From contig AP026151.1 of assembly GCA_030295235.1 (NCBI GenBank), positions 744,001 to 808,000 on the forward strand: a stretch of DNA of 64,000 nt, read 5' to 3'. Position 1 is the first letter of the stretch; the number at the start of each line of letters is the position of its first letter. Of this stretch, positions 1 to 64,000 are shown in pieces. The notes below the pieces were generated by a model. That model did no database searches and was not told where the DNA came from. It was given only the letters and a program-made list of their open reading frames with translations. The position numbers and the translations under genes were made by a program. Origin of the DNA: Fistulifera solaris. Its lineage: Eukaryota; Bacillariophyta; Bacillariophyceae; Naviculales; Stauroneidaceae.

Positions 1-262
1 CGTTTTACAGCATCACGGTTCAGGTGGAAACAGACACATTAACAATAACCTCTCCATCATCACCCCCCGGCCTTTTCAACGTATCATCACCGACAACAAC
101 TGATTGGAAAAGTTGTCCACGGCGCGTTCCAACCTTCCGGTGCTTCAGCACATCAGCAAGTTATTAGGCGTAACGAGTTTTCCTCTTATCTACTTTATTG
201 ATTGCTCGATTTGACTAGTCACTTTTTTACTTATTAGCGTGCCTACTTGCACATTGTGCACC

Positions 263-1333
263 ATGAATGTGAATGACGACAGCTTAGATGATTGCAAGCC
301 TTCCGCGACAAACACGCCGTCTGACATTGCCGATGCTTCAAAGAGCTCGGCTGAACGAAACGCCATGCTATCAACGGGGCTTCTCACAGGTCGTAACACA
401 AGAGAGTTCGCTCATGCACTGAATCATGTATCAACGGAGGACTTGCCAACTTATACAAGAGATCATAACAGTCTTCTCACGTTTCCGGAAAAGGTACCGT
501 ACATCAAGTTGGATCGATCGACTTTTCTACTTCGTTCAATCGTACACTCACGCTCACTTCTTCCGTTTCTTTAGTTCATGTTGTTGATGATATACGTTGA
601 GCGCATCAGTTCTCAAGCTGGTCGGACAATGGAACATGAGGCAATTCATTGGCTAAGAGACGGTACCATGGTTGTCGTTCGCGACCCAGACGAGCTGTAC
701 TCGAAATGGCTCGTTAAGTTTTTTGGCAATTTGAAGTATGATAGTTTCATCCGAAAAGTATACCGATGGGGGTTTCGAAAGTCTCCACCGACTACCTACG
801 ATCTCCCTCCCAGTTTTCATGTCTTTTCACACCGGTGCTTTTGTCGTGATCGGATGGATCAGCTTTGTGAGATGAAAAGCACCACTGCAGTGAAAAGACG
901 TTTCGCCACCAAGGCAGCCAAGGCAGCCGGCCCGCTTAACCGAAGCCAAACAATCGAATTGAAAGCGATTCAGCCAGCTGACACTGGAATCCTTTCAAAC
1001 CCACTCCTATCCAATACAAATATCCAGCAACAGTTTCATTTAGCACCACAGCTTCCAAACTACGCATCAATACTCGCAGAGCAATTACGTAGCCTGCAGA
1101 ATGAGGCCCTTTTAACCGAGTCCATACTTCGCCAATTACAAAACTATGACACCAGCGCGCAGGATTCACTCCGCTTTCAAATGCGGCTCAACCAGCCCGT
1201 ACAACCTTCTCTTCCTTCAATTCAAGAACTCGTTCAGCTAATTCGTCGTCAGAATGCAATCATTTCTCTACAGAGCCCATCGTCAGCGCTGGACGAGCTG
1301 CGTCGCCATCTACGGCAAAATCCGCCGCGCTAG
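263..1333 (+). CDS. HSF-type DNA-binding transcription factor (copy A)
   Basis: Two exons, 263-493 and 575-1333, joined across an 81-bp GT-AG intron, give about 329 aa. The join restores the start of an HSF DNA-binding domain: TFPEK then FMLLMIYVE, a wing ending in VVVRDP, then FFGNLKYDSFIRKVYRWGF, the recognition helix and the aromatic/Gly-Phe motif of HSFs, and finally FSHRCFCRD. The domain spans about residues 70-180. Downstream is a Gln/Leu-rich segment (about 215-310) that could be a short oligomerisation region. HSFs bind nGAAn repeats in the nucleus. The first in-frame ATG is at 263; an upstream GTG at 239 is not a plausible start. The copy at 3187-4259 is a clear tandem paralog with its intron at the same codon. 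The target genes cannot be inferred. Confidence 0.88.
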
Positions 1334-2228
1334 CGAACATCAACTGTCAACGTATGATCAACCATTCGTCTGCTCTTCTAGTTAGCGTAAGGAAACAGAC
1401 GATGCTGAAAATAGTCCGCAATCAGAGCTCATTAATCTCAATGCAACACATTTGCCGCAACAAATCACACGCCGCTTTTTTCTTGTTTTACGTCAGAAAC
1501 CCTTGTACACAAAACTTCACAGTGACACCTACAGTTAAAGTGCGCAAAGCATCCACTTTTGCGTCAGGCATCAGCCGTCAGCGCCAGCCCTCAGAAATCA
1601 GAACCATAGACCCTCCTATAGACTAGCTAGATCACCCGATTTCAAACAATGCTGTAACTCCTTAGATCTAGCCTAGCGACCAAAACAAATGGGTTCTTTA
1701 CAGCAGCATTCAAGCGTTATTTAACCACGAAAACACGTTGCGATAGTTTATCATCGACCTTCAATCCAAATTCCAATTTCTAATGTCCAAGAAAGCAGAC
1801 ATAGAAAAAACACATGATTTGAAGTCTGCTCAATGTGTCTTGTCGGATGCGGTAATGTTTTAGGTCACGAAGCTTCACGCCCTACCATGTTACCTGGTAG
1901 TGCTTTAAACTTTAAAAGGTACTAATAAAGATTTTCCGCTTAAGCTAGTTAATGGAAACGACGAAGTATGTTACATGTAAAAGTCAAACGGATGGAATAG
2001 GTAGCATTCTCTCTAGTCTCTAGAAGGAGATTGTGCGCTATCAAACGTGCGGTACGTTCTTGTTTTGGTCCTGGTGGCGGCTTGCTAGTTGCCTAGCGAC
2101 GCGTCGTTTAACTATTTATTTACGATGGAATGAGAACTCCACACCTCCTCTCACTCTCAGCTCTCCGCTCGCCGCGCCCAATTCCCAATTCCAGTCACAC
2201 GCACTCTATCAAGACATAAATCAATAAT
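1334..2228. other. Spacer without a convincing gene
   Basis: Short open frames occur (for example 1354-1626), but they have no recognisable domain and no homolog in the parallel HSF copy. Around 2145-2190 the sequence is CT-rich. I see no RNA gene. Confidence 0.5.
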
Positions 2229-2499
2229 TATAGTTCGACACCCTCTCAAATACGGAGTAACAAAAAACGAATATCGATATTCGCGTTATAATAGCGTATT
2301 ATATCAGGGCCATTTTTGCCAATATCGATATTTATCGATATTCGTACGTCTGACAGACGGAATTGAGGCTTTTCACGTCAGAATGGCTGTAATTTACGGA
2401 CAAAAACAGACGGTTGCGAGTATTAAAAACGGTTATTATATCGTATTATACGATATTGATATTCGTAAAAATCCAAATATCGATATTTGTCGAACTATA
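2229..2499. mobile_element. MITE candidate with 12-bp terminal inverted repeats
   Basis: The ends are perfect inverted repeats: TATAGTTCGACA at 2229-2240 and TGTCGAACTATA at 2488-2499. If the outer TA is a target duplication, the element is 2231-2497. Inside each end lies a second, imperfect inverted stretch around ACGAATATCGATAT, so both arms can fold into a long AT-rich hairpin. The element is 271 bp, has no coding capacity and is much richer in AT than its flanks. The size, TIRs and possible TA duplication suggest a non-autonomous DNA transposon, perhaps of the Tc1/mariner group, but no relative is visible in this window. Confidence 0.6.
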
Positions 2500-3186
2500 G
2501 CTACAATAGCCCGCGCCCAATTGATAGCCTCTACCTATTAGCTTAAACTAAACAGTACCGACACGGTACCGGAATCAAAGCCGGTTTCGCTGGTCATTAA
2601 CTAAATCGAAAGTGCCAGTGAGCGATACAAAATGTACGTACCACGTGTACACAATAATCGATACATAAAGCATCACCGACAACGATAAGACAATCATACT
2701 AGTAGTTTATCCATTAAGAAAAAAGTCTGAAGAATAGAAAAGGAAGAAGAAGAAGAAGCTTTTCGGTTTTGGTCACTGTTTTCGCGCCATTGATCGAGTA
2801 CTGGTTGCTGTGGGACTGAAGACTGAAGTGTCCGTGGAAAGTGGAGACATTTCTGGGACAGTAAGAGGACTACTTTCTGCACTATTGGTGAATAAGAAAT
2901 CTCCCCGATCAGTCTCACATTCAACATGCTGCTATAATCTAATCGCTGGTGGCGAGTGCAACATAAGTGCGAAGCCAACCGACAACAACCATAATTTTTG
3001 CTGCCTCGCTTTTCGCACGAACTTTTCTTGAACCGTCAACTTATCTCCAACTTATTCACAGGTCCTCCATCATCATTATATTATCGACCATTAGGCCTCT
3101 ATAAACTTAGTATTCGATTCTCTGTGCGATCGGCTGCGCTGTGAATAGGTTCAAATATCCTCTTTGCATCAGTCGCTTCTGTCGCC
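2500..3186. other. Spacer upstream of HSF copy B
   Basis: No supported gene. It has a short GAA-type microsatellite near 2741-2757 and some short open frames without domains. The 5' UTR and promoter of the gene at 3187 presumably lie at its right end. Confidence 0.4.
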
Positions 3187-4259
3187 ATGGACGATAGTTC
3201 GAGCAGCGAAGATGGTAAACCTTCCGCGAGAGAAGCCATTTCCCCAGTTGCACAAGCTGTCGTTCTGAATAAAACAGGTCAAAAGGACGAAGCCGCCAAC
3301 AGTCGACGTAGTGGAAACACAAAAGAGTTTTACCACGCGTTAAATCATCTTCCAACGGAAAGGATTCCTTCATATACAAGAGAATTTGACAGCATACTAA
3401 CATTTCCCGAAAAGGTAAGTTACTCCTCTATTCTGCTCGTCCCACCTGATCCACATGTCTCACTATCCATCTTTGATTCATCTAGTTCATGTTGATGATT
3501 GTATTCGTCGAGCGTGCGAGCTCCAGCGCCGGTCGAAGAATGGAACAGGAGGCAATCCATTGGGCTGCGAATGGTACAGCTGTCGTTGTCCGCGACCCTG
3601 AGGAGCTCTACTTGACCTGGCTCAGACGCTTCTTTGGCAACTTAAAGTACGACAGCTTCATTAGGAAGGTTTACCGTTGGGGTTTCCGAAAATCACCGCC
3701 AAACACCTGCGATCTTCCGCAGAACTGTCACGTGTTTTCGCACCCATACTTTTGCCGAGACCAGCTGGATCAGCTCTGCGAGATGAAAAGTACACCGGTC
3801 ATCAGGAGTCGCTCAAGACCGAATAAACCCGAAGCAACCAAGCCTTATGAACAGAGTCAAGCTATAGGACAAAATGCGGTTCAAGCGGCTGCAATCACTG
3901 CAAACTCTCTCCACACTCTATCAAATCCACTTCGATCCCTTGCTGATATGCCGCAGTTTTATTTAGCCCCGCAAATCCCCAATGAAGCATCGATACTGGC
4001 ACAGCAGCTTCTGAACCTCCAAACCCGGGCCCTTCTTTCAAATTCGATGCTCCGTCAGTCGCACAACGACGCAGCGTTGAGTGCCGATGCCCTGCAAATA
4101 TTAAGACTGCGACTGCAACTAAACCAGCCGCTAGTGCAGCCATCGGTGGAAGAGATGTTGCAGCTGTTTCATGACCAGAATGCGAGCAACCAAATACCAA
4201 GTTCGGTAGCCAGCGTGGAAGAGTTATTACGTCTGTTGCGACAAAACCCTCCTCGCTAA
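3187..4259 (+). CDS. HSF-type DNA-binding transcription factor (copy B)
   Basis: Exons 3187-3414 and 3486-4259 (71-bp intron, donor GTAAGT) encode about 333 aa. The HSF domain runs from TFPEKFMLMIVFVE through FFGNLKYDSFIRKVYRWGF to FSHPYFCRD. It is followed by a Gln/Asn/Leu-rich tail that ends in LLRQNPPR, the same ending as copy A (LRQNPPR). The two genes share intron position, domain order and C terminus, so they arose by local duplication. Compared with copy A the core helix is almost unchanged, while the N-terminal 60 residues and the linker have drifted. It is expected to act as a nuclear regulator binding nGAAn-type elements. Confidence 0.88.
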
Positions 4260-4496
4260 TCTTTTCACTTCACCAGACGATGAATGAAAAGCCTCCAAGT
4301 GGAAGCTCAGAATCAAGCGCCCTTCAGTTGTAGGGGAGAATCGATTCTCACGTATTCGAGTTGAGTACTTTGACAGTGCTGTTCTCGGTGCCGAGATGAA
4401 CCCTGGAGTAATACAAGTACCAGGTAGAGACAACCGAGTTGCTATGATTCTTGTCTCAGACCGTTCGAGTCTTGATGCTGCGACGCCATTTCAATA

Positions 4497-4751
4497 TCAG
4501 CCCAAACACGGAAGATCAGCATAAAGCTTACTAGTAGCCAACTCGTTTCTCGCACTGCTTTCTTCCCCCCGCCGTACGTTACTCTTTTCTACGGATGGAT
4601 CTCGCAACTCGTGGACATCTTCTTGACGGTGCCATCCCACATGCTGGGACCATTCGTCACGGACTCCGCGTTTCTCCACCGGACTTTCTTTCAAAACTTG
4701 TCGAACCAGTTCTTCTTCGTCATCGACGGTTGCTGACTTGTCTTGACTCAT
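4497..4751 (-). CDS. Small acidic hypothetical protein
   Basis: An 84-aa frame starting with a true ATG (MSQDKSATVDDEEELVRQVL...). It is highly charged and has no membrane segment, signal peptide or recognised domain. It lies divergently from the PET117-like gene, with about 310 bp between the starts. It may be real because it is long for this spacer and begins with a plausible acidic helix, but nothing else supports it. Confidence 0.3.
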   Translation of the reverse strand: MSQDKSATVDDEEELVRQVLKESPVEKRGVRDEWSQHVGWHRQEDVHELRDPSVEKSNVRRGEESSARNELATSKLYADLPCLG

Positions 4752-5063
4752 ATTTGTTATTGCTGCTCAAGAGATGCAGAAGCGACATCGTTCGAAGAAA
4801 AAACTAAGGTTTATTAGAATGACTATACAGTATAAAATGACCGTTCTCAAAAATCGTTCCGGTACTAATGTAGGTTTGTACAATGCCTTTTAGTAACGGT
4901 TCCCTATGGACTCTTTCCGCCGCGTTTTTCACCGCATTTTCATTTTTTTTTTCTCGTCCTCTCTTTTCATGTTACGGAGTATTATATAATCTTCTTACCT
5001 TCTAATTCCTCTCTGTCTGGAATATCTCTCGACCTTGTCACTTTTCTTTTCTAATATCTTTTC

Positions 5064-5253
5064 ATGCCACGAGCTTCCTTTTTTACCTCGCGGCGGTCCC
5101 GCTGTCGCATTAGTGGTTACAATATCGGCAGCTATGGGCGCCGTGTATTACAGTCACTACGCGCAAGTGCGTGACAAGGCCGTAATGCGAGAGGGAGTCG
5201 AACGCGACAAAGAACGAGTGCGTATGATGCGTCAGAAGCAACAACAACAATAA
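5064..5253 (+). CDS. PET117: PET117-like cytochrome c oxidase assembly factor (one frame shift)
   Basis: PET117 proteins are about 60-110 aa inner-membrane factors that work with COX15 in heme a synthesis. Here the ATG at 5064 gives MPRASF, matching the M-S-R-A/S-S start of the family. The body is one hydrophobic segment (AVALVVTISAAMGAVYYSHY), followed by the conserved charged helix RDKAVMREGVERDKERVRMM. The two parts are in different frames, and the break falls in a run of six T (5079-5084); reading five T would give one 62-aa protein. I treat this as a probable sequence error, although transcript slippage is possible. The gene is short but otherwise typical. Confidence 0.75.
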
Positions 5254-5397
5254 CAGCAGCAATCATCCTCATCACAATGATTGCTAACAGAGAAAAGCAA
5301 TGTAGAAATGTATTGCATCCCATAATTTGTACAGTTCGCAATATAAGGCAAACTTTAGAAAATATTAACATCCACCAAAACTGAGAACGATATCGTA

Positions 5398-6546
5398 CTA
5401 CCGCTGCTCTGCATTCTCGGCTCGTTCCGGAAAATCCATGAGCGCGTTCGTTGCTGCCGCAAGCGTAATCATCCCCGCCCCTATCCAACCTTGCAGTCCT
5501 CCCAAACTTTCTCCTAGCCACCAACTGGAAAAGAAAGCTCCGTAGACGGGATCCATGGCATAGATCACCGACGCCCGCTCCGCCGAAATTCCTTTTTGTG
5601 CCTTGGACTGTATCCAGTTCGTCAACGCTGTCGCGACTCCTCCCAAATACACAATTTCCCAACCATGCTCCGTGGCAGTCCGCCACAACGCATCACCCAC
5701 GTCCAGCGGAACCGCATTCCAACACGTCCAAATTGCCGAAAGCGTCGCTACCACCCACATTGACGCCGCATTGAACTCGGCCGCATTCGCCACTTGGGCC
5801 GATGCCTGTTCTAAACGCAATATAAACATGGCCGAGGCCATGGCAGCGGCGACCGACCAGGCATCACCAATATTCAAATCATTGAGACCTTCACTGGCAG
5901 AGCCGGCCGTCGCCAAGAGTGCGGTACCGGTAAATGCCACGAGTGCTGACAGCAGTGTCGAACGACGAATGGTGCGTCCCAACAAAAGGTACGCCAAAAA
6001 GGGAACGAATTTGACATTGAGATACAATAGGAAACCCGATTTTTGTGCCGTCGTGTATTCCAAGCCTATAGCTTGGAAACTAAAGCCCAGAAACATCCAA
6101 AATCCCATTTCCAGCCCCCATCGCCAGGTTTGTGCCGCTTCTTTCGTGTCGATTGCTGGATTCCACAACCGTGATACGCCCGGAGTAAACGGTGCCGCCA
6201 GCAGAGCTGCTAAACCAAACCTCAACAAAGTAAAGAAACTCGCATCACTGCTTTCCATGACTTGTTTGATCACGGCATGTTGACTGCCCCATATGACGGC
6301 TACAACATTTAACAACAGCACCGAGGATGTCGTCGTTGTGGAAGTAGGATGTGTTTCGTGACTTGGCAACGAGGATAAATGAGTTTTTGGTTCTACTGTT
6401 TCACAAGGAGCGTCGACATTCAGATTTGTCATCTTTTTCTCCATGCCCAACTGGCTGCGAACCAAGAATCGATCATGGGGAATATTGTTCAGTGACCGTC
6501 GAGTGCAGAAACAGCACAACGAAATGAATGCTGCTTTGCTCCTCAT
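5398..6546 (-). CDS. EamA/DMT-family membrane transporter
   Basis: 382 aa, one uninterrupted frame from an ATG at 6546. After a roughly 75-residue hydrophilic N terminus there are about ten hydrophobic segments in two related halves. Typical EamA marks are NVVAVIWGSQHAVIKQVM at the first helix, the Gly-rich end of the first half (LVAFTGTALLATAG) and, in the second half, SAERASVIYAMDPVYGAFFS, followed by a WLGES-type signature. The family moves small metabolites; the substrate cannot be read from sequence. The N terminus (Cys/Arg-rich, CTRRSL) may be a targeting peptide, but I see no clear plastid cleavage motif. The gene is tail-to-tail with PET117 and about 145 bp from it. Confidence 0.85.
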   Translation of the reverse strand: MRSKAAFISLCCFCTRRSLNNIPHDRFLVRSQLGMEKKMTNLNVDAPCETVEPKTHLSSLPSHETHPTSTTTTSSVLLLNVVAVIWGSQHAVIKQVMESSDASFFTLLRFGLAALLAAPFTPGVSRLWNPAIDTKEAAQTWRWGLEMGFWMFLGFSFQAIGLEYTTAQKSGFLLYLNVKFVPFLAYLLLGRTIRRSTLLSALVAFTGTALLATAGSASEGLNDLNIGDAWSVAAAMASAMFILRLEQASAQVANAAEFNAASMWVVATLSAIWTCWNAVPLDVGDALWRTATEHGWEIVYLGGVATALTNWIQSKAQKGISAERASVIYAMDPVYGAFFSSWWLGESLGGLQGWIGAGMITLAAATNALMDFPERAENAEQR

Positions 6547-6928
6547 TTTCCTTCCAGCTTGCTTATATCAATAGTTGAGTGCGCTTCAGTTCTACGGTCA
6601 TCAATGTTGAAAAACTAGCATTAAAAATAAATATAGAATGATCGTTTGATCTCACTTGATGATGGATTATGTTTCTGCGATGGTGTTATTGTTGAGGAAA
6701 AAAATATTTGTACCGACTCAACTACTATTCAGTCCCGGAATCGAACTAAAGGTGTCTTAATAGATGCCTATAAACAGCCCGCCGGTGAAATCTTGTGCTA
6801 GAATACTGCAGCAATTTGAACTGTGTTATGTATGCGATGTAATCTATTCGAGCTTTTCGGCTCTATTATCTACGAAATGTGTAATATTTACAGAAGTAGG
6901 ATCGTCAGCGTCAAACCATTCGGTCGAA

Positions 6929-8743
6929 TTAGATCATGCCCGACAAAATCGTCGCCGCGACCATCAAACTCAACCAATCAGACGCATGGATATTCGCACT
7001 TCCTTGTGAATCGGTGCTTTCTGAAGGCTCCTGTATTAATGTGGGCACGATACTTTCCGTCGCGTTGCGAAACATTGACGGTGTCGACGGTGTCAATTCG
7101 GAACACTCGGTCGTGTTGGTGGTACCGAATAGACGTGGCATAGTGGTTTCGGTCGCGGTAGGGGCTTCCCACGTCGAAGCACAGAATTCAAATGGAATAT
7201 TGTAAGCACAAGTCCAGGGCAAGCCCGAGAAGGTTTGTCGGGGATAATATAAAATAAAGACAATGCACATTTCTTCTCGCGAAGACAGGCCAAAGTGAAC
7301 TTTTCCGCCGTCATGCTGACGAACCGATTGATACCGGCACGTCGTTCGAAAGGAATCACCCGGTAAGACTTGATACGGATCTTGTTGCACTGCTTGATTG
7401 CCCTGTTGATGAAAGTCGAAAAAATCAATTTGCGCCAGGTGGACGACCTCACCATCGCCGCGTACTACTTCATTCCGTGCTTGTGCCCCGTGGGCGTGCA
7501 TATGCAAATATTCCCGCAAAATCGTCACGGGTTCGGTCAAGATGGTGCCAGTACAAGACGATGGACAGGAAAAAATATGGTCTCCGGCACCCACGGCGGT
7601 TCCCGACAATTGCACAAAGGGATCGCCCAATTGCAAGACACTGGCTTCGATGGGTCGCATCTCGGTGGTATAATAAAACTGCACCGCCGTACTATCTTGA
7701 ATGCCCGAGACTAGATGTACATTGTCATAGTGCACTTCCATGAGGAAGCTCGTCGAATACCCCGGTCCGGCGTAGAGAGCGACATCGTCGGGAAATGCCG
7801 TCGCCTCCTCCCCCTGGTCCCCACACATATCTTCATCAAAACGCGACAATAAGAATAATTCCTCTTTGGATCCACAGCAAACATGTATTAACTTACACCA
7901 TGGTACGCTCGAGAGAATCACATTTATCATCGGGGAAGCCATAAATAGTCAGATGATGTACATGGGCCAGTTGATCAATGAGTGGTTCTACTCCAATGAT
8001 CGAAATGGGCTGATCCTCCGGAACCCCCTGCCCTACCATATCCGTAACATTCAAGCAAAAATCGGCGTACTCGGTTTCTTGTGCCGAAATCGTATAATTG
8101 ACGGCCGCGACACGAAAGGCTTGTGCCGCTTGCATACGCGTCGCAAAGTCAAGCACATCCTCCTCTTGTGTCCACTGTATGGCGCCACGAACCCGATGAT
8201 TCGGTCCATGATACTCCGCCTGCGGCGTATCACCCCACGCCACAATGATCCGCGAGGGAGGAACACCGACTGCCGTCACAATCGGACGATCTTGCCCATC
8301 GGCAGTGTCCAGAGCGCGCGTCACTTGGACCATTAAAAATTCGTCGGTCACCTGCCACGCTTGCAATTCCCAATCCTGTCGACAATCCGTGACAGGCTGC
8401 AGCTCGTCCAGTACGTGGGCATCGCGCACTTGGTCGGGTTGTGCCGTTTCAAACAAAAACAAGTCGGCACCCCGCATCCCCCCATTTTCCGACAAACCAA
8501 ATCCCAACCATCCCGTGGCACGGGCCACTACCGCCAATTGTAATTGCTCGTCGATGATTGACCAATGAAGTGCGGCGCCGGAGGTCGACGCGTCGGACAG
8601 AAAAATCGACGCATTATAGATACCTTTACCGTTTCGTACCATTCGATATACTCGTCATTTCCTCCAAAATAAGTCGAATAATCGCTACTGCCGCTCGCGG
8701 ATGCAATCCAGAGAAACAAAAGAAGGGAAACAGGCAATCTCAT
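6929..8743 (-). CDS. DOMON / copper type II monooxygenase (DBH/PHM family), two frame breaks
   Basis: Three segments on one strand make a secreted protein of about 600 aa. Residues 1-19 (MRLPVSLLLFLWIASASGS) are a signal peptide. A DOMON domain follows (LHWSIIDEQLQLAVVARATG, GWLGFGLSENGGM). Then come the two copper domains: AHVHHLTIYG holds the CuH histidines, LMEVHYDN another ligand, YLHMHAHG the CuM His pair, and EMCIVFILYYP the Met ligand. The last residues are hydrophobic (WLSLMVAATILSGMI), suggesting a GPI signal or tail anchor. Family members use ascorbate to hydroxylate amines or peptides. The frame changes near 8629 (one G short) and near 7900-7945. A very short intron at the second site is possible but unlikely. 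Substrate unknown. Confidence 0.8.
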
Positions 8744-9592
8744 GGTTCATTAAGTATGTTGCACAATGCGAAGAATACTCGCAAGCGGAGAAAAGTCTGA
8801 CTTGGCTCTATGCACTCCGACATGGTCGACGAAACACCGAAAGTATCATTCATTTTCGTATCGTGTCAAAATTGCATTCCGGGCGTGATGTGCCAAAAGA
8901 ATTTATGCATTTTCTTTGCGGAGTCGAAAGAAAAGGAAGAATGAGAAGGAGATAGCGAGGACGACTCCTTCCATTCTTTTGTCACAAGATTTTCTCTACG
9001 AAAAAAATAATACGACGGACGACGGCGAAACTTTCCCTCCCAAAATAAATTCTAATACCACGAAACCTCAAACGTGCCATCTTCACACCGTACGTCGTAC
9101 CGCGTAACCTTACCGCGTTCCTCGTTCTGCGCTGTTCTACAGTCATAATTGTAGAAACTCTGACGCCGGTCCTTCGCGTACATATTCAGATACAGTAAGT
9201 TACAGTGATTTGTGACAGCCGTCCACGTACCCAAGATGTCGGATCAAACCTATCTCTACAAAAATCTATCCAGCCGGAGATGATTGGTTACTTATTGGAG
9301 AATGTCCCCAATCCCTGATCCAAGGTACACTCGATACGATAACGAAAACCACTTCAGTCTTGGGTCACCGGTAACCCAAGATCCACAAAGAGAAGGTTGC
9401 CTTCATAATTATGGTGCACTTTGGCTCTTCGAGTTTCCAGCGTATGTGTGTTGTTTGTGTTTTCACATCCAAACAACCCAGTCGGCAAGCAATCTTCGCG
9501 CAACCTGCTTCATTGCAACCAAAAGTCTTTTGATAGTTATTATCTGCTGTAGGCAATTAAACCTCGCAAACATCACACGTTCCCTTGCCTCG
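8744..9592. other. Spacer between divergent genes
   Basis: About 850 bp between the monooxygenase start and the UIM gene start. Open frames on both strands lack domains and do not resemble each other. It presumably carries the two promoters; no motif is distinctive enough to mark. Confidence 0.4.
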
Positions 9593-10140
9593 ATGAACAT
9601 GGCCGAATACTCGTCTCCCACCAAACAGCCCAAATACAAATTGTTTTGGCGCAAAAGGATCGAAAGGGAGCCAATAAGACGGTCGATACTTCCAATATTC
9701 TACCGGCGTTCGAACATCCCTGCGAGTTTCACTCGTCCTTCGCTACATCTTCGACGTTCCACGAATCCGATACATCCTTCTTGTCGACTGGTTGTTTCGA
9801 TGATGACGACATGGACACCTGTCGTCGTTCTTCTTTGAGTCCCTCATTGCGATCCACACGGAATGCCCTGAGTTCCATTCCACCACCACCGCCCCTCGTC
9901 CTGGAGCCACTTCACACGTTGGAGCCATTACCGGATCACACATCGACCAGTCTGGATTCGGAGGAAGAATACGCGGAAGAGTTGCAGGAACAAGAACTCA
10001 TTGCGCTGGCCATGGAAATGAGTTTGCGAGAGACGAATACTCCTCTCTCATCTCAGGAAGAAGACGAAGACGAACGATTGGCGCGATTGGAGCAGGAGCA
10101 ATTGGAGCGGGCTTTGCAAGCGTCTTGTACCGATTTATGA
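9593..10140 (+). CDS. Protein with two ubiquitin-interacting motifs (one frame shift)
   Basis: From ATG 9593 (or 9599) the first 19 codons read MNMAEYSSPTKQPKYKLFW. The remaining frame begins after a run of four A (9653-9656); one more A would join them into a protein of about 180 aa. The middle is low-complexity, with a poly-Pro stretch (IPPPPPL). The C terminus holds two UIM-like helices, EQELIALAMEMSLRE and EQEQLERALQASC, each with the Leu-x-x-Ala-x-x-x-Ser core that binds ubiquitin. There is no catalytic domain. It may be an adaptor in ubiquitin-dependent sorting or proteasome delivery. Confidence 0.65.
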
Positions 10141-10540
10141 AATGGCGAACAGACTAGCAATGATACTAATAGCTACGCTCCATAAAGTTAAATCAGGTTA
10201 AATGCTTATAAACAGTTTATTGTCCTCTTTAGTTTGAAGCCAAGTCGTCCTCGAATGATTTGATAGTCGGTAAACTGAGTCGTCCATGCGTGCTTGAGAC
10301 GGAAGCATAACTTTCTACGTGGTGCTTGTAACTGTCAGCAATGCATGTTGACAATAAACACAACTCACTCATCCTGAAGTGATTGATGTTTAGAGATGAT
10401 ATTTATTATTATTTGAAATAGGTCAATGTTCCGAGCAATCCCACGAAAACTACTGCGTGTTGAAGTAGTGGAGACCAAGGTGGAGACGGATGGGCCACCC
10501 GACTCAACTCGAATCCGGTCCCGTATAGACCGAACAATTC
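10141..10540. other. Spacer preceding palindrome array 1
   Basis: About 400 bp after the UIM gene, with no gene recognised. Confidence 0.4.
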
Positions 10541-10815
10541 ATTCCAGAATATCTGGTATTCAGACAGAATTTCTGTTGGATCGAAAAACCACCTATTCCA
10601 GAATTTCTGGAAAATGTTCGAACGAACAACACCGATTCCAGAAATTCTGGAATGAAAACAATTTTTGTTGGTTCGAAAAACAGCGATTCCACATTTGTTG
10701 GAACGTCCACAAAATCTCGGTCTGATGCGAAAACTAAATGACTTCGAGAACTTCTGGAATGTTCACACAGAATATCTGTTTGACTGAAAACACAATATTT
10801 CCAGAAATTCTGGAA
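10541..10815. repeat. Palindrome array 1 (CCAGA-N3-TCTGG type)
   Basis: At least four copies of a perfect or near-perfect palindrome, best seen as TTCCAGAAATTCTGGAA, alternate with a shorter partner of the type ACAGAATTTCTGTTGG followed by TCGAAAAAC. Units are about 30-75 bp apart and diverged. An open frame crosses the array only because the repeat lacks stops. A fragment of the dispersed 60-bp element lies just downstream at about 10989-11015. Confidence 0.7.
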
Positions 10816-10988
10816 AGTGAATCAATCTTTCAGCTTTGATAATGAACCACACATGACAGATCACGACATTGTTACTGTATTATAAGCTCTCATAGGACTT
10901 GTTGATTGTGTTGGATGATGTTGTTGTCTTGGTTTGGATGAATGAGTATTTCTTATTATCCTTCGTTTGCGAAATCGGCGCGAAAGCC

Positions 10989-11015
10989 TACTATGGTCTA
11001 AAGTGTAAGCAACTA
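10989..11015 (+). repeat. Part of the dispersed 60-bp element
   Basis: CTACTATGGTCTAAAGTGT matches the left half of the element (TTTACTATAG-ACC-AAAGTGT). The right half with the hairpin is absent. The surrounding 10816-11178 holds no gene. Confidence 0.4.
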
Positions 11016-11178
11016 TTTTCTTACGGTACTCGGTACGACATATGTCAGAAAGAAACGTGAATGATGTCAGTTATTGTCACCATTTTTTGCGTTTTTCGAG
11101 GACGGCTTTCTTGTTGATGAGAAAGATTGGTGCTTACAAAAGGTATAACATATTTTTTCACCATTATCACAGACAAGA

Positions 11179-12689
11179 ATGAAGCTTCCTGCTATCACGC
11201 TAATCATTGGCTGCGCCATTTGGCAGAAATACGCCCAAGCCTTGGCGGCGCATCCGTTGGCCAAGACGGCCGAGCATTTGCCGTTGGCACAACAAGCGAT
11301 GGAATACATCAACCAAAGTACCGATCCGTTTCATGCCGTACAAACATCCATTCGTACCTTACAACAAGCCGGTTTTGTCGAACTCGAGGAAACCGATGAG
11401 CCTCTATTAAAAATACAACCGGGTGGAAAGTATTACATGACACGGAATCGATCAACGCTCGTGGCCTTTGCCGTCGGACAACAATACAACCCCCAAGCAG
11501 GATTTCAAATCATTGGAGGACATACCGATAGCCCCAATTTGCGCGTCAAACCCCGGAGCAAACGCACCGCCAATGGCTGTATCCAACTCGGTGTCGAATG
11601 TTACGGGGTGGTTTGTGGTATACGTGGTTTGATCGCGATTTGGGATTGTCGGGACGCGTGTTGGTGCGTCAATCCGATGATACGATTCAGCAACAACTCG
11701 TACAAATCGATCGCGCCTTATTGCGGATCTCCAATTTGGCCATTCATTTGCAAACGGCCAAAGAGAGAGATGCATTTGCCTTCAATAAAGAAGATCATTT
11801 GTCACCGATTTTGGCCATGGAAGTCAAAAAGGCATTGACCGGAACTTCTGAAAAAACGGAGGAAGACAATAACAAAAAAGATGGTTGGACGGAACATCAA
11901 GAACCGGCTTTATTGCAAATACTGGCACACGAATTGCAAGTCGAAACATCGCAAATTGTGGATTTCGAATTGTGTTTGTTTGATACACAAAAAGCGGCAC
12001 TTGGTGGAGCCTATTCGGAATTTCTTCATGCGGGTCGATTGGACAATTTGGCCAGCTGTTTCATGGCTGTACAGGCTTTAACACATCATGTACAAGAAAA
12101 GAAACTCGATCAAGCGTCGGGCATTGCCATGATTGTCTTGTACGATCATGAAGAAGTGGGCAGCAGTTCGGCGGTCGGCGCGGCATCTCCGATCATGACC
12201 GAAACCATCCGCCGCATCACCACAGCACTCAATGATCAACGACAAGATTTGGAACTATACAATCAAGTCATTTCACGGTCGTTTTGTTTGAGTGCCGATC
12301 AAGCCCATGCCATACATCCGAACTACGCGGGCAAACACGAGAAGCTGCATCAACCGGCCATGAACGCGGGGATGGTCATTAAACGCAATACCAATCAACG
12401 CTACGCAACGACGGTACTGACGGGGGTCCTCATGCGGGAAGTGGCGCGTCGTGCGCAATTGCCACCACTCCAAGAATTCATGATACGACAAGATTGTGGA
12501 TGTGGCAGTACGATCGGGCCACTCATCAGTGAAAGGACCGGAATGCGGACCATCGATATGGGATGTCCGCAATTATCGATGCACAGTATTCGTGAAACCA
12601 TGGGAGTTTGTGACTTGACGAATGGATTGAATCTATTTCGAGCATTCTTCGAACACTTTCCGCAAGTCGATGCGTCCGTGGGAAAATAA
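11179..12689 (+). CDS. DNPEP: Aspartyl aminopeptidase, peptidase family M18 (one frame shift)
   Basis: The protein is about 503 aa, normal for DNPEP, which removes N-terminal Asp/Glu from peptides as a dinuclear zinc enzyme. Zinc ligands and surroundings are visible: GGHTDSPNLR (His at about 115), GRLDNLAS, YDHEEVGSSSA, LSADQAHAIHPNY and LSMHSIRE. The N-terminal 23 residues are hydrophobic (MKLPAITLIIGCAIW...) and could be a signal or targeting peptide, which is unusual because animal and yeast forms are cytosolic or vacuolar. The frame changes within CYG|GGLWYTWFDRDL at a run of four G (11605-11608), where five are expected. The gene is otherwise complete. Confidence 0.9.
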
Positions 12690-12920
12690 TGATACAAGAT
12701 AAAGAATGAGGAAGCAAAATCTCCAACAAACAATAATCTGGGCTAAAATTAGTTTGTAACAAAATCTTAATGCATCTGGCTATAATCTATTTCTGTAGTG
12801 CCACTTTTTTTCTGTGCATTTTGGCTAAAATTCTATTTCGACAGCAGTACCACTTTGTTCCGCTCTCCGTCGTTTCACAACCTATCACGTACTCGAATGT
12901 ATCGTACCATCGGGCTTTTC

Positions 12921-14255
12921 CTACTCAAGCACTTTGGACTGCAACATCATATTCCACATCCAACACAGGAACAATCCCAATACCACCCATGTCTGCCAAT
13001 CTTTCATGCCTTGTGCCGGATCATGCGCAAATACAAACGGCCAAGGACAGCGTTTCGCGGTCGTATCCGCAGTCAAATGCTGTTGTTTCGTTTTGAGAAA
13101 GGGACATTCGTCCGAGGAGGCTGCTACTTCGGAAACCGCCGCTTGTGACGCATACGCCAAGGCATCTTCCAACGGCCGTACGGTGGCCCCGGGCACATTG
13201 GCTTGGACATCGAGTTCTTCAAACAATCGCATATTGAGACAAAATGCGACATTGGCTTCCGCCACGATGCGTTGAATCTGTTCTTCTGTCAACGGTAAAG
13301 CATCCAATGCTTGGCGATACTGATCCTTGAACAATTTCATTGACGAAATTTGTTCAAAGTGATAAAATTCCAATCCCTCGTTGGTTTTATTCAACGATAA
13401 TGCCCGACGCGCCACGCGTGCCAAAACTTTGCCACCACTCAAATCCCCCAAGTAGCGTGTATACGCATGTGCCAACAATAGCAAGGGATCGGTTTCCGCG
13501 ATGTGATGCAGACGATGGATATAATCTTGCGTTGCGGGTGTCACCGGAGGTAGTTTCGAGCCCCACCAGTAGTCAACATCTTGTTCCAAGGTTTCGGTTC
13601 GTCGCAATTCGTGGGGAAAATGGCACGAAGCAAAGTATTGTGGCGCGACCCGATCCAAACACTGTTCTAATATCAAATACACATGATACAGCATGCCCAC
13701 CATGGCAGCGTACAGATCCCGATCAATTTTGCCTTGAATGAAATTCTTGACGAAATGAACATTTTCCGCCGCTTGATGAGATCGAGCCGTTCCAGTTTTC
13801 AGTGATTCGGATAATGACGAGTGTTGTTGTGGAGCGCTTGTCGTATTCGCCGGAGGGTCAACACTTACAGAGGCATCAATGACCCTGTTCTCTTCGTGTT
13901 GCTCAAGTTTTTCTTCCTCATTGTCACCTTCTTCGCATTCAATTAAGCCGGCCATAATCGCAGCTAATGACATTTGTTCTAAAGCTTCGCGAAATGAAAC
14001 TCCCGGACCTTCTCCCTTTGTGGTGTCGACATGGCGTTGCTGCAGATCTTGCAACAACTGTAAGAAGGAATTGTTCTGCAAATGCGATGCCGGCAGTTGT
14101 TGTAATTTCTGTTGAATTTGTTGCGCATCTTTCGCATCTTTGAACGGACACGTGCCTTGTGCAAAGACAGGACATTGTTGCCAGTCTTGCTTGGTTTGTT
14201 TCGGTAACGTCGCGTACGGGCAAGAGGATTCGGTCGTAGTTGTGGTAGAGCTCAT
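12921..14255 (-). CDS. HMOX: Heme oxygenase with Cys-Pro motifs and C-terminal membrane anchor
   Basis: 444 aa in one frame. The heme oxygenase domain runs from about 150 to 360, with the proximal His in TARSHQAAENVHF (about 160) and the distal-helix signature LAHAYTRYLGDLSGGK. The enzyme opens heme to biliverdin, CO and iron using NADPH-cytochrome P450 reductase. A C-terminal segment (WVVLGLFLCWMWNMML) is a tail anchor, as in animal HO-1/HO-2. Cys-Pro dipeptides occur at about residues 12, 28 and 36 in a 150-residue N-terminal extension and at about 384 and 403 before the anchor. Such motifs act as heme-regulatory sites in HO-2, but here they are more numerous. This is the ER type rather than the soluble plastid type used for bilin synthesis. 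Confidence 0.9.
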   Translation of the reverse strand: MSSTTTTTESSCPYATLPKQTKQDWQQCPVFAQGTCPFKDAKDAQQIQQKLQQLPASHLQNNSFLQLLQDLQQRHVDTTKGEGPGVSFREALEQMSLAAIMAGLIECEEGDNEEEKLEQHEENRVIDASVSVDPPANTTSAPQQHSSLSESLKTGTARSHQAAENVHFVKNFIQGKIDRDLYAAMVGMLYHVYLILEQCLDRVAPQYFASCHFPHELRRTETLEQDVDYWWGSKLPPVTPATQDYIHRLHHIAETDPLLLLAHAYTRYLGDLSGGKVLARVARRALSLNKTNEGLEFYHFEQISSMKLFKDQYRQALDALPLTEEQIQRIVAEANVAFCLNMRLFEELDVQANVPGATVRPLEDALAYASQAAVSEVAASSDECPFLKTKQQHLTADTTAKRCPWPFVFAHDPAQGMKDWQTWVVLGLFLCWMWNMMLQSKVLE

Positions 14256-14676
14256 ATGGTTATAATTGTTGTGCTGCTATCGTCTCTTCTCCTGGAAATC
14301 AAACTAATCGGTAATGTTTCTTTATTGCAAAGAAAAATAGAAGTGAAAAGATGATAAAAGCAACAAGAATAACAAGAATAACGAGGACAATAAAGAACAA
14401 TAAAAGAATGACAACGCGCTGCATGTCTCGTCGTCGAAAAAACGCCACACAGGCTCGCAGTCGTGGCCGAACGGACGACGCACGCGCCAGCGGACGCCGG
14501 ACACGCGATTCGCGACAGGATTTACGTTACGGAGTCACGAACATGACGACAGAAATGGTGTCAACGGCGCTCGCGAAAAAGATTGCGACAAACAACGCGA
14601 GATACAACGACAAACAAAAATCGAACAGAATCTAAAAGGGCAAAAGAGATCGAACAAAAGATCCCTTTTCCTTCGA
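14256..14676. other. Spacer between divergent genes
   Basis: A 420-bp, purine-rich, A-biased stretch between the heme oxygenase and PP2C starts. It contains no recognised element. Confidence 0.4.
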
Positions 14677-15777
14677 ATGCACAGTTTTCATCTATTTATT
14701 ATGCTTACGAAGATGACGACAATTTTCTCGGCCGCCAAAACGAACACATTTCTACGCTACGCTCCTCGTTCGTTTGTGTCGCAACGTCGGACACTTCTTT
14801 CGTGGTTGCGGGGTGGTGGTGACAGTAACAGCACTAAATTAGAAATGGACGATGATTTTGGACCCCTCAAAGCCAAAGATTTCGCGAAAGAACGTTCGTA
14901 CCCCAAAGTCCTGTGGAATCAACATCCAGTTTCGGTCAGTGCCGTTTGTGGGTATCGCAGTTAGTGAGTATAGTGACGAAGTGACTGTATTTGCGATAGA
15001 ATATCATTCTCTCTCACACTTGTGTGTAACAGCATGGAAGACGATTTTGTCATTGCGCACAATGTGTGTGGTGTCTTTGATGGACACGGTGGACGTCACG
15101 TCAGTGCGTATTTGGCCCAGAATTTGCCCGCCGAATTGCAGACTGCCTTGCCCGACGGTCCCACACTGGAAGATCACGAACGCGCCTTGCGGAAAGCATT
15201 ACAACACATCGACGAAAAAGTCTTGCAAATTCGACATTGGAGTTATCAAGGAAGTACGGCCGTCGTTTTGTATTTGACGCCACACGGTATTCTCGTGGCC
15301 AACATCGGAGACAGTCGGGCCGTCTTGTCCCATCAATCGCGGGCTGTAGCACTCACCAAAGATCACAAACCGAACGATCTGCACGAATGGACCCGGATTG
15401 AAGCCATGGGAGGGACCGTCGAATTTGATGGTTATGTCGATCCCCAGGGCGTGCCCTTTGGTTGTTATCGTGTCAATGGCAATCTCGCCATGTCGCGGGC
15501 GATTGGGGATCGCAGTGAACGACCCATTGTCATAGCCGAACCCGATATTTGTTGTTTTGAATTGTCGAGCGAATGTGAGTTTGTGGTACTGGCGACGGAC
15601 GGATTGTGGGATGTCATGGACAATGAGGAAGTTGTACAGTACATTCATAAATATGGACAGCGAGACGAAGTCGCGAGTTGGCTGGTGGAAGAAGCCTTGC
15701 GGAGAGGGTCGTTGGACAATATTACCGTCGTGATTGTGTGGTTTCGGCATGCGGCGAAAGTGGAAGAGGACTTTTGA
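14677..15777 (+). CDS. PP2C-type Ser/Thr protein phosphatase, probably organellar
   Basis: Exons 14677-14963 and 15033-15777 are joined over a 69-bp intron with donor GTGAGT and acceptor AACAG. The splice removes an in-frame TAG and creates GYRSYMEDDF, the conserved first PP2C motif. Other motifs are VFDGHGG (metal-binding Asp/Gly), ANIGDSRAVL, TKDHKP, LAMSRAIGD, DGLWDV and DNITVVIV. The enzyme dephosphorylates Ser/Thr using Mg/Mn. A more likely start is the ATG at 14701 (MLTKMTTIFSAAKTNTFLRY...), which opens an Arg/Ser-rich presequence suggesting mitochondrial import. Total about 343 aa, a typical single-domain PP2C. Confidence 0.88.
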
Positions 15778-16370
15778 AGAGGTGGCAGCTGAATGCAATG
15801 AATCGAGTGACGTTTGTCAGCGGATTTGAGGTTACTGATCTCTGACTTATTCAGTCTCTATTGAGTTTCATCCCATGATCAGAAAGGAGTATTGCAAGTG
15901 CAAGGACGACCAGTCCCTAAATCAACGGGACTGATTCTTTCGCGACGAAACCTAGCGATGTCCCGACCGACGGACGGTTCTCATTTTCTTTTGTGGCGGC
16001 AAGCAGTCGTGTTGGGACTTTATAGGGTCAAAGAGGTGGTTGACAGTATCAATTGAAGTGTTTAGGGTCATTTTGCTCATTCAATGACCCAAAAATCCAT
16101 AGGGGCTATTCTCCACTTCGCTGCTGTATGTCCATGGTCGGCAGACTGTAGAAGGATACGTAGAAACGAGTACCAGGATAGTAGAATACGTTCGATCCCA
16201 ACACGCGTCATCTCGGCTTTTTTCTTTTTTTGTTTGTGATGCCACTCTCATTTTGTTGTCAAAACACAAACATCTTCAAGTCGACCTTTTATTTAGGTTA
16301 AAGAACAACAAATCCACTTTCATCTCTAAGTTTTCTGTTCTTAATTCAGTAAAAGAAAGAAAGAATCACG
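15778..16370. other. Spacer without a gene
   Basis: 590 bp. A hairpin-like GTCCC...GGGAC pair lies near 15912-15931 but has no recognised role. No supported coding region. Confidence 0.4.
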
Positions 16371-17348
16371 ATGGCTGACTGGATGTTTTACATGAAAAGA
16401 ACAAGGAGAAGGAAGCCGTCAAGGCCAAGGAACGTGAAGAGAAGGAGAAGCTCAAGGATGTGCTCATTACTGGCACCGCCGAAACGGAGATCCGCAAAGC
16501 TCAATTTGAACGAGTAAGTTTCCTACTCTGTGTTTGTCTTACCTCTCAAGATTTCATGGAAAACGAGCTTGTTATTTGTGTCAGTCGTTTCGGTGACGGG
16601 ATGATGTCGTCGTCGTGTCAGAACGTCCGTCACCATGTTCATACGACTTATCTCACGGGCTCATTCCTTCCATTCCTTCCGCTTATTGCGAAAATGCAAA
16701 CGATTTTTAATGCCCTCGTCTCCCTTAGGAAAAGAACTGGGCCGCCACCGGTCGTGAAACCAAATCCAGCTTGAAGGATGTTTTGATTACGGGCACTGCC
16801 GAAACCGAGATACGAAAAGCTCAATTTGAACGAGTACGTCGTTGATTGCGGAATTGTCGTGTTTTTTGTTTGCTCGTGCTATGCAATTTGTTGCTGCCTT
16901 TGTGTCAGTCAGCGTTGTGTGTCATCATCCAAATCACGCCATGTTGTGGTGCCAGTCTGTCTCTTTGGCCCTACGAAATCTCACCTATTCCTCTCTCCTT
17001 TCTTATCTCCTTCTTCTCTTTACCTTCTCCATTATCTTATTATTACCATAGGAAAAGAACTGGGCCGCCACGGGCCGTGAAACGAAATCGAGTTTGAAAG
17101 ATGTCAACATGGCCACGGCCGTGATTGAAACGGAAATTCGGAAAGAACAACACAAGCGGTACGTCGTGCTATGGAAAGGAATGAGAATACGATTGTGAAA
17201 TAGTTGTCACTCATACGGATGTTGTGCCTTTCTCGTCTTTTTTTCTCTTCTCTTTGCGTTTCGCAGTGAACAAGAGTGGAAACAAACATCCAGAGAGACC
17301 ATTAAAAAGAACGAAGATGTTAACATGGCCAAAGCCGCATTCGGTTAA
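16371..17348 (+). CDS. Hypothetical protein made of duplicated exons
   Basis: Four exons: 16371-16513, 16729-16833, 17051-17158, 17267-17348. Exons 1, 2 and 3 end in the same phrase (TAETEIRKAQFER, or IETEIRKEQHKR in exon 3). Exons 2 and 3 begin identically (KNWAATGRETKSSLKDV). Splice sites fall at matching positions, so each about 35-aa repeat is one exon. The fourth exon is a diverged copy (EWKQTSRETIKKNEDVNMAKAAFG). The first exon adds a Lys/Glu-rich start (MADWMFYM then KNKEKEAVKAKEREEKEK), but a run of four A (16395-16398) puts the ATG out of frame by one base. The whole is helical, charged and about 145 aa. I do not recognise the family; the repeat layout loosely recalls actin-binding beta-thymosin repeats but lacks LKKTET. 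Confidence 0.75.
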
Positions 17349-17878
17349 ACTGTTCGTTCGCACTGTAGTGAATCCATCGGGACGACAAGTTCCTTACGGA
17401 GTTATCGGTGGCGATTGGAATCCATGTGCGACTTGAAAAAAAAGACAAAAAATGAATCTTCATTATTAGAGAAAGCAATAACAACAAGATTTGAAAGAAT
17501 GTATACGTATGATGGTTCCTAGATTCATTCCACTCGTTGTAGATGCTGTGTAACGTCATGCCTTGGGAAGACCGAGACGACGACTCGAGGTCTAGCTAGC
17601 CTAGAGAGTTGCGTTGCTTATAGTTTTCGCCTTCCTTCAAAAATAGTATATGACAGACCGGTGTTGAATTCATCGGCGAAGTGTCGCACTGTACTACTCC
17701 GATGATACTCTTTCTGAAAGATCGCAAAGAGCGGCAGAAGGATTCGGACATCGCGAGAAGGAGAAGAATAGCAACAATAAACAACAAAACTAGAGAAAGG
17801 AGATCTTCTTATTGTTGTCATTCTATCAATTATCCTTCTATACATATTCGTATTAAACTCAATCAACACACAAAAAAA
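17349..17878. other. Spacer without a gene
   Basis: 530 bp between two same-strand genes. Purine-rich around 17700-17810. No gene or repeat recognised. Confidence 0.4.
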
Positions 17879-18923
17879 ATGAAATTTCGTTCGTCACTGG
17901 TACAACGCGTCTTTACAACGACACAACAAACACGCTCTCTTTCTGCTTCCGCCAAAGTTTGGGTGAACAAAGACACGCGGGTGATTTGTCAAGGATTCAC
18001 CGGAAAACAGGTTCGTCTTTTTTGAGTTACTGGTAGTCTTTTCTATGTCATTTCTCATCCTCCTCTTTCAACAGGGAACATTTCATTCAACACAAGCAAT
18101 CGAATACGGCACCAACATGGTCGGAGGCGTGACACCCAAAAAAGGAGGAACCGAACATTTGGGTTTGCCCGTCTTCAATACCGTCCAAGAAGCCAAAGAC
18201 AGCGTCCAACCCGATGCGTCTGTCATTTATGTTCCTCCTCCCTTCGCGGCACAAGCCATTTTGGATGCCATTGCCGCGGAAATTCCTCTCGTGGTCTGTA
18301 TTACCGAAGGGATTCCCCAACAAGACATGGCCCGCGTCAAACACGCCCTCAAACAACAGAGTGTCACCCGACTCATTGGACCCAATTGTCCCGGAATCAT
18401 CAAACCAGGCGAATGCAAAATTGGGATCATGCCCGGATACATTCATACGCCGGGCAAGATTGGGGTCGTGAGTCGATCGGGGACGTTAACTTATGAGGCC
18501 GTGTGGCAAACGACGGTCGCGGGCTTGGGACAAAGTACCTGTGTCGGCATCGGTGGCGATCCCTTCAATGGGACCAATTTCATTGATTGTTTAGAACGTT
18601 TCACGAACGATCCCGAAACGGAAGGAATCATTATGATTGGTGAAATTGGTGGTTCCGCCGAAGAAGAAGCCGCCGAGTGGTTGAAAGAATACGGTGACCC
18701 GAACAAACCCGTCGTGGGCTTTATTGCGGGCATGACGGCACCGCCGGGACGTCGCATGGGACACGCGGGGGCCATTATTGCCGGTGGAAAAGGTGGTGCG
18801 GCCGAGAAATTTGCTGCCCTGGAAGCGGCCGGGGTCCACGTGAGTCGTTCGCCGGCCCGACTCGGTGTTACCATGTTGGAAGCCATGGGATTAGAAGTGC
18901 CCGAAACGAAAGTGGCGTCGTAA
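17879..18923 (+). CDS. SUCLG1: Succinyl-CoA ligase (ADP/GDP-forming) subunit alpha, mitochondrial
   Basis: Exons 17879-18010 and 18075-18923 (64-bp intron) encode about 326 aa, the normal length. Residues 1-27 ([20 protein letters not shown]...) are an Arg/Ser/Thr-rich mitochondrial presequence. The CoA-binding fold follows ([15 protein letters not shown], the Gly-rich loop). [20 protein letters not shown] is the family signature, and the phosphohistidine is in [17 protein letters not shown]. With the beta subunit it makes ATP or GTP from succinyl-CoA in the citrate cycle. The gene is tail-to-tail with TBCB and only about 90 bp from it. Confidence 0.95.
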
Positions 18924-19010
18924 AATGACAAATAATCAAGTTCTTACTATTTCTAGATTGTAGTGGTCTTTTGTTTCTTACTGAATGTGTGTAGTATTAC
19001 TATGTTGCAC

Positions 19011-19924
19011 TTACAATTCATCTTCATCATCGTCACTAAACAAATCTCTTTCGGGAAAATCTCCGACTTCCACATTCTTTCCACGACAATAAACGCCATA
19101 TTTGTCGTCGCACTCGAAATAACGTCGCCCGGTCTTGACAAAGGTCCCATCATTTTGTCCGACAGGTTCATCCAAAATGATCCCGACCCAATAATCCTCT
19201 TCTTTGCCTCCGACCCACGCCACGTGTCCCCGACGTTGTCCCGGTGTCACTTGACAGCGGGCTCCGACCACACAATGTTCCACCGATGTGGCGTCGTAAG
19301 TATCAATAGTAGTAGGAACAGCTTCCACAACACCCTCGGGAGTGACACGAAATCCGGCCGGCAACGGCATTCCCAAACGATGCGCGTGTTTCGCTTGTTG
19401 CAATGCCGCATGCTGTTGAGCGTGTCCCTGCAAAGAAAATTGCGGATTGTGTCGCAATTGTTGTTGTTTCCACTGATACAAGGTACCTGGACGCTCCCGA
19501 TATGCGGCATCACTAAGTTGATATTTTTCCACCAAGGCCGTATTTTCCAATGCACCGTGTGCCGAAATCGAATGTGGATTCGTATCGATGCAATGCAATC
19601 GAATAGTTGTTGTTGACACAAAGGAAGGAGACAAAAATATCCCAAAGGCCGTTGCGCATCGATGTCATGATACGCCGGCAAGGTTGTCACAGGTTCTCCC
19701 GGTACATGCAACTGTAACACCAAATCATCGACCAAACTTCCCGTTTTCTGATGAATGACATGATAAACTTCTTGTAGACAGACAGAACGAAACAACCGAA
19801 TCTCCAAATGTTGTTGTTGTAAATTGGAATACGTCAAATTCACCAACACGAGATCGTGCGGCAAATTGCGACAATGAGGCGCCGTCACGTAATGGCGCAA
19901 CGCGCTTTTCATTTCCCTGCGCAT
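19011..19924 (-). CDS. TBCB: Tubulin-folding cofactor B (one frame shift)
   Basis: The N-terminal ~95 residues form a ubiquitin-like domain ([21 protein letters not shown]...). The C terminus is a CAP-Gly domain ([20 protein letters not shown], then [18 protein letters not shown] and [18 protein letters not shown]). The protein ends in an acidic DDEDEL tail, as in TBCB, where the last residues bind the tubulin or TBCE partner. A helical linker separates the domains. TBCB works with TBCE on alpha-tubulin. The frame shifts at a run of five A (19633-19637 on the given strand); six would give [10 protein letters not shown] and one protein of about 300 aa. The start at 19924 is an ATG; a second ATG lies four codons on. 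Confidence 0.87.
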
Positions 19925-20117
19925 TGTACGTTGTCATTCTTCTTCCAGTAGAGCAGTGGTATAGATAGAATCGAATGCTGTGAATGAACAACACAATAAA
20001 ACGACGATTAACAATGATGCTTAATAAAAGAAATGCATGGCGTCTCCGTGTGCTTGCCTCAGAGTTTCCGTCTGCCTTTTTCAAGATAAGAACAATAATC
20101 ATGCGTTGTCTTTCGTA

Positions 20118-20179
20118 TTTACTATAGACCCAAAGTGTTGGTTTTAGGAGACCACGACTGCGTTTCAGTCATGAGTCAA
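20118..20179 (+). repeat. Dispersed 60-bp hairpin element, copy 1
   Basis: TTTACTATAG-ACCC-AAAGTGTTGG, a variable stretch, then CCACGACTGCGTTTCAGTC-ATGAGTCAA. GACTG and CAGTC can pair over a 5-base loop. It lies between TBCB and the alcohol dehydrogenase. Confidence 0.7.
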
Positions 20180-20294
20180 GATTGCCATATGCCTCACCAA
20201 CATTTTCCTTTTGCAACACTAGACTAGACTACAATAGACTAGCGAGACTAAACATTTTTATATAAATTACTCACATCACTCACGGTAATGTCCA

Positions 20295-21424
20295 TTACTG
20301 CGACGCACTCGTCACCGGCTGACAGTATTCGGCAATGGTCGACATGTCAATGACGGAACGCTTCGCCCCGGACGTGCCTTTGATCATGGCATGGAAGTGT
20401 GCATTGGCATCCTTGGCCGGAATTACTTGCATTGGGGTACGATCTGATGTTGGGCACAAAAGTCCAACATTTCTTGGCGTCCTCTTGCGTACCGCCAATC
20501 AAGGACCCTTCCACGGAATGGCGACTGAAGATGAGAGGAAAAGCGCCAACTTCCATGGGTTTCGCGACCGCGCAACAAGACGTAGTTTCCACCGACTTTG
20601 AGTGTATTCATCAAGGGGGCAATGGCGTGCGGCGCCGAGACGGTATCGAGAATAAGATCAATGGAGCGCGGCCTGATCCATGGCGGACGCATCGGAATGC
20701 ACCAACAGTTCCGCACCGAGCTTCGGCGTCCGCCTTTTTGCTGTTGTTGCGAGAAAAGACAACGATGCGATCGACGTTCATGGCCTTGGCCAGTTTGACC
20801 GCCATTTGACCCAATCCACCAAATCCGACAACTCCGACCGTCTTGCCGGCACCACCACCTTTTGTAAAATGTGACGATTGAGGGGCGAGAACGTGGTGAT
20901 ACCGGCACACAAGAGAACACCCGCGTATTCCATTTTCATGCTGGGGGGAATGTGGAATACAAAGTGCTCATTGACGGTAATGGCGCCGAGTACCCACCAT
21001 TCGTGTGATAACCCACCGCATTTTGAAAATTATCTCCCTGTCCCTCAGGGAAAGTACTACCGTACGTTTGAATCATTTTCGGACAGTGCTGTTCTAATCC
21101 CTGTTGACAGAGATCACATTCACGGCACGAACTGACCATGCAACCGACTCCGACTTTGTCTCCGACCTTGAATTGCGTCACTTGATCACCGACTTGACGA
21201 ACCACTCCGGCAATTTCGTGACCGGGAGCAATAGGCCACGAATCAATACCCCAATCACCATTGCAGGCGTGACAATCGGAATGACACATTCCGCAAAAGA
21301 GAATGTCAATAGCCACATCGTATGGACCGGGTTCGGGTCGTCCGATGGTATGCGGCTGAAGTTGAGCTTCCTTGTCGAAGGCCGCTAATGCGTAAACGTC
21401 GTTACCGTTTTTGATAGTAGCCAT
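20295..21424 (-). CDS. Zinc-type alcohol dehydrogenase (CAD-like), frame broken about seven times
   Basis: The first 140 residues are intact from ATG 21424: FCGMCHSDCHACNGDWG (catalytic Cys), PGHEIAGVVRQVGDQV (zinc His-Glu) and the structural zinc loop CRECDLCQQGLEQHC. The nucleotide-binding domain is recognisable in pieces in all three frames: VGVVGFGGLGQMAVKLAKAM, then DLILDTVSAPHAIAPL, MLDFCAQHQIVPQC and VIPAKDANAHFHAMI, ending at TAA 20295-20297. Expected length is about 375 aa. Seven frame changes occur, most explainable as one base missing from a run of G, C or A. It is either a recent pseudogene or, as I think likelier given its neighbours, a poorly resolved stretch. Members of this family reduce aromatic or aliphatic aldehydes with NADPH. 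Confidence 0.75.
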
Positions 21425-22001
21425 GGTTCGTTTGTAAAAAAGGAAGAGAACGCTTTGAGTTGATTCAATGAATCAGAATTAATTTTGTGGTAGCGAGATG
21501 ATCTGGAAAAACGAGAAACGGTTTTGTTGTTTTGCATTCGAGGCTCGACGAGCTTCTTCGAACTTGATCGTACTATAATGATTAGTGTAGGAGTACTAAG
21601 AAATCGAACATTCGAGAAGCGGTGAACGGCGGAGATGTCGGGATTACGTCATTGAAAGGAACTTGGCGTCATCGCCCGAATTTCTCCGTAAATAGGCCTA
21701 ACAACTGTACCTTAGCTAATGGTATCCGAGCCATTGGTTTCAAAATTTTCGATTTGTTTTACACGCTAAAGCAATCATCATGTTTGATTCTTTCAATTTC
21801 AAACATTCTGCGAAAATTGTCGTCAGTCGTCGTCGACATTTGCAAAAATTACTTGCAATCATTTATAGATATGCTTGCCGCGTCTGGGATCAGCAGCGAC
21901 CGCACGAATAGAACGCATCTGAATTTTCATCGAACTGTAGCTACACTTTTAGCCAATCGCTTGATTTGTTGCATCGACAGAAGTCAACTGGGTTTTTTAC
22001 A

Positions 22002-22058
22002 TTTACTATACCTATAAAGTGTAGACGACGTTTCTCGCGAATGGATTTCAGTCATGAA
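22002..22058 (+). repeat. Dispersed 60-bp hairpin element, copy 2
   Basis: TTTACTATA-CCTATAAAGTGT ... GAATGGATTTCAGTCATGAAC. The left arm of the hairpin has drifted. The rest of 21425-22446 holds no convincing gene; a 131-codon frame at 21622-22017 lacks any domain. Confidence 0.6.
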
Positions 22059-22446
22059 CAGCAGCTGCGTTTTGCATTTTGTGTGAGATGAGATCATCTG
22101 TATGCGTTGCATGAAATTTTTCCTGTCACTGAAATTTCGTTATAATTGAAGTGCATTTCATTTTCAGTTGTAGCCTCTAAAGAGAGGTCGCTTCTCGATT
22201 GGAAAATGTGCTATAGGCGCAAAGTGTTTTGTCCGTTTTTGTCCACGACTGGATGTCAGTCCCGAGGGGCGATGCATGACGTCATGCACGTTGTCATTCG
22301 GTCGAACATGTCGTGCTATTATGCTTTTCATTGTTTGCTTCATGAGCCTTATTACAACCAGCAAGCCAAACGATTGTGATTAGCTTTGATTACAGCATAA
22401 AGAACTGTTGAAAACGAGGAACCGAAAAGGGAAAAACGCAACGAGA

Positions 22447-23488
22447 ATGGCGCACAATGGAATACGATCGACGACACGACACTTTACTTCCATTAGTTTT
22501 TCGGGGGCTGGATTTTTAGCGTGTTATCATTTGGGTGTCGCGGAATGTTTGTTGCGGCACAATTTGCTCATGCAGGAAAAGTTCATTATCACGGGTGTCA
22601 GTGGGGGCGCCTTGGTCGCTTCTGCATTGCTCGCCGGAGTGACACCGACCGATGGCCTGTCGGCGGCGTTGGCCATCAGTGAGACGACACGACAACATCG
22701 GTTCGATGCCTTGCAGCCCGGATTTTCGTTAGTCGATGAAATGTATCAACATTTTGAGCAACTGGTACGGGATGCCGTGACAAATGAAGAACTCTTTTGC
22801 AACAGGTCAATGGCACATTGCGCATCGGATTGACGGATCGGCGGGTCTTTCCTCCCGTCGGAGAGAATCCGCACGCGTATATGGTAGTTGACACGTATCG
22901 CAGTGTCGAAGATGTTCTCGCGGCGGCCTTGCTGTCATCGTACGTACACCCGGTGTTACGGGCCCCATGGGTGGGACGTGGGATACGCGACATTCGGTCT
23001 TGCCGTGGGCGTCTCGACAAGTCCATGCCATGATGGCCGAGGGCTGTGTCAAACACGGTGTGACGGGGCAACCGATTGTACCCCATCCGGATGTGACGAG
23101 TCGAGAAATTTGTTGGGACGGTGGTTTGGTCAATGCCTTTCCGATAGTCGATCAACAAACACTCATGGTGGCTCCGGTGGCGGTCGATTTTCCGCATCAT
23201 CCGCATACCATCAATCCCGCCGTGCGGCAGAGTCGTTGTCCAGTGCGTGTCTTGCGGCACAATCAATGGGTCTCGTTTCACTTGACGCGAGAGAATGCGA
23301 TACGACTGCGTCAAATTGTCATGAGCAGTGATGCGGATGTATTACAAGCACGATTTGCGGAAGGCTACGATGATGCGCAGCATTATTTGGAACATAACAA
23401 TCTCCTGTCGGTTCATGGAGTCGTAACAACATCGACATTGAGCAATGATGCCACTATGGAGACAGGCAAAGGCATAGGATTGAGCTGA
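22447..23488 (+). CDS. Patatin-like phospholipase (two frame shifts)
   Basis: The ATG at 22447 starts MAHNGIRSTTRHFTSISFSG. The patatin fold is clear: the oxyanion Gly-rich loop SFSGAGFLACYHLG (about 17-30), the nucleophile elbow GVSGG (about 53-57) and the catalytic Asp in WDGGLVNAFP. Patatins are Ser-Asp dyad lipid acyl hydrolases that release fatty acids from membrane or storage lipids. The frame shifts at a T run (22795-22798, four where five fit) and at a C run (22949-22951, three where four fit: YVHPGVTGPMGGTWD). With both allowed for, the protein is about 347 aa and continuous. It has no clear signal peptide. Confidence 0.85.
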
Positions 23489-23633
23489 CCCGTAGACAAC
23501 GCCGCTCTGTCTGATGAGTCGTCGTCCAACTTTTGATAAATGTTTTCGATATGTATTTTTTATTCATGTTTGCTACTAGTACTTCATTGATTGACTCTTT
23601 CCCAAGGTTCCCCTATACTCTCGGTCGGCATCA

Positions 23634-24728
23634 TTATTTCTGTTTGCTGGCGTGTTCCGTCGCCCGTTGATCTTGATTTTTCAAATACCGCTGCATGGTC
23701 TCGCCCGATACAGTTGAAGCAAGCTCCTTGTGTGCTGCGGAGAGGGCAAAGTTCTTTCTTGCAATGTACTCTTGCATGGCCTGCTTGTACCGATGCTTGT
23801 CGGCTTGAGCCATTTCTTCGTACTTATAGAGAGCTTCTGGATCGATTTGATTCCATTTCTTCGCAATCGCCTTGGCCATGTCCTCAAACTTAATTCCGTG
23901 TCGTTTCTTTTTGATGCGTGCGCTTTGAGGTTTCTTCCCGTCACCAGTTTCTACGCGAATCATCTTTTCCCTCTCTTCTTTGAAGAAATAATTGTACGCG
24001 GACAATGGCCTCTTTGGCTTGTCGCCAACCACCACACGTGATGCCTGTGGCTCGGGCCCCTCACGCGGGTTCTCCGGCGCAACTTTGGGAGCGGTATCAG
24101 CTGCTAAAATAGACGTGTCTTCTCTCATTGTTACCTGCAAATCGTCTCTCGGAGGCGATGCACGGACCGGATGCAATTCTGGCACATGGAGTCGGGCCGA
24201 TTGGATACTTTGTTGTTGTTGAAGCCATGCCAAATTTGCCACTGGCATCGGAATATCGTAAGGACGCATAAATGTCGGCCGAGTCGCAAACGTAGGAGAT
24301 ACCACAATGTATTGTGGCTGCATATGTTGCAGCATGCGTTCTTCGTAAGTAGCAGGATAGTGATACATGGGTGGCGCGGGAAACATCTGAGGAAATCCGG
24401 ACAGGACAGGACGACGAAGAAACGATTCTTGCGGTGTTAATTCCACATCGGCGCGCCTCGACATGATATCATCATCTCGCTGGTCCTTTTGACGCCCTTG
24501 TTGAGAGATGGGCAAGGAATCATCTGGCTTGGAACTGGAGGGGACGTAAACGTAGGGTGGGAGCTGAACGGATGGGTTCGACTGTCCTGTCGAAGCACCC
24601 ACATGAAGCACCCGACGACGTTCCTCGTCACTTTGCGAATGCGACGAGACTTGCGTGTCGGTCTTGGGTGATATAGCATTTGCTTCGGTAGTCGCGGTGT
24701 TGATGGCTTTAAATGTCTTCTTGAACAT
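23634..24728 (-). CDS. HMG-box protein
   Basis: 364 aa in one frame. A long, Pro/Gln/Ser-rich, poorly structured N terminus (1-230) precedes a single HMG box at about 235-325, beginning DKPKRPLSAYNYFFKEEREK and ending in a helix around KWNQIDPEALYKYEEMAQAD. The box contains an inserted basic loop (KKPQSARIKKKRHGIKF) between helices 1 and 2. HMG boxes bend DNA, and this form is likely a chromatin architectural factor or transcription regulator. It lies tail-to-tail with the patatin gene, 145 bp away. Confidence 0.9.
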   Translation of the reverse strand: MFKKTFKAINTATTEANAISPKTDTQVSSHSQSDEERRRVLHVGASTGQSNPSVQLPPYVYVPSSSKPDDSLPISQQGRQKDQRDDDIMSRRADVELTPQESFLRRPVLSGFPQMFPAPPMYHYPATYEERMLQHMQPQYIVVSPTFATRPTFMRPYDIPMPVANLAWLQQQQSIQSARLHVPELHPVRASPPRDDLQVTMREDTSILAADTAPKVAPENPREGPEPQASRVVVGDKPKRPLSAYNYFFKEEREKMIRVETGDGKKPQSARIKKKRHGIKFEDMAKAIAKKWNQIDPEALYKYEEMAQADKHRYKQAMQEYIARKNFALSAAHKELASTVSGETMQRYLKNQDQRATEHASKQK

Positions 24729-25579
24729 TCTGTTGGCCGAAGGAGCGACGAGAATTTCTGCAAAAAGACGTGAAAAACTCTGCCAACCTTACTTCTAGGT
24801 TTCAAACTCCATTATTTTGCAAAAAATGGCACGAGTAAGAGCGAGATTGAATTAGCGCCGAATAATCATCGCCCCTCCTTCAGTTTATCGTTGCCACAGC
24901 CAACAACTCCGTATAAGTAATTGTTCCTCACCATGCTTAACATGGCCGCCGGGCTTATAAACTTAATTCAAGTTCGAAGAACATTCTTTCGCTTCGTGAA
25001 TGACAATATTAATAGGAAGCCTGCGGCTTATTAAATCCATTTCGGAAGTTATGCTCTTAGGGAATGATCGGATGCGTTTCGAAAGAAAAATGCGGGTGAA
25101 AATGGCGGAATGAAGGCAGTCACGAACTATGGAAAATCGGGGCTGCATCGGTACTCGACATAGAGGTGCACACTACTTCTCCTTCCTCATGCAAGTCGCG
25201 GTCTCGTGGAGGTAAGAGTAGTTAGTACTCACGCGGTTTCTTTTAGAAATTTGAGCCATAGTATTGAAGCTGTTGATCTGGCAGGCGTTCTTTTCCATGT
25301 AAGTATCCTTGTTTTCATATTTTGGGCGATACTCTCTGTGTCAGTTCAAAATGAATGCCGATTTGGACATAGACGTCATTTTGATTTTTCGCGATTTCGG
25401 TGGGTGAAAAATAAAGTTAGCGCACGCTCATCTTGCAATAAGAGCACCGCATCCTCTGCAAAGAAAGCCATAAAAACATTGTTCCGAAGGAACTAAGACA
25501 AACAATTTAGTCGTCAATAACCTACGCAATAGATACTTGCCCTCTTTGATCGTAAAACACGAAACGAATTTAATTCACA
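24729..25579. other. Spacer between divergent genes
   Basis: 850 bp. A 96-codon frame at 25206-25496 has one hydrophobic stretch but no domain, and I do not call it. No repeats recognised. Confidence 0.4.
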
Positions 25580-27848
25580 ATGGGTGTAGGGTTCCGCCGA
25601 TTCTCGAAGAGGAAATCAGATGCATCCCCTGCTCGGAAATATCCGAATGGATCTCAACACGATAGCTCAGCTTCTCAAGACTCCTTCAGCTCGTCTTCTG
25701 CACCGTTGCATGCTCCAGATTACAGTATGAGTCGTACGGAAGTCACCAATATTGTTCGGTCGTGTATTCAACAATTAAAGTCGCAACACGAGGAACAAGC
25801 CCTAGATGCACTGAAGAGATTATTCGCGCTCTCTTCTCCGGAGGACCCCAGCGCATCGTTCCGACAGCGTAATATGATATGCGTTGTTGGGGGTGCGCTG
25901 TTACCCGTGCTCTTTTCGTACATTGATTCGGCCGATGGGGTTTACATTCAGACGGCGTTATTGGTAATCAACAACCTTAGCACTGTTGCAGAAAACAAAC
26001 GACCGTTGGCCATGCAGGGAGCTGGTATTTTAGCGAAAGTGTTAGCTCGCGATCCATCTTGTCATCTGGCGGCTATCATCTTGGTGAATTTGACTTTTTG
26101 CGATGCCGAGTTGCGGCGCGATTTGGTTCTGAAGAAAGACTTTTTGCTGGTGGAGACACTCGCCCTAACACTACTCACTTGTAGTATGGACGAACTGGAG
26201 TTTTGTTCCAAGGGTGAGCCAGCATTGTCTCTGCCAGCGGATCAAGTCCTCAAGGAGCTGCTCAACGATAACGACTTGGTATTCGGAGTTTGTGATACTT
26301 CACCCTCGAAAGTATGTTACCCGAACACGCTAAAATGGGCCATATCGGCCTTAAAGAATTTGACAAGACCATCGAAATACGATGTTGTGGCCCATGCCGT
26401 ACTAGACTCCGGCATTGTATCTCATATACTTCGCTTCGCGGCTCTTCAGGAAAATGACAGTGAAGAATGGAATCTGGTACAAGATGCTGCACTGTACATC
26501 ATTGTTCATCTAGCAGCAATTCCTTCTGCGCGTCCGCAGTTGCGAGAGGTAGTTCCCTCGGCACTTTCTGTTCTAACTCTTCATGATTGTACGGGTGAAG
26601 TTTCAGACAAAGCACTATTTCAAAGAGTGAAGGCACGAATTGCGATAGCGTTTCTTTGCGGATCAGAAGGTCACTACGGACAACCAGTGTGCCCTCGAAA
26701 TCTGAGAGAAAACAATGAAAATGCGGTTTCATCGGTTCGAGTTGAGAGTTGTGCACACTTATATATGAGTGATGCGGAAGCTGCACAACTCCTCGAGCTC
26801 CTGGCAAACATGTTACATCAAAGGAGCAAAGATGGACCAGCGGGATACTCATCATCTACGTTTAGCGTGAAGTACGTCTTGTTTGCGATTCGATGCTTAC
26901 TCACGCAAACGCACAATCAGGCGTGCGTAGCAAAGGCATTCGCGCTGCAATGCAATGCACTTTTCACAAAAGCTATTGCCATGCATCTGTGGCAACCCGA
27001 AGTCATTCATTTAGACCCTGAAGCTGCCGAGCATGCTATTTTTTGTCTTTATTTAATGTCAAATCATGGCTTTAGAGTAAGTACGCGCAATGGAAGAATG
27101 TTTTCGCATGAAAATGCCATACTCACACACTTACGCAACCTTCAGACGCCCTTTTTACCAAAAAGATTATGGAAATGATTCTGACTTGAAGAAGTCCCTT
27201 GCCGCCAAGGTATTTCATTCTTATCGAATGAGAGCTGACATTACCCTGGCTGGAAAACACGCGGCGGAACAACTATTGCTTCGACTGCGTTACATGATCT
27301 TCCAAGGATCCGTCAGCGACTTGAATATAACCACCTGCCTGTCAACACAGGCGTCAGATTATGCATTTGATCCGCAACTCCTACTGGCATCCCAATTGAT
27401 TATTGTGCCCAAATTAACTTCCGGCGCTTGTCCTCGCAAGGATATTTTCGATCGACCCATCCTCCGTCGTCGCGCCCATCACGAAAACAAAGTCATGCCC
27501 GTCTTTGGACATGACGCCGACTGCTTCCCGAGTGCATTGCTGGCCGCCCAAGAATTTTCGTTCGGCAGCACCAAAGTCCGTCACGTGGGTCAGATTGACG
27601 TCGTCCTCATTGCCAACAATATTGCCAATAGCGCCAATGGTCAAAAGACTCAGTCGTATAGCTTTGTGTGGAACTGGCAAGAAGCGATCGACCAAAATCA
27701 CAACAAATTCAAGAATAAGCTCCGTTCCCGACGACATTCGAGTCATTCCTTCATGAACTGTAGTTCTCACAAGTCCAGGTCCGGTATCGCCAAGACAGTT
27801 TTGAGTCAATTGAATTTGGATCGTTTGTGTGGTTCCGAGACGGCTTGA
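25580..27848 (+). CDS. Armadillo/HEAT-like helical repeat protein (one frame shift)
   Basis: From ATG 25580, a Ser-rich basic start (MGVGFRRFSKRKSDASPARK) is followed by repeated helices of armadillo type. Examples are QTALLVINNLSTVAENKRPL, HLAAIILVNLTFCDAELRRD, LKWAISALKNLTRPS and QDAALYIIVHLAAIPSARP. The first frame carries about 515 residues; near an A run (27160-27164) it changes and continues for about 220 more (DYGNDSDLKKSLAAKVF...). One A fewer joins them (FLPKDYGND). The last 130 codons are unlike the rest, and the exact 3' end is uncertain. Arm repeats usually serve as protein-binding scaffolds. I cannot name the ortholog. Confidence 0.7.
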
Positions 27849-29088
27849 GTAGTGGTTCGTTATGGCGTCTTCTCGCACCCAACCTCATCACAAACCTCTA
27901 CTAAATAATTTTGTGCGATACACAAACTCCTTACCTGTCGGAATTGATTTTTTTTGAATAAAGGATCAATGCATAGTAACTCACAAAAGATTAACTGTTT
28001 TTAAATTCAACGATTTTAACATAAAACGAATTGCCAATGCTGCACTTTCACTTCACCGACGCCCGCGCTTTTGCTCATAGCATCCATTCGGTATGTTACA
28101 TTCTCCTTCATATGTAACACAAATTTCGCTAGAGAACGAAAAACAACGTAGAGCCAGAGTGAGCGAGAGAGAGACAAAGAGACATCTGAGTATCACTTTC
28201 CGTGACAAAAAGACACATCCCCGTCAAGACTTCTGCCTGCATGATGGAAGCACTTACCCCAATTTGCAATCTCGGGACGTCGTGCACCCCGATTGGGCAC
28301 CACCCGCCCCGACGGCAGCGCACAAAATGGATTGTTCAGCCGTTTTGACACAAACGGCGTCCCCACCACCACAGAGATCACCATCCACATCACACGTCAA
28401 GACATTGCTATCGTCATTGCAGCCATCGCGGATTGGAAAACACAAGAAGCCTTCGCCTTTGAACAAGAAGGAGGAGCGCTCGTGTTCGATTTCGGTCTCG
28501 CCGTTCACGGACATGCCAATTGTCATGAGAAGAAGTATAGTGACAGAGTAGACCACCCTTTTCGTGGAGTAAACGACCATGCTGCTTCTAAACAAAGATG
28601 TACAAGAAGGAAAAAGAGCTGGAATAATACCAGGTAATGATTGTATTACTCTGTTGTTAGGCCTCTTGGTGTTTGTTGGCTATGTTGCGCAACAACCATT
28701 TGGGAGCGTTTTCCAAAAAGATCTTTCTGCGCTGCGGCAACTATTACCTGGTACATTCGTCGCGGGTCGCGGCATTTTACGAAAACAATGTACATTCTGG
28801 AGATAGAGTCAGTGAGCATTCTATTTATGAAAAATGATGCACGCCTGCGCGAATATGCGTACTTAAAGGTGAGATACTCGCTACGACATCCTTAGAATGA
28901 TAGTATGACGTACGAAACCTCCCTCCTCCCTCCATTTTCGCTTGTTTTTTTTTTTTTTTTTTTTTTGACGATGATGATTGACGATGGGATCTTGCATTGG
29001 TACGGACTTAGTTGCATTTATCAACCTTACTGAAGGCTGTTCACGCACGCTTTTCTATCGTTGCTTAGAACTCTAGACAAGAAAAGCC
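27849..29088. other. Ambiguous 1.2-kb stretch, possibly a broken small gene
   Basis: Open frames overlap on both strands at 28093-28640. One forward frame has protein-like composition (ITIHITRQDIAIVIAAIADW and EQEGGALVFDFGLAVHGHA, 28340-28540) but no good start and no recognised domain. An antisense frame from about 28595 has a hydrophobic start. I cannot decide between them. A T-run of about 22 bases lies at 28946-28967. Confidence 0.3.
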
Positions 29089-29618
29089 ATGAGACTCTCA
29101 TTCGCTGCAACGCTATTCACTCTTTTCCAGCAGCGTGTCACGGCTTTGGCACTTCCTCCTCTCGTCGTACCTTTTTGTCACAATCATCGGCGGCTCTCAT
29201 TGTCGCAACCACATGCCAACAACCCGCTCACGCCATTCCCATGGTCACCATCAACGAATTCCGCACCATTCTACGAGACAGTGCCCGCAGTATTGCCCGC
29301 GTCGAATTTTCCGGTCCCCGACAAGAAACTGTCATCGTCGTCTTACAAGACGGAACAACCTTTGGTATTTCCGACGTCGTTGACAGTTCCGTCGATCCCC
29401 GCAGTCCCCTGCAAGTCCAAGCCATGTGTCGTGAAAATGATGTACCGGTCAAGTTTACCGATCTCGAAGCCTTGTTGCAAGGCAAAGGACGGGGTAAATT
29501 GTACACGAATGAACGTGTGCAACAGGCGAATTTGAAAGAGCAAGAACGATTAGCGCGCATGGCACAAGATGAAGTGGATCGACAAGAAGCTCTGAAGCGT
29601 ATGGAAGGGCAGTTGTAA
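29089..29618 (+). CDS. Plastid-targeted FtsH extracellular-domain-like protein (one frame shift)
   Basis: The start MRLSFAATLFTLFQQRVTA is a signal peptide. Allowing for one more T in the run at 29145-29147, it continues FGTSSSRRTFLSQSS, which gives the diatom plastid cleavage pattern (VTA|F) and a transit peptide. A twin-Arg thylakoid signal follows: RRTFLSQSSAALIVATT, ending in PAHA. The mature part (TINEFRTILRDSARSIARVEFSG and TVIVVLQDGTTFGISDV) resembles the FtsH N-terminal lumenal/periplasmic domain. No AAA or protease domain is present. The tail is a charged helix. It is probably a thylakoid-lumen protein of about 175 aa that might interact with FtsH; that role is inference. Confidence 0.7.
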
Positions 29619-29696
29619 TGGGAATAAGTTGAATAGGAGGAACGAAATAATTATGTTAATTCGTCGTTTTTACTTTCTATTGGATTCACTTTTACA

Positions 29697-30468
29697 CTAA
29701 AGCAATGTCTGTGCTAACGCACGCGACTTGACGATGATCAAACGCGGATGATAGCGTTCCAATACAACTTGAATACACTGTTGCACGGCCGGTAATTCTC
29801 GATTGCCATTAATATCAATGGCGACTACTTCGGGTTGGATTCCCGACGGCCAGTCTTCGGTCGGCTCTAACACATCGAAACAATAAAACGGCAAGGCGGG
29901 ATAATTCTGACGTGCGATAGCGATGGATTCGACGGATTTGTCCATGCCCCAGACGAGAGGAATTTGTCCTTGCGTATGCACCCGATGCACCGTGACACCA
30001 TAATCACACCCAATTTCCAGGAAGGATTGTAACGTATGTATAACACACAGTCGTCGGTATTCACTGGTTTCGGGGGGATACGATAATTGTTGTATGAGGT
30101 GACGAAGATGCATAAACCGGTATCAATCGATGCGGCTGACAGGCATATGTACTGCCTTTTGGATAACGGACTCGTACACGACCGAGATTGCTGGGCGATG
30201 ATTCCTGTTTGTCGTCGAATGGCTCATATCCGACAACTTGTGCCAGTAAAAACAATTCCATTCGTTGTTCGCAGGATTCAGCACCTGCGAGAATTTTTTT
30301 CTTGGCGTGATTCTTCTTTAACCCTTTGCTTTTGCAGACCCAAACATATTGATCGGGGTAAAATGGTTCGTTTTGGGGGAGATTCTCCGCTAGTTTATAA
30401 GAAGGAGGCATGCTTGTTATGGTTTGTAAGGAGGTTGTGAAACAATGCGAAGAGGGCCACCCAAGCAT
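29697..30468 (-). CDS. SAM-dependent methyltransferase-like protein (one frame shift)
   Basis: From ATG 30468 an N-terminal half of about 115 aa has no recognised fold. The second half is a class I methyltransferase: motif I FLEIGCDYGVTV, an acidic post-I motif around VWGMDKSVESIAIA, and a motif IV-like VVAIDINGNRELPAVQ. The halves are in different frames; the change is at 30114-30116 (one base fewer gives LIPVMHLRHLIQQL). Total about 256 aa. The Cys in motif I (GCDYG) recalls SSU-type or RNA methyltransferases, but the substrate is unknown. The gene is tail-to-tail with the lumen-protein gene. Confidence 0.6.
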
Positions 30469-30709
30469 TTTACTTCTTTTATTGCTTTTCTCATCTTCGC
30501 TCGTGACTTAAATGCAGTCGTGGAAAAGTTAGAAGCTACTGTACGACGGTTAGTCGCGCAGCGACAGTAAATACCACAGGTAATTGCGACGAAGCCGCCG
30601 CGATAAAAGAATGCGGCGCAGAAAAGCGAATAAAACGTATCACTTGTTGCGTTGTTCGAATAGATTTTTCAATCATATTTCATTCGTCTCTTCTATTGCT
30701 GATTCTTGC

Positions 30710-31572
30710 ATGAAGTTCACAATAAGCTTCCTTTCGTCCTATTTATTTCTTTTCTACAATCAAGCTGTAGTGAAAGCACTCATATTATCCATGTCGAATA
30801 ACAGCAACAATCAACAATGCGAGTCCGATCGCTTGCAGCTCTGGCACGGCAAGGTGCGTTTGTCAGCGTCGTTTTCTCTTTCTTTTAATCCCTCTTATCC
30901 CTTTTCTTCATGCAGTGGACGAATCAGCAAATCGGGTGGCACGAAAGTGATGTTCACGGAGCCATTCGTCAATACGAGGAGACCTTGTTGTTTCCGGACA
31001 TCACAACAACGCCGAAAAGAATCTTGTTTCCCTTGTGCGGCAAAACGGTCGATATGGCGTATTTGGCGACGAAATACTCCGAACAGTTGCAAATTGTAGG
31101 AGTCGATGGAGTAGCTCAGGCTTTGGAGACCTTTGTGAAGGAACAGGAACATTTGAAGTTGGAGAAACAAGTCGACAGCAATCGATGGATGAATTCGAAT
31201 TTGGAGTTGTTGCAGAGTGACTTTTTTCAAATGACACAAGACAACTACCAGTCGTATCATCATACGTTCGACGTTATCTTCGATCGAGCCTCGCTGGTGG
31301 CAATTTCACCCTCCTTGCGCGAAGATTATGTCCAAGTTTGTCGCAAATTGTTAAAGCCCAACGGCAAGATCCTGTTGATTGTCATTGAACGCATCGCGGG
31401 TGATATTACGGCGGGGCCTCCGTTTTCCGTAACACACGAGGATGTGATGCGTCTGTACAGTCATCAAGAGTGGGTGGAATCGGTAAAATTGCTCGAAGAT
31501 CAAGGAGAAGCGCAACGAAATCAAGTCTCTGCGGATATGGTGTCTCGCTATTACTGGATTCAATGCAAATAA
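30710..31572 (+). CDS. TPMT-family S-adenosylmethionine methyltransferase
   Basis: Exons 30710-30853 and 30916-31572 (62-bp intron, acceptor TGCAG) encode 266 aa. TPMT marks are clear: the entry WHGK|WTNQQIGWHESDVH, motif I ILFPLCGKTVDMAYLA, VVGVD-type post-I (IVGVDGVAQAL), and FDVIFDRASLVAISPSLREDY, typical of the family. TPMT enzymes S-methylate thiols, halides or thiocyanate; algal members often make methyl halides. The first 24 residues are hydrophobic (MKFTISFLSSYLFLFYNQAV), suggesting entry to the secretory route or plastid. The gene is tail-to-tail with a JmjC gene, 90 bp away. Confidence 0.88.
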
Positions 31573-31663
31573 TAAACAATGTACGTAAACCGAAGAATTT
31601 TTATGTATTGCATGTACTGATACTAAGCATTGTTACTGTGGCATCGAACGTCTTGCTGCTCAC

Positions 31664-33022
31664 TCAGAAACGCCAGCCAACTTTGGTGGCTAGCGTGTGA
31701 CTGGAGATGAAGCGGTTGTTCTTCTCGCGCAATGTGGTGTGTTCGTCGTACATCGGACTCGGGTTGCGCAAAATATCGTGCATGAACCGCCACGATTTGA
31801 GGCCGGCATAAAACATGAAATCGCTCCAACGATTCACATCATCGTCTTCGGTGGTGAAATGAAAGGTGGAGCCGACACCGCCCTTGGCAACCCAGCGAGA
31901 AGCGATAGCCGTAGTCTTGGCAGCCGTGTTGCGAACCGCGTGCCACCACCACGGAGGAACGAACAGGAGATCACCGGCTTGCATCTCCATTTTGTAGTAC
32001 GGGAGCCATTTCATCAAAGGAAATTTCGTTTCGTCGTATTCATCGGGGAAGGGAGGAAAGCAGAAATTGGCCGCGCGGCCCGTCACGGAAAGGGGGTAGA
32101 GGAACCAGCTGTGTTCTGGGTCGACCATGTACCACGTTTTGGTTCCTTCATATAAGGCAAACAAGTTCCAGTTCGACGCGCAATGCAAAGGTGTCTTGGT
32201 TCCATGTTTGCCAGCAAACAGTTGGCAGTACCCGAGATCTTTGTTCAAGTAGGGTGCGAATCGTTCCAGGTTGGCGGCTTTGGCGATTTCCGGGTGTTTC
32301 TTGTACACGGTCTCGCAGTTGACCAAGTAAACACGGGGATCTTCAACCTCCTTGAGTTTGCCGGCATAATCGGCTCCAATGTCACCTCGGGTTAACATGA
32401 CTTCTTCCTCTCCATACTTCTTCACCAACATATCAAATGACAGCTCCTCCTTTTCGATTTTGTTAATGCCGCGCAGAAGGCAAGGACGAGGATTCTTGAC
32501 AAACTTCTCGTAAAATTCTTCCGGTGAACCGTTCTGCCAATCATACTCGGGGAACGGCAAGGGCTTCATCATCCCTTCGGGTTGCTCTCTCTGGCAAATG
32601 TGTAGAATATAAGCGTGGGTCATGTGGTAGACCATGCTCAAGGCAAAGCGAATACCGGTAATGTAAGAAAGCACGACTCCAAAGATATGAAAGTGTCCGG
32701 TGATCGTCCCCGTGCAGAACCAGACGAACTTGAGAATGATTTTCGGAAGATAACCAATGTCGACGGCAAGGTCTTGATCTTTGTGGTAGTGCCCGTTGAG
32801 TCGTGAGGAGAAAACTGGCTTGAGTCCACACCAAGATACCAACAGATATCGAAGGCGAATCATGAGTTGGAGGTAAACAACTTGAAGACGAGTGCGATTG
32901 CCGGGCGCTGGATGGTCGGGCCACACGAAAAGCCACGCAGTGAAGATACTAATCGCCGATGCTGCTATAATCTCCTTTTGCTCCAAAAGGAGTGCCCATA
33001 TTGTGCTCAGAAGGCCTATCAT
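31664..33022 (-). CDS. Membrane-bound JmjC/cupin protein with altered iron site (copy A)
   Basis: 452 aa, one frame. Membrane segments lie at about 17-34 and 100-140. The C-terminal half is a JmjC-type cupin: LLRGINK, then TPLHCASNWNLFALYEGTKTW (280-ish) and GDLLFVPPWWWHAVRNT (His at about 361), followed by a basic residue in ASRWV. Compared with FIH-type enzymes (TPxHxDxxxN), the Asp of the HxD pair is Ala here (His280-Cys-Ala282), while the distal His is kept. Normal JmjC enzymes hydroxylate proteins using Fe(II) and 2-oxoglutarate; this one is either inactive as a hydroxylase or uses the open ligand site differently. A paralog of identical length lies next to it. Confidence 0.85.
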   Translation of the reverse strand: MIGLLSTIWALLLEQKEIIAASAISIFTAWLFVWPDHPAPGNRTRLQVVYLQLMIRLRYLLVSWCGLKPVFSSRLNGHYHKDQDLAVDIGYLPKIILKFVWFCTGTITGHFHIFGVVLSYITGIRFALSMVYHMTHAYILHICQREQPEGMMKPLPFPEYDWQNGSPEEFYEKFVKNPRPCLLRGINKIEKEELSFDMLVKKYGEEEVMLTRGDIGADYAGKLKEVEDPRVYLVNCETVYKKHPEIAKAANLERFAPYLNKDLGYCQLFAGKHGTKTPLHCASNWNLFALYEGTKTWYMVDPEHSWFLYPLSVTGRAANFCFPPFPDEYDETKFPLMKWLPYYKMEMQAGDLLFVPPWWWHAVRNTAAKTTAIASRWVAKGGVGSTFHFTTEDDDVNRWSDFMFYAGLKSWRFMHDILRNPSPMYDEHTTLREKNNRFISSHTLATKVGWRF

Positions 33023-33454
33023 TTTCCTCTTTAGCTGAAGAATAAAAATGATAAAGGAAGGGTGTGAGGAAAGGCGTCAACCAATGCCAAGAAAAGATTT
33101 TTGTTGACAAAATGAGGTGCGATCCAAAATATCAGAATTCAGAATCCATGATCCGGACATCAAAGACATCTAACTAAAAAAAATAAAACGTACACTTTGC
33201 AGGAGAAATTCGAAGTTCTTTGCTAGGGGGCAATTGTTTGGATGTCTTAAGACAGCGAAATTGCTTAGACTAAATCTCTCGACAACACGTTTCGAGTCGT
33301 GTTTCCGATTGACACCCCCTTCCAATAAGGCAGCATGGTGCTAGGGCTAATGCTTTTTACCTCCAGATTGGCTCGACTAGACTGAGTCTTTCGACTAATA
33401 CAGCATACAGCGAAGAGACAAAATAGGCGAAGATATCTAAAATGGGGTTTAGGA
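33023..33454. other. Spacer between JmjC paralogs
   Basis: 432 bp, AT-rich, with no gene. It is the promoter side of copy A and the 3' side of copy B. An apparent frame reaching into it (33265-33765, minus) is an overlap with copy B. Confidence 0.4.
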
Positions 33455-34813
33455 TTAGAAGCGCCAACCAACTTTCGTGGCCAAGGCGTGACTGGAAATG
33501 AAGCGGTTATTTTTCTCTCGCAATGTGGTGTGTTCATCATACATCGGACTGGGATTGCGCAAGATATCGTGCATAAAGAACCAAGATTTAAAGCCGGCAT
33601 AGAACATGAAATCGTTCCAGCGGTTGACGTCGTCATCTTCGGTGGTGAACTGAAAGGTATTGCCGACACCACCGCATCCGACCCAGCGAGAAGCCATCGC
33701 GACATTCTTTTCCGAAGTGTTTCGAACGGCATGCCACCACCACGGCGGAACGAACAAAAGATCACCGGGGTTCACCTCGACTTTGTAAGAGGGCAGCCAT
33801 TTCATTAGAGGATGCAACTTTTCGTTGTAATCGTCGGGGAAAGGAGGAAACGCGAAAGTGGCAGCGAGGCCGACCGCGGATAAAGGATACAGGAACCAAG
33901 TATTTTCCGGATCAATCAAGTACCACGTCTTGGAACCTTCAAACATGGTAAAGAAATTCCAATTCGAGGCACAATGCAAGGGCGTCTTGGTTCCATTTTT
34001 GCCAACAAACATTTGGCAGTATCCCGGCTTCTTCTTCATGTACGGCGCAAACTGTTCCATGTTGGCAGCCATACCGATTTCGGGGTGTTTGTTGTACAAT
34101 GTCTCGCAGTTGACCAAATAAACGCGAGGATCTTCGACTTCCTTGAGCTTGCCGGCGTAGTCTTTGCCGATATCGGCCCTCGTTAACATCACCTCTTCTT
34201 CGCCATATTTCTTGACAATATTATCAAACGAGAACTCTTCCATCTTATCTTTGGTGATTCCTCGTAAAATACAGGCCCGGGGGTTCTTGACAAACTTCTC
34301 GTAAAAATCTTCGGGCGAACCGTTCTTCCAGTCGTACTCGGGCAATTTCAAGAACTTTTCCATTCCTTCCGGCTTGTCTCTTTGGCAAACGTGAAGTATG
34401 TATGCGTGCGTGACATTGTAAACGAGGGAAAGGAAGATACGAAAGCCGCACAGATACGAAAGTACCATGCCAGGTACACCGAGATTGCCGGAGATTGTGC
34501 CGTTCAAAAACCAAATGATCTTGAGAATGATTTTGGGTACATAGCCGATATCTACAGCGTGATCTTGATCTTTGTTGTAGTGTCCGTTGATTCGTGGAGA
34601 CAGAAATGGCTTGAGACCGCACCACGATACCAACAGATAGCGAAGACGAATCATGGCTTGCAGATAAACGATACGAAGACGAGTGCGATCACCCGGGGCC
34701 GGGTGGTCGGGCCACAACAAGAGCCACGTCGTAAAAAGACCCATTAGGGAAGCTACCACCATTTCTTTTTGCTCCAAAAGGAGAGACAGCATCGTTTTGA
34801 GATGTTCTATCAT
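33455..34813 (-). CDS. Membrane-bound JmjC/cupin protein with altered iron site (copy B)
   Basis: Also 452 aa and alignable to copy A without gaps. It has the same N-terminal anchor (LLLEQKEMVVASLMGLFTTW), the same second hydrophobic region near 100-140, and the same cupin motifs TPLHCASNWNFFTMFEG and GDLLFVPPWWWHAVRNT. The last 30 residues are nearly identical to copy A. The His-Cys-Ala triplet is conserved, so the Asp-to-Ala change predates the duplication and has been kept. A tandem head-to-tail duplication is the simplest origin. Cellular location is a membrane, probably ER or plastid envelope, with the cupin on one side. Confidence 0.85.
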   Translation of the reverse strand: MIEHLKTMLSLLLEQKEMVVASLMGLFTTWLLLWPDHPAPGDRTRLRIVYLQAMIRLRYLLVSWCGLKPFLSPRINGHYNKDQDHAVDIGYVPKIILKIIWFLNGTISGNLGVPGMVLSYLCGFRIFLSLVYNVTHAYILHVCQRDKPEGMEKFLKLPEYDWKNGSPEDFYEKFVKNPRACILRGITKDKMEEFSFDNIVKKYGEEEVMLTRADIGKDYAGKLKEVEDPRVYLVNCETLYNKHPEIGMAANMEQFAPYMKKKPGYCQMFVGKNGTKTPLHCASNWNFFTMFEGSKTWYLIDPENTWFLYPLSAVGLAATFAFPPFPDDYNEKLHPLMKWLPSYKVEVNPGDLLFVPPWWWHAVRNTSEKNVAMASRWVGCGGVGNTFQFTTEDDDVNRWNDFMFYAGFKSWFFMHDILRNPSPMYDEHTTLREKNNRFISSHALATKVGWRF

Positions 34814-35368
34814 GGCCAGATCGTTTGGTGTGCTCTGCCAGATTCACTTCGTGTCAAATGAGACGATTGCCATCGGTCCCACTCAAGGGTTTTGAATCGG
34901 TAAAAAATGCGGCCCAAATGCGAACAAAGAAGGAGGCGTAGATCGCTTGATATTTTTAGACTCCGATAAAATGTGATAAAATGGTTATTACCTCGTAAGA
35001 AACAACGAATGGAGTCTTAACACTTAAGTAGTGCCGGCGTTCCATAAAGTTGAGTATTTACAAGGTCGAATAATTTAGCACGATGCGTTGCTATGTACTA
35101 TGTATAGACACCAAGAAAAACGAATCTGAACCATAATGGTGACTCACAAGTCCAAAAGAGTATTTATCGCAGCGGGTCTTACGTACGTGAAAGAAATACT
35201 TTGTAGGGAGACGATGGACAGACTTCAAGTTCAAAACGCGGGAAAACGCGACAAGAAAGACACGAAGGTGGAACTTTCGACGAAAAAACGTTCTCATTAG
35301 AAATTCTGCAAGCAATTGTGCATGTATTCGTTGCAACAAAGACAACCTTTGCAAATCGTTCTAGCACA
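34814..35368. other. Spacer between divergent genes
   Basis: 555 bp with no supported gene; open frames on the minus strand (35091-35472) are shadows of the next gene or have no domain. Confidence 0.4.
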
Positions 35369-36181
35369 ATGCGAGTTTTCTTTATTATCCTACTGGCTTC
35401 CCCTTTCGCGAGCGCTTGGTTGGCTCCAAGAAACGCTGTTCGTTCCACACAGAATTCACGACGACTCATCACGTACGCACTCGTTCCTCAAACCAACCCT
35501 AGTGCCGATACACACGCCGTCAGTCAAGCCGGAGTTATCTACTCCGATGCCTTTGCGTGTATTCAATCGGTATACCCGGCCGCCATGCTTTCACAGCGCA
35601 ACGCCGTCAGTCGAACCGATGGCTACTGGCCGTACCTTTCGCAGGGCATCGAACCGCCACGGTCACTCACGTACGGAGAATTCGATTTTTATTTCTTTGC
35701 GGAGCTCTTGGATCGTGCCTTATTGCTGAGTGCACGGGAGAGTTGGCAAGATACCGTCTTTTGTGATGTAGGGAGTGGAACGGGTCGGCTCGTCTTGGCG
35801 GCGCATCAATTGCACGCCTGGAAAGAATGTCGTGGAGTGGAAATCTTACCGCAAGTGCATCGAGAAGCGGAACACAAGTTACAAGAGTGTGATGGCATTA
35901 CCTTGATCTGCGGTTCCTTTGAAGACAACGACAATCTCAAGAACGCGGACTGCATTTTCGCCTTTTCGAGCTGTTTCACTCCAGAAACAATGCAAAGCTT
36001 AGGGAATGCGGTCGGGAAACAATGTAACCCGGGAACCATAGTTATTACTACGGACTATATGCTTCCATTGGAAGGTCCGGACTACTTGCTTCGATTGGTC
36101 GAACAACGGAATGGCTGGTGTTGGTTAACGGGTGGTCCAAGTACTGCCTTTCTTCACCAAGTCGTGCAATCGTCATCTTGA
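35369..36181 (+). CDS. Plastid-targeted SAM methyltransferase-like protein
   Basis: I start at ATG 35369, because MRVFFIILLASPFASA|WLAPRNAVRS is a textbook diatom bipartite presequence: a signal peptide, cleavage before an aromatic residue (ASA|W), then a Ser/Arg-rich transit peptide. The enzyme body has motif I FCDVGSGTGRLVLAA, an acidic turn GVEILPQVHREAE, and NADCIFAFSSCFTPETM in place of motif IV. The order and the E-F-x-F-Y-F lead-in (LTYGEFDFYFFAELLDRA) resemble DOT1-like histone methyltransferase folds, but a plastid enzyme would act on another substrate. About 270 aa. Confidence 0.75.
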   Translation: MRVFFIILLASPFASAWLAPRNAVRSTQNSRRLITYALVPQTNPSADTHAVSQAGVIYSDAFACIQSVYPAAMLSQRNAVSRTDGYWPYLSQGIEPPRSLTYGEFDFYFFAELLDRALLLSARESWQDTVFCDVGSGTGRLVLAAHQLHAWKECRGVEILPQVHREAEHKLQECDGITLICGSFEDNDNLKNADCIFAFSSCFTPETMQSLGNAVGKQCNPGTIVITTDYMLPLEGPDYLLRLVEQRNGWCWLTGGPSTAFLHQVVQSSS

Positions 36182-36241
36182 TTGTTTGTGAGGCTGAAAA
36201 GAACAAGGCACCGGTCACGTTCACAAAATTGGGGTTGACGG

Positions 36242-37675
36242 CTAAATAATTGTATTTACCGTTGATTGTTGTTGCTGTTCATCATCGCCTTTGTCGCTTT
36301 CGTTTTCCGTCATATTGGCCAAGCATATAGACGAAGAAGTTGTTTTCTTCCGCGACAACATTTTAATGTCCTTGATGGTTTCTCGAGGGACCGTACTACT
36401 CCACAGAGCATCTTGAAAATTCATGGGTTGCGGCAGTGTCTCGGGTGGTCGATACAAATACTGCGTTTCGGACGTTTCCACCACTCGCGTAGTGGTGGTC
36501 GTCGGATGGGGGAAGCTCCGGGGCAAGTATTCCTTGTACGTGAACGTGTAACTGTGCGCAATCGCAAAAATCACCATTTCAATCACCACACAATAATCGA
36601 TCAGTCCATTGGCGACTTCTTCCGACGTCCACGAACCCAAATGATCAATAATCCCGTGTGCTTTCAAATAAAAAATGATGACACCTTGCCACCAACAGAA
36701 AAAGACAATGCCCTTGACGCAGATGAATTTTCCCAACGGTCGCCAATTGATGGGATGCCGCAATTCGGCTTCGACGGCATGATAGAGCAGTACCAAACAA
36801 TACAGCGCGTACATGACACTGAGATTCTGCAAAAAACACAAATAGGGGTACGCCACGAGCCATTCGAATTTGCCTTCGCCGTACACATTCGCCGATTCGC
36901 ACAAAAACGTCAATAACGTGGCAATGCATTTGATGACAACATATTGCAAGACGCCGTGTTTGCATTGGAGTGTGAATTCTTCTCCCAACTCCCAGGGCTC
37001 TAAAATGAGACTGAGCGGAAACGAATGTTGGCCGAGTTGCGGATCTTTGTGTCGCAACAATTCCGTCAGCGCGTCTTGTCCACCCAGTAATGCCATGAGG
37101 TAATACACAAAGGAAGCAATGACGTAAGCTTCATAGAAATCGCGGACCGAGTCAATGTAGATTCGAGACTTGTGATAGCGCAAACTCAGATAAGATTGCA
37201 TGGCGTAGAGAGGTACCATCCATAGAATGCGCACGACATATTTTTGGACTTCGGGCATGTACCAATGCGTCAAATGCAAATATACCAAGCGCACCGACAA
37301 GATGATGGTTCCAATGACCATAATCCAGGCCGAATTGAACGCCGCGGTATCGACTTTCTTGTCCGCCAGCGCTCGGTACAAGACAATGGGCAACAGTATC
37401 AACATGACAATTACGGTGACGTAAGCTATATAATTGCCAAAGCGTCGAATGAATTCTCGTATTTGTTTTCGATATGTCGTCGGCGATTCGTCACGATTGT
37501 TGTTCGGAAGAAAGGAATGTCGCTCGTCTTCGTTGTTGGGATTCGAATGCAGTGCATCTTCGGAGCTCGCTGTTGTCGTCACCGTTCGAACTGTTCTCCG
37601 CAGAACTCGTAACCCTTCCAGCAGGGACGATTTAAAATTGTTGTTTGACGAGGACGAGTAAGGATCGCTTTCCAT
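36242..37675 (-). CDS. TMEM184 / organic solute transporter-alpha family membrane protein
   Basis: 477 aa from ATG 37675 (an upstream TTG is in frame but unlikely). After a Ser/Asn-rich N terminus of about 85 residues there are seven membrane segments. Family motifs are VRILWMVPLYAMQSYLSL, DSVRDFYEAYVIASFVYYL and, later, GKFICVKGIVFFCWWQGVII, which together are characteristic of TMEM184/LAZ1. The C terminus is long, polar and ends in poly-Gln. Plant and animal relatives take part in vacuolar signalling or vesicle traffic; transport activity is unproven for this branch. Tail-to-tail with the preceding gene, 60 bp apart. Confidence 0.88.
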   Translation of the reverse strand: MESDPYSSSSNNNFKSSLLEGLRVLRRTVRTVTTTASSEDALHSNPNNEDERHSFLPNNNRDESPTTYRKQIREFIRRFGNYIAYVTVIVMLILLPIVLYRALADKKVDTAAFNSAWIMVIGTIILSVRLVYLHLTHWYMPEVQKYVVRILWMVPLYAMQSYLSLRYHKSRIYIDSVRDFYEAYVIASFVYYLMALLGGQDALTELLRHKDPQLGQHSFPLSLILEPWELGEEFTLQCKHGVLQYVVIKCIATLLTFLCESANVYGEGKFEWLVAYPYLCFLQNLSVMYALYCLVLLYHAVEAELRHPINWRPLGKFICVKGIVFFCWWQGVIIFYLKAHGIIDHLGSWTSEEVANGLIDYCVVIEMVIFAIAHSYTFTYKEYLPRSFPHPTTTTTRVVETSETQYLYRPPETLPQPMNFQDALWSSTVPRETIKDIKMLSRKKTTSSSICLANMTENESDKGDDEQQQQSTVNTII

Positions 37676-38371
37676 TCTCAATATAGGATGATTGTTTTTA
37701 AAAAAATAAGTCGTGACCCTTTGAACTACAAATAGAAATCAAGGGCCAGAAAGAGCTCCGTCGCTCGTTATTGCCTTTCAAGACGTTTGCTGAATTCTAA
37801 CACAGCGAACTGAGTAAGAGAATGAAGCAGTATCACCAAGATCCTGCCATTCACGGTGAAAATCATGAATCACAATGGCTTTTGGTTCATCGTGCTGCTC
37901 AATAAATCGTGCGCGGCTTTTTCAACGGTTGAAAAAATCGCGGGTGACGTTCGTGACGCCTGATACGCGAATCATTATTCGCACTATAGCCTCAAGTGTT
38001 GCTCAACTTTTACAAGACTGAATTCCCGAGTAAGACACGATTGTCTTGTATTATTTCAAGTAACGTTCGATCGCTCCCTTTTATTAAGGATGTTCATAAG
38101 ACAACCGAATGCTATAGGCAATGAATGGTTATATTTCAGAGATAGCAACAGTTGCATTGTATTTGCCGATTTGCCTTCGGAATATTGGGTGGGTTCATAA
38201 AGATGACGTCGATTTGTACAAAATTGACTTATAGTATTTTTCGTGAGAAAGAAAACGCAGCAAACCGCAAACGTTTTTTGCTTCGAAGCGCAAGTAGCGA
38301 ACAAGGCATTGAATCTTCTGTATTGTTATCGAAATAAGCATTTGCTCTTAGCTGACTACTAGTAATAATAG
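37676..38371. other. Spacer with a worn element copy
   Basis: About 700 bp. Near 37990-38030, CACTATAGCCTCAAGTGTTG and, later, AAGACTGAATTC resemble the dispersed 60-bp element, but the hairpin is lost. No gene is supported. Confidence 0.35.
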
Positions 38372-39336
38372 ATGAAAGGGAGAGCAGAAGCAGTATCACG
38401 GTTGAGGAGAGCCGACATTTTGATCTCACTTATTATAATGATGACGATAATGATGATTCGAAGCGTCGACGCCTGGGCGCCCTCCAAACGACTTGTTTGC
38501 CGATCGACCTCCCTGTATCTCGAATCGTCTCTACGTACCGTCTCGGGCACATCGGTCGACTCGACGACCAACAAACTTTGGGATGAAGAACTTCCCGTCG
38601 GTGCTCGATGCGTCGCGCTGCAACTGCAAGAGACGAATCAGCAACACTGGATACCCACAGTTTTGCATCCCCTCGAACTCGAATACGGCCGGCAATTGCC
38701 TTCCTTCAAAACCAGAAATTCGTTCTTTTTGGGACGACTGGCGTTACGACAAGTTTTGGATACGAAAGAACCGATTTTGAAGGATGCGTACGGACGTCCG
38801 CGTCTTCCGGCCGGATATGTGGCATCGATCAGTCACAAGGGCCCCGTGGGTGTGGCATTGTTGCAAGCGTCGATGATGGGGAGTATTGGTGTGGATTTAG
38901 AATACAGTCACGGGAAATCCCAATGTGGCGCGCAAAGTGTTGACGCCCCACGAACAAGAGAGTCTCGGACAAATACCGGTAGGTACCCACGTTGAGGATG
39001 ATTTACTTTGTGCAAGAGATAAATGAATGAATGCTTGACTCACGCTCGTTCAACGCGACATATTAGACGGTTACACCGGAAGAAGAAGTGTTGTTACGTT
39101 TCAGTATGAAAGAAAGCTTGTACAAGGCCATGCATCCGTATTTGTGTCATTACGTCGGATTTCAGCAAGTGGAGGTTCAACCCACGGCCGATGGAAGAGG
39201 ACACGTACAACTGTTGTTTCCAAATGCGACGCGATTGAGTGATGTGCAAATCTACTGGCAGCGGATGGGGCCCTACTTTTTGAGTAGTTGTCGTGTGCTA
39301 CCGGTGTCCGTGACGAACGAAAACAGGAAGGAATAA
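38372..39336 (+). CDS. 4'-phosphopantetheinyl transferase, probably plastid (one frame shift)
   Basis: Exons 38372-38978 and 39067-39336 (88-bp intron). Motifs: ISHKGPVGVAL, then GVDLEYSHGKS (Mg-binding Asp/Glu) and, in exon 2, LRFSMKESLYKAMHP, the Lys-containing third motif. Such enzymes transfer the phosphopantetheine arm of CoA to acyl carrier proteins for fatty-acid synthesis. The N terminus has a hydrophobic stretch (ILISLIIMMTIMMIRSVDA) followed by WAPSKRLVC, a plastid-type bipartite signal, which fits plastid ACP as substrate. The frame changes at a C run (38919-38921); one C fewer gives HGKSNVARKVLTPHEQESL. About 292 aa. Confidence 0.85.
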
Positions 39337-39397
39337 AAGGCGATTTCGTATTGACAGGCGCTACTATGACTCGTTTTAATCAAAATCAACAAGTAAA

Positions 39398-41016
39398 TTA
39401 CACACGAAATGTGAGATCACTTTCGGGATACCACCAGCCATGAAAATCCATGGCACTGCGTTGTCCAGTCCATACTTTGCACAAAACCTTCATGGTTCGG
39501 GCATCGAGCATTAACAGCGCTGTTTCGCGCCGCTTGCCATCGTAAATTTGACTCAGTAAGATGCCATCATCTTCACCATTATTGCCGAGGGGCACAAACA
39601 CGGGTTCGGAGGGATAAACGGACTCTTCTCGAAAATAGGCCGCGATGCGTTTCTTTTCATCGGGCTGGTCGGGTTCATACTTGATCAAGCCCCACGCGTC
39701 GTAGTCTTCACTGCCGCCAAAGTACGTCCCGTACGCGTAGACGTACCGGGGATTCCCCGGCTGTCGGGAATACCGCGTCGTTGGCAATTCAAATCCTTGT
39801 CCGCCGGTGGGAATCCAACTTACTTGAACCTGTTGCGCTGACAAATCACAGATGACATCACAAAACGTTCCCCCTCGCGAAATTCGATTCCTTGCTTCTC
39901 GACTGACTTGACATTGCTCCAATCGCATGAAATGATCCTCCGAAGTGATAATGTCGGGCGTACGATACGCGCACAGCCGGATCCGAACAGTATCGTTCTC
40001 GCAGGTCGCCGAGACGGTATGATAGAAAAAGATTTTCTCATCAATGGCTTGGTCCAAAACAATTTGTTCTGTCTCCAAATCCCATACCACTATTCGCGTG
40101 GTATCTTTCTCCTCCATCGAACGAAGAAATCCGTCCGTGACCATTTTCCGAATATCTTGCACGTTGATGCGCAAGGGCTGTACCACGACAATGGCATGAC
40201 GATCGGACAAGCCAAACGAATGCACGTACGGGACGCCATCGGGCGATGGCACGGACCCTCCAACGACCGTACGAACGCCCTTTTGTTCGTGCACCAAGAC
40301 CAACTGAGGACCTTGGGGCGTCAAAGTGACGGCGACGTTGTACGTGACACTCGCATCGGTCCAGGAATAGGCCGGATGTGCCGTTTCCAAGAATTCGTAC
40401 TGCCATCGCGGTCCCTTTTGCAAAGGCGACGCCGTGGAAGATGACGACAGAGTGTCGAGTGTACCGGGATGAATTTGCGACCGCGGCGGTGCATCCGTGA
40501 CTGCCGTAATGGGACCTTGGGGATCATATTGCCAGACATTGACGCAGGTATTGTCAAAGGTCACCGAATGATAAATCGCTTGCGCGATCTGCCACCACGT
40601 TCCTTCGAGAGGTTTTTTATCAAGCAGTAAACTTCCCGTAGATATGGTAGGAACGAGTCTCGCTTTTTGTTTCACCTTTTTGTAAAAGTTGGTTTGTATA
40701 AATTTGGTTTGAAAATAGATGTGTTGACCATCCCATCGATATCCGGACAATTTCGCCAATCCATCAAAAATGTGCGAATACTGTGTGTGTTCCCCCAACT
40801 CCCACAATCCGGCACCATTGCGAATCAAGGTTCCCGACGGTAAAGCTGTGGGTAAAGTGCCTTCGATGTCGGTCAATTGCTTCAATTCGCTAATTTCGTC
40901 CGGTGCACTCGTAATCCAATCGACGAAGTTCACATCCTTTTGGTTATCGTGCTCGGTAAAGACAAGCCATAAACACAATGAAATGTCAAATAGATGGAAA
41001 GAAATAATCGTTTCAT
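39398..41016 (-). CDS. Carotenoid cleavage oxygenase (RPE65 family; one frame shift)
   Basis: About 538 aa. Iron-ligand regions are visible: AHPAYSWTDAS, YVHSFGLSDRHAIV, FFYHTVSAT and the C-terminal DFHGWW. The entry motif GTLIRNGAGLWELG ... HIFDG is also conserved. The family splits carotenoid double bonds with Fe(II) and O2, giving apocarotenoids or retinal. An N-terminal start at ATG 41016 gives a signal peptide (MKRLFLSIYLTFHCVYG), but it is one base out of frame with the rest; an A run at 40958-40960 is the likely site (LSFTEHDNQ). The enzyme could enter the secretory route or plastid; no aromatic cleavage residue is evident. Tail-to-tail with the phosphopantetheinyl transferase. Confidence 0.85.
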
Positions 41017-41130
41017 TATGAGAAATGAGCCATCAAAGAAGGAAATAGAAATATAATGAGAAAGGCACAACAACAAAGAAGCGTTCGCAAAGAGAAAAAA
41101 AGCCGATGCCACGTATAATAATGCCATCCT

Positions 41131-41200
41131 GACTCATGACTCGAAGACGAAATCCAGTCGTGGTAAAGGTCGCCTACACTTGGGTGCTATAGTGGTAAAT
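41131..41200 (-). repeat. Dispersed 60-bp hairpin element, copy 3
   Basis: Read on the minus strand: TTTACCACTATAG-CACCC-AAGTGTAGG ... CCACGACTGGATTTCGTC ... GAGTCATGAGTC. It is slightly longer than the other copies and lies about 115 bp upstream of the carotenoid oxygenase start. The rest of the 375-bp spacer has no gene. Confidence 0.6.
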
Positions 41201-41391
41201 ATAAATTCGGACGTGGGCACTTATTTGACGAAAAAATCATTCTTTTCGAATTGGAAATGGACTACTTGAGAATATGCTACAACTAAATAGCAACTCAACC
41301 TCAAGATTATGCCTAAAGGGAAGGTATACCGCCATTATTCGAGATACCCTATATGCTCATGGACTTCAACATAAATTCGCCCCCTAGCTTC

Positions 41392-44300
41392 TTATTTTCG
41401 AAAATAAAACAACAGATACGCCGCTTGATTTCGTAAAACTTGTTTCGCTTCACATTGGGTCACATGTTGGTCATTGATGGCAAACCACTGATTTTGAACT
41501 TTGACACTGGCCGTGTAATGTCCCGACGTCAATGTTCCGTAATGATTGACGGTGCCCATTAAATCGTACGAAATGTCGGGAGTGGCTCCACCGTCGTCCA
41601 TGGCTTCCACTTGACGGGCTTCACACCAGTGCGGCAAATAAATTCCCATGTTCAAATGGTGTTCGGGGAAGGACACGGAATCTTCAATCTTACGACTGTT
41701 ATCAAACCGCTTCAAATGCAAAACCAACAACCGGGGCAATCGACGAATCACATGTTGTTGTTTGGTCACCGTTTTCTTGCGACAGACGGGGCAGTCCACT
41801 GGATCGGCCAGTGTTTCCAAAGATGTGAAATTCTTTAAGCACGATTCGACCGAAAGTTTCGATGGTTGACGTTCGACCTCCTTCGATAGTGGCAGTGAGA
41901 TACTCATGAATGATTCCGTTTGAGAACGCTTATTGCGACACTCCTGGCAAATTAAGACGGATCGAAAACTACCGTCAAAAAGGCTTTTGACCAAGCCAGT
42001 TTCCTTCACTTTACCATCCATCTCGTTTTGCCCCAATGCTTGACGGATGCTGGCATGAAACTCATTGTCGCTAATCACCAAAATACTTAGAGAGTGTAAC
42101 GACATTTTGTACAATCTTCAATTTCACGTACCTTTTGGACAAGCTATCGAGAAATCCGTGTAAAAATTCGTGTGCATCGCGTTGCTCGTAACCCGCAAGA
42201 TGTGTCATACCGGGACATTTCCAAGTTGTTAAAAGCATTTCGGATCCCACCAGTGGATAACCAAGCTGCTGCTGCTCGGGGACATCTCCTTGTTTCGCCT
42301 CCAACAAACCCAAAACATTCACTCCTCGTGCACTGCCGAAATACTGTAGCATCAAACGATCCAAAGCGCACGCGAGACACACGGGAGATCTCCGTGACCT
42401 GTGTTCTTGACACGTGGCAAACGGATGCTGAAAATCTTCCAAAAAGTATTTTTGAACGAAAGGACATGCCATGAGGCACTGAAGTACGGAGCTTTGATAG
42501 CAAGTATTGCCCAAGTTGAACATTCCGACAGGAGCAGGTGCAAAATACCGTCTCTTGTGTCCCAACGTCTGTTGCTCTTGGGCAAAATTACGCATTGACT
42601 CGGATACTTCCGGCGCCAAGGACTCAACTTCTCCATGAAGCAAAACTTGTCGCTGACGACACGCCCGGGCACCTCGCACATGAGCATCCGGGACGATGGA
42701 TGGATACGTGGCATACATACCCCTCCAAAATATTCCTTGATCGGGAATGTGAATGAACCGATACGCATCGAAAGAACGTTGAACTGGATGCTCCTTCCAA
42801 GACAACCAAGGTAAATGAATTGTTAAGTCAATACGCTCTTTTTCTGCGTCAAAGATTTCGTGCTGCACAAAATCCCCACATTCGAAACAGTAGACTTTGG
42901 CCTGGTGGTCACATGTCACGGCTGCAGCACAATATAAAAAGAATCTTGTGAGAAATTCAAGAATTGGCGCAATTATCTGTGAAGCATATACGTACCGAAA
43001 TTATGATTTGATTCCAGATTGTGGAGCAACATGTGCTGCAATCGATCAAGACCATAAGTTTTGAACGAACACTGCAAGCACTGCATCACACCTTCGTCCC
43101 TGTTACATTCTTGACACATTTTTCTGGAAGAAAATGCATCCTCGTCCATCGCACCGAACAGAGTCAGTTTCGGTTTTTCTTTACGCTGCCAATAACTTAA
43201 ACGACTTTGTCGATACTGCTCCATCCACAATTGCGTTTGACGCCGGGCGCGATCTTGTTCGGCTTGATACACCGCCGGATCGTGTATCTTGTGCAAATAC
43301 GGACGATGATCTCTCCACGCCATCATGTACTGCAATGCCATAGGTTTCGCATCCGATTTGCGCTTCTTTTTGGACGACAGTGCGTCCCCCATGCGTTTCG
43401 ACAGAAAAGCGGTACGAAGCTTTTCAATGTGAGATTCTTGCGTATGCAAATTCCAGTATCGATTCTCGTCCAATAGCCGCTCGGGAGTTTTGTACGTGTG
43501 TACAGGCGGAGTTTCATTGGTTTTGGCTTCGGGTGCCTCCACAACGAGGGTATCTTCGACTCCGGTCGAAATTGAAGACACTTGGGGCGGAGGATCCGTC
43601 TCGACCGATTCTTTTGCTTCAACGGGTGCTGATTCCACAGTCTCTGGTTCTACAGGTGCATTCGCTTCGGGTTCTACTGGGTGCTTTGTCGGATCTTGCT
43701 GGGTCGAATCAACCGCGGTCGGCAAATGCTGTTCCGCAGCTTCTTCTAGTTTCACTGGTACAGTTGACACGGCTGAATTGCTTGGCAATGTTTCAACGTC
43801 AGCGACTTTCTCAACGCGGCTTACTTCCATCGCCTCTGCCACAGCCGGCCTTGGGAAAGGAGGCCCCACAGTCGTGGTAGAGACTAGCGTATCATCGGAA
43901 CGATGCGGGGGTTCGCCCGGGCCTTCCGGCACTACCAAAGTCAATGTTTCCTTGTTATTAGCTACCGTTTCCTCACAATCCTTTTCATGCTGATGCAATT
44001 CGTGCCAATCCCGCGTATACGGATGATGCACATCGGTAAAACCCCGCATTTGCAAAACCGTCCGCCGTTCTTGTTCTTCTCCGTACAACATGGGCATATC
44101 ACGGACGGCCCGAAATTCTTCGCTGTCCTGAAATTGCGTTCCCAAATGCAAGGCGTGGACCGGATGTTGCAACATCCAGTGATTCGGATGTGTCGTACTT
44201 TGGGCTAATTCGAGCGACAACGTATACGGCAAATATTCTAACAAATGCGGGCAGGACGGCGGTGTATCCGGTTGGGTCAACGACGCTTCCGCGCGTTGTA

Positions 44301-44406
44301 GAATGACTTCATAGTCGGGGAATTCTTCGTCCAAAATGACTTTGCGCTTGTTCTTTGTCGTACTTTCCACTGTTTCGATTTTAGTGCTATTCATGGTAAC
44401 GTTCAT
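41392..44406 (-). CDS. Ubiquitin carboxyl-terminal hydrolase, USP22/UBP8-like
   Basis: Three exons (44406-42996, 42921-42132, 42070-41392) with introns of 74 and 61 bp, 959 aa. Residues 1-400 are a long, acidic, Pro/Glu/Val-rich extension of unknown role. A UBP-type zinc finger follows, split by intron 1 (CQECNRDEGVMQCLQCSF ... TCDHQAKVYCFECGDFV). The catalytic domain has the Cys box GMFNLGNTCYQSSVLQCL, a zinc-binding pair (CQECRNKRS, CPVCRKK) and the His box NHYGTLTSGHYTASV with an Asn in FAINDQHV. This order is that of the SAGA deubiquitinase USP22/Ubp8, which removes ubiquitin from histone H2B. The N-terminal extension is larger than in yeast or animals. Confidence 0.9.
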
Positions 44407-44953
44407 AATAGAATTAATGAGTTGTAGGATGCCTTTGTTGTTGTCATAAAAAAAAGCAACACGCAAAAATCAAAATGCACTCAAAATGCACTCAAAATGC
44501 GCTGCTCTCAGTCGTGACTCAAATGAGTCCTAGATGTGGGCTATGATGAACACCCAAGGTAACAACTTACAGCTTTTTCCAAACTTTGGTTTTACGCAAG
44601 AGAAGACCAATAGAAATGATCTTGGCTACAAATCAATAATCTACGACTCTCACTTTCTATCATGCGCTTTTTGTCCGCTGAAAGGCGCCAGTTTATTATT
44701 CGCAAGTCGAATTTCGCTTTCAGCGTTTCGTGCATTGATCAACAGGGCCATTCTTGATTCACTTTATTATCGGTAATTGAGCAGGACTTTGAAAACTTTG
44801 TAATTTAGCTACAATGTTGATTGCTAGACGGATCTGCACATAGTGAACGAACATTTCTATTGATTATTTACTATGAGTTAGAATATCAGAACAGAAGACA
44901 TGAAGCAGTCTATTGATAGGACAACAATAGCATTCGAGAGAGTGATGCAGCGC
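44407..44953. other. Spacer with a short tandem repeat
   Basis: At 44472-44505 an 11-bp unit (ATGCACTCAAA) is repeated about three times, just upstream of the USP22-like gene. No gene is seen in the remaining 450 bp. Confidence 0.5.
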
Positions 44954-45535
44954 TCAAAACAGCAACAAACAAACAATCACAAAAGACCCCAAGATGAGTA
45001 AAATGCGTGACAGATACTCGGTCGCATGTGGATCCGAGGTCGAGTCGTCGTAGGGAGGATGATACAAATGGTACAGCCGTGCCAAGGGTCGGGAAGGCCG
45101 TAACTCGTCATGTCGTATCATGGGATCCGGTATCGCACGGGGACGACTCGGACGGGCCGGTATGCGGCGTTGTCGTACTACAAAATCATCCTTGCTCTCT
45201 TTATCCGCACAAGGTGTGTAGATTGTTGTATCATTATTAGTTGAACCATTCTTTCGTTGCTCAACTAGAGCATAAATGGGAATCACGGTCGGTACCGCAC
45301 AGGGTGCCTTGCAAACGGGACAAACACGACGACTCTCGTCGACCTCGAGCGAACCTCCCACCAGTCGTTCTCCGGGTAACATGCCCGGTTCGAGCCATCG
45401 ATACAAACAAGGCCAGCAATACAAGTGACCGCATTGTGTTACGACCGGTTCAATGACAGAATCAAGACAGATATTGCAATGAAAGCGGTACAGTGGAGTG
45501 TTGTCGTGGCAACGACTACTCGTTGTTGAAGACAT
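44954..45535 (-). CDS. RING-finger E3 ubiquitin ligase, RNF5/RNF185-like
   Basis: 193 aa, complete. The RING finger is at 19-73: CNICLD ... CGHLYCWPCLYRWL ... CPVCKAPC, a C3HC4 type with eight zinc ligands. A C-terminal hydrophobic helix (ILLILGSFVIVCLLLF) anchors it in the membrane. RNF5/RNF185 proteins are ER-membrane ligases in ER-associated degradation. The length (about 180-195 aa), N-terminal RING and tail anchor all match. The animal and plant forms usually have two C-terminal helices; here only one strong helix is visible. Confidence 0.88.
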   Translation of the reverse strand: MSSTTSSRCHDNTPLYRFHCNICLDSVIEPVVTQCGHLYCWPCLYRWLEPGMLPGERLVGGSLEVDESRRVCPVCKAPCAVPTVIPIYALVEQRKNGSTNNDTTIYTPCADKESKDDFVVRQRRIPARPSRPRAIPDPMIRHDELRPSRPLARLYHLYHPPYDDSTSDPHATEYLSRILLILGSFVIVCLLLF

Positions 45536-46043
45536 GTGTGGGTGTCAAAGAAACGACTTCTTCAAAATAATCAAGTCTGCGAGCGTTTCACGATGATTGA
45601 CGCTGTTTTTGCATCTAACAAATGTAAGGCTTTTACTCAATCGGGAAGACACGGAAGAGATACAAGAATTGCGTCAAAGAGTCTTCGATATCAACACAAA
45701 CGTTTCAAACTGCAACCTGCAACACAACAAAACCGGAACATACAAGTACACTGCTGCCAGAAAATATCAGGCGACCTTCATGAGCTTGGGTTTGTATAGA
45801 AACAGTACAGTACATGTTACTGTCTGGGTGAGGGTGTCCGCGACGGTGACGCCATCGAATTTGAACGAGTTGCGGATAGAGCGCGGTGCGACATTTCCCA
45901 GCTGCGCTATCCGTTTCGCATTTCGCAGTTATTACGAAGTATTTCCCAGGCGGTACAACGCAAACGCTGCTAAACTGCAGTCGGAGGTCAAGAATGTTTG
46001 ATGAGCGAACGAAGTGTAGGCAAAATTTTGGCTCGAAAGAATA

Positions 46044-46105
46044 TTGATTCATGACTGATGTGCAGTCGTGGCGAAAACGGACAACACTATGGTCTATAGT
46101 AAACA
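46044..46105 (-). repeat. Dispersed 60-bp hairpin element, copy 4
   Basis: Minus strand: TTTACTATAG-ACC-ATAGTGTTG ... CCACGACTGCACATCAGTC-ATGAATCAA. The hairpin arms are perfect. Confidence 0.75.
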
Positions 46106-46260
46106 CGAAAGACAGCGATTCGTAGGCTTTTTGACGTACCGATACACAGGCATGTGATGCAAACGCTGCAAAACATTGTTTCAGTGCAATAACGACAAAT
46201 GGATCAGTGAAACTTGGTGAACGAACGAGTTGTAGGCAGCGTTGTTACTTTTGAAAAAAT

Positions 46261-46318
46261 TTGATTCATGACTGAAATGCAGTCGTGGATAACTTGATCA
46301 CTTTGGTCCATAGTAAAT
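46261..46318 (-). repeat. Dispersed 60-bp hairpin element, copy 5
   Basis: Minus strand: TTTACTATGG-ACC-AAAGTGATC ... CCACGACTGCATTTCAGTC-ATGAATCAA. Closest to the consensus of all copies. Confidence 0.75.
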
Positions 46319-46576
46319 TCTGATGTCGTTACAAAAGACAGACGGAAATTCTGATCTTCTGCGTTTTATGCAGTTAATTACGCTCGATTTTTTGTACTTC
46401 AAACTAACTAGACTGTTTTCTATTATTATTCGACAAGCAACCAACCGTACGTTGTTTGCCGTACTACTAAAAATGGGTCAAGGCGGCACATGATGACTGA
46501 AATGAAATCTTCCGGGACGGGGAAGTGGTATTGCGTCCGAAAGACGCAATAGGACATTTTCGAAACAAAACAGTGT

Positions 46577-49106
46577 CTACCATCCGTCGTTTCCACGCTG
46601 ATTGTCGTAACGGCCGCGGAAGCTACTATTGCGTCCACCATCTCGGCTGCTGCTGCTGCTGCTGCCACCACGTCCGCCGCCGTCTCTGCTTATTGTGTAA
46701 GCGCCATCACGACCACGTGGCTTCGGCTTAAAGTCACGACCCGACGATGGGAAATCACCGCGTCCTCGGGGACGTCCAGCGGATCCTCCGCGTCCGGCAT
46801 TGTAGGGGCCGCGGCTGCTAGCACTGCTACGGGCAAAGCGGCCGCCTCCGCCACCACCGCCTCCTCTGCCGGGGCTACTGTACACACGTCCAAAGTTATT
46901 GCCGCGTTCCACTTCCATCTCTTTCAAAATAGAAAACGAGTTGCCACCCGCATCAACTTCTTTGCTGAATTCAACCAATTTCTTGGCATCCTCTAGACTC
47001 ATGTCGAAAATAGCGGTCTTATCGTCGCGGGCCAGGATCTTACCAATATCAGTCTCAAAGGTAAGATCGGCACTCTCGCGACTCAATCGAGCCAACTTAC
47101 TGACGGTGAACAACACGTCATTCGGGGGAAACCGAGCGGCGTTCGTTCATCATTTGGACGGTCACCATACCAACTTCACCGGTTAGCAACGATCGGCTTT
47201 CAACTTGAGTGGCCCGACGAGAAATGGCAGCCAAACACCGTGCCACTACTTTGACTGGATCTTCGTCTTCATCGGCGAGCAAGGCAGCTGCCGATTCTTC
47301 AAAGTGTGTCGACACTTCTTCCGGAATACCCTGACAGGCCAAAGCAGACGTCTTGGCGGCAGCATTCAAGGCCGCTTCAATCGAAGGTGGACCCGTCAAC
47401 TGGAAGCGGAAATTGTGACCGAGATCTCGCTCAATACGGACAATATCACGTGACTGTTGAGGATTGAACATAAGAACACTAACACCCTTGTTTCCAGCGC
47501 GACCGGTACGTCCCGAGCGGTGCACATATGTGTCAACGTCGCGAGGAGGATCCATTTGTACAACCAAGTCGACATCCTGAATATCAATACCACGTGCCGC
47601 CACATCCGTCGCGACCAAGACATTGAATGCACCCGCGCGAAAGGCATTCAGTGTGGCATCACGTTGCTTCTGGCTGACATCACCGTGTAATGCTTGAGCT
47701 GTCAAACTTTTGAAGACTCCACCCGACACGAGATCGTCGGCCATTTTCTTGGTTTCGCAAAAGACAATGGTCTTTCCAAAATCTTTTGTTGCAAATGTTG
47801 CTTTCTGGCTTTCTTGGCAGCAGCAGCCACCGGATTATGAAATTCGTTCTCACTTTCGTCGCTGGCGCTTTCACTCATTCCACCAGCATCTTTGGAAATT
47901 TCCACGGCAATGATATCTTCCAAAATGGCTTTCTTCGCCGACACACCCGGAGGCACTTGAACGGCCAAGTGTCGAACGGTAGACGCGACACGAGCATCTT
48001 GATTTCCCGTTGCGTCAATTTCCAACACGTTGCGTTGATATCTGCGTCCGATTTCGTTGACCCATTTCGGTGTCGTCGCAGAAAATAAGAGACACTGTGT
48101 CTTTTCGTTATTTGACTTTCCAGCACCTTCTAAAATGACTTCGACGTCTTCGGCGAAACCCATATTCAGCATTTCGTCGGCTTCATCCAACACTACAATT
48201 TGCAATTCATCCAAACTGAGCGTCCCACGATCCAAATGATCCATCACACGACCGGGAGTACCCACGACAATATCCAATCCTTGTGACAAGGCCCGCGACT
48301 GCGGATCATACGAGACACCCCCGTGAAAGACATCAACGAACAATCCCAACGGTTCCGCGACGGCCGCCAATTCATCCTTGACTTGGCGCGCCAATTCACG
48401 TGTCGGACACAAGACCAACATTCCCGGCAACCGTCCCCGGGGCAACCGACCATTCGCTTCCCGTCGACTCGCCAACAATTGATTCAAGCGAGCAATCGAA
48501 GGCAAGCCAAACGCCAATGTTTTGCCCGTCCCGGTGCGACTGCGACCGATGACATCCCGTCCGGCCACGACCGGATCAAAGGCTTCGCCTTGGACTTTGG
48601 TAAAGTGGGTGATGCCCCGCGAGTTAAGAACATCGAGGACTCGTGAGTCCAAACCGGCTTGAATCCAACGGGGATTGGTAGTGCGAAGAAAGTTGGGGTC
48701 GGTAAAGTCCTGCGTTGAATCAAGAAAGAAAAAGAGGTGAGTGAAGGGAACATCGTTGTTTCGATCATATCGCGGCAACAGCATCCATTGCTGTTATGCG
48801 TTTCTCATAACTCTAGACTCCTGTACGTACTTCTTCTGTAGCAACTAAATCGGTCCGCATCGGTTTCGATCCCTTGATGTGTGCGGGTTCGACACTTCCC
48901 AGAATTTCATCAATGGCCGAATCCAGGTCTTCATCGTACACGGTAGCTTTCGTACTAAAGGAAGACAAATAACGCAATTGCGCTTGTTGCTGTGGTAACT
49001 GACGCGACAGGGTCGTTGTGCTAAAGGCACGAACGGCATGACGCCGCAAGTGAGTTGAAACCAGCCACAACATGAAGAAGAATCGAGAGGATACAGTCGT
49101 CAGCAT
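46577..49106 (-). CDS. DEAD-box RNA helicase, probably mitochondrial (frame shifts)
   Basis: Exons 49106-48831 and 48709-46577 (121-bp intron), about 800 aa. Residues 1-65 are an Arg/Ser/Gln-rich mitochondrial presequence (MLTTVSSRFFFMLWLVSTHL...). The helicase core is complete: a Q-motif region around THFTKVQGEAF, SRTGTGKT (motif I), PTRELA, GTPGR, VLDEADEML (DEAD), SATTP, then in lobe 2 ARGIDIQD and HRSGRTGRAG. After it come a GUCT-like region (SKLARLSRESADLTF) and a C-terminal RGG/Gly-rich RNA-binding tail. This matches the plant organellar PMH/RH3 group that aids intron splicing and ribosome assembly. Frame changes lie at 47802-47804 and near 47121-47140. Confidence 0.88.
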
Positions 49107-49437
49107 AGAAGAATTTCGACGGCGCGAGAAGATCAACGTTATTGAAATGTTAGTGCTGGATCGGAAAACAAAAAGAAATGAATTCGTTTTGTCTTTGAAT
49201 CTTTATATTTGCTACTGATGGATAGAAAGATGCCGAGAGAACGTTGTAAACAAGACGAGTTGATCGAAATGTTCTGCGCCAGCAAAAGACAACAATAAAA
49301 AAAAAAAAAGTGGTGGGTGGTGGCGGTGAACAAACAACGCAGAGAAAGCAGCGATGCGTGGAACGATGGCGTGGTGAACGGACGAAGCAAGGACGGTAAT
49401 ACGTCACTCTAGCTCTAGGATCACGCGGTTTCAAGGA

Positions 49438-49492
49438 CTATAGCTCAAAGTGTTAGTTTACAGAAACAGCGACTGGATTTCAGTCATGAGTA
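49438..49492 (+). repeat. Dispersed 60-bp hairpin element, copy 6
   Basis: CTATAGCTC-AAAGTGTTAGTTTAC ... GCGACTGGATTTCAGTCATGAG. Lies upstream of the helicase start. Confidence 0.75.
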
Positions 49493-49655
49493 AAATATTC
49501 ATCTCGAGCCAAACTGCAACCGAGCCTGCATTCAATTAGAGGATTTGTTATAATTGATTTGTCTCTCTAACAAACTATTATCGATTGATCGCATTTAAAA
49601 TGCACGGATAGGTTCAAGATGTGGAGTATGCAAGCGGATTGTTAGTTTTCGCGCG

Positions 49656-49712
49656 ACTATAACACGAAAGTGTTGGTTTAGAGGCATCACGACTGGATTT
49701 CAGCCATGAATT
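49656..49712 (+). repeat. Dispersed 60-bp hairpin element, copy 7
   Basis: ACTATAACACG-AAAGTGTTGGTTTAG ... CACGACTGGATTTCAGCCATGAA, about 220 bp before palindrome array 2 and 165 bp after copy 6. The spacer 49107-49931 has no gene. Confidence 0.75.
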
Positions 49713-49931
49713 GTCGCGACGATCGTATACTTGGTCGCAACAAAAAACCGGCAAATGAAGATGCATTTCGAGTGATCATGCATCGGAAATTCAGTATGAA
49801 GTTGCTACTTGAACAGAAAGTCTGGGAGGAGTCCAGTTGTCAAAGACTGAAAAAAATTCTGTCAAATCTTGCAATGACACAAATTCTGTAGAAGCATTTT
49901 GAGGTAACGGAAATCTGTGACGGACCGCGTC

Positions 49932-50401
49932 ATACAGATTTTCCGACCGATGACGGCAAATGCTATTCCAGATTTTCTGGAAACTCAAAACCACATTATA
50001 CAGAATTTTCGTCAGATGGTTCCGGACACGCAACACCATTTCAAACAGAATTTCCGTCCGATGACCCCAAACGCTGATCCAGACTTTCTGGACGCGAAAA
50101 CAAACATCATACAGAAATTCCGTCTCAAAACCCAAACTGACGGTCCAGATTTTCTGGAGATGTAAAAGACGTCGTGCAGAATTTCCGTCCTGCAGTATGA
50201 CCCCAAACCCCTGATAGACACTGGTCCAGATTTTCTGGACGCCAAATGCTGGTCCCGATTTTCTGGAAACGCAAAACCACATCGTACAGATTTTCCGTCT
50301 GATGACCCCAAACGTTTATCCAGATTTTCTGGAGGCGAAACAACTTCATACAGAATTTTCCGTCCGATGACGCGCCAAATGCTGCTTCAGATTTTCTGGA
50401 T
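49932..50401. repeat. Palindrome array 2, alternating CCAGATTTTCTGG and ACAGAATTTCCGTC
   Basis: About seven CCAGATTTTCTGG motifs alternate strictly with about seven ACAGAATTTTCCGTC motifs. Between them are CGATGACCCCAAACGCT on one side and CGCAAAACCACATC on the other. The composite unit is about 65-75 bp, repeated about six to seven times with moderate divergence. Long open frames on the minus strand arise only from the repeat. The flanks (50402-50887) hold no supported gene. Confidence 0.8.
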
Positions 50402-50887
50402 AGGCACAACATAACGATAGGCTTGCTTGACGATTATTTCTGAAGAGGAAGGCCAGGCGCGGTCTGTCCTTTCGGGTCTTTGTAGGTCTCTAGTCTCTAG
50501 TCGCGTCGTCGAGCGGCGGAGGTGCGCGATGATTTTTTATGTATACAACAAGAATTTTACTTAGTACAGACGGATACTGCTGTATCTTTTTGTATACATC
50601 GTCAGTTCTCGGAACGTTACCCAGCTCACGTAGGAGTTTTGCTCTCACTCTGAGCAGGATGTCAATTTGAACTTGAGCGAAATAATGATCACAGATGATA
50701 TCCATCCAAAATCCGAACGAATGAAAGCTAAATATTGACGAATGAAAGCTAGCAAAAGGCATCCGTGCCTTGAGCGAACGAATGATTTGGAATCAGGTAT
50801 CACAGATTACAAAGTGTAAAATGTCGTCACCTTGTTACTTATCACTCCATTTCTTGAAAGGTTTTTGAGCTAAACAAAGACAGAGAT

Positions 50888-52819
50888 ATGAATATAACGG
50901 CTCTATTATTGCTCCTGTTGTGTTTCTGTACTGCAGCACAATCAACGCCAGATGATGCTTCGAGATGTGTCAACGAAGAAAGTCGAACGGCCGACAACAC
51001 GTACGACTACATTGTGGTAGGCGCCGGTGCCAGTGGCGGCTTGGTGGCCTCTCGTTTGGCCCGAGCCGGATATCGCACGCTATTGTTGGATGCCGGTCCT
51101 CGGTTCCGCGATGAACCTGTTACGACAGTACCACTGATGTGGCCCTTGTCGACGGAAGATCGTGACATTGAATGGCGATTTCGCAGCTCCAACTCGGCGG
51201 TCGATCCGGGCCGTGACGCCGTCCTTTATCCCCGCGCGTCGACCATTGGCGGCAGTGCCTTGCACAATGCCATGCTGGCCATGTATCCGTTTCCCGACTG
51301 TTTCAGCAACTTACAACAACTCACGGGGGACGATGAATTTGCCGAAAACAAGATGAGAGCGCGCTTTCAGCGCATCGAGAAGTGTGAATACATTCAACCA
51401 AGCAACAAGTTGTTAAAGAAAGGACACGGATTCCAAGGTTTCATGAGCACGAGTCTAGCAGATTTGGGACTCGCGGTGAAACCGGGCTTTCTCGATCCTC
51501 AACTCGTGGCCGTCGTCAAACGATTCGTCTTGACCGCGGTTCCTCAAAATTCAATTGCTCGTTTCTTCCAAAGCCTCAAGAAATTTCCCAAAAATCTGCC
51601 GCTCATCTTTGACATCAATGCCCCGGGTGCCAATCTCCGCGAAGGAGCTCATCTGACACCCAGTTCCATCAGTCCGGCCAAGGGGAGCGTCCGATCCAGT
51701 GTCGCCGATCTCATTTACGAAACCGAGCAGTCGACGTCAACCTTGACCGTGAAAGACAATTCCTTTGTCACCCAAATATTGTTTGATACCGGCGATACTC
51801 CCATAGCGTACGGCGTCCGAGTGCAAGAAGGGACGGCGCTGTACAGTATCGCTACCGGCACACGGACGGTGGGAGCCGAAACCATGTATTTTGCCAACAA
51901 AGAAGTCATTCTAGCCGGTGGAACCTTCAATACACCCCAGATCCTCATGCTGAGTGGTGTGGGTCCCGCACAGCATCTTGCCGAACACAATATATCCGTG
52001 TTGGTCGATTCGCCCGGTGTCGGTGAGAATCTACACGACAAGTTAGAAGCCACCATGAATTGGCAAATGCCTCGTACATGGAAGTTATTTCAACAGGGAT
52101 GTACCTTCTTGAAGCCGACACCCGAAGAAGATCCCTGCTTTGTTCGATTTCAAAACGGTGAATTTCCCAGTCTGTATTCTTCGTCGGGGACATTGATCGC
52201 CATTCAACGCAAATCGGATCCAGCGGTGCCGTACCCGGACATGTACGTGCAGATTGCCGTCAACAAATTTCAAGGATACCAGGACGGGTGGGTCAATACG
52301 ACGTTCTACGACGGCGAAGACGATACATTGTCCATTCATACCATGAATACACGGTCGGGGCCAGGGAAAGGATCGGTTCGACTCGTTTCGTCAAGTCCTT
52401 TCGATTCGGTAGCAATTGACTTCAATGGATACGACGATATCGATTTGGAAAAGTCGGCTCGTGTCTTTCAAGACATGCGTCGAACATTCCGTCGATTGCA
52501 ACGGTTGGGTGTCGTCGGCGAAGAAATCGCCCCAGGAAACGTTGTCGAATCGTTTGACGACATCAAAGCATGGGTCCGAGCGAATGGATGGGGTCATCAT
52601 CCGATGGGGACCGCGAAAATCGGAAGTGACGACGACGTCATGGCGGTGGTGGACGGACAACTTCGTGTCCGTGGTGTCCAGCGACTACGCGTCGTCGATG
52701 CGAGTGTGTTTCCCGATCAAGCGGGCTTTTATCCCATGGTTCCTATATATATGATGGCAGAGAAAGCGGCGGATGATATTCTTCGTGACGCTAAATCGAC
52801 AACATCCCAGTGCGGCTAA
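50888..52819 (+). CDS. GMC oxidoreductase (choline/alcohol-oxidase type), secreted
   Basis: 643 aa in one frame. Residues 1-19 (MNITALLLLLLCFCTAAQS) form a signal peptide. FAD binding: YDYIVVGAGASGGLVASRLA with the acidic end of strand 2 in LLLDAGPR. GMC signature 2 is AGGTFNTPQILMLSGVGP. The active-site His is in NGWGHHPMGTAKIG, and the C-terminal substrate-side motif is DASVFPDQAGFYPMVPIYMMAEK. The family oxidises alcohols (choline, glucose, fatty alcohols) to aldehydes with FAD. The signal peptide suggests an extracellular, vacuolar or plastid enzyme. The substrate cannot be assigned. Confidence 0.9.
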   Translation: MNITALLLLLLCFCTAAQSTPDDASRCVNEESRTADNTYDYIVVGAGASGGLVASRLARAGYRTLLLDAGPRFRDEPVTTVPLMWPLSTEDRDIEWRFRSSNSAVDPGRDAVLYPRASTIGGSALHNAMLAMYPFPDCFSNLQQLTGDDEFAENKMRARFQRIEKCEYIQPSNKLLKKGHGFQGFMSTSLADLGLAVKPGFLDPQLVAVVKRFVLTAVPQNSIARFFQSLKKFPKNLPLIFDINAPGANLREGAHLTPSSISPAKGSVRSSVADLIYETEQSTSTLTVKDNSFVTQILFDTGDTPIAYGVRVQEGTALYSIATGTRTVGAETMYFANKEVILAGGTFNTPQILMLSGVGPAQHLAEHNISVLVDSPGVGENLHDKLEATMNWQMPRTWKLFQQGCTFLKPTPEEDPCFVRFQNGEFPSLYSSSGTLIAIQRKSDPAVPYPDMYVQIAVNKFQGYQDGWVNTTFYDGEDDTLSIHTMNTRSGPGKGSVRLVSSSPFDSVAIDFNGYDDIDLEKSARVFQDMRRTFRRLQRLGVVGEEIAPGNVVESFDDIKAWVRANGWGHHPMGTAKIGSDDDVMAVVDGQLRVRGVQRLRVVDASVFPDQAGFYPMVPIYMMAEKAADDILRDAKSTTSQCG

Positions 52820-52940
52820 ATCAAACCTAGACAATACAATGTGGCGCTCCCAAATTAGATACAACTCTCGAGCAAGTTATTATTTCATAGTTTTCTGCTT
52901 CGTTCTTGTTTTCTCCAATAGAGCCTTTCAGATCGCTATT

Positions 52941-52970
52941 TCGCCACGACTGCATTTCAGTCATGAATAA
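52941..52970 (+). repeat. Dispersed 60-bp hairpin element, copy 8 (right half)
   Basis: TCGCCACGACTGCATTTCAG-TCATGAATAA; the left half is not clear. It sits just 12 bp before palindrome array 3. Confidence 0.65.
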
Positions 52971-52982
52971 CAATGGAAAAAA

Positions 52983-53161
52983 TCCAGATTTTCTGGAGAC
53001 GTCGAAATATCAGTCATCCAGATTTTCTGGATGTGTAAAAAGACCAATCGCCAAGATTTTCTGGACAAATACCACACTCCCAGATTTTCTGGAGACGTCA
53101 AAATACCACTCCGCCAGATTTTTTGAGACGTCAAAATACCACTCGCCCAGATTTTCTGGAC
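52983..53161. repeat. Palindrome array 3 (CCAGATTTTCTGG, ~35-bp unit)
   Basis: Six CCAGATTTTCTGG motifs or slight variants, spaced about 30-37 bp, joined by GAGACGTCAAAATACCACTC-like spacers. Each unit is roughly half that of array 2 and lacks the ACAGAATTTCCGTC partner. Confidence 0.8.
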
Positions 53162-53299
53162 GCAGCACGTCAAAATTCTTTCGCAATGCAAATACCAGAT
53201 AGTAATCTTTGATTGCGCTCTCCAAAGCATCAGCTGCGAGCTCAACAAAGCAAACTAAATATGACACTGATGAAAGCACGACCTTTTTTAGCCGGTTGC

Positions 53300-53470
53300 T
53301 TTGGCTTCCCCTCGACGCAAGCTACCATTTTCCCTCTTTCCCCGTGTGGGTTGCTTTGCTCGGTTTTTAACCTTTCGTTTCGAAATCACCCACCTTGATA
53401 AGTTCTCTAAATATTTTCAAAATGACAGCGCCATGTCACATTGGCAAACGGGCGAATACAAAGATTAGCC
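53300..53470 (+). pseudogene. Fragment duplicated from the secreted-protein gene at 54141
   Basis: TTTCCCCGTGTGGGTTGCTT and flanking bases match the 5' part of the gene at 54141, including ACCATTTTCCCTC and, about 100 bp later, GACAGCGCCATG and TGGCAAACGGG. Translated pieces (TIFPL, then DDSAM and HWQTGEY) match TIFPLFPRVG, DDSAMTLWQTGRY of the parent. The frame is lost by indels, and no further downstream sequence of the parent is present. It looks like a truncated, decayed duplicate about 850 bp upstream of its source. Confidence 0.75.
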
Positions 53471-54140
53471 ATATGTTTTCAAGATGCTCGAGAGACCGTT
53501 GAAAAGGGCAACTAGAGAGGTCTATAGTTAGCGAAACGCTTTTGCGAGACCTCATGATCAATGAGCACGTCCCCAATCCCCGCAATCTTAATAAATCTTC
53601 GGAATTCTCTTTTCCTTTTTGCTCCCTTCTGACCTCTGACCATTGACCCTATTGACCATTGACCATACTTCATGCTTCATCAGTCAGTCGTCATCAGTAA
53701 TCAGTACCGGTACCGGTACCGTTTCCTTCACAGCGTCGCCGTAGTTTCAATACGTACATAACGTCGCGATTATTACTCCGTACAAGATTACATAGTCACA
53801 CGTCACACACGTTTTCACGTTTTCACACGCAAAAAGAAGGCGTGTCATCGGCTTGTGTCGTCAGTCGTGAGTCGTCAGTCGTCAGATTTAACACTCTGCC
53901 ATTGTGTCTACCTGTACAATGCGTTGCATAGTCGCTTTAGATTAGAACTCTTGTTCTTCTTTCGATTTCGGCAATCACTAAGTACCGGTAATAGTAGCGA
54001 CTTTGTAGCGACGAGAACAAAAAGCAGCTCATTCCGTCGATCTTATTGCAATGAAACATCGCAAAGACAAAGCAATACATACAATTGCCTATTGCCTCGC
54101 TCAAAGAACAAATAAGTAAAAGATACACGTTTTGGAAAAG
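53471..54140. other. Spacer with a GGTACC repeat
   Basis: Contains GTACCGGTACCGGTACCG at about 53704-53721 and TGACC/TGACCATTGACC repeats at about 53630-53665. No gene. Confidence 0.45.
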
Positions 54141-55013
54141 ATGAAGATCCACACTTTACTTCTACTCGCTTACAGCAGCTTTGCCCATGCCACCATCTTT
54201 CCTCTCTTTCCCCGTGTGGGTTGCTTTGCTCGCTTCGCTACGTTCCGTTTCGATATTGGCAACCCCCACCAATACCGGAGGTACTTTCGCGACGACAGCG
54301 CCATGACGCTATGGCAAACGGGTCGTTACGTGGGCGCCGAAGCCATTCGAGAATATGTCGACTTTGTGACCCCTAGCAATCCGTTGTGGTCGTCGAATGA
54401 GCAACTGGATGTGACCGTCAAGTTCGTCCAATTCGATCGAGAGGCCAGTCAATGCCAGTTCTTGGCCTTGTATCATTACAATTACGAGATTGACGAGTCT
54501 TTGGGAACTATCGCTTCGAATTACACCGTCGCCAACATGGTCAAGTTGTTCTTCAATGTGAAACGGCGCTACATTCCCAAGATTCACGTGTTCTACACCG
54601 AAGATTATGTCAACTTGCTGTTCGGAACGTTCTTTCATACAGCCGAGACCCTTGCCTTCATTTGCAACGTGTACGAAGGAAGCACGTGTGCTTCCCAACT
54701 GGATCCGCCCACGGATTGTGTCGCGCAATTGAGTGCCTTGGATCAAACAGGAACCGACGGACGCGTTGATGGAAACTCCGTCGGTTGTCGCATGTTGCAC
54801 GCCGTCTTGGCGGAATCTCGCCGCGTGCATTGTCCCCACATTTCGTTCGAGCCGTTGGCCGATTTTCAGAACCAAATCAAGTGTCAAACGGAAGGAAGTC
54901 TGACCGTGTCGGATCTCTTTACGACTGAGGATCTAGAGGCTTTTGACGAGTATGCCGTAGCAAGAGGTTTGAATCCTAACATCGGCCATGACTGGACCGA
55001 TGGCAGTGTTTGA
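54141..55013 (+). CDS. Secreted hypothetical protein, SnoaL/NTF2-like
   Basis: 290 aa from ATG 54141. MKIHTLLLLAYSSFAHA is a signal peptide. The first half has the features of an NTF2/SnoaL-like cone fold: RRYFRDDSAMTLWQTGRYVG, AIREYVDFVTPSNPLW, then alternating strands (VTVKFVQFDREASQCQFLALYHY). The second half contains six Cys, suggesting disulfide bonds, and no recognised motif. Similar secreted proteins occur in stramenopiles, but none has an established function. A decayed 5' duplicate lies upstream at 53300-53470. Confidence 0.65.
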   Translation: MKIHTLLLLAYSSFAHATIFPLFPRVGCFARFATFRFDIGNPHQYRRYFRDDSAMTLWQTGRYVGAEAIREYVDFVTPSNPLWSSNEQLDVTVKFVQFDREASQCQFLALYHYNYEIDESLGTIASNYTVANMVKLFFNVKRRYIPKIHVFYTEDYVNLLFGTFFHTAETLAFICNVYEGSTCASQLDPPTDCVAQLSALDQTGTDGRVDGNSVGCRMLHAVLAESRRVHCPHISFEPLADFQNQIKCQTEGSLTVSDLFTTEDLEAFDEYAVARGLNPNIGHDWTDGSV

Positions 55014-55429
55014 CTCCTCGCCGAAGATGTAAAGAGCCGATTGAAGTTTTCTACTTTGTAAGAGCCCATTTTGTAACACACTCACACTTTATAGTAATCG
55101 ATTTTCTTTTTGTGATGATAACCATTACCCTGGTATGAATGATACCTGCGGTAGACTGCGGTAGACTCATTTTTCTCTGGTGTCGACGTTTTGTCGTTTT
55201 GTTTTACTTTGTTACACACGTGTGCAAAACCACTTCGAACGCTAGTACGACACGAAGACGATCCAGGATATTCCCTCCAACAACAATGGCAGCCGCGCCG
55301 CGGTTTTATCGTCGCATGCGAGATCTTTTGTTGTTGCGCAAGTTATATTACAAAGAGGATCATCACCATTGATAATCCGTCATTCATAGTAGATAACTAG
55401 AGAATATTATCGGGTCGTTCTTCTAGAGC
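55014..55429. other. Spacer with a tiny possible peptide
   Basis: A 28-codon frame from ATG at about 55286 (MAAAPRFYRRMRDLLLLRK...) is basic and short. There is no other evidence for it. Nothing else recognised in 415 bp. Confidence 0.25.
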
Positions 55430-58400
55430 ATGAAGGAAACCACGAGTCGATTCTTCGCGAAAGAAAGCAAAAAGACGACGCTGTCAGTCGATCCTCGTCG
55501 CCCGTCGAGAAAGATGAGACTGCCTGCGTACCGGCTTCGACGAATGTATTCAATCAATTGCCCAAAGCTACGAAACAAACCGACAAAAGCGACGACTTTG
55601 AGGAATGCTTACGGCGCGCGCAATACGAATTAGAATACGATGCGTATCGTGGTATCAAAACGTTATTGAATGATGAATCATCCAATGAGATTCCTCCCAG
55701 TCCCTGGCAAGTGTGTCAATTTGGGAGTGTTTCCACAACTTCTACGAATACCGCAACCTCCATGATTGAATCGATCTACCAATGTTCCTGTCCGACCTTA
55801 CAAGAATGGTGTGACGATCTGCAGAAAAGAGTAAGCGCCGCAAATCGTCAACGCCACGGAAACAACATGGTTGTTCCAACAATCCCTTTGTCTTTTATCG
55901 TCGGGAGGTGTTCTGGAGGATATTAAACAAGATCGATGGCGAGCCTTTGGACAAACGCTGCGGGATACTGCCGAGGAAAAGGCGAATGTGTACCCCGCGG
56001 ACACGCAACAACTCATCGATCGCATTCGCACGTCCTTTCGCGTCCCGACCGAACGGATACGAGCCTACTATCAAGATTTAGTCGGACCCGAACGCGTCAA
56101 AGAGGGTTTGCGGGCCGTCCTGAAACACAATGATCATCTCGTATTTTCGTTGGAAGACGATAGCGAAGAACCCGACGACAAAGACACGTTGCTTTTGAGT
56201 TGTCCTCCCGGCATGGAAAATTTAGGAGCCACTTGCTATTTGAATACACAATTACAATGCTTGGCACAGAATTTACGGTTCGTCGAAGGCATTCTGTCGT
56301 ATCCATCCATGGGAGAGGATCGGATGAGTGTGATTTTGCGGCAATTTCAGAGTTTGTTGCGCGACATGACCTTGGGGCCTTGCAGAGAAATCAATACCGT
56401 TGAATTCACCGAATCTTTGGGATTGGATCATGCCGAACAGCAAGATCCGAATGAATTCAGTCGACTCTTTTTGGATAAATTGCACACGAGTTTTCGGCAA
56501 CATGAAAATGAAGCCGACGAACTGTTGCCGTTTTTGTTTCAAGGGATACAACAGTACGAAACCACGTGTCGGGGATGCGGTTCCGTGTCTAAACGACCCG
56601 AACAATTTATGGATTTGAATCTACCCATTATTCCGAAAAAGAAGGGGAGTGTGCTGGAAATGATAGCGGATCCATCGGTGCAAGATTGTTTTGCAGCGGC
56701 GTATACGCAAGAAGAATTGCTGGAAGGCGACAATCAATACTTTTGCGACACGTGCCAGGGCAAACAAAACGCGACACGAAAGGTGACCTTTCAGAAACTT
56801 CCACCGATATTGAACATTCAATTGAATCGTTACGTGTACAACATGCAGACATTTATGAAACAAAAGGTAGAGCAGCCCGTTTTGTTGAATGAGGATTTCC
56901 GGATCAAGGATCGAAAATACCGGCTGGTGGCGGTCATGAAACACAAAGGACGTTCGGCGTATCACGGTCACTATATCGCTGAGGCTATGGATTGGTGTAC
57001 CGGACTATGGTACGAGTTCAATGATACCGTTGTCACGTGGTTGGAAGATGGACCACGCAATGCGAGCCATAGTGCGTCTTCGAGCAAAAAACTGCCCGCG
57101 GGGTCGTCCGAGGCTTACAACATGTACTATGTGGATGAGGAATTCTTGGCGCAGTGTGTGTGGGAAGCTTGTCTGAGTCGAAGCAAACAACAATATACTC
57201 CTCTTTATCATGAATTACATCAGCGATGTGACCAAGAGCGTAAGTTTTGGAAATCCATGCAAGATCAAAAGAAGTATATTCGTGACAATACGAATGTTTT
57301 TCAGAAATTGAATTCGTCTGCCGTTTGGGTTGACAATGATACATGGGAGCTTTTTGTGAAATGCCAACCCGATTCTTTGTTTTACGAGACGTGTCCGCAC
57401 GGCCAAGGTTTATCACCGCGAGACGCTCGACAAGGAAAGTTGATACCACCAAGTGTCTTTGAGGTCTTTTGCCAATTGACTGATCAACAGATTGATGAAT
57501 CAACGTTGATAACACCGAAAAGTAATCTGTTTTGTGACGAATGTACAGCCGAGTACCGAGAATCACTCGCATCGAAAGTGAAGATAGTGGAAACAGCAAG
57601 GCGCATTCTTCACGCTGTCCAACAAAAATGATCCCGAGGCGACGAATGCTGATGATCCTTACACGTTCGTCGTTTCACGAAAGTTTATCACGTCATTTAA
57701 AGGAGATATGTCGAAGCTTGCCAAAGCGGTTGTTGCCGCGAACGATGACTTGAGTAATGTAGACGTCTCGTCATTTTTCGGTGAAGCTATTGTCAATCAA
57801 TGCATATCATGTAAGTGCAAACGGCGTTGGTAACGGTGTGCGAGTTATAGCGAACATGTAACAAACTAATTAGCCTGTTCACCATTGGTTTAGGTGAACA
57901 TAAAAACTGCGAAATCACCAACAAGCGACGCGTCGCCCTAGTTTCACGGAGTGTGTGGACGGACATCATGCAACTATATCCAAATTCGATCGAGCACAAG
58001 CGTCTTTTTCGGCCAGAGGATGACGTCGATTATACTTGTCCACACTGTAGAGCCTTTTCAACTGCCTTGGATACGAAACGTGAGTATTTGTCGGAGCTTC
58101 TGCGATTCAAATTGGACACGCTTAGCCCGAGCGAATTAGTTGGCCTGGATCAGGAAGACTATAAAGAATTTTCATTTCGCATCATTCACTCGGACGACTG
58201 GACCATTTGGAATCGTTTTTTACAGGCTGCAAAGAGGCAACTAGATTGCGGTACAATATCCGATCAAGCAAAGGCTGTTTTAAAGCAGGTCAACGGCTGG
58301 GATTATGAGAAGTACAGATCGATACAAGATGCTTCTGGTAGCACAGCAGAGTTCCTTTCTCGCACGATTCATCCTTTCGTATGCCGCGCTCATGGGCAGC

Positions 58401-59947
58401 CTCTTGAATCAGCTCTTTTCCTTGCAAATAAAACCCCAAATCGCCTTGTTGAAGACAAGCTGTTGATAATGGGAGACCCGATGTATAGAAAGCTCACAAA
58501 TCACTGGGAACGCGTTACCAGGGAGGTCTTGGTAGATGAAGCTGACGCTGAAACCACGAGCTCGATGCAATGGCTTCATCCGTCATTTCGGCACATACAA
58601 TCGGGCAAGACAGGAGTTCCTTTTGTCATTTCATCCGATATGGTCTCCATGCGGTTTATTTTGGAAGGCCAAGTTTGCAAAGACGCAGAATGCAACTCGA
58701 ATTATTGCCTCTGGTTAAATTCGTGCAAAACCCCGGGCAGTGCTGCACATGAGCCGATTGCGATCGATATGGATGGAGTATCACTGCCTGGAGTGACCTT
58801 GTCGGTTTTTGAAGTAGAACCTGGAACGACCACGGAAAATTTTACTGCTGATAAAGAGGGTGCAGCGACAGCCGAAGAAACATCCATGGATCAAATGCAA
58901 AGTCTTCGTCGTTCCACTCGCAAAAGGAAATCGCGATATCCCAAAGGATGCATATTGTCGGAACAATCATTAAACATCAATATGCAATCAAACCTCGCTG
59001 CGCTTCGTCTTTTCTTGCTCGAGCGGTGTACGGAAGGGAGTCCGTTTGAAGTTTCCCATACCATTCAATTGCTTGTCCCATACGAGGAAGGCCAAGATCA
59101 GGGATACCGTGTGATTGATTTACCACTGGATAAATCAGCTGAAAAACTGGAAGATATTCTTGCGGAAGACATGAAATTGCCGTTTGTCGACATTCCCAAA
59201 AGTTTAATTAGTAGAATAGTCATCACACGTCAGGCACTCGAAATGGTTGGCGGAATGCCAAAAGAGGCACTTTTAGACCATTTCATGAGCATTTCCAGCG
59301 ATGTGCAGCCCGTTCGCAAGAAACGACGCGTCGAACGGGGATTCACGGGAACGTTTCTGAGTTCGAACCCGTCGAACCACGAGGAAGAAGAAGGTAAAAG
59401 TGACAATGACTCCGTGGCTGACGAACTTGGATTGAGCTTCATTCTCCAAACGGGTGCTGACGAGGACGATGAATCAGTTCGCATGTTACCAAATCCTCAA
59501 GAAAGGACTGGCCTGGTACGTGCTACATCAGAGATTGATACCGATACCGACGGTGATTCGATTCAAGTTTTAGGAGGTCCATCTGCTGTGCAAAAGGAAT
59601 CGATGATTCAGCCATCATCTCCACAACAAGATAAGCAAATGACTCGAAGTGGACTAATTTCCGTCGCTTCCTCCTCCTCCGACGACGACTCGTTTCTCCA
59701 CGGTGGACCTGTATTTCAAACATCACCCGAGGCCAAACAAAGAAGTGAAAAACGTCATCAGGAACGACAACTGAGAGAGCGCATTCACGATCTGGTTCGT
59801 TTGTTGGAGCAGAATCCTGACGTTGTTAATCGATCCAATATGTTCCTTGCCGCAGAAAAAGCCATTCAAGAACAGCCGGATTTATCTATCGACGATTTAC
59901 TATTGCATGCGTACTGTCACTACATCGAGATTCAGCCTTCCACGTAA
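55430..59947 (+). CDS. USP48: Ubiquitin carboxyl-terminal hydrolase, USP48-like (several frame shifts)
   Basis: About 1,430 aa from ATG 55430, with one intron at 57811-57893. The catalytic domain has the Cys box PPGMENLGATCYLNTQLQCL, the zinc region LLEGDNQYFCDTCQGKQNATR (closely matching USP48) and the His box YHGHYIAEAMDW. DUSP-like modules follow (GAFFTLSNKNDPEA, FVVSRKFITSFK), then LYPNSIEHKRLF ... YTCPHCRAF and a basic RRSTRKRKSRYP before a ubiquitin-like segment, the same order as human USP48. Frames change near 55469-55473 (A run), near 55865-55900 and twice near 57590-57602. Function by homology is nuclear deubiquitination of histone H2A and other targets. The tail is acidic and helical. 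Confidence 0.88.
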
Positions 59948-60343
59948 CTGAGTTGACGACCAGTAAAAAATCGTTGCTTGGACGAATGCAATGGTTCAAT
60001 TCAGCTTTCTCCGCTCGTTGCGGACGCTAGTCGTCCGGTCGGTGATATATTCAGACTAATTGCAAAGCACATGACGAGGGCGAACTTGTAGAAAGACTGT
60101 CGAGTGATTCCATCTTGCGACCTGTTGTTGCGATTATAAATTCCGAACGATGGTCAGGTTCAATTCACAAGGATGAATCGGCCGAGAATTCTTTTCAACG
60201 AGTTTCGCAGTTTGAGACGTGAATTGCAACTACTGCTATTGTAAATATAGTTGTACTTTATAACGCCATCATGATCATTTGAGACCAAAGTTATAGATCA
60301 GATCCGATGAAGTCACTATACGTTAGGTCTCATTATTTATACG

Positions 60344-60400
60344 TGATTCATGACCAAATGCAGTCGTGGCAATAACGAAATACACTTTGGACAATAGTAG
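60344..60400 (-). repeat. Dispersed 60-bp hairpin element, copy 9
   Basis: Minus strand: CTACTATTGTCC-AAAGTGTA ... GCCACGACTGCATTTGGTCATGAATCA. The right hairpin arm has one change. Confidence 0.65.
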
Positions 60401-60741
60401 CCTTGCAGCGGAACGATCCGAAACGATGTGTGACAGGAAAGTGAGTCGAGGAATGCATTGCAAACGCCTCGAAAAAGAAACTTGTGTTGCTCTGATGTTA
60501 GGAACAAGCAGATCTTATTTTCAATATTAGGTATTGGCAACGGAAACCGAAATGTTTCAATTCGACGACGCTCATGCATTTCCATTTATTTTTTCTCCGG
60601 CTACAGAAGTTGCTGAAATCTCATAATGTGCAAGTTGACAAGTGATTGTGAGAGAAAACAAATCTATTGATGCAGTTGGCGTATTGTTTATTATTATTAG
60701 GAAGAAACGAATTACAGTGGATGATTGTTGATTTCCCTAAT

Positions 60742-60799
60742 TTTACTATAGGATACAGTGTAGACGACCTTTTTGGGGACTGACCTCGTATCAGTCACG
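60742..60799 (+). repeat. Dispersed 60-bp hairpin element, copy 10
   Basis: TTTACTATAGG-ATACAGTGTAG ... GGGGACTGACCTCGTATCAGTCACGG. The loop differs wholly, yet the arms GACTGA/TCAGTC still pair and have grown by one base pair. Confidence 0.7.
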
Positions 60800-60903
60800 G
60801 AACCTACTTCGCAACATACTCCGTAACAGCAGCAACAAAAAACCTGTTGATAACATCTTTGAATCGACCCCTCTATCTAAAACCTCACAAAATAACATTT
60901 TAA

Positions 60904-61857
60904 ATGTTCTCAGCGAACGAAAATGTCTTGTTGCGGCAACACAAAAAGCGTATTGTGGCGCTCGTCGAAGAAACCATTCCGGAAGACTGCCTCGACTTGG
61001 GTGTTCAAGTGATGGTGATGGAAGTCAAATGTCAAGCGCCCGGTTGTGTGCCTCTCGAAACAGTAATATTAATAGTGTTTCCGAAAGCTCCGAATCAGCC
61101 AGAAGGCACTTACTTATTACCCGGATTACCGCAATCGAACGGAGGCAATTTCAAGACCAAAATTCTCATGCCCATGGCGAATGTCACGAAAGACGATGTA
61201 CTGGATGCCTTGCCACCGCAATTCACGGGAGGACGTCGCTCGATTTCCAAATTGGCCTTACAGGCGCGGGATGTCATGTTGGGGCAAATTACGCAACTGT
61301 TTGATGACAAAGAATCGAGAAAACTCATGGCGGAGTATTTGCAAAAGCAATTGCAGGAATTTGTCAATCGGGATTGTGAGGAGCCCGTATGGGGGCAAGA
61401 ATACGAATCTACCACGACGAATAGTGCTTCTTTGGAGGATGCGACGACTCAATTATCATTAGGTGAGAGCACGATAAGCAGTGGTCCAGAGTTCGACAAC
61501 ACCAGTGCATCACTGACGAGCAACGACACTCTCACCAACCAAACGCAGCAGATGGATCTATTACGAAATAGCAACAAGAATGTAGTCATTCGGCGAGTCT
61601 TGGATAGTACTCCTCCAGTGTCGTCTGCATCCGCTCTACCAGCAATAACTTCGAATGCCCCCACTTCCGTATTGCCCATCGAATCCGTCGCCGCCCGCCG
61701 CCGACAACAAAATTGGTCACGTGCCTTGTCTTCAGCGCCTTCCCCCTTGCAACTTTTAACACAAAGGCAACATGCACCTGGGTTACGACCCGTCGGTTGT
61801 CCCTGTTGTGATCCCGACAATCCTTCAAATGTGGCCGATCAGTTTCTGCATTTGTAA
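60904..61857 (+). CDS. Conserved-looking protein with Cys-rich C terminus, function unknown
   Basis: 317 aa, one frame. The N-terminal 160 residues look folded (KKRIVALVEETIPEDCLDLG, then VQVMVMEVKCQAPGCVPLET and VTKDDVLDALPPQFTGGRRS). A Ser/Thr/Asn-rich, probably disordered stretch follows (170-285). The end is CPCCDPDNPSNVADQFLHL, a compact Cys-Pro-Cys-Cys cluster that could bind a metal. I do not recognise the family. Element copy 10 lies about 105 bp before the start in the same orientation. Confidence 0.75.
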   Translation: MFSANENVLLRQHKKRIVALVEETIPEDCLDLGVQVMVMEVKCQAPGCVPLETVILIVFPKAPNQPEGTYLLPGLPQSNGGNFKTKILMPMANVTKDDVLDALPPQFTGGRRSISKLALQARDVMLGQITQLFDDKESRKLMAEYLQKQLQEFVNRDCEEPVWGQEYESTTTNSASLEDATTQLSLGESTISSGPEFDNTSASLTSNDTLTNQTQQMDLLRNSNKNVVIRRVLDSTPPVSSASALPAITSNAPTSVLPIESVAARRRQQNWSRALSSAPSPLQLLTQRQHAPGLRPVGCPCCDPDNPSNVADQFLHL

Positions 61858-62447
61858 ACCGGTAGGAATGATAGGATGAATCGAATGAGTTGGGTATAAT
61901 TATACGAGTGAGTCATTACTTCTAATCTAAAGATGTCATTTCGAAATGCTTTAATTTAGCAGCTTTTCTATTAAGAACGTGAAGTTACAAGTCATTACTT
62001 TCGTTCGTCCTTACCTTTCTTTCGTGTCTGATTTCGATCGTGACTGAAGCCGTGACCAAACTGGCTCCTTTAGCTTACGTCACGCACTCGCTCGTTGTTG
62101 TGTAGAAAATGACGACCCATTGGTGATGACGTGGATCGCTTTTCGCTTTCTTGTGTGACGTGTGCTTCCGGAATCAATCGTACAGTAGTATGACGTACGC
62201 ACGTAACATCGGATCGTGATTCGCTACATTTTAGTGAAGAGTGGGGTCATTCCTACATTTGAGCCGTTATTGCTTCTGATTGTGGGATGTTCTGTAGATG
62301 CGTAAGTGCGGGCGTTTTCCGCAACGTGAGCCATCAGATTCATTCTTCGCAAAAGAGCGATGGAATTGTTTTTTTTTTTTGTTTTCTCATTATAAAATTG
62401 ACCGCACAACCCAATTACTTGTAACGACACAACAACAAATATTAATC
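61858..62447. other. Spacer without a gene
   Basis: 590 bp between two same-strand genes. A T run of about 12 lies at 62370-62380. Repeated TGACGT-type sites (TGACGTGGAT, TGTGACGTGT, TATGACGTAC, CTTACGTCACGC) occur at 62090-62200 and may be CRE/bZIP sites; no gene. Confidence 0.4.
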
Positions 62448-63594
62448 ATGCTGAAAGCTCCTTCTGGTTCTCCTATGGCAACTTCTGCCGCTGCAGCTCC
62501 TCCTAGTCTACTCACGCAAGTCGGTATGGCTGGAGGAGCGGCTGTCATCACGGTGACTTTTATTCATCCGATTGATGTCGTAAAAGTACGTTCTTTATTT
62601 GGGAACGTGTAATGACTCTGCTAAGAAACGGAAGATACTGACACCTTTTCCTCTCTTCACTCAACTCTCTTCTTTCTCTTCTTTACCTTCTTTCTTTTTC
62701 TCTCTCTCTCTCGCTACCTTCTCCTTTCTCCCTCCACACACAACCAAACAGACCCGCATTCAAATCAGTTCCGAATTTGCCGAGTTGGGAATGTTCGGAA
62801 CCATCAAGAAGGTTTCCGGCGAAGAAGGTGTCCTCGGTTTGTGGAAAGGCGTCAATGCCGCTTGGTTGCGAGAAGCCTCGTACACTTCGTTGCGATTGGG
62901 TCTCTATGAGCCCATCAAGGTTGTGTTTGGTTGCAACGACCCGGCGACCGCAACCTTTGTCGGTAAATTCTTGGCGGGGTCGGCCGCGGGTGCCATTGGA
63001 TCCGTCGCCGGTAACCCGGTGAGTTTCTTGGGATGATCGTGTGTCTGTTTTACGCTTCCTTTTCCGATTCACTCACCATTCTACTATAACAGTTCGACGT
63101 TTTGAAAACACGTCTCATGGCCGCCAAGGGAGCCGAAGTTCCCTCCATGATGTCCATTGCCAAGGATCTTTACTCCAAACAAGGAGTTTCGGGCTTTTAC
63201 CGAGGTATTGACTCCAATATTGCCCGCGCCATGGTGTTGAATGGAACCAAGATGGGTGTCTACGATCAATCCAAGGGATACGTCGTGCAATTGACGGGTC
63301 TTCCCAAGTCGTCACTCATGACACAATTCTGTTCGGCCGTCGTGGCCGGCTTTTTTCATGACGTGCACGGTATCACCGTTCGACATGATTCGTACGCGTC
63401 TCATGAATCAACCGTCCGATGCCAAGTTGTACAACAATGCCGTCGATTGCATGATCAAGATCGCCACACAAGAAGGTCCCCTCACCTTTTGGCGTGGTTT
63501 CATGCCCATTTGGTCGCGCTTTGCTCCCACCACGACACTGCAATTGGTCATTTTTGAACAAATGCGAACGGTCATGGGCATGAAGTCGTTGTAA
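62448..63594 (+). CDS. Mitochondrial carrier, 2-oxoglutarate/malate type (one frame shift)
   Basis: Exons 62448-62585, 62752-63018 and 63093-63594. The three carrier repeats each start with a Px(D/E)xx(K/R) motif: HPIDVVKTRIQ (split by intron 1), NPFDVLKTRLM (split by intron 2) and SPFDMIRTRLM. Introns fall immediately after or inside the repeat motif. Sequence and length (about 300 aa) fit SLC25A11 / plant dicarboxylate-tricarboxylate carriers, which exchange 2-oxoglutarate for malate across the inner membrane. A run of six T (63351-63356) puts the third repeat out of frame; five T reads VAGFFMTCTVSPFDM. No N-terminal presequence is needed in this family. Confidence 0.9.
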
Positions 63595-63663
63595 ACGAAA
63601 TCAGTAATAAGTGAACGTTGGTTTGTTTCTTGTTCTAATTTATTTTCTCTTAATTGTTTCGTT

Positions 63664-64000
63664 TTAATATTGTTGATCGCGAATTTCCTGTAACCATTGT
63701 TCTAGAACTGCACGAATCTGTTGATGCGCTTCCACAACATCGGGAGTATCCAAGTGATCGTCCGGATGATTCGACAAGTCGGAATGGTGGGCGCCATTCA
63801 CCATATTGATGACGAGCAAATCGTCCGAAATACTCTCCAACAACGATCCCGCACTCCACATATCGTTCAAACCGTTGGTAAAGAGAATCTTGGTGGCATT
63901 GGCACGGATCAAATCGTCAAAGTGATACATGTGCAGTAGCTTATAGGGTTTTGGTGTCACTTGGAAGCGGCGTTCGCAGTGCTGGGTTAACCATTCCAAC
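63664..64000 (-). CDS. Serine carboxypeptidase family S28, C-terminal part
   Basis: The gene runs off the window end. The visible 111 residues hold the last two members of the catalytic triad: Asp in FTNGLNDMWSAGS and His in NGAHHSDLSNHPDD. These match the C terminus of Pro-X carboxypeptidase and dipeptidyl-peptidase II. The protein ends normally (WLQEIRDQQY, stop at 63664-63666). The Ser and the signal peptide would lie beyond 64000. Such enzymes act in lysosomes or vacuoles or outside the cell. Tail-to-tail with the carrier gene, 70 bp apart. Confidence 0.85.
   Translation of the reverse strand, partial: LEWLTQHCERRFQVTPKPYKLLHMYHFDDLIRANATKILFTNGLNDMWSAGSLLESISDDLLVINMVNGAHHSDLSNHPDDHLDTPDVVEAHQQIRAVLEQWLQEIRDQQY

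Follow-up and report, generated by a model that had tools for sequence, protein, structure and literature searches.

Two neighbouring genes in the 64,000-nucleotide stretch of diatom DNA analysed here (the window) encode Cupin_8 proteins in which one of the iron ligands expected in JmjC hydroxylases is replaced by alanine (HxA instead of HxD). This locus raises the question whether such proteins are halogenases, hydroxylases that manage with two histidines, or proteins that bind iron and 2-oxoglutarate (2OG) without turnover. The relevant features are:

31664..33022, minus strand: gene A, a 452-aa HxA Cupin_8 protein, predicted Fe/2OG enzyme
31940..31942, minus strand: gene A codon 361, second iron His according to the alignment
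32177..32185, minus strand: gene A codons 280-282, His-Cys-Ala (CAT TGC GCG), first iron His and Ala replacing Asp according to the alignment
33455..34813, minus strand: gene B, a 452-aa HxA Cupin_8 protein, tandem paralog of A
33731..33733, minus strand: gene B codon 361, second iron His (His in 138 of the 139 homologs with a letter here, of 146)
33929..33931, minus strand: gene B codon 295, Lys aligned with the 2OG C5-carboxylate Lys of FIH (Lys in 143 of the 143 homologs with a letter here, of 146)
33968..33976, minus strand: gene B codons 280-282, His-Cys-Ala (CAT TGT GCC), read from the codons
34712..34762, minus strand: gene B codons 18-34, hydrophobic helix and candidate membrane anchor (Kyte-Doolittle 1.85; helix 16-33 in the structural model)

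Both genes were recovered where the original prediction had placed them, as intron-free open reading frames whose products share 336 of 452 residues (74%). Each protein exceeds the curated Pfam cut-off for Cupin_8 (A, E 6e-20 and 72.6 bits; B, E 3e-20 and 73.5 bits; cut-off 27.4 bits) and also that for JmjC (A, E 1e-8; B, E 9e-9). Seven Cupin_8 proteins, among them A and B, were compared with NCBIfam, and no model matched at E 0.01. In the host genome (51.7 Mb, 61 contigs), the window lies on contig C25, and the region with the gene pair has a collinear counterpart on contig C26 that is 79-87% identical. The C26 copy of A (A') is undamaged and shares 94% identity with it; in the fourth copy, B', the assembly shows a frameshift close to residue 272. 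Between A and B, dN/dS is 0.098, with dS (1.6) near saturation; between A and A' it is 0.082. A pseudogene pair was rejected on the basis of these ratios near 0.1 and of the site conservation described below, with the frameshift of B' duly noted.

Residues 277-286, which include the iron site, are TPLHCASNWN in A as well as in B, with H280 and A282, and both proteins carry WWWHAVRNT with H361; K295 and H361 are in register in the alignment. The exchange of Asp for Ala at residue 282, with both histidines kept, had been proposed from the two sequences and was borne out by the alignment of A and B. In 56 aligned rows (the two window proteins and 54 homologs), residue 282 is Ala in all 56 and residue 280 is His in 55, the exception being a Pro in homolog P0011. 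A larger tally comprised 146 homologous proteins, with one source listing being the best 120 of 206. Among those with a letter in the respective column, Ala282 is found in 143 of 143, as are Lys295 and Trp297, followed by His280 (142 of 143), His361 (138 of 139), and Arg376 (137 of 138). Position 282 thus shows no free variation in the homologs listed; the residue between His280 and Ala282 is variable, with nine different letters. The Lys in register with K295 of gene B is K214 of FIH, which binds the C5 carboxylate of 2OG. Loci from bacterial genomes were retrieved by PPWWWH or DW-type patterns, which are independent of the HxA site, and HxA is present in 29 of the 29 that reach the column, out of 30 (29 plus one Planktothrix locus). 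The diatom genome itself provided a control: its 30 Cupin_8 loci (of 34 matches) comprise 22 HxD, 2 HxE, 4 HxA, and 2 unreadable sites, the four HxA loci being the gene pair and its copies. Since HxD or HxE is recovered in the 24 other loci, a misalignment of the site was rejected. The Asp or Glu that serves as third ligand in HxD JmjC hydroxylases is absent from A and B, and Ala occupies its place in all rows with letters. As judged from these alignments, Ala282 is not due to chance. Its invariance and the genome control indicate that the Asp is truly missing, in a deep, constrained clade that keeps the 2OG and iron apparatus, and it is very probable that no protein carboxylate coordinates the iron of A and B.

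The predicted model of B (mean pLDDT 89.9) matches double-stranded beta-helix and JmjC folds. By sequence profile as well as by fold, the best solved relative is OocP (PDB 8a82), described as 'Fe(II)/aKG-dependent halogenase OocPQ', with an HxG site. OocP is a trans-acting Fe/aKG halogenase of the oocydin trans-AT polyketide pathway and works with OocQ; chlorination is lost in delta-oocQR (PMC11260071). Like the diatom proteins, OocP belongs to Cupin_8, lacks the Asp at the iron site, and keeps the Lys, the Trp, and the second His, with an Arg aligned with R376. It differs in having HxG instead of HxA, in its bacterial origin, partner protein, and polyketide substrate, and shares 19% identity in the structural alignment. 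In a tree of 61 rows, a grouping of OocP with the HxA rows, apart from HxD proteins, reaches only SH-aLRT 82-86, with OocP on a long branch. A and B most likely belong to an HxA branch of Cupin_8 related to this polyketide halogenase. When an OocP fragment was searched in 295 genomes of the order to which the Photorhabdus locus belongs, two matched (30-32% identity), one of them being the Photorhabdus HxA protein itself.

The original prediction had started from FIH-like enzymes and proposed superposition on FIH and SyrB2. Its JmjC fold assignment holds, and FIH aligns without gaps at the HxD/HxA site, as does OocP. FIH as the closest relative was rejected, however, on account of lower sequence scores than OocP and the structure comparison. 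FIH and JMJD5 share the double-stranded beta-helix, the 2OG lysine, and the two His with A and B, but as HxD JmjC hydroxylases they possess the iron-site Asp. Over the shared core, JMJD5 superposes tighter than OocP (rmsd 1.9 over 220 versus 3.3 over 315; target-normalised TM ~0.83 versus ~0.70). This was counted against a halogenase function, as were the Gly instead of Ala, the partner OocQ, and the long branch of OocP. Halogenases of the SyrB2, CytC3, and WelO5 type use 2OG and two His, with Ala or Gly replacing the carboxylate. They belong to the PhyH-type or another family, and their likeness to A and B is an analogy of mechanism. Neither A nor B has a Pfam match to PhyH at E up to 1, and SyrB2 is not among the best 50 structures in either fold list, which excludes nothing. 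Of the interpretation first offered, the conserved HxA site and a halogenase kinship are retained, the latter through OocP, and FIH is replaced as the nearest relative.

The preferred reading, with a probability of roughly 0.6, is that A and B are aliphatic Fe/2OG halogenases that lack a carboxylate ligand and probably modify lipids at the membrane. H280, H361, and 2OG would hold Fe(II), and the site freed by Ala282 would take chloride or bromide. With O2 and 2OG, the enzyme would form a haloferryl species, which would abstract an aliphatic hydrogen and return Cl or Br to an unactivated carbon. Alternatively, water held by second-shell residues might replace the Asp in a two-His hydroxylase that, like AspH, hydroxylates or desaturates a lipid or protein. 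This explanation is a minority option, yet the most serious of the competitors. The D201G variant of FIH still hydroxylates. The PDB contains FIH variants in which this position is Ala and Gly (2ilm, 3d8c), the entry 3d8c being titled D201G with alpha-ketoglutarate. AspH offers a natural example of a two-His Fe/2OG enzyme, in which a firmly bound water takes the place of the carboxylate, and it was not seen to halogenate (PMC13168262). It belongs to another family, however, and neither A nor B has a Pfam match to Asp_Arg_Hydrox, the AspH family, at E up to 1. A two-His hydroxylase also fits less well with an Ala that is invariant across very distant lineages and with OocP, the closest protein of solved structure, being a halogenase likewise devoid of the Asp. 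It is this kinship to OocP, and not the missing Asp alone, that favours a halogenase over a two-His hydroxylase. Even if A and B were hydroxylases, a two-His Cupin_8 clade that stays invariant from bacteria to algae would help to test what decides between halogenation and hydroxylation.

Both proteins had also been predicted to be membrane-anchored, which is borne out in part. Residues 18-34 are indeed hydrophobic (2.04 in A and 1.85 in B; Kyte-Doolittle, 17-residue window) and may anchor the protein in the membrane, which would suit a lipid substrate. A second stretch, residues 113-131 (1.79 in A and 1.71 in B; 19-residue window), need not be transmembrane, because the OocP structure alignment starts at model residue 79. 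The N-terminal hydrophobic segment of the diatom proteins has no counterpart in that alignment. A halogenase of this kind would likely act on a fatty acyl chain, a fatty alcohol, or a related lipid reached at the membrane; for A and B, a lipid or fatty-acyl substrate falls somewhat short of an even chance.

Gene neighbourhoods were read for 28 of the 29 bacterial loci found by pattern, L039 being excluded as cut within the gene. In 12 of the 28, a reading frame with a ketosynthase comes as close as 6 kb or less to the HxA gene; in long frames, the ketosynthase itself can sit beyond 6 kb. Polyketide synthase (PKS) domains were confirmed by Pfam in the five loci checked (L018, L022, L025, L032, and L033), and in Photorhabdus a free-standing carrier protein ends at the start of the HxA gene. 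Nine HxD Cupin_8 genes, found in 4 of ten of these genomes, served as a control: none has a ketosynthase on the stretches of 3.8-15 kb retrieved, of which some are cut by contig ends. Context had played a part in the selection of the ten genomes, which makes 12 of 28 the more even-handed figure. Triterpenoid-type clusters contain another two HxA genes (L036 and the Planktothrix plasmid locus L043), and in L020 a sulfotransferase flanks the HxA gene together with a ketosynthase. The Pfam neighbour scan left out nine loci. It detected no biosynthetic neighbour among the one or two genes scanned in L014, L027, L029, and L031, and only PhyH and MgtE among the scanned neighbours in L015. The occurrence of HxA genes without a biosynthetic neighbour was also counted against halogenases.

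The diatom pair's own clade comprises 28 rows of the tree (97%) and includes five bacterial loci (L011, L012, L013, L017, and L014). The first four, labelled as three Myxococcales or Polyangia and one 'bacterium', encode a fatty acyl-AMP ligase (FAAL) joined to a carrier domain (ACP), located at the contig edge in L011; this makes 4 of 5 loci. In L012, L013, and L017, thioester reductase and AurF are added in the same protein, and a Sulfotransfer_3 gene is nearby. All four loci contain 2-3 Cupin_8 genes each, with HxA in 10 of the 10 read. These FAAL-ACP loci are among the closest bacterial relatives of the diatom locus and resemble it in having several HxA paralogs side by side. They differ in that the HxA genes lie within a biosynthetic cluster, and the L017 protein lacks the first ~35 residues. 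This protein is 36% identical to B over residues 42-438 (400 columns), N-terminal helices included, and has relatives at E 1e-15 in 18 of 377 genomes of its phylum. At L014 (Gimesia), the scanned neighbours are an antiporter and Rrf2, and the locus has no match to FAAL, AurF, or a sulfotransferase. Judging from gene content, the combination of FAAL, reductase, AurF, and sulfotransferase would turn a fatty acid into an activated form, modify it while carrier-bound, free it as an aldehyde or alcohol, and add a sulfate. Read in this way, the genes of L012, L013, and L017 follow the plan of a pathway to a halogenated fatty-alcohol sulfate. With 2-3 paralogs in each bacterial cluster as a hint, the two tandem copies in the diatom may attack different carbons. 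The missing ligand, the kinship to OocP, and the lipid and polyketide genes next to many bacterial members make A and B good candidates for halogenating algal lipids.

The same neighbourhoods bear on whether A and B might be non-catalytic sensors or pseudo-enzymes that bind iron and 2OG without turnover. The loss of a canonical ligand would agree with such a role, but many bacterial members occupy positions typical of tailoring genes, next to PKS, triterpenoid, and FAAL genes. Moreover, hardly any member has lost either His, Lys295, Trp297, or Asn286, and dN/dS is near 0.1, so that this role is improbable. Slightly less probable still is an ordinary 2-His-1-carboxylate hydroxylase with a different Asp or Glu as third ligand, for which (nearly) invariant acidic residues exist elsewhere (D161, E225, D301, and D351), but the same alignment method gives HxD/HxE in 24 other Cupin_8 genes of the genome, and FIH and OocP align gap-free at the site.

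If A and B are halogenases, eukaryotic algae would gain a Cupin_8-type family of aliphatic C-H halogenases, linked to bacterial clusters in which a fatty acid is apparently transferred to a carrier protein, released by reduction, and sulfated. Two further HxA homologs are transcripts labelled taxid 98059 (Dinobryon, a chrysophyte; P0035) and taxid 39447 (Gymnodinium catenatum; P0033), with cross-contamination possible for both. Chlorosulfolipids were first reported from the chrysophyte Ochromonas danica and later from Poterioochromonas, and those from mussels contain up to 11 chlorines; a recent study correlated chlorosulfolipid abundance with how many cells of several diatoms and dinoflagellates were counted (PMC13413282). 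By term count, the word halogenase is absent from the main text of that article. Among the literature matches listed, mostly non-subscription, no title or abstract opening describes this HxA Cupin_8 family, an Fe/2OG halogenase from a diatom, or an enzyme that halogenates chlorosulfolipids. The HxA cupins of diatoms, chrysophytes, and dinoflagellates, together with the bacterial FAAL-ACP-reductase-AurF-sulfotransferase clusters, might represent the missing chlorosulfolipid-type halogenases, membrane-associated and with tandem copies chlorinating different carbons of one chain. This proposal is doubtful, and a chlorosulfolipid-type product of A and B is a shade more so. A testable enzyme family would let the question of who halogenates chlorosulfolipids be settled.

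In the diatom genome, eight ketosynthase matches at E 1e-10 fall in six places on three contig pairs, and so few places fit a lipid rather than a modular-polyketide substrate. Sulfotransfer_3 has seven matches, one of them on C26 ~140 kb away and none on C25; AurF has no match in the genome. The lack of AurF and of Sulfotransfer_3 on C25 was likewise counted against a halogenase. A viral origin of the pair was rejected, as none of 49 pattern-matching stretches in viral contigs encodes a relative. TPMT, DOT1-like, PPTase, and RPE65 neighbours were considered as partners and found unsupported; adjacency in eukaryotes is weak evidence. Cupin_8 matches also occur at similar places on further contig pairs of the host genome, and this arrangement resembles that expected of paired contigs as in an allopolyploid genome. 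With its 23 matches to the silicon transporter family, the genome is most likely that of a diatom; the best of these matches has E 3.5e-222.

Clusters with HxA cupins, that is, Cupin_8 proteins with His-x-Ala where the iron-binding His-x-Asp is expected, occupy three bacterial loci in the tree clade of the diatom pair (genes A and B):

L012 1406-10743
L013 3085-12358
L017 3344-11242

Common to all three are a single protein that joins fatty acyl-AMP ligase, carrier protein (ACP), thioester reductase and AurF, a sulfotransferase, and 2-3 HxA cupins. Further bacterial HxA relatives are found in a PKS cluster and within triterpenoid-type clusters:

L032 9258-12073, Photorhabdus PKS cluster with a free-standing ACP, the HxA cupin, a DUF1801 protein, and an acyltransferase
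L043 3145-21509, Planktothrix agardhii plasmid, with cyclase-type, P450, and Rieske genes around the cupin
L036 957-9170, Calothrix, with a gene that fuses squalene epoxidase to hopene cyclase, plus Rieske and FAD genes, around the cupin

Two Xenorhabdus loci (L026 and L030) resemble the Photorhabdus locus in ORF sizes and order.

In the window, the diatom pair is flanked on the gene A side (first line) and the gene B side by:

30910-31572, +, TPMT-family methyltransferase (PF05724, E 3e-40)
35318-36181, +, DOT1-like methyltransferase
36242-37681, -, Ostalpha-type solute transporter
38372-38995, +, 4'-phosphopantetheinyl transferase, N-terminal domain (PF17837, E 5e-8)
39398-40978, -, RPE65-type carotenoid oxygenase

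The TPMT-family gene and gene A are convergent, with ~90 bp to the gene A stop; the phosphopantetheinyl transferase domain lies about 3.6 kb from gene B.

Gene B has a second copy in the collinear region of contig C26:

L009 about 6294-7648, -, C26 copy of gene B

In the assembly, this copy is broken by a frameshift near residue 272. Because it is closer to gene B in its C-terminal part (96-99% identity) than in its N-terminal part (89%), the sequences hint at gene conversion.
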